DNA from: J061 sp003695725 [NCBI: Candidatus Schekmanbacteria bacterium]
Lineage (GTDB): Bacteria > Schekmanbacteria > GWA2-38-11
NCBI GenBank assembly: GCA_003695725.1
Contig: RFHX01000040.1
Coordinates: forward strand, 1-30,054
DNA: 30,054 bases
Direction: 5' to 3'
Made by a program: the position numbers and the translations under genes. Under the pieces are notes generated by a model. It saw only the letters and a list, made by a program, of their open reading frames with translations. It had not been told where the DNA came from and ran no database searches. Shown here in pieces: positions 1-30,054 of this stretch (within the stretch, counting starts at the first letter, position 1; each line of letters starts with the position of its first letter).

Positions 1-150
1 GTATTAGGTGCCGGCACCATTATATGTCCTAAATGTGATACCGAAATTTCATATTCCTTATTGTTCGATGATGAAATTGAATGTCCTCTTTGTGGCACGG
101 TTTATATATTAGATGCCAAGAAAAAACATTGGATTCCAAAAGGCAAATGA
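1..150 (+). CDS. C-terminal fragment of a zinc-ribbon protein (5' end outside window)
   Basis: Frame 1 is open from the first base to a TGA at 148-150 and gives 49 residues with no start codon, so the gene begins before the window. Two CPxC knuckles (CPKC and CPLC) lie about 16 residues apart, the spacing of a zinc ribbon or rubredoxin-like metal site. A short basic tail (KKKHWIPKGK) follows. No catalytic domain can be judged from this fragment, and the parent protein is not identifiable. The gene ends about 30 bases before the promoter of the next gene, so it is probably a separate transcription unit. Confidence 0.6.
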   Translation, partial: VLGAGTIICPKCDTEISYSLLFDDEIECPLCGTVYILDAKKKHWIPKGK

Positions 151-180
151 CATCTCAAAATTGAAAGCGCATCCACTATT

Positions 181-209
181 TTGACATAGTATCTCAAATA
201 AATTATAAT
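181..209 (+). promoter_or_regulatory. Consensus sigma70 promoter for miaB
   Basis: TTGACA at 181-186 and TATAAT at 204-209 are separated by exactly 17 bases; both hexamers match the housekeeping consensus in full. The predicted transcription start near 216 leaves a leader of about 25 bases before the ATG at 241. The site sits in the short gap after the zinc-ribbon gene. Confidence 0.8.
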
Positions 210-240
210 TCCATTCCTTGTTAATCAAGTGGGTATTCCT

Positions 241-1554
241 ATGGAAAAGCAGAGATACTTTATTCATACTTTCGGGTGTCAGATGAATGAGCATGACTCT
301 CAGCGAATAGCAGGTATTCTCGAAGCTGATGGCTATTCAGAAACATCTAATTCATCAGATGCCGATGTAGTCCTGCTCAACACCTGTTGTGTGCGTGCAA
401 AGGCAGAACAGAAGGTACTATCTGAAATAGGAAAACTTTCCCTTTTAAAGGCAAGAAGAAATTTTATTTTGGCTGTATGCGGTTGTATGGCGCAGAAAGA
501 GAAAAGAAAAATTATTAAACGGTTTCCTGAAGTAGATATTGTCTTGGGTACAAATGATGTAATTCACCTCAAAAAAGCAATAGATAAAGCTAAAAAAGGA
601 GAAAAGACTATATTTGCTTCATCAGATTTCAAATCTTTCAATAGCGCAATTCCTTTCTTGAAGAAAGGAAATATAAAAGAATTTGTGACCATTATGGAAG
701 GATGTAATAATTTTTGCAGTTATTGTATTGTTCCCTTTGTGAGAGGGAGGGAAAGAAGCAGACCTTTGGAAGAGATAATTTGTGAGGTGGAGCATCTTGC
801 AAAGGGTGGTTGTAAAGAAGTTACATTGCTGGGCCAAAATGTTAATTCCTATAATTCACCGTCATCTGACGCTTGTGATTTCTCGACTCTTTTAGAGAAG
901 ATTAATGAAATAGAAGGTATCGAGAGGATTCGTTTCGTTACATCACATCCGAAGGATTTTGACAGGAAACTTATAAATGCTATTAAGAGGCTTGATAAAG
1001 TTTGCAGGAATATCCATTTACCTCTTCAGTCCGGATCTGACAAAATTCTTAAGTTAATGAATCGAAACTACACCGTTGAAGAATATATGGAGAAAATCGA
1101 GCTGTTAAAGAGTGAAATTCCAGAGGTGGGCATTTCGTCAGATATTATTGTCGGATTCCCGGGAGAAGATGAAGAAGATTTTAATTATACATTGAATGCC
1201 ATTGAAAAGATTAGGTTTGATACCCTTTTTTCTTTTTGTTATTCCCATAGACCTCCTGCAAAAAGCTCTACATTAGATGAAACTTTGACTATTGAGGAGA
1301 AATTAGAGCGGCTCAACCTTCTTCAGTCGATTCAAAGGAAAATCTCTATGGAAAAGAATATTGCAGAGGAAGGAAAGATAAAGGCTGTATTGGTCGAAGG
1401 TGTGAGTAAAAGAAGCAGCAAGGATTTAACAGGCAGGACCGAACAAAACAGAGTTGTTAATTTTAAAGGTGATGAATCTTTGATAGGGAAAATTGTGCAG
1501 GTTAAAATTACCAAAGCATACAGCAATAGTCTTCGAGGCAGAATTGACCGATAA
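241..1554 (+). CDS. miaB: tRNA-2-methylthio-N6-dimethylallyladenosine synthase (MiaB)
   Basis: MiaB is a radical-SAM methylthiotransferase that adds a methylthio group to C2 of N6-isopentenyladenosine-37 in tRNAs reading UNN codons. The order of parts is complete: an N-terminal UPF0004 domain with cluster cysteines at about 13, 49 and 82 (FGCQMNEHDS, NTCC, GCMAQ); a radical-SAM core with CxxxCxxC at about 155-162 (GCNNFCSYCIVP); and a C-terminal TRAM domain ending at the stop. The length, 437 residues from ATG 241, is normal. A GTG at 229 is in frame and would add four residues, but the family usually begins a few residues before the YFIHTFGCQMN motif, so ATG 241 is preferred. MiaB rather than MtaB or RimO is supported by the FGCQMNEHDS start and the overall length. 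It runs from a consensus promoter and converges with the 1559-2320 gene, leaving four bases between stops. Confidence 0.95.
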   Translation: MEKQRYFIHTFGCQMNEHDSQRIAGILEADGYSETSNSSDADVVLLNTCCVRAKAEQKVLSEIGKLSLLKARRNFILAVCGCMAQKEKRKIIKRFPEVDIVLGTNDVIHLKKAIDKAKKGEKTIFASSDFKSFNSAIPFLKKGNIKEFVTIMEGCNNFCSYCIVPFVRGRERSRPLEEIICEVEHLAKGGCKEVTLLGQNVNSYNSPSSDACDFSTLLEKINEIEGIERIRFVTSHPKDFDRKLINAIKRLDKVCRNIHLPLQSGSDKILKLMNRNYTVEEYMEKIELLKSEIPEVGISSDIIVGFPGEDEEDFNYTLNAIEKIRFDTLFSFCYSHRPPAKSSTLDETLTIEEKLERLNLLQSIQRKISMEKNIAEEGKIKAVLVEGVSKRSSKDLTGRTEQNRVVNFKGDESLIGKIVQVKITKAYSNSLRGRIDR

Positions 1555-1558
1555 AGCT

Positions 1559-2320
1559 TCAAGATTCTTTATCGACACTATTTTCCAGTCTGCCGATTCC
1601 TTCAATCTCTACTGCAATTTCATCGCCAACTTTTAAACTTCCAACGCCTGGAGGTGTGCCGGTGATAATCACGTCTTCAGGCAGTAGTGTCATTATTTTC
1701 GATATGAATGAGACAAGAAAATATGGCTTGAATATCATTAAATTTGTTGATGAATCTTGAACTATTTTGCCATTTAGGTAAGTTTTTATTTTAAGGTGAT
1801 TAGGGTCTAATTCTGTTTCGATTACTGGACCTAACGGGGCAAAGGTATCAAATCCTTTTCCTCGAGTAAATTGTCCATCCTTCCTTTGCAAATCCCGTGC
1901 AGTAATGTCGTTTGCGCATGTAAATCCTGCCACATATTCCTTTGCTTCTTCTTCAGATACATCTTTACATCTTTTCCCAATTACGATTGCAAGTTCTCCT
2001 TCATAGTCTACCTGTCTCGATTGAGGAGGATAAATTATCTTCTCCTTATGACCTATTACCGATGTTGACGGCTTCATAAATAGCATTGGCTCATCGGGAA
2101 TTGGTGAACCAAATTCCTTGGCATGGTCTTTGTAGTTCAAACCGATAGCTACTATTTTGGAAGGATTACAAGGTGTTAAAAACTTGGCAGATGATAAAGG
2201 GAATTTTTTCCCTGTGAGAGAATAGTCGTCAAAAAAATTTCCAGTGATCTCTTCGATATTCCCATTATTGATTATGCCTTCAATCTTTCTATCCTCGATA
2301 ATAACCTGTGCAAACTTCAT
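1559..2320 (-). CDS. Fumarylacetoacetate hydrolase family protein
   Basis: This 253-residue protein has the FAH fold shared by acylpyruvases, 2-hydroxyhepta-2,4-diene-1,7-dioate isomerases and oxaloacetate decarboxylase/tautomerases. Visible landmarks are the GLNYKDHAKE motif (about 60-69), the acidic metal site DYEGELAIVIGK with E107 and E109, the third ligand D138 in ANDITARDLQ, and the C-terminal ITGTPPGVG motif. The substrate cannot be told from sequence. No aromatic-degradation genes lie nearby, so a housekeeping role in clearing acylpyruvate or oxaloacetate enol is as likely as a catabolic one. It lies 72 bases downstream of ftsK on the same strand with no terminator between, so cotranscription is likely although the functions seem unrelated. 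Confidence 0.88.
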   Translation of the reverse strand: MKFAQVIIEDRKIEGIINNGNIEEITGNFFDDYSLTGKKFPLSSAKFLTPCNPSKIVAIGLNYKDHAKEFGSPIPDEPMLFMKPSTSVIGHKEKIIYPPQSRQVDYEGELAIVIGKRCKDVSEEEAKEYVAGFTCANDITARDLQRKDGQFTRGKGFDTFAPLGPVIETELDPNHLKIKTYLNGKIVQDSSTNLMIFKPYFLVSFISKIMTLLPEDVIITGTPPGVGSLKVGDEIAVEIEGIGRLENSVDKES

Positions 2321-2392
2321 TTTATTCCTCGCTTTGGATTTGAATAGTTGTAGAAATTTTATGATGATTGAATGTCGCTATCAGATAAGAAT

Positions 2393-4645
2393 TTAGGATT
2401 GATTTTCTTCATTGTCGTTTTTGTACTTTTTGCGGTTTTCTAAAAATTCTTCAACTTCTGTTTCATCGATAAGAACTTCTCGGGGTTTCACACCGTCTGC
2501 CGGGCCAATAAGGCCTTCTGCTTCCATCTTTTCAATAATTCTCGCCGCCCGATTATAACCAACTCGGAATTTTCTTTGGACCAATGATATAGAAACGCTT
2601 TTTGTTTTTGCAAGCCATCTTACAACTTCTTCGTATATCTCATCCTCTTCTTCCTCAATTTCACTTTCTTTTTCGCTCGGCAATGGAGTAAGTACAGTCA
2701 TATCGGGCTGTGATATACCCTGCGCCTTGATATGGTTTACTACAGCTTGAACTTCCGTATCTGAAACAAAAGCACCATGAATTCTAGTTAAGCGATTATA
2801 ACCCGGAGACATCAACAGCATATCACCTTTGCCCAATAATTGTTCTGCGCCGTTTTGGTCTAGAATTGTTCTTGAATCCACTTTCACAGATACTTGCAGG
2901 GCAATCCGCCATGAAAAGTTTGCTTTTATAACTCCTGTAATTACATCTACTGATGGTCTTTGAGTTGCCATTATTAAATGTATGCCTGCAGCTCTTGCCA
3001 TTTGGGAAAGCCGTTGAATTGAATCTTCTACTGTTTTTGACGCCGCAATCATTAAATCTGCCAGTTCATCTATGAAAATAACGATATAGGGTAAAATATT
3101 TTCTTCCTCATCCCTGTTTTCTTCTCTTAATAAGCGATTATATCTTGTTATGCTTCTAACTCCCCTATTTTTCATCAACTGATATCTTCTTTCCATTTCT
3201 CTTACTGCCCATTGAAGAGCGTAAGATGCTTCTTTTGGATTTGTTACAACCGGTGTTAAAAGATGAGGTATGTCTTGATAAACAGAAAGTTCAAGCATTT
3301 TCGGGTCAACCATTATCATTTTAACTTCTTTCGGTGTTGCTCTGTAGAGGAGGCTTAAAATCATCATATTTACAGCAACACTTTTACCTGACCCTGTTGC
3401 CCCTGCAATCAAAAGATGCGGCATCTTTGCTAAATCTTCTACCACAACATTGCCAAGTATGTCTTTCCCAAGGGCAATACATATTTTTGAAGGATGAGAC
3501 TGAAATTTATCAGATTGAAGGATCTCTTTAAGATAGACATTTTCTCTTTTATTGTTTGGAATCTCAATCCCCACGGTGCCTTTTCCGGGTATGGGCGCTA
3601 CAATTCTAACATTGATTGTTTTCATTGCCATTGCCAAGTCATTGGTGAGCGACACAATTTTATTCAACTTTATTCCCGGTGCAGGCTCAAATTCATACAT
3701 TGTAATAACAGGGCCAGTTCTCACTTCGCAAACCTTTCCTTCGATACCGAAATCCAAAAGTTTTTTTTCTAATATCTTTGAATTCAAAAGGATATCCTGT
3801 TTGGTGATTTTCGATTCACTTTTTTTCGGTTCTCTGAGAAGATTTAGAGAAGGGAGCATATATTCTTTGGCGAAATCAAAGCGCTGCTGTTCAGGTTCGG
3901 GAATTTCCTCTCCTTTGTCCATATCGATTTCGATTTGTTCTATATTTGGTCTGGGTTTCTTCTTTTCACTCTCAATTTTCGGTTTTATATTGGCGGAATG
4001 CTTCTTTTTTTGTTTCCAATTGATATAGAAGTCAAATGCCTTATCGATTTTTTCATAAGACCACCGTACCGAAACAGCAACTGCATTAAATGCTTTTCTC
4101 GTTATATCAATAATGGAAAATTCTGTTAGAAGGAAGAGAGAGAGAATAAAAAATGAAACAAGAATAATATAGGTGCCGGCAGGTCCGGCAAGTCTTTCTG
4201 AAGGTCCTGTCAAGTATAGACCAATTATGCCGCCAGGAGTTATACCCTTTGAAAATTCAATAAGCTCATTATGCCTGAAAGGAAATTGAAGCAGCGTGCA
4301 TAAACTTGTGAAAAAAAGTATGAAACCAATGGACTTTATAACAATGTGGTCTATCTTTTCCTTCCTTATGAGGTTTAAACTGAAAAGGAAAATAAAAAGA
4401 GGCATTAAAAGAGATGCATAACCGAAAACCTCAAACAAAAGTGCCGAACATTCTGCCCCTATTAAACCTGCAAGATTGTTGTATTTGCCTTCTGTTATGT
4501 TTTTGGAATCAGCAGAAAACCAAGTCGTATCATGGGGATTGTGCGATATAAGACTAAGAGAAAGAAGAAGTGCAAAAGCTAAAAGAAAGAAAGCACTTAT
4601 ATCTCGTTTTATACTTCTACCCTTTGAAATTTGTCCTTTGCTCAT
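2393..4645 (-). CDS. ftsK: DNA translocase FtsK/SpoIIIE
   Basis: FtsK pumps DNA at the division septum and helps resolve chromosome dimers. The 750-residue protein has four N-terminal membrane segments (about 17-35, 67-93, 101-122, 155-176), then a short charged linker (about 205-290), an alpha/beta motor and a C-terminal gamma winged helix (about 680-735, SISLVQRKFRVGYNRAARII) that reads the polar KOPS sequences. Walker A is GATGSGKS at 415-422 and Walker B is IVIFIDELAD at 521-530. The linker is far shorter than in Escherichia coli, giving a SpoIIIE-like length that is common outside gammaproteobacteria. ATG 4645 comes 26 bases after the predicted start of transcription; no strong ribosome binding site is visible. 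It is divergent from ftsH. Confidence 0.95.
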   Translation of the reverse strand: MSKGQISKGRSIKRDISAFFLLAFALLLSLSLISHNPHDTTWFSADSKNITEGKYNNLAGLIGAECSALLFEVFGYASLLMPLFIFLFSLNLIRKEKIDHIVIKSIGFILFFTSLCTLLQFPFRHNELIEFSKGITPGGIIGLYLTGPSERLAGPAGTYIILVSFFILSLFLLTEFSIIDITRKAFNAVAVSVRWSYEKIDKAFDFYINWKQKKKHSANIKPKIESEKKKPRPNIEQIEIDMDKGEEIPEPEQQRFDFAKEYMLPSLNLLREPKKSESKITKQDILLNSKILEKKLLDFGIEGKVCEVRTGPVITMYEFEPAPGIKLNKIVSLTNDLAMAMKTINVRIVAPIPGKGTVGIEIPNNKRENVYLKEILQSDKFQSHPSKICIALGKDILGNVVVEDLAKMPHLLIAGATGSGKSVAVNMMILSLLYRATPKEVKMIMVDPKMLELSVYQDIPHLLTPVVTNPKEASYALQWAVREMERRYQLMKNRGVRSITRYNRLLREENRDEEENILPYIVIFIDELADLMIAASKTVEDSIQRLSQMARAAGIHLIMATQRPSVDVITGVIKANFSWRIALQVSVKVDSRTILDQNGAEQLLGKGDMLLMSPGYNRLTRIHGAFVSDTEVQAVVNHIKAQGISQPDMTVLTPLPSEKESEIEEEEDEIYEEVVRWLAKTKSVSISLVQRKFRVGYNRAARIIEKMEAEGLIGPADGVKPREVLIDETEVEEFLENRKKYKNDNEENQS

Positions 4646-4677
4646 TTTTCAGCATATTATGTAAAAGCACTATTGAA

Positions 4678-4706
4678 ATTATATAGAAAAAACAACAGTT
4701 CTACAA
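4678..4706 (-). promoter_or_regulatory. Probable sigma70 promoter for ftsK
   Basis: Read on the minus strand, TTGTAG (4706-4701) and TATAAT (4683-4678) are 17 bases apart. The -10 is perfect and the -35 matches four of six. The predicted transcription start near 4671 gives a leader of about 26 bases to the ftsK ATG at 4645. Confidence 0.6.
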
Positions 4707-4748
4707 GGATATAGTATCTCATCTATTCCAAAAAAGAAAAGTAATTTG

Positions 4749-4777
4749 TTGATTTTTTTCTGTATTTTTTTTAATAT
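4749..4777 (+). promoter_or_regulatory. Candidate sigma70 promoter for ftsH
   Basis: TTGATT (4749-4754) and TAATAT (4772-4777) are separated by 17 bases in the ftsK/ftsH divergent gap, with the predicted start of transcription near 4784. Neither hexamer is perfect and the region is AT-rich, so chance matches are possible. Confidence 0.45.
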
Positions 4778-4820
4778 GATTTTGCGTTACTAAGATAGAA
4801 TCAATAGAAATAAAAGGATT

Positions 4821-6650
4821 ATGGCTTCCGGTGAAAAAATGAATCAATTCTATAAGAATTTAATGTTGTGGATAATACTGATTGTATTCACAATAATTCT
4901 ATTTAATGCCTTCAATAACAATAAAAATATTGCAAATGAATTTGATTATTCAAAATTTCTTCAATTTGTAAATGAAGGCAAGGTTGTAAAGGTAACAATT
5001 CAGGGAAATGATATCGAAGGTGTTTTGACTGACAATTCAAAGTTCAAAACTTATGCACCTGATGACCCAAAATTGATTGAGTTGCTCACAAGCAAAAATG
5101 TGCAGATTAAAGCCCTTGCGCCTCCTTCATCTCCTTGGTATGTAGTTTTTCTTTCATCTTGGTTTCCTCTTCTTGTGTTGTTGGGAATATGGGTTTTCTT
5201 TATGCGTCAAATGCAAGTGGGAGGAAATAAGGCGCTTTCCTTTGGCAAAAGCAAGGCAAGGCTTCTCAATGAGAGTCAGAACAAAGTCACTTTTGATGAT
5301 GTAGCAGGCATAGATGAGGCAAAACTTGAAGTTGAAGAGATTATCGAGTTTTTGAAAGATCCCCATAAGTTTCAAAAACTGGGAGGCAAAATACCTAAAG
5401 GAGTTCTGCTTATAGGTCCTCCCGGCACAGGAAAAACTTTGCTTGCAAGAGCCATAGCAGGCGAAGCAGATGTACCATTCTTTTCAATATCTGGTTCTGA
5501 TTTCGTAGAGATGTTTGTAGGCGTTGGCGCATCGAGAGTCAGAGATCTCTTTGAGCAAGGAAAGAAAAATGCCCCTTGTATTATCTTTATCGACGAAATA
5601 GATGCAGTAGGACGTCATCGCGGTGCAGGACTTGGGGGTGGACACGATGAAAGAGAACAGACATTGAACCAGCTTTTGGTTGAGATGGACGGATTTGAAT
5701 CAAATGAAGGAGTGATATTGATTGCAGCAACAAACCGTCCTGATGTTTTGGATCCTGCTCTTTTGAGGCCCGGTCGTTTTGACCGGCAGGTGGTGGTTCC
5801 GAGGCCCGATGTAAAGGGGCGCGAAGGGATTCTGAAAGTTCATACCAAGAAAATTCCTTTGGCGGAAAATGTTTCCTTGGAGATCATTGCAAGAGGAACT
5901 CCCGGATTTTCAGGTGCAGATTTGGCAAATCTTGTCAATGAAGCCGCTCTTTATGCAGCAAGGATAAATAAAGATAAAGTTGAGATGTCTGATTTTGAAT
6001 ACGCAAAGGATAAAGTCTTAATGGGCGTTGAAAGAAAAAGTATGATCATAAGTGAGGAAGAAAAAAGAATTACTGCTTATCATGAAGCAGGTCATACATT
6101 AGTCGCAAAACTTTTGCCGGGTACTGACCCAATTCATAAGGTCAGTATAATCCCGAGAGGAATGGCATTGGGGGTTACACAACAGCTTCCAATGGATGAA
6201 AAACATACATATCCTCTTGAATATCTCAGGAATAATATCTGTGTTTTGCTTGGCGGAAGACTTGCTGAAGATATAATCTTGTCACAGCCAACAACAGGTG
6301 CCGGCAATGATATTGAAAGAGCCACTGAATTGGCAAGAAAAATGGTATGCGAATGGGGAATGAGCAAAGAGCTGGGGCCCCTGACATTTGGGAAAAAGGA
6401 AGAGGAAATTTTTCTTGGAAGAGAAATTTCTAAACATAGAGATTACAGCGAAGCAACAGCCGTTGCGATTGATAGGGAAGTTAAAAATATTGTAATGGAA
6501 TGTTATAATCTTGCTAAGTCTCTGCTTCTATCAAAAATTGATGTTCTCAATGCATTGGCAAAAGCTCTTCTTGAAAAAGAAGTGCTTAACGGCGAAGAGA
6601 TAGATAAAATTGTCAATAGCGAAGGTAAGGAAGCCATCACGGCTGCATAA
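4821..6650 (+). CDS. ftsH: ATP-dependent zinc metalloprotease FtsH
   Basis: FtsH is the membrane-anchored AAA+ protease that removes misassembled membrane proteins and some short-lived regulators. The 609-residue reading has two transmembrane segments (about 13-30 and 106-128) flanking a periplasmic FtsH_ext domain, an AAA module with Walker A GPPGTGKT (199-206), Walker B IIFIDEID (254-261) and second-region-of-homology arginines, then an M41 peptidase domain with HEAGH at 421-425. Length is normal. Two starts compete. ATG 4821 has AAAGGA only two bases upstream. ATG 4839 ([11 protein letters not shown]) has GGTG five bases upstream and matches usual family N-termini better. It heads the plus-strand run that continues with folP and cdaA, an arrangement seen in many bacteria. 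Confidence 0.96.
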
Positions 6651-6753
6651 AGAAATTCTTTAAAAAGAAAAAAAAGAAGTTAAATATTGTATTTTATTGA
6701 ATCCTTGAAGAAACATTTCACTTTTTTATCCTATTCTTTTTTGGAGTTTTTTG

Positions 6754-7599
6754 ATGAACAATTTCCGCATAGATTTTCCAAGAGGTATTTCTCTTTGTTT
6801 GGATAATTCACTTGCAGTAATGGGAGTCATTAATTGTACTCCTGATTCTTTTTATGACGGAGGAAAATACAGTTCTGCTGACGAAGCAGTTGAAAGAGCA
6901 TTAAGAATGGAAGAGGAGGGAGCAAAGATAATTGATGTAGGTGGTGAATCGACAAGGCCGGGCAGTAAACGAGTAGATGCAAAAGAGGAACTTTCAAGAG
7001 TTATTCCTGTTGTTAAAAAATTGCGGAAAAAAAGTAAAATTCTAATTTCTGTTGACACATATAAATCTGAAGTTGCAACTGCCGCTTTAGACAATGGAGC
7101 TGATTTAGTAAATGACATTAGTGGATTCGATTTTGATGCAAAAATGCCTGAAACTATTGCTCATTTTGGATGCCCTGTAATTATAGGGCATATTAAAGGC
7201 AAACCGGAAACTATGCAAAAAGGAGTAAAATATAGGAATGTTGTCAATGAAGTAATGAAAAAACTTGAAGATAAAACAGATATGGCTGTAAAATCTGGTA
7301 TAAGGAAAGATTTAATTCTTATCGATCCGGGAATAGGATTTGGAAAGAAGGTTGAAGACAATTTGAGAATAATCAAGTATCTCAATCAAATAAAGAAGCT
7401 TGAAAGGCCTATAGTCATAGGTGCTTCGAGAAAAAGCTTTATTGGAAAGATACTGGATGTAGAACCGGAAGAGAGATTGGAAGGGAGTCTTGCTGTTGCT
7501 TCTATTGCCGCATTGAATGGAGCAGACATTATAAGAGCCCATGATGTAAAGGAAACTGTTAGAGCTCTTAAAGTTGTGGAAAGCATATTATCTGCATAG
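6754..7599 (+). CDS. folP: Dihydropteroate synthase
   Basis: FolP joins 4-aminobenzoate to 6-hydroxymethyl-dihydropterin diphosphate in folate synthesis and is the sulfonamide target. Both family signatures are present: MGVINCTPDSFYDGG near residue 23, the flexible loop that binds the pterin diphosphate, and DVGGESTRPGS near residue 63. The pterin-binding DPGIGFGK and GASRKSF segments follow. At 281 residues the length is standard. An in-frame TTG at 6751 would add one residue, but GGAG at 6743-6746 is placed seven bases before ATG 6754, which is preferred. It starts about 100 bases after ftsH with no terminator between and ends eight bases before cdaA. Confidence 0.95.
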   Translation: MNNFRIDFPRGISLCLDNSLAVMGVINCTPDSFYDGGKYSSADEAVERALRMEEEGAKIIDVGGESTRPGSKRVDAKEELSRVIPVVKKLRKKSKILISVDTYKSEVATAALDNGADLVNDISGFDFDAKMPETIAHFGCPVIIGHIKGKPETMQKGVKYRNVVNEVMKKLEDKTDMAVKSGIRKDLILIDPGIGFGKKVEDNLRIIKYLNQIKKLERPIVIGASRKSFIGKILDVEPEERLEGSLAVASIAALNGADIIRAHDVKETVRALKVVESILSA

Positions 7600-7607
7600 G
7601 AGATAAA

Positions 7608-8396
7608 TTGGAATTACCTTTGGGCATAACTTATATTGATCTTTTTAAAAACGCTCTTGATATTCTTATTGTGGCATTCATCATTTATCGCCTTCTCCTT
7701 TTCATAAAAGGAACACGAGCAATACAGATGTTAATCGGTTTAATTCTCTTTAGTTTCGTCTATTTGCTTTCTGAATATTTCGAATTTACAACAACTCACT
7801 GGATAATGGAACATTTCTGGTCAGTTCTCCTTATTGCCATTCTTATTCTTTTTCAACCGGAGATTAGAGCAATGCTTGCCGAGATGGGACAAAGACCAAT
7901 TATGGCTTCCTTCTTCAAATACGAAGGACAACAGGTAATGGGTGAAATCATAAAAGCCGTGATGATTTTGTCAGAAAGAAGAATAGGGGCTCTAATTGTC
8001 CTTGAAAGGGAAACGAAACTGCGTCCCTATGTGCAAGTTGGTGCCATTCTTATGAGCAGAGTTACGGAGCGCCTCATTTTAAGCATTTTTCAACCAGAAT
8101 CACCACTTCATGACGGCGCTATTATTATCGGAGAAGATAATAGAATTTTTGCTGCCGGATGTTATTTACCTCTTACTTCAAGGACAGATATATCAAAATA
8201 TTTGGGCACAAGGCACCGGGCAGCGGTAGGAATTAGTGAGGAAACAGATGCCGTTGTAATAGTTGTTTCTGAAGAAACCGGAACAATTTCTATTGCAGAA
8301 GGGGGTCAGCTTTATAGCAACCTTTCAGAAGATTCACTAAGAGAGAGACTGCAGTCTCTTTTTAAGATAACGGCGAAAAAAGGAACAAAAAAATGA
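7608..8396 (+). CDS. cdaA: Diadenylate cyclase CdaA (c-di-AMP synthase)
   Basis: CdaA condenses two ATP into c-di-AMP, which controls potassium and osmolyte balance in bacteria that make it. Three membrane segments (about 10-32, 38-55, 68-84) precede a DAC domain (about 100-240) with the catalytic DGA motif at 169-171 (PLHDGAII) and the RHR motif at 202-204 (GTRHRAA). The 262 residues are typical. The start is TTG 7608, supported by GGAG at 7599-7602, five bases upstream, and by the normal MELPLG-type N-terminus. The stop overlaps the ATG of cdaR by four bases, implying translational coupling. Confidence 0.94.
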   Translation: MELPLGITYIDLFKNALDILIVAFIIYRLLLFIKGTRAIQMLIGLILFSFVYLLSEYFEFTTTHWIMEHFWSVLLIAILILFQPEIRAMLAEMGQRPIMASFFKYEGQQVMGEIIKAVMILSERRIGALIVLERETKLRPYVQVGAILMSRVTERLILSIFQPESPLHDGAIIIGEDNRIFAAGCYLPLTSRTDISKYLGTRHRAAVGISEETDAVVIVVSEETGTISIAEGGQLYSNLSEDSLRERLQSLFKITAKKGTKK

Positions 8397-9322
8397 AAAG
8401 ATGGCTGTCGAATAATCTGCTGCTAAAAGCTTTTTCGCTTTTATTTGCGGCTCTCTTATGGTTTTATCTGACTGCGGAGCAGGAAGCGGAACTTGGTTTC
8501 CCAGTAAGAATCGAATTTAGTGGACTGCCTTCATCTCTCGTAGTATCAGAAGGTAAAATAGACCATGCTACAGTATGGCTTCGAGGAGTAAGAAGAAACC
8601 TTTTCAACCTTAGAGCGAAAAATATGGTATTTAAGGTAGACCTGAAAGAAGCAACTGAAGGAATGCTTGTTTATCCACTAACAGAAGATGGATTGGAAAA
8701 GATTCCTGGCATTGTTGTTGAGAAAATTGTGCCACCTGTTTTGAATTTGAAAATTGAGAAGCTTATTAAAAAAAGTCTTTATGTCAAACCAAAATTGAAA
8801 GGAATGGTCCCGCGCGGTTATGAGTTTGTTAGCGCATCAGTTTATCCAAGAGTTATACAGGTGCGTGGAAGAAGAAGTGTCCTTCAGGGAATGAAAAGTA
8901 TTTATACCTACCCTGTGGATATCTCAAATTTGACACAGCCTGCCAATTTTGAAGTTCCAGCCAATTTAGAGGCATACGATTTAGAGCTTGTTGATGATTC
9001 GCGTATGGTTAAAGTTCGAGTAAATGTGAAAGAACATATTGTCCAAAAAAGATTTGTTGGCCTTCCTCTTATAGTAAAAGAATTACCTCAGAATTATAAT
9101 GCAACGATTACACCTACCACCACAACCATAGAAGTAAAAGGACCGGAAATTTTACTTGATAATTTAAAACCTGTGGATATAAAGGTCTTCGTAAGTGCTA
9201 AAAATTTGCCGGCTGGAATCTTTTATAAGAGACGAGCAGAAGTAGAACTTCCTGAAAAAGTTTCCGTAGTAAAGATTGAGCCGGCACTTTATAAGATAAA
9301 GAAGTTCCGTAGAAAAAAATAG
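8393..9322 (+). CDS. cdaR: YbbR-domain regulator of diadenylate cyclase (CdaR-like)
   Basis: This 309-residue protein has one N-terminal membrane segment (about residues 9-26, LLLKAFSLLFAALLWFYL) followed by an extracytoplasmic region with about three YbbR repeats. These are beta-rich units with patterns such as PVRIEFSGLP and KPKLKGMVPRGYEF. In Firmicutes the equivalent protein binds CdaA and modulates c-di-AMP synthesis; here the role is inferred from the four-base ATGA overlap with cdaA and the domain match. The usual third partner of this cluster, glmM, is absent: pdxJ follows directly. A basic tail (KIKKFRRKK) ends the protein. Confidence 0.88.
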   Translation: MKRWLSNNLLLKAFSLLFAALLWFYLTAEQEAELGFPVRIEFSGLPSSLVVSEGKIDHATVWLRGVRRNLFNLRAKNMVFKVDLKEATEGMLVYPLTEDGLEKIPGIVVEKIVPPVLNLKIEKLIKKSLYVKPKLKGMVPRGYEFVSASVYPRVIQVRGRRSVLQGMKSIYTYPVDISNLTQPANFEVPANLEAYDLELVDDSRMVKVRVNVKEHIVQKRFVGLPLIVKELPQNYNATITPTTTTIEVKGPEILLDNLKPVDIKVFVSAKNLPAGIFYKRRAEVELPEKVSVVKIEPALYKIKKFRRKK

Positions 9323-9376
9323 AGTAGTTTTTCATAGGTTTTTGATTAGCAAGTTAATAATTAAGGTAAAGTGATA

Positions 9377-10093
9377 ATGAAGTTAGGTGTGAATGTTGAC
9401 CATGTAGCCACGATCAGACAGGCACGGGCTTCAAAAGTTCCTGACCCTGTGGAAGCAGCGCTTGCGGCTGAACTTGCAGGAGCAGATGGTATTACCGTGC
9501 ATCTAAGAAGCGACCGTCGCCATATTCAGGAGAGAGATTTAAGGCTTCTTAGAGAGATAGTTAAGACTAAATTAAATCTTGAAATGGCAGTTACAGATGA
9601 AATGACAAAAATTGCGGCTGAGATAGAACCTCATTCAATTACTCTCGTTCCGGAAAAACCGGATGAGCTGACAACAGAAGGCGGGCTCGATATCAAAGCG
9701 AATATGAATGCAATCGAAAAATTGATTAAAAAACTTGAAGGCAAAAGCATTATTATTGGGGCTTTTATAGACACAGACATAGAACAGATAGACTGTGCAG
9801 TGAAATTAGGCCTTAATCATATTGAAATAAATACAGGAAAATATGCCGAAAAATGGCCTGAAAGAGAGGCAGAAGAAGAGCTTGAAAAAATAAAAAGGTC
9901 AGTTGATTACGCGTTACAGAAGGAATTGATTGTCAATGGAGGGCACGGACTAGATTACAAAAATGTCATTCCTATTCGGGAGATAACAGGCATAAATGAA
10001 TTGAATATTGGACACAGCATTGTTGCAAGAGCTGTAATCGTGGGAATGTATGAGGCAGTATGTGAAATGCTGGCTCTAATTGGTGATTTTTAA
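9377..10093 (+). CDS. pdxJ: Pyridoxine 5'-phosphate synthase
   Basis: PdxJ closes the ring of pyridoxine 5'-phosphate from 3-amino-2-oxopropyl phosphate and 1-deoxyxylulose 5-phosphate in the DXP-dependent vitamin B6 pathway. The TIM-barrel landmarks are intact: LGVNVDHVATIRQAR at the N-terminus, GADGITVHLRSDRRHI, the phosphate-binding HIEINTGKYAE and the C-terminal VNGGHGLDY. At 238 residues it is full length. A GTG at 9371 is in frame, but ATG 9377, ten bases after AAGG, gives the standard MKLGVNVDH start. In many deltaproteobacteria pdxJ sits near cdaA, cdaR and glmM, which agrees with its position here. Confidence 0.95.
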   Translation: MKLGVNVDHVATIRQARASKVPDPVEAALAAELAGADGITVHLRSDRRHIQERDLRLLREIVKTKLNLEMAVTDEMTKIAAEIEPHSITLVPEKPDELTTEGGLDIKANMNAIEKLIKKLEGKSIIIGAFIDTDIEQIDCAVKLGLNHIEINTGKYAEKWPEREAEEELEKIKRSVDYALQKELIVNGGHGLDYKNVIPIREITGINELNIGHSIVARAVIVGMYEAVCEMLALIGDF

Positions 10094-10108
10094 AATCAGG
10101 AGAAAAAA

Positions 10109-11116
10109 ATGTCGGGCAGTTACAATGTTGCAGTTGTCGGTGCCACAGGCGCCGTAGGAAACGAAATGGTAAGTCTCTTGGAGGAAAGAAATTTCCCTGT
10201 TAAAAATTTAAGACTACTTGCATCTGAGAGGTCTTTAGGAAAAAGAATAAAATTTAAGGGTGAAGATATTCCTGTTGAGGTGTTGAGTAAGGATTCATTC
10301 AAGGGGATTGACTACGCTCTCTTTTCTGCTGGTGCTGCAAGAAGCAAAGAATTTTGTCCTATTGCAGCAGAAAGCGGTGCTGTTGCTGTTGACAATAGCA
10401 GTGCCTTTAGAATGGAACCTGATGTCCCGTTAGTTGTCCCTGAAGTAAATCCTCATGCTGCCTTCAAGCACAAAGGAATTATAGCCAATCCAAATTGTTC
10501 AACTATTCAGATGGTTGTAGCCCTTAAACCCCTTCATGATTATGCTAAGATAAAAAGGGTTGTAGTTGCCACTTATCAGTCTGTCTCTGGTGCAGGGAAA
10601 AGAGCAATGGAAGAATTAGCTTCTCAAAGCAGGGATATTTTGAATATGAAGGAAATAAGAATTGAAAAATTTCCTCATCAGATTGCATTCAACTGTCTGC
10701 CTCATATCGATGTCTTCCTTGACAATGGATATACAAAAGAAGAGATGAAAATGGTTAATGAAACCAAGAAAATTATGGAAGATGATTCCATTGCTGTGAC
10801 TGCAACTACTGTTAGAGTCCCTGTTTTTTTAAGTCATTCGGAAGCTGTAAATGTTGAATTTGAAAATGATATTACCGTTGAAAAAGCACGTGAATTATTA
10901 GGGAATTTTCCAGGAATAGTTGTTGTCGATGATGTTAAGAATGCAAAGTATCCATTAGCAATCTATGCAGCAGGAAAAAATGAAGTTTTTGTGGGCCGCA
11001 TCAGAAAAGATGTAACAGTGAAAAGCGGGTTGGATATGTGGGTTGTTGCAGATAATCTTAGAAAGGGTGCGGCTACAAACGCAGTTCAAATAGCAGAACT
11101 TCTTATAAAAAACTGA
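10109..11116 (+). CDS. asd: Aspartate-semialdehyde dehydrogenase
   Basis: Asd reduces aspartyl-4-phosphate to aspartate semialdehyde, the branch point to lysine and diaminopimelate, methionine and threonine. The Rossmann GATGAVG motif is at residues 11-17 and the catalytic cysteine is C130 in ANPNCSTIQ. HQIAFNCLPHID lies in the catalytic domain and TTVRVPVF near residue 232. The 335 residues match the bacterial type. AGGAG starts 12 bases before ATG 10109, and the gap from pdxJ is 15 bases, so the two are probably cotranscribed. Confidence 0.95.
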   Translation: MSGSYNVAVVGATGAVGNEMVSLLEERNFPVKNLRLLASERSLGKRIKFKGEDIPVEVLSKDSFKGIDYALFSAGAARSKEFCPIAAESGAVAVDNSSAFRMEPDVPLVVPEVNPHAAFKHKGIIANPNCSTIQMVVALKPLHDYAKIKRVVVATYQSVSGAGKRAMEELASQSRDILNMKEIRIEKFPHQIAFNCLPHIDVFLDNGYTKEEMKMVNETKKIMEDDSIAVTATTVRVPVFLSHSEAVNVEFENDITVEKARELLGNFPGIVVVDDVKNAKYPLAIYAAGKNEVFVGRIRKDVTVKSGLDMWVVADNLRKGAATNAVQIAELLIKN

Positions 11117-11117
11117 G

Positions 11118-11153
11118 TAAGTGACTAATGTCTCCATTCACTTATGTCATAAG
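11118..11153. repeat. Overlapping small inverted repeats between asd and pgsA
   Basis: TAAGTGA (11118-11124) can pair with TCACTTA (11138-11144), and the latter overlaps a second dyad, CTTATG-T-CATAAG (11141-11153). The two structures are mutually exclusive. No run of T follows, so this is not a clear intrinsic terminator. It may be an mRNA-processing hairpin, a weak operator or chance. Confidence 0.35.
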
Positions 11154-11213
11154 ATAATGATACAAAAAAATTTGCCGCCGACATTTTGTTAAAAATAACT
11201 CTGGTTTAATGGA

Positions 11214-11756
11214 ATGAACATTGCCAATTGGATAACTGTTTTTAGAATTTTGCTTGTCCCTTTTTTTATAATTTTCCTATTATATGGAAGATTTAAAGAA
11301 TCGCTTTGGCTTTTTTGTATTGCAGGAATTACAGATGGAATTGATGGTTACATTGCCCGCTCGTGGGGACTTAAAACTGAGCTTGGCTCATACCTTGACC
11401 CCCTTGCAGATAAGCTTCTTCTTGTGTCCTCCTTTATAGTTTTTTCATTGAAATTTCCCGATTTGATACCTCCATGGCTTACTGTCTTAGTGATAAGCAA
11501 AGACCTTATAATTGTTATTGGCGTCATTATTTTGCATTTTTTAATCAATGAGCCTAAAATTCAACCTTCCTTCATCGGCAAATGCACAACAGCCGTGCAA
11601 ATACTTTTGATATTTTGTTCTTTGTTGTCCAAGACATCAGAATCATCATTACTTTTATCTACCATAGATGTAACTGTATATGTTGCAGCTTTTTTGACTG
11701 TAGCTGCAGGTATGCAATATGTTTTTTACGGGACAGCGCAATTAAATGGTAATTAG
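11214..11756 (+). CDS. pgsA: CDP-diacylglycerol-glycerol-3-phosphate 3-phosphatidyltransferase
   Basis: This integral membrane enzyme of the CDP-alcohol phosphatidyltransferase family most likely makes phosphatidylglycerol phosphate. The diagnostic pattern D-x2-D-G-x2-A-R-x8-G-x3-D-x3-D is complete: D41, D44-G45, A48-R49, G58, D62 and D66. Several hydrophobic segments surround it, and the 180-residue length and MNIANWITVFRILLVP start are typical of PgsA rather than phosphatidylserine synthase. The ribosome binding site before ATG 11214 is weak. It follows asd after 97 bases, which hold a small inverted repeat but no T-tract terminator, and converges with der. Confidence 0.9.
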   Translation: MNIANWITVFRILLVPFFIIFLLYGRFKESLWLFCIAGITDGIDGYIARSWGLKTELGSYLDPLADKLLLVSSFIVFSLKFPDLIPPWLTVLVISKDLIIVIGVIILHFLINEPKIQPSFIGKCTTAVQILLIFCSLLSKTSESSLLLSTIDVTVYVAAFLTVAAGMQYVFYGTAQLNGN

Positions 11757-11777
11757 ATTGGACGAGATTTAGAGTTT

Positions 11778-13082
11778 CTATTTTTTTCTAAATTTAAATT
11801 TAATTGGAAGACCTTCAAAGTCAAAATATTCTCGAAATCGTTTTTCAATGTAGCGAACATAGGTTTTGTCTATACTATTGGGATGGTTTGTGAATATCTG
11901 AAACAGCGGTTTAGAAGCAGGAAGTTGATGTATATATTTTAACTTGATTATTTTTCCTGAAGCTGAAGGATGATGATGTTCTTTTTCAATAGTTTTCAAA
12001 AAGCTGTTCAATTCTGAAGTGGAATATCGTTTTCTCATTTTTTCTTTTAATAAATTAAGCGCTCTAAATATCCTTGTGATTCCATATCCTGTTTTAGCTG
12101 AAACGGTAAGGATTAAAGGATAATTTAGCTTTCCCAATCTCATACGAACAAAGCTAATAAAATCATTTTGAGATATTCCTTTGTCTTTGATTAAATCCCA
12201 TTTGTTGCAGAGCAAAATAAAACCGGCATTTTCTTCATAAATAAGGTTTGCAATTTTTAAATCTTGGTCTGTAATTCCTTCAGCAGAATCGATTACCAAG
12301 ATGGCTATATCGCAATTTTTTAATGTATTTATTCCTGTAATGACACTTTCTCTTTCTCTCTTGTCTTTTATCTTCATTTTTTTTCTTATTCCGGGATTGT
12401 CGATAATCATCATTTTTCCTTCAGGTGTATCAAGAAGTATATCGATGCTGTCTATCGTCGTTCCGGGAATTTCACTTACTATTACTCTTTCGTCTCCAAC
12501 AAGACTGTTTGCAATGGATGATTTCCCGGCATTGGGTCTGCCTAATATGGATATTTTTAATATTCTTTCTTCTTCAACTTTTGATGGTTCTATAATCAGT
12601 GAGGATATTTTCTCTAAAAGCTCGTCTAAACCTATTCTGTGCTGTGCAGATATAAGTAGGTATTCCTCGAATCCTAATTCATAGATTTCATTGGCATTTT
12701 GAACTGCTTTTTTTAAATCACATTTGCTGACAACAGGGATTATAGGTTTCCCGGACTTTCTCACAATATCTGCGAGTTCTTTATCAATGGGTGTAACTCC
12801 TGTTTTGCCATCAATTAGGAAGATTATTATTTCAGAGCGTTCTACCGATTTAACAGTTTCCTTTTTGACCAGTTGTTTTAATTCATCCTTCTCTTCATCA
12901 TATCCCCCTGTATCGCTAAGAATAAATTGCTTGTCATCGGCAGTTACAATTGCTTCTACTCTGTCACGAGTTGTACCCGGAGTATTGCTTGTCAATGCCT
13001 TTTTTTTTCCAACCAAGGCATTGAATAATGTGGATTTTCCAACATTAGGTCGTCCAATTATTGAGACACTTTTCAACTGCAT
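11778..13082 (-). CDS. der: Ribosome-assembly GTPase Der (EngA)
   Basis: Der is an essential GTPase with two tandem G domains that matures the 50S subunit. The first domain has GRPNVGKS at about 10-17 and SKCD as its guanine-specificity motif; the second has GRPNAGKS near 182-189 and NKWD. A KH-like C-terminal domain completes the 434 residues, a standard length. AGG lies eight bases upstream of ATG 13082. The gene is the last in the minus-strand cluster, and an intrinsic terminator sits immediately before its ribosome binding site, so its expression is at least partly uncoupled from ihfB. Confidence 0.95.
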   Translation of the reverse strand: MQLKSVSIIGRPNVGKSTLFNALVGKKKALTSNTPGTTRDRVEAIVTADDKQFILSDTGGYDEEKDELKQLVKKETVKSVERSEIIIFLIDGKTGVTPIDKELADIVRKSGKPIIPVVSKCDLKKAVQNANEIYELGFEEYLLISAQHRIGLDELLEKISSLIIEPSKVEEERILKISILGRPNAGKSSIANSLVGDERVIVSEIPGTTIDSIDILLDTPEGKMMIIDNPGIRKKMKIKDKRERESVITGINTLKNCDIAILVIDSAEGITDQDLKIANLIYEENAGFILLCNKWDLIKDKGISQNDFISFVRMRLGKLNYPLILTVSAKTGYGITRIFRALNLLKEKMRKRYSTSELNSFLKTIEKEHHHPSASGKIIKLKYIHQLPASKPLFQIFTNHPNSIDKTYVRYIEKRFREYFDFEGLPIKFKFRKK

Positions 13083-13093
13083 CTTTCTTACCT

Positions 13094-13120
13094 AAAAAAA
13101 AAGCAGGGCTTGACCCTGCT
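13094..13120 (-). terminator. Intrinsic terminator between ihfB and der
   Basis: On the minus strand, AGCAGGG (13120-13114), a five-base loop and CCCTGCT (13108-13102) form a perfect seven-pair hairpin followed by a run of about nine T (13102-13094). It ends the ihfB transcript and lies only 11 bases upstream of the der start codon. Confidence 0.85.
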
Positions 13121-13153
13121 TATTACTATTCATTTTTTCAGCTATGAAATAGA

Positions 13154-13450
13154 TTATTCCTCTTCTTTTCCTGATGAATCCACAAGCTTTTTTAATTCTT
13201 TTCCTGCCCTGAAAAAAGGCACTTTTTTTGGCGGCACGCTTACCTTTTCTCCTGTTAAAGGATTTCTGCCGTCTCTTGAATTTCTATGTCTAACTGTAAA
13301 CGAGCCGAATCCTCTTATTTCTACCTTATCCCCTGCAACAAGAGCTCTTTTAATGTTTTCAAAAAAACAATTGACTACAGCTTCTGTCTGTTTTTTATTT
13401 AAGAATGATATTTTATCAGCTACTGCTTCTATAAGTTCTGCTTTTGTCAT
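13154..13450 (-). CDS. ihfB: HU/IHF-family DNA-bending protein, IHF beta-like
   Basis: This 98-residue protein is a complete member of the HU/IHF family of small dimeric DNA-bending proteins. It opens with MTKAELIEAVAD, has the VEIRGFGSFTVRHR strand region and the GRNPLTGEKV arm, whose RNP proline intercalates into DNA, and ends in PFFRAGKELKKLVD. The MTKAELIE start and its place directly after rpsA, as in the Escherichia coli cmk-rpsA-ihfB order, favour the IHF beta branch. HU is the alternative, since the two cannot be cleanly separated by eye. AGGAGG lies a few bases before ATG 13450, and a strong terminator follows the gene. Confidence 0.88.
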   Translation of the reverse strand: MTKAELIEAVADKISFLNKKQTEAVVNCFFENIKRALVAGDKVEIRGFGSFTVRHRNSRDGRNPLTGEKVSVPPKKVPFFRAGKELKKLVDSSGKEEE

Positions 13451-13466
13451 AACTTCCTCCTGAAAT

Positions 13467-15197
13467 TTATTTATCTGATTTCAAGTCGGAATCGTCTATT
13501 ACTGTTTTTAATTTTGGTTCGAACTTTTCTTGGTCTTCAAGATAATCCGTTATTTCTTTTTTCTCTCTTTCTTCTAAAAGTTCTCTAATGCTGAGTCCTA
13601 TTTTTTTCTCTTCGCTGTCAATCCTGATAATCTTTGCTTCCACTTCTTCACCAAGAGTAACAGCATCTTCCGGCTTATCTACATTTTTAGTGCTCAACTC
13701 TGATATATGAATAAGCCCCTCGACACCGTCTTCTATCTCGATGAAAGCTCCAAAGTTTGCAAACTTGATGATTTTCCCTTTTATTATATCTCCAACCTTA
13801 TATTTTTCTACTGCTTCTTCCCATGGGTCAGGCTCAAGGTGCTTCAAACTGAGAGAAACCCTTTCATTTTCTCTATCAATTTTTAGAACTTTTGCTTTGA
13901 TTGTTTCACCCTTTTTCACAATTTCAGAAGGATGTTTGATTTTTTTGCTCCAGCTCAAATCTGAAATATGAATCATACCATCGATACCTTCTTCCAAGCC
14001 TATAAAAATTCCGAAGTCAGTAATACTTTTTATTTCTCCTTCAACAATCGAACCGGGAGGATACTTTTCTTCTATAATATCCCAAGGATTGGGTTCGCAT
14101 TGTTTTAGCCCAAGTGAAATCTTCTTTGATTCTTTGTCGATACTTAAAACCACAGCTTCAACATTATCACCAACAGCCAATATTTTGGACGGATGTCTGA
14201 TCTTTTTTGTCCATGACATTTCTGATATGTGAATCAAACCTTCAATTCCCTTTTCAAGCTCTATGAAAGCACCATAATCAGTCAAACTAACAACTCGACC
14301 GCGGACTTTTTCACCAACAGGATATTTTTCTTCTACATTATTCCATGGATTTTCTGTTATCTGTTTCAGCCCAAGAGAAACTTTTTCAGTTTCTGGTTCT
14401 ATTTTTAGAATTTTCACTTTTATTTCATCACCAATCTTGAACATTTCAGAAGGATGGTTTATTCTCCCCCAAGTCATATCCGTAATATGTAGAAGACCAT
14501 CTATTCCGCCTAAATCTATAAAAACTCCATATTCAGTAATGTTTTTGACAATACCATCAACAATTTCGCCTTCCTTGATTTTCTCCATTGTTTTGACTTT
14601 TTTCTTTTCTCTTTCTTCTTCAAGGATTTTTCTTCTTGATATGACAATGTTTCCCCGTTTATGGTTTACATTGATGATTTTAAAATCAAAAGTTTTACCA
14701 ACCAATTCATCCATATTTTTAACCGGTCTGAGATCAATTTGGGAGCCCGGTAAAAATGCTTTTATGCCTATATCAACAGTCATTCCGCCTTTTATTCGTG
14801 AAATAATTTTTCCCTGAATGATTTCATCCCTTTCATATGCTTTTAAAAGCTCTTCCCATACTTTAACCTTGAGAGCTTTTTCTCTCGAAAGTACAATCTG
14901 GCCGTTTTGGTCTTCAATCATATCGAGATATACTTCAATTTCATCACCTACCTTTATATCAGCCATTTCTCCTGAGTGACTATAAAATTCAGAAATAGGC
15001 ACATAGCCTTCTGATTTATATCCAACATCGAGCATTACCATATCATCGGAAATTGATATAATCTTACCTTTGATGACATTCCCTTCTTTGAAATTTTGCA
15101 TAGTCTCGCTGTAAAGCTTCTCCATCATTTCACGGCTTAATTCCTGATTCTCATCGAGAGAATCCAAATTTAGTTTTTCTTCATTCGTTGCATCCAT
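13467..15197 (-). CDS. rpsA: 30S ribosomal protein S1, six S1 repeats
   Basis: S1 recruits and unfolds mRNA leaders on the 30S subunit. The 576 residues contain six OB-fold S1 repeats, roughly at 37-105, 121-186, 208-278, 293-365, 380-452 and 467-540. The last four share the YGVFIDL/GIEGLIHISEMSW signature with the HPSK/HPSE linker. Six repeats are typical of Gram-negative bacteria; Firmicutes homologues usually have four. The AGGAGG before ATG 15197 is about 15 bases away, too far for a standard Shine-Dalgarno, and AT-rich sequence fills the gap. rpsA leaders are often unusual because S1 represses its own mRNA. The gene lies between cmk (27-base gap) and ihfB (16-base gap). Confidence 0.95.
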   Translation of the reverse strand: MDATNEEKLNLDSLDENQELSREMMEKLYSETMQNFKEGNVIKGKIISISDDMVMLDVGYKSEGYVPISEFYSHSGEMADIKVGDEIEVYLDMIEDQNGQIVLSREKALKVKVWEELLKAYERDEIIQGKIISRIKGGMTVDIGIKAFLPGSQIDLRPVKNMDELVGKTFDFKIINVNHKRGNIVISRRKILEEEREKKKVKTMEKIKEGEIVDGIVKNITEYGVFIDLGGIDGLLHITDMTWGRINHPSEMFKIGDEIKVKILKIEPETEKVSLGLKQITENPWNNVEEKYPVGEKVRGRVVSLTDYGAFIELEKGIEGLIHISEMSWTKKIRHPSKILAVGDNVEAVVLSIDKESKKISLGLKQCEPNPWDIIEEKYPPGSIVEGEIKSITDFGIFIGLEEGIDGMIHISDLSWSKKIKHPSEIVKKGETIKAKVLKIDRENERVSLSLKHLEPDPWEEAVEKYKVGDIIKGKIIKFANFGAFIEIEDGVEGLIHISELSTKNVDKPEDAVTLGEEVEAKIIRIDSEEKKIGLSIRELLEEREKKEITDYLEDQEKFEPKLKTVIDDSDLKSDK

Positions 15198-15224
15198 TTT
15201 GTTTTTTTATAACCTCCTATCCTA

Positions 15225-15926
15225 TTATTTTTTTGCAGTTTTTTGACTGCAAAGTTTTTTTTCAATATATTTTAAAAGTTCGTCCACAATTTCTGACACA
15301 TTTCTGCCTGTTGTGTCAATATATATCGCATCTTCAGCTTTTTTCAAGGGTGCATGTTTTCGTGTAGAATCGTCTTTATCCCTTTTTTTTATTTCTTCAA
15401 TCAAAGCATCTAATGTTGTTTTTTCACCTTGGGCAATATGGTCTTTCAGCCTTCTTCTTGCTCTTTCTTCAACTGATGCATCAATAAAAAATTTTACATC
15501 TGCATCTGGAAAGATAACTGTCCCAATATCCCTGCCATCCATTACAACACCGCCGTTTTTACCTAAATTTCGCTGAATGTCAAGAAGAGCTTTTCTAACG
15601 CCCTCGAAGGACGAAACTTTTGAAGCTCCCATCGAAACTTCACGACTTCTGATTTTAGAAGAAACATCTTCCCCATTTGCTTTGATTTCAATACCCTCTG
15701 GTGTGTATTTCAGTGATACCGTAGTATTTAATGCTAATTCTGTCAATTCTTTTTCAGAATTTAGGTCTATCTTTTTTCTAATTGCCAAATATGCTATGGT
15801 TCTGTATAGCGCTCCTGTGTCGATATAGATGTAGCCAAGTTTTAATGCTATTTCTTTTGCCAGAGTGCTTTTCCCAGCCCCAGCAGGGCCATCGAGAGCT
15901 ATTATCAATCTTTTTTTTTCTGCCAT
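15225..15926 (-). CDS. cmk: Cytidylate kinase
   Basis: Cmk phosphorylates CMP and dCMP from ATP in pyrimidine salvage. The P-loop GPAGAGKS is at residues 13-20, YIDTGALYR follows as the nucleotide-binding strand, and MDGRDIGTVIFPDAD carries the conserved DGRDIGT motif. The 233 residues are slightly longer than average because of a basic C-terminal tail (KKLCSQKTAKK). The start codon is one base past the aroA stop, so translation is coupled. The order aroA-cmk-rpsA-ihfB is also known from enterobacteria. Confidence 0.95.
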   Translation of the reverse strand: MAEKKRLIIALDGPAGAGKSTLAKEIALKLGYIYIDTGALYRTIAYLAIRKKIDLNSEKELTELALNTTVSLKYTPEGIEIKANGEDVSSKIRSREVSMGASKVSSFEGVRKALLDIQRNLGKNGGVVMDGRDIGTVIFPDADVKFFIDASVEERARRRLKDHIAQGEKTTLDALIEEIKKRDKDDSTRKHAPLKKAEDAIYIDTTGRNVSEIVDELLKYIEKKLCSQKTAKK

Positions 15927-15927
15927 G

Positions 15928-17232
15928 TTATCTTCCTGCCGTTATTTTTCTTAAAAGGCTGTAAAACTGAGGGAACGATATATTTATACAGCCCGCATCT
16001 TTGATTGTTGTAGTCCCTTCAGCACAGAGTGCTGCAATGCTGAATGACATTGCAATCCTGTGGTCCCCATTGCTTTCAATAAGAGCCCCTTTGAGTTTTT
16101 TTGCCCCTTTAATTTTAATCCAGTCATCTCCTTCAGATACCTCAACACCCATATTTGATAAGCCTTTTGCCATTACAGAAATCCTGTCACTTTCTTTGTA
16201 TCGAAGCTCTTTTATGCCTTCAAAGACACTTGTGCCTTCTGCCAAAGAGGCAAGAACAAAGATTATTGGAAATTCGTCAATAGTAAAGGGGACAAGACTT
16301 TTAGGAAACCTCATGGCTTTTAGCTTAGAAGCTTCAACCACTATATCAGCGCACGGCTCTCCACATTTTGATGTGCGATTTATAATCTTAAAGTTTCCCC
16401 CCATTTTTCTTAATGCTTGAAGAAATCCTGTACGTGTCCTGTTGATTCCTACTCCCCTTATAATCAATTTTGCATTTTCTATTAATGTGGCAGCCGCAAT
16501 GAAAAAAGCTGCAGAGGAAAAGTCTCCGGGAATTGAAAAGTCTCTTGCTTTGAAAGGTGTTTCATTTTTTTTGACAAAAATATGCCTGCCTGAAACTTTT
16601 ATATTGCCTCCAAAATACTTAAGCATCCTTTCTGTGTGGTCCCTCGATTTTGAAGGCTCTATGATTTCTGTGATTCCCTCTGCTTGCAATGCGGCGAGAA
16701 TTATTGCTGTTTTTACCTGCGCACTCGATATGGGAAGGGAATATTTTATAGAATGCAGTTTTCTTCCTTTTATAACAATAGGTGCTAAAGTATTGTTTGC
16801 CCTTGCTGTAATGTTTGCCCCCATCAATTTCAAGGGTTTTATGATTCGAGCCATTGGTCTTCTCCTAAGAGAAGAATCGCCGGTGATTATTGATAAAAAC
16901 TTTTGGCCTGCCAAAAGGCCTGTGAGAAGCCGTATAGTGGTGCCTGAATTGCCAGCATCGATGACATCTGCCGGCTCATTGAGACCGTTAATACCTTTCC
17001 CTTCTACAACAGCTCGATTTTTCTTTATCTCAATTTTTATTCCCATTGCCCTGAATGCATTGATAGTTGAAATGCAGTCGGCTCCAAGAGAAATTCCATC
17101 GATTTTTGATTTCCCCTCAGCAATGGAAGAGAATATAATTGCCCTATGAGTTATTGATTTGTCTCCCGGGATGGTTATTTCACCTGAGAGACTATTGATT
17201 TTCCCTTTGAGCTTTTTTGATGTTGAAGTCAT
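15928..17232 (-). CDS. aroA: 3-phosphoshikimate 1-carboxyvinyltransferase (EPSP synthase)
   Basis: AroA transfers enolpyruvate from PEP to shikimate 3-phosphate, the sixth shikimate step and the glyphosate target. The two-lobed fold is marked by GDKSITHRAI (23-32), DAGNSGTTIRL near residue 92, SSAQVKTAIILA near 168, the catalytic acid region PFTIDEFP near 317, and RYKESDRI near 344. The 434 residues are standard. The segment around residue 92 reads GNSGTT where glyphosate-sensitive class I enzymes typically have GNAGTA, so it probably belongs to the class II-like group. The gene begins nine bases after tyrA, giving a two-gene aromatic pair. Confidence 0.94.
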   Translation of the reverse strand: MTSTSKKLKGKINSLSGEITIPGDKSITHRAIIFSSIAEGKSKIDGISLGADCISTINAFRAMGIKIEIKKNRAVVEGKGINGLNEPADVIDAGNSGTTIRLLTGLLAGQKFLSIITGDSSLRRRPMARIIKPLKLMGANITARANNTLAPIVIKGRKLHSIKYSLPISSAQVKTAIILAALQAEGITEIIEPSKSRDHTERMLKYFGGNIKVSGRHIFVKKNETPFKARDFSIPGDFSSAAFFIAAATLIENAKLIIRGVGINRTRTGFLQALRKMGGNFKIINRTSKCGEPCADIVVEASKLKAMRFPKSLVPFTIDEFPIIFVLASLAEGTSVFEGIKELRYKESDRISVMAKGLSNMGVEVSEGDDWIKIKGAKKLKGALIESNGDHRIAMSFSIAALCAEGTTTIKDAGCINISFPQFYSLLRKITAGR

Positions 17233-17241
17233 AACCTTATT

Positions 17242-18111
17242 TTATTTGATCCTTTTTCTCCTTTTTTGGGCTTTCAGGAAATATTCTTCGATCTCTTTTT
17301 TTTCTGATGATTTTATTAGAGCCTCAATCTTGTTCATTTGCTTTTTGAATTCTGATGAAACCTTCAAGACTTCTTTTTTGTTGAGTAGAATGATATCTGT
17401 CCACAACTGGGGACTGCTTTTTGCAATTCTTGTAAAGTCTTTAAAACCGGGTCCAATGCATTTCCATAAGTTGCTATTTTTTGCCCCTCTATATTCTAAA
17501 GTATTCATAAGAAGATAAACTGCAAGATGAGGGAAATGGCTTGTATAAGCAATCAATCTATCATGTTCTTCAGGCGACATTAAAACCGTTTTCATCCCGA
17601 TTTTTTCCCAAAAATTTTTTATAGTAAGAAGAGATTTCTTTTTGCTTTCTTTTAATGGAGTTATTATCACTCTTTTACCTTCTAATATTGCGCTGTCTGA
17701 ATACTCGATTCCTTTCTCTTCCATGCCGGCGATAGGATGGCTGCCTATGAAGGGCGCTTCAGAACCGCAATTTTTTTTAACGAATTTTACTATTGCACTT
17801 TTAGCGCTTCCTGTATCTGTTACAACTGAATTTTCTGAAAGATGCGGCAATATTTTAGAGATAGTGTCAGAAATTAAATGTACAGGTGTTGCGACAACAA
17901 CAATTTTACAACTTCTAAGTAGATCTATTTTTTTATCTTTTTCGATATTGATGGCTTCATCTGCTAAATTTTCTCTGGCGACATAATCTAATGTTTTTTT
18001 ATCAATATCAAATGCTATAATTTTCTTTTGAGGATGATGCTTTTTGATTGAATGCGCAATTGACCCTCCAATTAAACCACAGCCAATAATTGCAATTTTA
18101 TCTATATCCAT
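17242..18111 (-). CDS. tyrA: Prephenate dehydrogenase
   Basis: TyrA oxidatively decarboxylates prephenate (or arogenate) to the tyrosine precursor. It has an N-terminal NAD(P)-binding Rossmann domain with GCGLIGGS (10-17), then VVATPVHLI, VVTDTGSAKS and the catalytic-region motif GSHPIAGME, followed by a helical dimerisation domain with HDRLIAYTSHFPHL. No chorismate mutase domain is fused. The 289 residues match monofunctional enzymes. The C-terminal half is lysine-rich. ATG 18111 is the first gene of the tyrA-aroA-cmk-rpsA-ihfB series, and 223 bases separate it from the divergent ABC genes. Confidence 0.92.
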   Translation of the reverse strand: MDIDKIAIIGCGLIGGSIAHSIKKHHPQKKIIAFDIDKKTLDYVARENLADEAINIEKDKKIDLLRSCKIVVVATPVHLISDTISKILPHLSENSVVTDTGSAKSAIVKFVKKNCGSEAPFIGSHPIAGMEEKGIEYSDSAILEGKRVIITPLKESKKKSLLTIKNFWEKIGMKTVLMSPEEHDRLIAYTSHFPHLAVYLLMNTLEYRGAKNSNLWKCIGPGFKDFTRIAKSSPQLWTDIILLNKKEVLKVSSEFKKQMNKIEALIKSSEKKEIEEYFLKAQKRRKRIK

Positions 18112-18133
18112 AAAAATCTTTCTTTTATAATGA

Positions 18134-18167
18134 GTTCATAAAAATACAAAGGGCTTTTATTATGAAC
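18134..18167. repeat. Inverted repeat upstream of tyrA
   Basis: GTTCATA (18134-18140) and TATGAAC (18161-18167) are perfect complements separated by 20 bases, 23 bases before the tyrA start. No T-run follows in either direction, so it could be an operator or a leader hairpin rather than a terminator. Confidence 0.4.
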
Positions 18168-18183
18168 AATTTGTTATTGTCAA
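18157..18183 (-). promoter_or_regulatory. Candidate promoter for the tyrA-aroA-cmk-rpsA series
   Basis: On the minus strand a perfect TTGACA (18183-18178) is followed after 15 bases by TAATAA (18162-18157). The spacer is two bases short of optimal, and the -10 overlaps one arm of the inverted repeat at 18134-18167, so repression at that dyad would be possible. Confidence 0.4.
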
Positions 18184-18265
18184 GAAAGAGATTTCTCTGA
18201 TTACTCTTAGTTTGGCTCATTAACGAAAACCTCGGCTCTATCTGAAATTTTTCTTTGAAATACAA

Positions 18266-18293
18266 TTGTTTGAATAAATGTAAAAATTAATAT
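18266..18293 (+). promoter_or_regulatory. Candidate promoter for the ABC exporter genes
   Basis: TTGTTT (18266-18271) and TAATAT (18288-18293) are 16 bases apart, about 40 bases before the first ABC gene. The match is imperfect and lies in AT-rich sequence. Confidence 0.35.
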
Positions 18294-18334
18294 AGAAAAT
18301 AGTTAACTTTTCAATTTTAGCTTTCAGAGAGGTT

Positions 18335-20107
18335 ATGAAAAGAGAATACTATAGAAAACTTTTATCAGTCTTAAAAAGATATTTGTGGTGGTTTGTTGGC
18401 GGCATTGTTGCCGTCATAGTTTTTGATGGCGCTACACTTCTCATACCATGGATATTGAAGATTGCCATAGAAGCTTTGAAAGATATTGACAATGCCCAAC
18501 ATTCAATTTTTTATTACGCCCTCTTGATTATGTCCCTTGCTATTGGAGGTTTTGTATTTCGTATAGTTTCAAGGCTATTTCTTTTTGGTGCTGCCAGATA
18601 TATAGAGTATGATTTGCGGGAAGAGCTTTTTGAACGCCTATTGAAACTATCGCCTTCTTCATTGATTAAATTTCGTACTGGAGACCTTATATCAAGAGCA
18701 TCAAATGACCTTAATACAATAAAAATGTTTATTGGTTTCGGTTTCCTTACAATCATCAGCACTGGTTTTACATATATCGTTGCTCTTTTTGCTATGCTCA
18801 AGCTTAGCCTAACATTGACTTTCTATTCTTTTATTCCTCTGCCCTTTATCATCATTGTTGTGAAGAAAGTTACTCCGAAGATGTATCTTATTTCAAAAGA
18901 AACACAGGAAAGATTGGGTGAAATAAGTTCAATGGTGCAGGAAAGCGTCAGCGGCGTGCAAACAGTCAAAGCTTTTGTGCAGGAAGATGCCGGTGATAGA
19001 AGATTTTATGATATAAGCCGCCATTATTACAATGCCCGAATCAGAATGGTTAAGTATATGGGATTAATATTCCCATTGATGGGAATGCTTGGAGGGATAG
19101 GCACACTAATTGTGCTCTGGAAAGGCGGAGAAATGGTGATAAATAAGGAAATCACTCTTGGAGATTTTGTTGCTTTCAACAGCTATCTTGGAATGTTGAT
19201 ATGGCCATCAATTGCATTGGGATGGATTTTTACTCTTATTCAAAGAGGACTTTCATCCTTTGAAAGGGTTTGTGATGTCCTTACTGCTCCTATTTTGGAA
19301 GAAAGTACGGAGTCATCCTGTGATGAGAAACTATCAGGTGATATTGAAGTTAAAAACCTTTCCTTTTCCTATGATAGCAGGAATGAAAATGGCAATACGC
19401 AAAAAGTGTTGAAAGATATAAACCTTACAATTGAGGAAGGAGAAACCTTAGCTATTGTAGGTCCCACAGGTTCAGGAAAAACAACCTTTGCAAAGCTTCT
19501 TACACGACTTCTCGAAGTTCCACCTGATACAATCTTCATTGGAGGAAAGGATATATCGAAACTCTCTTTTGATTCATTGAGAAAGACAATTGGATATGTT
19601 CCGCAGGAAGGATTTATATTCCACAATACAATTCGGGAAAACGTTGCATATGGACTGGAGGGAGATGCATCTAAAAATGATGATTTATTGAAAAGAGCAC
19701 TGAAACTGTCTGATTTTATGAAAGAAGTGGAGCTCTTTCCTAAAAAGCTGGAAACCGAAGTTGGAGAGAGAGGAATTACTCTCTCAGGAGGGCAAAGACA
19801 AAGGTTAACGATTGCCCGTATGCTTGTTTGCGATCCTGAAATAATAGTTTTGGACGATTCACTTTCGAGTGTAGATACTCATACGGAAAAGAATATTTTA
19901 AGCAATATCAAGGATATTCTTGAAAAGAAAACATCGATAATTATTACACATCGGATATCACCACTGAAATATGCAGACAGGATAGCCGTTATAGAAGATG
20001 GGAGGATAACTGAAATAGGCACACACAATGAATTGATGGCTAAAGGGGAAAGCTACTTTCGCCTTTACAATAGGCAGGCTATTTTCGAAGAGATGGAGGA
20101 ACTTTAA
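18335..20107 (+). CDS. ABC exporter half-transporter, subunit with degenerate ATP site
   Basis: This 590-residue protein has a type-IV exporter transmembrane domain of six helices (about 15-310) fused to a nucleotide-binding domain. Walker A GPTGSGKT is at 376-383, the Q-loop is YVPQEGF, the signature LSGGQ (483-487) is canonical, and the switch histidine is H539. In Walker B (IIVLDDSLS) the catalytic glutamate is replaced by D508, the mark of the degenerate-site subunit in heterodimeric exporters such as TM287/288 and BmrCD. Its stop at 20107 abuts the ATG of the next gene at 20108, so the two are translated together and almost certainly form a heterodimer. The substrate is unknown; lipids, drugs or peptides are all possible. 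Confidence 0.9.
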   Translation: MKREYYRKLLSVLKRYLWWFVGGIVAVIVFDGATLLIPWILKIAIEALKDIDNAQHSIFYYALLIMSLAIGGFVFRIVSRLFLFGAARYIEYDLREELFERLLKLSPSSLIKFRTGDLISRASNDLNTIKMFIGFGFLTIISTGFTYIVALFAMLKLSLTLTFYSFIPLPFIIIVVKKVTPKMYLISKETQERLGEISSMVQESVSGVQTVKAFVQEDAGDRRFYDISRHYYNARIRMVKYMGLIFPLMGMLGGIGTLIVLWKGGEMVINKEITLGDFVAFNSYLGMLIWPSIALGWIFTLIQRGLSSFERVCDVLTAPILEESTESSCDEKLSGDIEVKNLSFSYDSRNENGNTQKVLKDINLTIEEGETLAIVGPTGSGKTTFAKLLTRLLEVPPDTIFIGGKDISKLSFDSLRKTIGYVPQEGFIFHNTIRENVAYGLEGDASKNDDLLKRALKLSDFMKEVELFPKKLETEVGERGITLSGGQRQRLTIARMLVCDPEIIVLDDSLSSVDTHTEKNILSNIKDILEKKTSIIITHRISPLKYADRIAVIEDGRITEIGTHNELMAKGESYFRLYNRQAIFEEMEEL

Positions 20108-21922
20108 ATGCCTGGTGCTCATGGAAGAGGAAGTGTTTTTTTGGAGGAAGGCGATTTAGGTAAGGCATATGATTCTAAAATTATAAAACGGCTTTGGCTT
20201 TTCATCTCTCCTCATAAGTGGCTTATTATATTTTCAATTTCGCTTCTGCCTCTCGTTGCAGGATTACAGTTGTTGCAGCCCTATTTAATCAAAACTGCAA
20301 TCGATGAAAACATTTCACGGGGGAAGCTTGAAGGTCTTAACCTGATTGCCGCAATTTTCTTCTGCGCATTGATAGGCCAATATTTAGTAACCTTTCTTCA
20401 ACAGTATTTACTTCAATTATCAGGACAAAGGATTATTCTCGACTTGAGGACTAAGCTCTTTTCTCATATGCAGCGTCTTCCGCTATCTTTTTTTGATAAA
20501 AATCCTGTTGGCAGAGTGGTAACTCGTCTTACTTCTGATGTAGAAGCCTTAAATGAAATGTTTACTTCTGGTTTAGCTTCATTTATAGGCGATGCCTTTA
20601 TGCTTTGCGGAATAATGATTGCTATGCTTCTTCTGAATGTCAAACTTGCATTGGTGACTTTATTGGTAATTCCTTTTCTTGCTGTAATAGCGGCTTTTTT
20701 CAGAATAAAAGGAAGGAAGGCATATAGAAATATCCGCACTAAAACGGCATTGGTTAATTCTTATTTGGAAGAGAATCTTTCCGGAATTGAAATAGTTAGG
20801 TTATTTAGAAGAGAAAAGAGAAATTTTAATGAATTTCAAAACTATAACAGAGAGCTTAGACAAGCCAATATTTCTTCTGTTTTTTATGATTCCTTTCTAT
20901 ATGCATCTGTTGAATTGATAGGGTCAATTGGTGTTGCAATTATAATTTGGTATGGAGGCGGTCAGATCCTCCAAAAAACTCTTACATTCGGTGTATTGGT
21001 TGCTTTCCTTGAATATCTTCAGAAGTTTTTTGTGCCTATCCGAGATTTATCTGCCAAGTATGCTATTATGCAGCAGGCAATGGCTGCTTCGGAAAGGATT
21101 TTGAAGCTTTTTGATGAAGAAGAAGAGGATTTGTCAAAAGGCGTAAGTAAGGTTGAATCACTCAAAGGGAAAATAGAATTTAAAAATATTTCCTTTTCCT
21201 ATAATAAAGGAGAGCGGGTTATTAAAAACTTTTCGCTTACGATTCAGCCTGGAGAAAAAGTAGCTATAGTAGGTGCCACTGGAGCCGGGAAATCAACACT
21301 TTTGAAATTGCTCTTGCGTTTCTATGAGCCTGATGAAGGGACTATTCTAATCGATGATGTAGATATCAGTCATTTGAGCAGACAGTGGATTAGAAAAAAT
21401 ATTGGAGTAGTTCCTCAAGATATTTTCCTTTTTGCGGGAAATATTGAGGAAAATATACGACTGTCGAATAATTCTGTTACAGAAAAAGAGCTGATTGAGA
21501 ACATTAGAAAGGCAAGAGCAGACAGAGTGATAGAAAAATTAAAATTAGGACTGAAAGAATCAGTTTCTGAAAGAGGGAATAATTTTTCAAGCGGGGAAAA
21601 ACAGCTTCTATCCTTTGCCCGTGTTTTGACATTTAATCCTCATATTCTTATCCTCGACGAAGCTACTTCAAATATTGATGCAGAGACAGAACATCTTATT
21701 CAGGAGGGGTTGAAAGAATTATTGAAAGGAAGAACATCTATTGTGATTGCACATCGGCTTTCAACAGTAAGGTATGCTGACAGGATTGCTGTAATGCATC
21801 ATGGAGAACTCAGAGAATTGGGAAGTCATGAAGAGCTGTTGAAAAGAAAGGGAATTTATTACAGGCTTTATAGGTATCAGGGTGGAATTGAAGAAATGCG
21901 TAATCAGAGAGTCAACCTATAA
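20108..21922 (+). CDS. ABC exporter half-transporter, subunit with catalytic Walker B
   Basis: The 604-residue partner has a soluble N-terminal extension of about 25 residues, six transmembrane helices (about 35-320) and a nucleotide-binding domain. Walker A GATGAGKS is at 389-396, VVPQDIF is the Q-loop and the catalytic glutamate is present (D517-E518 in ILILDEATS). The signature is altered to FSSGEKQ (493-499) instead of LSGGQ. Paired with the preceding subunit this gives one consensus ATP site (its Walker motifs with the partner's LSGGQ) and one degenerate site (the partner's D508 with its SSGE). The gene starts on the base after the previous stop codon. A probable terminator follows about 90 bases downstream. 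Confidence 0.92.
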   Translation: MPGAHGRGSVFLEEGDLGKAYDSKIIKRLWLFISPHKWLIIFSISLLPLVAGLQLLQPYLIKTAIDENISRGKLEGLNLIAAIFFCALIGQYLVTFLQQYLLQLSGQRIILDLRTKLFSHMQRLPLSFFDKNPVGRVVTRLTSDVEALNEMFTSGLASFIGDAFMLCGIMIAMLLLNVKLALVTLLVIPFLAVIAAFFRIKGRKAYRNIRTKTALVNSYLEENLSGIEIVRLFRREKRNFNEFQNYNRELRQANISSVFYDSFLYASVELIGSIGVAIIIWYGGGQILQKTLTFGVLVAFLEYLQKFFVPIRDLSAKYAIMQQAMAASERILKLFDEEEEDLSKGVSKVESLKGKIEFKNISFSYNKGERVIKNFSLTIQPGEKVAIVGATGAGKSTLLKLLLRFYEPDEGTILIDDVDISHLSRQWIRKNIGVVPQDIFLFAGNIEENIRLSNNSVTEKELIENIRKARADRVIEKLKLGLKESVSERGNNFSSGEKQLLSFARVLTFNPHILILDEATSNIDAETEHLIQEGLKELLKGRTSIVIAHRLSTVRYADRIAVMHHGELRELGSHEELLKRKGIYYRLYRYQGGIEEMRNQRVNL

Positions 21923-21929
21923 AATAATA

Positions 21930-21962
21930 GTAAAAATTTTACATTCTTTACAAAAATTTTAC
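21930..21962. repeat. Two A5T4 direct repeats spaced 20 bp
   Basis: GTAAAAATTTTAC (21930-21942) recurs as ACAAAAATTTTAC (21950-21962), a 20-base period equal to about two helical turns. Each copy is nearly self-complementary. Phased A-tracts of this kind bend DNA and can also be tandem protein sites. Confidence 0.4.
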
Positions 21963-22014
21963 TGTTTATATATTGTATCTTTTATCTAAATATTATACTG
22001 AACATTTTCAAATC

Positions 22015-22040
22015 AATGTTCTATTTAGAACATTTTTTTT
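22015..22040 (+). terminator. Intrinsic terminator (or attenuator) before the chelatase-like gene
   Basis: AATGTTC (22015-22021), a six-base loop and GAACATT (22028-22034) form a perfect hairpin running into eight T (22033-22040). It probably ends the ABC transcript. A candidate promoter upstream of it (TTGTAT 21973-21978, 15 bases, TATACT 21994-21999) would instead place it in the leader of the 22080 gene. Confidence 0.7.
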
Positions 22041-22079
22041 ATATCGACTGAAAGTCAATTAAATGAGGGAGGTAAATTG

Positions 22080-23522
22080 ATGAATATTCTTTTAGGAATT
22101 CTCATAGTGCTTGTACTTTTGGTAGGAGGAGCTTATGCTCTCATTAAGTATAAAAACAGGCCTCCAAAACCGGATCTTTATGAAGTCTTTTTGAAACAGG
22201 ATACTACTCCTGTAGGTAAAGTGGGAATTTTTGTCACAGGGCTCATTATGCCTGAAAACCATAGCCATGCTTTCTTTCACAATATTATTAAAAAGATAAA
22301 CAAAGTAGTAATTCCCTGGCCTATCAATATTCTCACAATGAGGGATAAAGGGATTGCCCTTCTTGACCCGAACAATACTCACGCCCGAGAGGAATTTACT
22401 CCAACTCATTTAGAAGATGCTTTTGGCAATGACTGTGATAGGGACGGGGTGCCCTATATCGAGTTGTATAAGCAGGGAAAGGTAAAATGGATGCCTCCCT
22501 CATCCCGCATTTATCTTGACCATGGATATTTTTTATATACAGGACGCCTTTCAGGAGAGCCTTCTCTCTGTGGAAAGGTTGCTAATAAATCAAGACTCTA
22601 TTATTACGGACATGGAATTAAACAACGAAAACTTCCTCACTGGCAGCAGACGAAAGAGATGCTTGAAAAGGGATTTGAGATTATAAAATCCAAATATAAT
22701 GATGTCGTTTGCGGCTGGGAGACAGGGCTTATATATTGGAATATGAGAAAAAAACTCTTTGAAATTCTTGACCAAGGCATCGATACTTTGATTGCTTCAT
22801 CACCAATGGGGATATATTCACATTTTGAGGATTTCAACTCGAGCTTTCGGCATATTTTTGAATATGTTGAAGAATGGGAAAAGGAACATCCGGGTAAAAA
22901 GATAAAGATAATTATGGCTCCTCAAATGGGAGATTTTCAACCATTGCGTCAGGCATTTCTCGAAATGCTGAAAGACCGTCTTGATACTTTGCCAGAAGGA
23001 AGCAGTGTGATGGTTGCTGTAACCTGTCATGGAATGCCATGGGATGCTTTCCCTTGGGAAGCATGGCTTAAGCAGGCACCACCTTATAGAGATAAGCTTT
23101 ATGAGGAAGTCAAGGAGTTGGTTGGAAAATACAATTTCAGTAAAACAAGGGTTGTAATTTGTCAGGATGAATTTGCTGACCCCATTTGGGACCCAAATGA
23201 AAAATATTTAAGCACTAACAGGGCATATTGGAATGCTATCAATGATGGTTTTGATTACTGTATAGGGCTGCCGATAGAGTTTTTTGCTGAAAATTCAGAT
23301 ACCCTTATGCATCACGCAATGAAGAATTATCAGGGCTTTGATGATTATGATATTGAAGAACCAATAGATTATCCTGACTGGTCAGTCCCTTATACGAGGC
23401 AGTTTAAACAGAATAATACGACTGTAATTTATAATGGTGTCCCTGTTGGAAAATATCAAAAATATGTAGTTGAAGCATTTGTCCAATCTCTTGAATCTGT
23501 CCTGTCAAAAAGAAAGAATTAG
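22080..23522 (+). CDS. Membrane-anchored protein, distant ferrochelatase-like
   Basis: The 480-residue protein starts with one membrane anchor (about 2-22, ILLGILIVLVLLVGGAYAL). GGGAGG at 22067-22072, seven bases before ATG 22080, fixes that start over TTG 22077. I do not recognise it by name. The C-terminal half resembles class II chelatases (ferrochelatase/HemH): VAVTCHGMPW around H317 recalls the SAHGLP metal-ligand motif, a QDEFADPIWDP segment recalls the QSRVGP-WL-P segment, and GLPIEFFAENSDTL near 396-409 recalls the P-x-F-x-x-D-x-x-ETL motif, with aspartate where the glutamate normally lies. The central region adds GWETGLIYWN and tyrosine-rich stretches with no match I know. No haem synthesis genes are nearby. 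The chelatase call is inference; the membrane anchor and complete reading frame are seen. Confidence 0.6.
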   Translation: MNILLGILIVLVLLVGGAYALIKYKNRPPKPDLYEVFLKQDTTPVGKVGIFVTGLIMPENHSHAFFHNIIKKINKVVIPWPINILTMRDKGIALLDPNNTHAREEFTPTHLEDAFGNDCDRDGVPYIELYKQGKVKWMPPSSRIYLDHGYFLYTGRLSGEPSLCGKVANKSRLYYYGHGIKQRKLPHWQQTKEMLEKGFEIIKSKYNDVVCGWETGLIYWNMRKKLFEILDQGIDTLIASSPMGIYSHFEDFNSSFRHIFEYVEEWEKEHPGKKIKIIMAPQMGDFQPLRQAFLEMLKDRLDTLPEGSSVMVAVTCHGMPWDAFPWEAWLKQAPPYRDKLYEEVKELVGKYNFSKTRVVICQDEFADPIWDPNEKYLSTNRAYWNAINDGFDYCIGLPIEFFAENSDTLMHHAMKNYQGFDDYDIEEPIDYPDWSVPYTRQFKQNNTTVIYNGVPVGKYQKYVVEAFVQSLESVLSKRKN

Positions 23523-23553
23523 CACTCTTTCATATAAGAAACTTAGGTTAAAT

Positions 23554-23592
23554 AAATCCCTCTTCATAAAATTGGAAGAGGGATTTTTTTTT
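23554..23592 (+). terminator. Strong intrinsic terminator after the chelatase-like gene
   Basis: CCCTCTTC (23558-23565) pairs perfectly with GAAGAGGG (23575-23582) around a nine-base loop, extended by A-T pairs, and runs into about nine T (23584-23592). It separates the 22080 gene from the hybrid-cluster protein gene. Confidence 0.88.
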
Positions 23593-23662
23593 GTTGATAT
23601 TCCCTTTCTTTAGTGAAAGGATAAAGCCTAATCTGAGGGAAGAAGAAATAAAAAGATGTAAT

Positions 23663-23678
23663 TATGACTTATGTCATA
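23663..23678. promoter_or_regulatory. Palindromic candidate operator upstream of hcp
   Basis: TATGAC (23663-23668) and GTCATA (23673-23678) are perfect inverted arms around four bases, 69 bases before the hcp ATG. The geometry is that of CRP/FNR-superfamily sites. Genes for hybrid-cluster proteins are commonly controlled by HcpR, FNR or related regulators. The match to any specific regulator is not established. Confidence 0.45.
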
Positions 23679-23746
23679 CAACAATCTTTCAATTTGAATT
23701 AACTAATAACTATCAGAAAAAATAATTTTTTATGGGAGGATTTGAA

Positions 23747-25033
23747 ATGTTTTGTAATCAATGTGAACAAACAGCTAAAGGTACAGGTTGTACTGTGGCG
23801 GGAGTCTGTGGCAAAAATGCCGATATTCAGTCCTTACAAGAAATTCTTCTCTATGGATTAAAAGGAATTTCTGCATATGCGTGGGCAGCAAGAAAAGTTG
23901 GGAAAGTTGATCCCGAAGTAGATGCTTTTATGCATGAGGCGCTTTACACGACGGTGACAAATGTCAATTTTGATCTTGAAGACCATATCAATATGGCATT
24001 GAAATGCGGACAGATGAATCTCAAGGTAATGGAAATGTTGGACAAAGCTTATGTAGAGAGGTATGGAGCGCCCACACCTGTTGAAGTGGAAACGGGGACT
24101 AAAGAAGGCTATGGGATTCTCGTGACAGGACATGATTTGCCAGACCTTGAAGAGCTTTTGAAACAGACTGAGGGGAAAGGTATCAATGTGTACACCCATT
24201 CGGAAATGCTTCCAGCTCATGGATATCCTGAACTTCGTAAATATGAACATCTTGTAGGAAATTATGGCGGTGCATGGCAAGACCAAGTAAAGGAATTTGC
24301 CGAATTTCCGGGAACGATACTCGTAACAACAAATTGTGTGCAGATTCCTAAAGAAAGTTACAGTGACAGATTATTTACGACAGGTGTAGCTTCCGTCAAC
24401 AGAGAAAATCACATTGAAGGCCACGATTTTTCGAAACTTATTGAAAAAACACTTCAGACAAAGCCTTTGCCTGAAGCTCCGGGAAAGAAGATAATGACCG
24501 GTTTCCATCACAGTGCAATCTTGGGGATTGCTGACAAAGTGATTGATGCTGTCAAATCTGGTAAGGTAAAACATTTCTTCCTTATTGGCGGTTGTGATGG
24601 TGCAAAGACAGGACGAAATTATTACACAGAAATTGCTGAAAGAATACCGCAAGACTGTATCATATTGACTCTTGCTTGCGGAAAATACCGCTTTAACAAA
24701 AAGGATTTTGGTACTATAGGAGATATACCAAGGTTGATTGACATAGGACAATGCAATAATGCATATAGCGCCATTCAAGTGGCAGTTGCATTAGCAGATG
24801 CATTCAAGTGTGGAGTGAATGATTTGCCTCTCTCTTTGATTTTGTCATGGTTTGAACAGAAAGCTGTTGCAATTCTCCTTACACTTCTTTCTCTTGATAT
24901 CAAAGGGATGAGATTGGGACCTACACCGCCTGCTTTTGTTAGCGAGAATGTTTTTAAGGTATTACAAGATAAATTTGACCTAAAATTGATAACCACACCT
25001 GAAGAGGATTTGAAGGATATTTTGGCTCAGTAA
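23747..25033 (+). CDS. hcp: Hybrid-cluster protein (hydroxylamine/NO reductase), short class III type
   Basis: Hcp carries a [4Fe-4S] cluster and the unusual Fe-S-O hybrid cluster, reduces nitric oxide or hydroxylamine and defends anaerobes against nitrosative stress. The N-terminal cluster cysteines are C3, C6, C15 and C21, the close spacing of the anaerobe types. Likely hybrid-cluster ligands are visible in order: the NHIEGHDF histidine, GGCDGAK, LACGKYRF, GQCNNAYSA and the WFEQKA glutamate and lysine. At 428 residues it is about 120 shorter than class I and II proteins, the size expected for class III, which lack one helical domain. GGAGGA at 23735-23740 is six bases before ATG 23747; the in-frame ATG 23732 overlaps this site and is rejected. 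No Hcr reductase gene adjoins it. Confidence 0.93.
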   Translation: MFCNQCEQTAKGTGCTVAGVCGKNADIQSLQEILLYGLKGISAYAWAARKVGKVDPEVDAFMHEALYTTVTNVNFDLEDHINMALKCGQMNLKVMEMLDKAYVERYGAPTPVEVETGTKEGYGILVTGHDLPDLEELLKQTEGKGINVYTHSEMLPAHGYPELRKYEHLVGNYGGAWQDQVKEFAEFPGTILVTTNCVQIPKESYSDRLFTTGVASVNRENHIEGHDFSKLIEKTLQTKPLPEAPGKKIMTGFHHSAILGIADKVIDAVKSGKVKHFFLIGGCDGAKTGRNYYTEIAERIPQDCIILTLACGKYRFNKKDFGTIGDIPRLIDIGQCNNAYSAIQVAVALADAFKCGVNDLPLSLILSWFEQKAVAILLTLLSLDIKGMRLGPTPPAFVSENVFKVLQDKFDLKLITTPEEDLKDILAQ

Positions 25034-25045
25034 AAGCATCCTTAC

Positions 25046-25073
25046 TTGACAAATCAGAATATTTTATTATTGA
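25046..25073 (+). promoter_or_regulatory. Candidate promoter for the riboswitch transcript
   Basis: A perfect TTGACA (25046-25051) is followed after 16 bases by TATTGA (25068-25073), a weak -10. Its predicted start near 25080-25085 would place the whole aptamer in the transcript, which suits a riboswitch-controlled gene. Confidence 0.4.
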
Positions 25074-25110
25074 TTAGATAATTGAGAAATTGAGTTAATT
25101 TTTTTTCGAA

Positions 25111-25180
25111 AAAGGTAAACCCTGTGGAAGCAGGGGGCACAAAGCCAACGGGTCCAGGAGGGACGGCCGGGTTGCCGAAA
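25111..25180 (+). ncRNA. Cyclic di-GMP-I (GEMM) riboswitch aptamer
   Basis: The segment has the conserved GEMM parts in order: GGTAAACC (25114-25121), P2 hairpin CCCTGT/GCAGGG (25120-25125 with 25130-25135) capped by a GGAA tetraloop of the GNRA class, the joining strand CACAAAGCCA (25138-25147), a P3 hairpin (25149-25155 with 25161-25169) containing the GG bulge expected of a tetraloop receptor, and GGGTTGCC (25169-25176) closing P1 against the first strand. The position equivalent to G20 of the Vibrio Vc2 aptamer is G, favouring c-di-GMP over the A20 type that binds cyclic AMP-GMP. It precedes a terminator and the gene at 25266, so it is a cis-acting transcriptional switch. Confidence 0.9.
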
Positions 25181-25195
25181 AAAAGAGATAACAGT

Positions 25196-25232
25196 ACCTC
25201 TTTCTCGGTAAATCCGGGAAAGAGGTTTTTTT
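25196..25232 (+). terminator. Riboswitch expression platform: intrinsic terminator
   Basis: Positions 25196-25208 pair with 25214-25226 through about 13 pairs (one U-G) around the loop TAAAT, followed by seven T (25226-25232). The 3' arm (AATCCGG, 25211-25217) can alternatively pair with CCGGGTT (25167-25173) of the aptamer P3/P1 strand, and CGG 25206-25208 with CCG 25175-25177. Ligand-bound aptamer and antiterminator therefore compete. The simplest reading is an OFF switch, with c-di-GMP favouring termination. Confidence 0.85.
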
Positions 25233-25265
25233 ATATATTTTTTTAAATTTAAAAGGAGGAAAAAA

Positions 25266-27113
25266 ATGAAAAACCAAAGCAAAAAAATTCTGACATTTTT
25301 TTTAATTTTAACAATTTTTGCTTTTCTGCCAAATTTTAGCAAAGCAAAGGCAATAAAGAAAGCCTCCATTGTTCCTTCAAAGGCGAAAATACAAGCAAGC
25401 AAAAAAATAGATTTAAAATTTGTCGTTAAATCAAAAGGGAAGGTAAAGAAAGGAGCCCTTTGGTATGTCAACGGTCTTTTAGGTGGAAATGATGCAGTGG
25501 GAACGATAACCTCGAAAAAAGGCGGAAGAAAAGCTGTATATGAAGCTCCTGACCTTCCTCCGAATCCATCAACAGTAATTATAAGAGCTGAGAGCAAGGA
25601 AGATTCTTCAAAAACGGCTACTGCAAAGATTATCATCAAAGATAAGAAGATAAAGAAGAAGAGTGCAAAAATAAAGGGTGTTGCTGCAACAGGATTGCCG
25701 ATTGCAGGAGCGCCGGTTGAAGTAATAAACAGCATTGGGGAAATCGTAGGAAATGATACAACAGAAAACGATGGTTCTTATCTTGTCAAAATCAAGAAGA
25801 AAAAATATGAACCTCCCTTCCTTGTGAAAGTGACACCTGAAGGTGAAAAACCGTTATATAGTATTGCTTCAGGAGATTCAAAGATTGCAAATGTAACACC
25901 TTTAACTGACAAGGCAGTCGAAAGTTTTATTGTCAAGAATGGTGGCAGTGTAAGCGATGATGATTATTCGGATGATATCAAGAAGATAAAGGAAACTGTT
26001 GCTGATTTCGACGGAGAGTTTGAAAAAGCAAAGGATGCTTTAGAGAAAGCTTTGGGCATTGATACTCTCAACATTGATTTTGTAAAGTCAAAATTAGATC
26101 CTGAAGATCCTGAAAATGACTATGAAAAGATCTTGGAAACTATAAAAGATTCAATCGAAGCGTCAGGTAAGAATGACATTGATGACCTTATTAAGGTAGA
26201 TGATGATTTTATTGATGTAAATAATGATATAATTCTTCTCTATAAGGACAAAGGGATATTAAGCGATGATAAGATTCCTGAAGATTTTTCGGAAGACGAA
26301 CTTCCAAAGATAGAAGGAGTAATCACCAATCCTCTGACAGTTACAGATACTACTACTATCACGGGAACAGTAATTGTCACAAATACTATAACGGTGAATG
26401 ACATTGACATAATTGTCAGTGATACTGCGAAAATCGTGATCAAGGATGCCAATGGCAATAAAACAGATGGAAGCTTTTCAGATTTGTCTGCAGGCAAGTT
26501 TGTAGAAGTCAAATATTATATTGATGGGGACCTCTTCTATGCAACAGAAATAGAAGTTAAAAATAAGAAAAAGAGCGAGAATGAGGATGATTTGAATGGG
26601 CTGATTACACAAAAGAATGAAATTGCCAAATCAATAGTTGTAGATGGCAAAGCGATTTTCATAAACAATGACACTGAAATCAGGGTTAATGATAGTATAG
26701 CTAGCTTTTCAGATTTGGCTATCGGACAAAAAGTGGAAGTTGATGTCCTCTTGACAGATAACAAACTTGTTGCCACAAAAATTAAAGTCGAGAGCCAGGA
26801 AAGTGAAGACGAAAAAGATGCCGAAGAAGTAAAGGGGATTATTGACAAAATTATAAAATCAAACAACGAAATAGTTGTTGATGGAATTGTTATTGCAATA
26901 ACCCCTGATACGAAGATAGAAATTAATGACACATTGGGTTCATTTTCAGACCTCAGCGCAGGGCAATTCGTGAATATGAAAACAGTTTTTATCAATGGGA
27001 AACTTTCTGCCCTTAAAGTAGAAGTTAAAAATGAAGAAGAGGGAAACAACAATAATGGCGGAAATGACGGTAATGAGAATGATAATGGAGATGGTAATGA
27101 TAATAATCTATAG
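25266..27113 (+). CDS. Exported Ig-like/DUF5666 repeat protein under c-di-GMP riboswitch control
   Basis: The 615-residue protein begins with a signal peptide (basic KNQSKK, hydrophobic core to about residue 23, cleavage probably near SKAKA). A bacterial Ig-like domain follows (about 32-125), with LWYVNGLLGG and YEAPDLPPNPSTVIIRAES. Next are a carboxypeptidase-regulatory-like unit (about 137-192, GLPIAGAPVEVIN with NDGSYLVKI), an acidic helical region (about 215-345), and three DUF5666-type beta repeats (about 349-433, 444-510, 522-590), each with SFSDL(S/A)xGxxVxV. The tail (593-615) is almost all Asn, Gly and Asp. GGAGG lies upstream of ATG 25266. The export signal, repeats and c-di-GMP control suggest a surface or matrix protein linked to the switch between motile and attached states. 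No catalytic residues are seen. Confidence 0.85.
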   Translation: MKNQSKKILTFFLILTIFAFLPNFSKAKAIKKASIVPSKAKIQASKKIDLKFVVKSKGKVKKGALWYVNGLLGGNDAVGTITSKKGGRKAVYEAPDLPPNPSTVIIRAESKEDSSKTATAKIIIKDKKIKKKSAKIKGVAATGLPIAGAPVEVINSIGEIVGNDTTENDGSYLVKIKKKKYEPPFLVKVTPEGEKPLYSIASGDSKIANVTPLTDKAVESFIVKNGGSVSDDDYSDDIKKIKETVADFDGEFEKAKDALEKALGIDTLNIDFVKSKLDPEDPENDYEKILETIKDSIEASGKNDIDDLIKVDDDFIDVNNDIILLYKDKGILSDDKIPEDFSEDELPKIEGVITNPLTVTDTTTITGTVIVTNTITVNDIDIIVSDTAKIVIKDANGNKTDGSFSDLSAGKFVEVKYYIDGDLFYATEIEVKNKKKSENEDDLNGLITQKNEIAKSIVVDGKAIFINNDTEIRVNDSIASFSDLAIGQKVEVDVLLTDNKLVATKIKVESQESEDEKDAEEVKGIIDKIIKSNNEIVVDGIVIAITPDTKIEINDTLGSFSDLSAGQFVNMKTVFINGKLSALKVEVKNEEEGNNNNGGNDGNENDNGDGNDNNL

Positions 27114-27159
27114 ATAGCTATTTCAAAAAAACAAAGAAATTTGTTGAATAAATTACGAG

Positions 27160-27190
27160 GTGGCAGCTATTCAGTGGCTGCCACTTTTTT
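27160..27190 (+). terminator. Intrinsic terminator after the exported repeat protein
   Basis: GTGGCAGC (27160-27167) and GCTGCCAC (27177-27184) form a perfect eight-pair stem with a nine-base loop, followed by six T (27185-27190). Confidence 0.88.
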
Positions 27191-27297
27191 ACCATTCATT
27201 GACAATTGTTTGTCCTTATGCTAACCATTTTTAATGAAAAAAATCGATTGAGCAATCAGTCGGAATTCAATTCAATGTTTAATTGGGAGGATAAAAA

Positions 27298-27789
27298 ATG
27301 AAACTGCCTTCACCCCCGCCAACTCCAGTTGAAGAAAGATGGAAAAGGTTATGTCAAGCATTAGCAGCAGAAAGGATAAATCTTTATTTTGATTTGAAAA
27401 AAATACTTGGCGATGAAAAGGGAGAAGAAGTTTTTAAGAAACTTTATGACGAAGGAATAAAAAGAATAAGAAAAAATTTCCCGGGAGGAAAATTACCAGT
27501 TGGGGAGTTGATGAGAAGAGAGTTGACAAGCTTTCCTATGTTGGGATTTGAATTGACTATTGATGAAGTTGAGGAAGATGGTGAAACAACATATTACGAG
27601 CATCTTACAAAATGCCCCTTTCTCGATATGGCACGCAAGATGAATACTCCTGAGATACCCTGCGATTTTTTATGCAACTATGATGTTGAGCTTGCAATAA
27701 AAGATAAGAGAGGAAGATGGGAAATAATATCACGAATGGGCGACGGCGCAGAGGAATGTGTTTTCAAAATCAGGGAATGGAAGGAATAA
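27298..27789 (+). CDS. Cysteine-motif protein, possibly ATC-hydrolase-like (paralogue 1)
   Basis: The 163-residue soluble protein has no signal peptide. Its N-terminal half is helical (LCQALAAERINLYFDLKKILG). The C-terminal half carries a cysteine pattern: YEHLTKCPF, then CDFLCNYD, then EECVFKI near the end. The arrangement CP - C-x3-C-x2-D - C-x-F resembles the L-2-amino-thiazoline-4-carboxylate hydrolase-like family, but I recall that family only in outline. Several of its members have no known activity, so the name is tentative. GGGAGG lies ten bases or less before ATG 27298. The next gene, 44 bases on, is a divergent paralogue with the same motifs, so this is a tandem duplication. A terminator lies about 100 bases upstream, so the pair probably has its own promoter. 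Confidence 0.75.
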   Translation: MKLPSPPPTPVEERWKRLCQALAAERINLYFDLKKILGDEKGEEVFKKLYDEGIKRIRKNFPGGKLPVGELMRRELTSFPMLGFELTIDEVEEDGETTYYEHLTKCPFLDMARKMNTPEIPCDFLCNYDVELAIKDKRGRWEIISRMGDGAEECVFKIREWKE

Positions 27790-27833
27790 TTTGTTTGAAG
27801 CCAAAAACTTTTTATTAATCTGAGGGAAAGGAA

Positions 27834-28313
27834 ATGGAAAAGATAATTGGTAAAGATTTCCCATGGGAACAACAAAGAGAAATGCTCATTGAAAGATGTT
27901 CTTTGAAACTTCCGCTTCTTTATAAGAATCTTGTAGCTGCTTATGGTGAAGAAAAGGCAATGGAAGTTTATGACAGGGTCTATGAAGCAAATTTTAAGAG
28001 TCGATTGGGGAAACTTAAAGGTATGGATTTAGGAGATATAATGAGACTGGAGGTTCAGATGTTTCCCGCAATGGGATGGAAAATCTGGATTGAGGAGAAA
28101 GAAGAGGATGATGGTCCTGCGTGGTATGAACATTTAGAATATTGCCCTCATTGGGAAGCGACAAAAAAACATAAGCTTCCGGAGCCCTGTAACATTGTTT
28201 GCGATATGGATTGCAAATACGGAGAAAAATATAAAATAGGGAAATGGGAAAGACTGAAACATATGCCTTCAGGCGACAGTGAATGTTGTTTTAAGATAAA
28301 GAAAGCTGAATAG
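27834..28313 (+). CDS. Cysteine-motif protein, paralogue of the preceding gene (paralogue 2)
   Basis: This 159-residue protein shares the full layout of its neighbour: a helical front (LIERCSLKLPLLYKNLV), the middle GDIMRLEVQMFPAMGWKIWIEE matching GELMRRELTSFPMLGFELTIDE, then WYEHLEYCPH, CNIVCDMD and ECCFKI. The shared residues, including four aligned cysteines and the aspartate, are the ones most likely to be functional, perhaps a metal site or a nucleophile. Paralogue 2 has extra cysteines in CDMDC and ECC. GAGGGAAAGGA lies just before ATG 27834. The stop at 28313 is six bases from the stop of the convergent HD-GYP gene. Function is unknown; the comparison with ATC hydrolase-like proteins is tentative. 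Confidence 0.72.
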   Translation: MEKIIGKDFPWEQQREMLIERCSLKLPLLYKNLVAAYGEEKAMEVYDRVYEANFKSRLGKLKGMDLGDIMRLEVQMFPAMGWKIWIEEKEEDDGPAWYEHLEYCPHWEATKKHKLPEPCNIVCDMDCKYGEKYKIGKWERLKHMPSGDSECCFKIKKAE

Positions 28314-28319
28314 TTTAAG

Positions 28320-30054
28320 TCATATAATCTTTTTGAATTTGTAATCTTTTACCGATTCGTAAACTTTTGCGTCGATAAATAACCTGACCAAATAAAGGTC
28401 GAGCTTTTTATCCTTTGCCTCATTTAGAAGAATATCTAATGCCTTATCCACAACAACTGCTTTTTTGTAAGGCCTGTCAGCCGCAGTAAGAGCATCATAA
28501 ATGTCTGAGATTGTAATTAGTCGTGATTGAAAGGGTATTTGCCTGTAATTGATTCCTCGCGGATAACCGCCGCCGTCTAATTTTTCGTGATGGCTGTATG
28601 CTATATCTGGAATTCCTTTCAATTCCTTTGTCCACGGGATTTTACTCAAAAAATTGAAGGTATGAGTTACATGGGATTCAATCTCTTTTCTTTCTTCTTC
28701 AGTGAGCGAACCTTTCTTGATGCTCAAAAAATGGAATTCTCTTTCTGATAAGATTGTGGTTTCCTTACCATCTGCACCTACATATTTTTTGTTCACCAAT
28801 TTAGCCAGTTCTGCTGAATTTTCTTCTGGAAGTATTGTAGGTTCATCTGCTTGTTTTATGAGATTAAAATAATAGTCTAATTGTTCAATGTCTTTTTGCA
28901 TCTTATAATTGATTCTATTAATGAAATCCGATTCTGTTTTATTCGGATTTTTTTTGAAAAATTCCGCCTTTCTTTCTGCATAATCTTTTTCTATTGATTT
29001 TTTTATGTAGTCAAAACGTTGTTTGATGATTTCAATTTCGAGTGGATAGAGTTTTTTAGCCTTTACAAGAACATTTTCTCGTACTCCAACTTTGCCAAAG
29101 TCGTGTAAAAGCGTAGCATATCTAAGCTCTTTGATTTCGTCATCACTGAAGTAGATGTCTTTATATTTCCCCCTGTCCAAGTTGTTTATTATTTCTGCAA
29201 GACGGACCGTAAGAATAGCAACTCTTTCTGAATGACCCGAAGTCGTAGGGTCTCGTTGTTCAATGGCTGTAACGGAAGCTTTCACGAAGCCTTCAAAAAG
29301 GTTTTCAATATTTTTATATAGAACATTGTTTTCTATTGATATAGCTGCTTGGCTTGCAAGGGAGTTTACTACTTCCTGACATTCCTTTGAGAAGGGGATG
29401 ACTTCTCTTTTAATGATTTCGGGTCTCAACAATTTTTTTTTGAAATCTCTTTTTCGGTTAATGAGTTGCAGTACCCCTGTTATTTCATCTAAATGATTTT
29501 TCATCGGCACAACTATCATTGATTTTGTTCTATAACCCGTTTTTTCATCAAAACTTTTGTTGAAGGAATAGGGCGAATTGTGATGAATGGAATAAACATC
29601 TTTTATATTGAGCGCTTTGCCTGTGACAGCCACATATCCGGCAAGACTTTCCTTGTTGAGAGGCAATTTTTGGTCTAAAACACTTTCCAAGGAAAGTGTG
29701 TCATTTTGGGCAAGTTTAAAACGAAGAAAGCTTTTTCCATTTTTCTTTTCTACAAGGTATAGGCTTCCAGCATCGGCTGATGATATTTCTCTGCATTTTT
29801 TTAATATAAGCGTTAATAGTTTGTCATAATTTCTTTCAGAAGAAAGTGCAGCGCCAATCTTATTTACTGCTTTAAAGTTTTGTTCGAGTTCTCGATACTT
29901 CTTCTGAAGATGATGGTTTTTTTCTCTTAAAAGAATATTCGAAATAGCATTGTCTATAATCCTTTCTATAATTTCTTCTCGAAATGGCTCCGGCAAGATA
30001 TAATCAAAAGGCTGAATAAACGATGGTTCTGCCTTTTTTACCAATTTCTTTTCA
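28320..30054 (-). CDS. GAF/HD-GYP domain protein, probable c-di-GMP phosphodiesterase (5' end may lie outside window)
   Basis: Numbering from TTG 30044 gives 574 residues; the frame stays open to the window edge, so the true start may lie beyond it. A coiled N-terminus (about 20-60) leads to a GAF sensor (about 60-235: SSADAGSLYLVEKK, SMIVVPMKN) and then an HD-GYP domain with HSERVA at 271, HD at 314-315 (LLHDFGKVGV), H458, HHEKLDGGGYPRG (485-497) and SDIYDALTAADRPY (513-526). HD-GYP proteins hydrolyse c-di-GMP to pGpG or GMP. The distance from HD to GYP is about 170 residues instead of about 65, because of an extra charged segment (about 345-445). All visible metal-ligand motifs are kept, so activity is likely. 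The gene converges on the cysteine-motif pair and lies about 1.2 kb from the end of the riboswitch-controlled gene. Confidence 0.88.
   Translation of the reverse strand, partial: EKKLVKKAEPSFIQPFDYILPEPFREEIIERIIDNAISNILLREKNHHLQKKYRELEQNFKAVNKIGAALSSERNYDKLLTLILKKCREISSADAGSLYLVEKKNGKSFLRFKLAQNDTLSLESVLDQKLPLNKESLAGYVAVTGKALNIKDVYSIHHNSPYSFNKSFDEKTGYRTKSMIVVPMKNHLDEITGVLQLINRKRDFKKKLLRPEIIKREVIPFSKECQEVVNSLASQAAISIENNVLYKNIENLFEGFVKASVTAIEQRDPTTSGHSERVAILTVRLAEIINNLDRGKYKDIYFSDDEIKELRYATLLHDFGKVGVRENVLVKAKKLYPLEIEIIKQRFDYIKKSIEKDYAERKAEFFKKNPNKTESDFINRINYKMQKDIEQLDYYFNLIKQADEPTILPEENSAELAKLVNKKYVGADGKETTILSEREFHFLSIKKGSLTEEERKEIESHVTHTFNFLSKIPWTKELKGIPDIAYSHHEKLDGGGYPRGINYRQIPFQSRLITISDIYDALTAADRPYKKAVVVDKALDILLNEAKDKKLDLYLVRLFIDAKVYESVKDYKFKKII

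Follow-up and report, generated by a model that had tools for sequence, protein, structure and literature searches.

The closest described systems are riboswitches of the c-di-GMP-I class. In the portions available to us of the papers cited here, G20, A47 and C92 are named as contacts of c-di-GMP (PMC3764141, PMC4744006), an A at position 20 marks the c-AMP-GMP type (PMC9481103), and the C22-G45 pair beside the ligand stack is described as highly conserved (PMC3764141). Regulation of either sign is described in the same portions: the Vc1 riboswitch of V. cholerae, upstream of gbpA, acts positively (PMC4744006), and class I riboswitches of C. difficile act as OFF switches (PMC11477304). We name aptamer positions after the numbering of PMC3764141. 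The principle is already known; what is new in the present case is its location in an uncultured phylum and the gene it is attached to.

The window is the whole stretch of 30,054 nucleotides from Candidatus Schekmanbacteria that was analysed, and its positions are used throughout. We propose that one element in it (Table 1) is a c-di-GMP-I riboswitch which would act as a transcriptional OFF switch, and we put the probability of this reading at roughly 0.8. Covariance models of c-di-GMP-I-GGC (RF03167; 60.6 bits at 25105-25180 on the plus strand, gathering score 59, E 3.7e-12 in the window search) and of c-di-GMP-I (RF01051; 59.8 bits at 25104-25179, gathering score 35, E 3.7e-11 in the source genome) both match end to end with scores less than 1 bit apart, and this aptamer is the sole match over gathering in the covariance search of the window. 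The first-pass annotation had recognized a GEMM-I aptamer here, and the RF01051 score, well over gathering, bears it out; the proposed start at 25109 has to be moved, since the 5´ strand of P1 begins at 25100 in the fold. Judged by these matches, 25105-25180 is a real aptamer of c-di-GMP-I type.

The ligand pocket can be read base by base. G20, A47 and C92 correspond to G25114, A25141 and C25175, the trio canonical for c-di-GMP, and both the G at the ligand-discriminating position and the GGAA tetraloop that had been noted before are present. C44 is C25138, and the alignment places a G within the two-base bulge of P3 (25165-25166), the C44-G83 contact in space lying beyond the reach of an alignment. 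The real oddity of the window aptamer, as its bases read, is a compensated change, U25116-A25139 in place of C22-G45; the earlier description, correct as to the parts of the aptamer, had passed over it. The same U22-A45 pair occurs in three of the seven other aptamers of the phylum (G003:C4, G003:C9 and G002:C144, given by genome and contig). It is not peculiar to the phylum, because a scan of public genomes for the U-A pattern returned 106 aptamer matches in 104 stretches.

Table 1. Positions of the features discussed in the text (window coordinates, unless a locus is named)
Feature	Position	Strand	Basis or remark
P1 5´ strand, UUUUUUUCG	25100..25108	+	pairs 25176-25184; folds of 25095-25190 and 25095-25233
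c-di-GMP-I (GEMM-I) aptamer, full-length model match	25105..25180	+	RF03167 and RF01051 covariance models
Position 20 = G (c-di-GMP type)	25114	+	base reading; meaning of position from PMC9481103, PMC3764141
Position 22 = U, pairing A25139 (position 45), replacing C22-G45	25116	+	base reading
GNRA tetraloop GGAA of P2	25126..25129	+	RF03167 alignment, base reading
Position 47 = A (canonical); RF03167 consensus has G	25141	+	RF03167 alignment, base reading
P3 3´ strand = putative outer antiterminator strand	25167..25173	+	CCGGGUU with AAUCCGG 25211-25217; alignment, fold
Putative middle antiterminator strand	25174..25178	+	GCCGA with UCGGU 25205-25209; fold
P1 3´ strand, CGAAAAAAA	25176..25184	+	pairs 25100-25108; fold
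Putative inner antiterminator strand	25182..25187	+	AAAGAG with CUCUUU 25198-25203; fold
Intrinsic terminator hairpin, 13 pairs, T-run behind	25196..25226	+	arms 25196-25208/25214-25226; terminator scan, fold
Gene under predicted control; 615-aa product (signal-like N-terminus, N-terminal module of Ig-like type, DUF5666 in three stretches)	25266..27113	+	
Crp-type regulator genes	L122 2924-3643; L126 3899-4570		cNMP_binding + HTH_Crp_2 matches
GGVAxCxGCH-protein loci	L026, L051, L057, L064, L073, L095, L106		
GFTLVE-motif loci	L015, L017, L030, L031, L037, L043, L068, L075, L093, L098		

A terminator hairpin follows the aptamer. The terminator scan alone proves little, because it found 2 such sites against 0.8 expected in shuffles. 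In nearest-neighbour folds, a model in which ligand, tertiary contacts and kinetics lie outside, the competing structure is one hairpin of 7+5+6 pairs, where 25167-25178 and 25182-25187 pair with 25198-25217. The pairing of CCGGGTT with AATCCGG and the further pairing of 25175-25177 with 25206-25208, both pointed out before, can be read directly from the sequence, and for a transcript that ends at 25218 the minimum-energy fold contains them. A second antiterminator had been offered as the basis of an ON switch, AAAGAG with CTCTTT; it makes up the apex of this one hairpin, and in the folding model all three pairings are parts of one structure. The middle strand takes in C92 as well as C93, which is C25176 of P1.

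The order of these states was followed in a folding series, with base-pair probabilities and state energies computed for transcripts of growing length. The probability of P1 falls from 0.86 at length 25202 through 0.41 (25206) to 0.04 (25210); the antiterminator holds 0.94-1.0 for lengths 25210 to 25222; the terminator state is best from 25224 and reaches probability 1.0 from 25226. At length 25218 the antiterminator state beats the P1 state by 6.8 kcal/mol, and at 25228 it is beaten in turn by the terminator state, by 5.1 kcal/mol. The fold misses part of the aptamer, as it draws 25136-25138 against 25144-25146 and gives the P3 pair 25150-25168 only about 0.45. Explanations by a promoter or by the minus strand were discarded, since the promoter scan returned no promoter-like pair on the plus strand of the gap between upstream gene and aptamer (25034-25104), where a TTGACA at 25046 stands without a good second hexamer. 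This negative outcome of the scan also counts against the riboswitch reading.

Two kinds of shuffle control were applied to the window and to the five terminator-bearing relatives from the phylum, G002:C135, G003:C4, G002:C122, G003:C9 and G003:C3. When the order of pairs in the terminator stem was reshuffled (1000 times for the window, 300 times for each relative), the antiterminator advantage of the window was matched by 1/1000 stems at length 25218 and by 49/1000 at 25212. Just before the 3´ arm of the terminator is complete, the free fold is better than the P1-forced fold in all five relatives; shuffled stems were as strong in 2/300 cases for G003:C4, 1/300 for G003:C3, 3/300 for G002:C122, 56/300 for G002:C135 and 210/300 for G003:C9. 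The second control tested the duplex of the aptamer 3´ end with the terminator 5´ arm, either arms or aptamer ends being shuffled 1000 times. With arms shuffled, the strength of the natural duplex was reached in 5 cases for the window, 1 for G003:C4, none for G003:C3, 53 for G002:C122, 223 for G002:C135 and 256 for G003:C9, the last two not significant. Shuffled aptamer ends equalled the natural ones in 31 cases for the window, 1 for G003:C4, 13 for G003:C3, 111 for G002:C135, 132 for G002:C122 and 139 for G003:C9. By these computations the layout is common to all six elements and strong in four of them; it is weak in G002:C135 and indistinguishable from chance in G003:C9. The outer helix recurs in G002:C122 as CCGGGUU with AACCCGG.

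We suggest the following mechanism. While no ligand is bound, the P3 3´ strand, C92 and the P1 3´ strand at the downstream end of the aptamer, together with AAAGAG, would pair with the terminator; its 5´ arm, its loop and the first bases of its 3´ arm would be captured in one long antiterminator hairpin, and RNA polymerase would read on into the DUF5666 gene. Bound c-di-GMP would hold P1 and P3 and leave the 5´ arm free; the terminator would then form and transcription would stop near 25227-25233. Because the P3 3´ strand, C92, C93 and a large part of the P1 3´ strand go into the antiterminator, this hairpin should exclude the ligand-bound aptamer, and since the two exclude each other, ligand should favour the terminator and switch the gene off. 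The aptamer match, the pocket bases, the exclusive helices, the stability order along the transcript and the layout of relatives are all computed. Binding of c-di-GMP, the sign in the cell and the effect on the protein are what we infer. The OFF sign predicted by the first-pass annotation agrees with the aptamer match, the folding series, the shuffle controls, the relatives´ layout and the pocket bases.

The controlled gene was previously taken for a putative adhesion protein. In its product, Pfam identifies DUF5666 in three stretches (78.7 bits against a cut-off of 27); a match to Big_6 stays below threshold, and there is no known adhesin domain. For want of a supporting domain we do not keep the adhesin identity. 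In the four phylum genomes, DUF5666 is above cut-off in three proteins (that of the window, on G000:C40, and those of G002:C122 and G003:C3), and in each case the gene is the next one behind an aptamer. Three of eight DUF5666 matches lie below cut-off, namely G001:C29, G003:C4 and the first repeat of the window protein itself; the matches in G001:C29 and G003:C4 have no aptamer beside them. The window protein is 47% identical to that of G003:C3 over 463 columns, and the aptamer of G002:C122 drives an orthologue of the window protein. Two further proteins, that of G002:C135 and the one encoded behind the aptamer of G003:C9 (match 46077-46394), share the Ig-like module at the N-terminus (WYVN..LGGN..VGTI, PPNP), so that five of the eight phylum aptamers precede genes with this module; it occurs elsewhere without aptamer, for example in G002:C58, G003:C15 and G000:C304.

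A search of 98 genomes for orthologues gave a match in 6; two of these lie outside the phylum (G076, G015) and matched only weakly, so that no orthologue was seen there. A profile from six DUF5666 stretches and the window protein´s N-terminal module, run with E limits of 0.01 and 0.001, matched nothing in six-frame translations of 104 loci, which were picked by the U-A pattern, measure at most 8 kb each and provide no general test of the association. In literature outside most subscription journals, we found nothing linking either DUF5666 or Schekmanbacteria with a riboswitch. As to the neighbourhood, the upstream gene in the window codes for a Prismane-family (Hcp-like) protein, and two genes in tandem at 27298-28313 code for proteins of the ATC_hydrolase family (PF14196). 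In G002 and G003, a gene for a Crp-type regulator lies just upstream of aptamer and DUF5666 gene.

In favour of the riboswitch reading, the source genome has seven GGDEF matches, and in five of them a sequence pattern search found the catalytic and base-binding motifs intact; the pattern was not found in L149 and L152. At 28320-30053 the window codes for a GAF-HD protein whose HHE..DGGGYP and HD motifs are of the HD-GYP kind. In the GGDEF protein of L139 (G001:C1), GS replaces GD in the base-recognition stretch, a change which we take to be that of Hypr-type enzymes; G001 is without a c-di-GMP-I aptamer.

Altogether, c-di-GMP-I aptamers are present in three of the four Candidatus Schekmanbacteria genomes examined, eight in number. 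The second one of the source genome, on contig C116 (L002 1487-1577, minus strand), scores 73.2 bits with RF01051 and 53.9 bits with RF03167. It has no ORF of at least 70 aa behind it on its strand, is followed by a short SD-ATG reading frame, and is divergent from the neighbouring gene, presumably chloride-channel-like. The G003:C4 aptamer precedes prepilin-type genes. That of G002:C144 (L009 1501-1577) has A20, is of c-AMP-GMP type and stands before a CXXCH haem protein; in its fold the P1 5´ strand UCCUCC pairs with GGAGGA of the ribosome-binding site, and by this model it would be a translational ON switch. Among the 106 U-A-pattern aptamers, seven (3 A20, 4 G20) precede proteins with GGVAxCxGCH near the N-terminus, which we assume to be OmcS-like. 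Because both A20 and G20 occur before such genes, the same kind of gene may answer two signals. In ten others, all of them G20, the ORF that follows carries a prepilin-like GFTLVE motif.

Judged by its pocket, the window aptamer most likely senses c-di-GMP. The same architecture might instead bind another cyclic dinucleotide, either as a GGC-type variant or with a specificity shifted by U22-A45 together with G43, which we consider improbable. The top Rfam label, c-di-GMP-I-GGC, points that way, yet the two models nearly tie and the conserved G of RF03167, presumably the source of the variant´s name, faces A25141 despite the 60.6 bits. For this reason we do not file the window aptamer as GGC. 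The RF03167 gathering score is passed by five of the eight phylum aptamers, and every one of the eight has A47; the label is thus a near tie settled by background similarity over a canonical pocket. In the portions of literature examined, the GGC name is used only for a model or template. The U-A pair does lie at a highly conserved site beside the ligand stack (PMC3764141, in the portion available), and the phylum´s only A20 aptamer likewise has U22-A45, but the window has G25114 where the c-AMP-GMP type has A, and 93 of the 106 U-A-pattern aptamers have G20 as well (13 have A20). A wider form of the idea, that the U22-A45/G43 aptamers found in the phylum form a subclass whose ligand preference is shifted (other cyclic dinucleotide or dual) and which controls secreted Ig-like/DUF5666 proteins oppositely to classical adhesins, seems to us similarly far-fetched.

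With regard to the sign, ligand might lower termination through some other pairing and give an ON switch, of which Vc1 is a known class I example (PMC4744006, in the portion available). We find this quite unlikely: the antiterminator is built from the very strands that the aptamer needs once ligand is bound, the OFF layout is common to relatives, and the AAAGAG/CTCTTT helix proposed for an ON switch is part of the OFF antiterminator. That helix was rejected as an ON device, as 25182-25184 belong also to P1 and it would be lost when ligand holds P1. Nor is the OFF sign exceptional, since class I riboswitches of C. difficile are also OFF by the available text (PMC11477304); to call it unusual, as was done before, is an overstatement. 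Finally, aptamer and terminator may switch little or not at all, for instance if folding is too fast or the antiterminator comes too late. The lead of the antiterminator is confined to polymerase positions of about 25210-25222, and two of the five relatives do not rise above their shuffles; conservation of the layout and the strong advantage of the window element and of three relatives make this very improbable, and the OFF switch driven by c-di-GMP remains our preferred reading.

At this locus of an uncultured phylum, the predicted OFF mechanism of a c-di-GMP riboswitch can be read from the sequence. The locus also ties an unstudied secreted protein family, with DUF5666 and Ig-like modules, to c-di-GMP. 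If the predicted sign is true, the DUF5666 protein would be made at low c-di-GMP. The Rfam label c-di-GMP-I-GGC can fall on aptamers with canonical pockets, which calls for caution in automated annotation.

Compared with known systems, the element shares with RF01051 the full-length match over gathering, the GNRA tetraloop, G20/A47/C92, C44 and an expression platform of terminator type; it differs in the U-A pair for C22-G45, in G instead of A at position 43, and in its single long antiterminator, predicted to reuse the P3 3´ strand, C92 and the P1 3´ strand. It passes the gathering score of RF03167 by 1.6 bits, but has A where that model conserves a G in the A47 column. With c-AMP-GMP (GEMM-Ib) riboswitches, one of which is present in a related genome (G002:C144, A20), it has the fold in common and not the base at position 20, which is G in the window. 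Class I riboswitches of C. difficile (flgB type) are turned off transcriptionally by c-di-GMP according to the available part of the source (PMC11477304), as is predicted for the window; the likeness is one of description, and phylum and genes are different.
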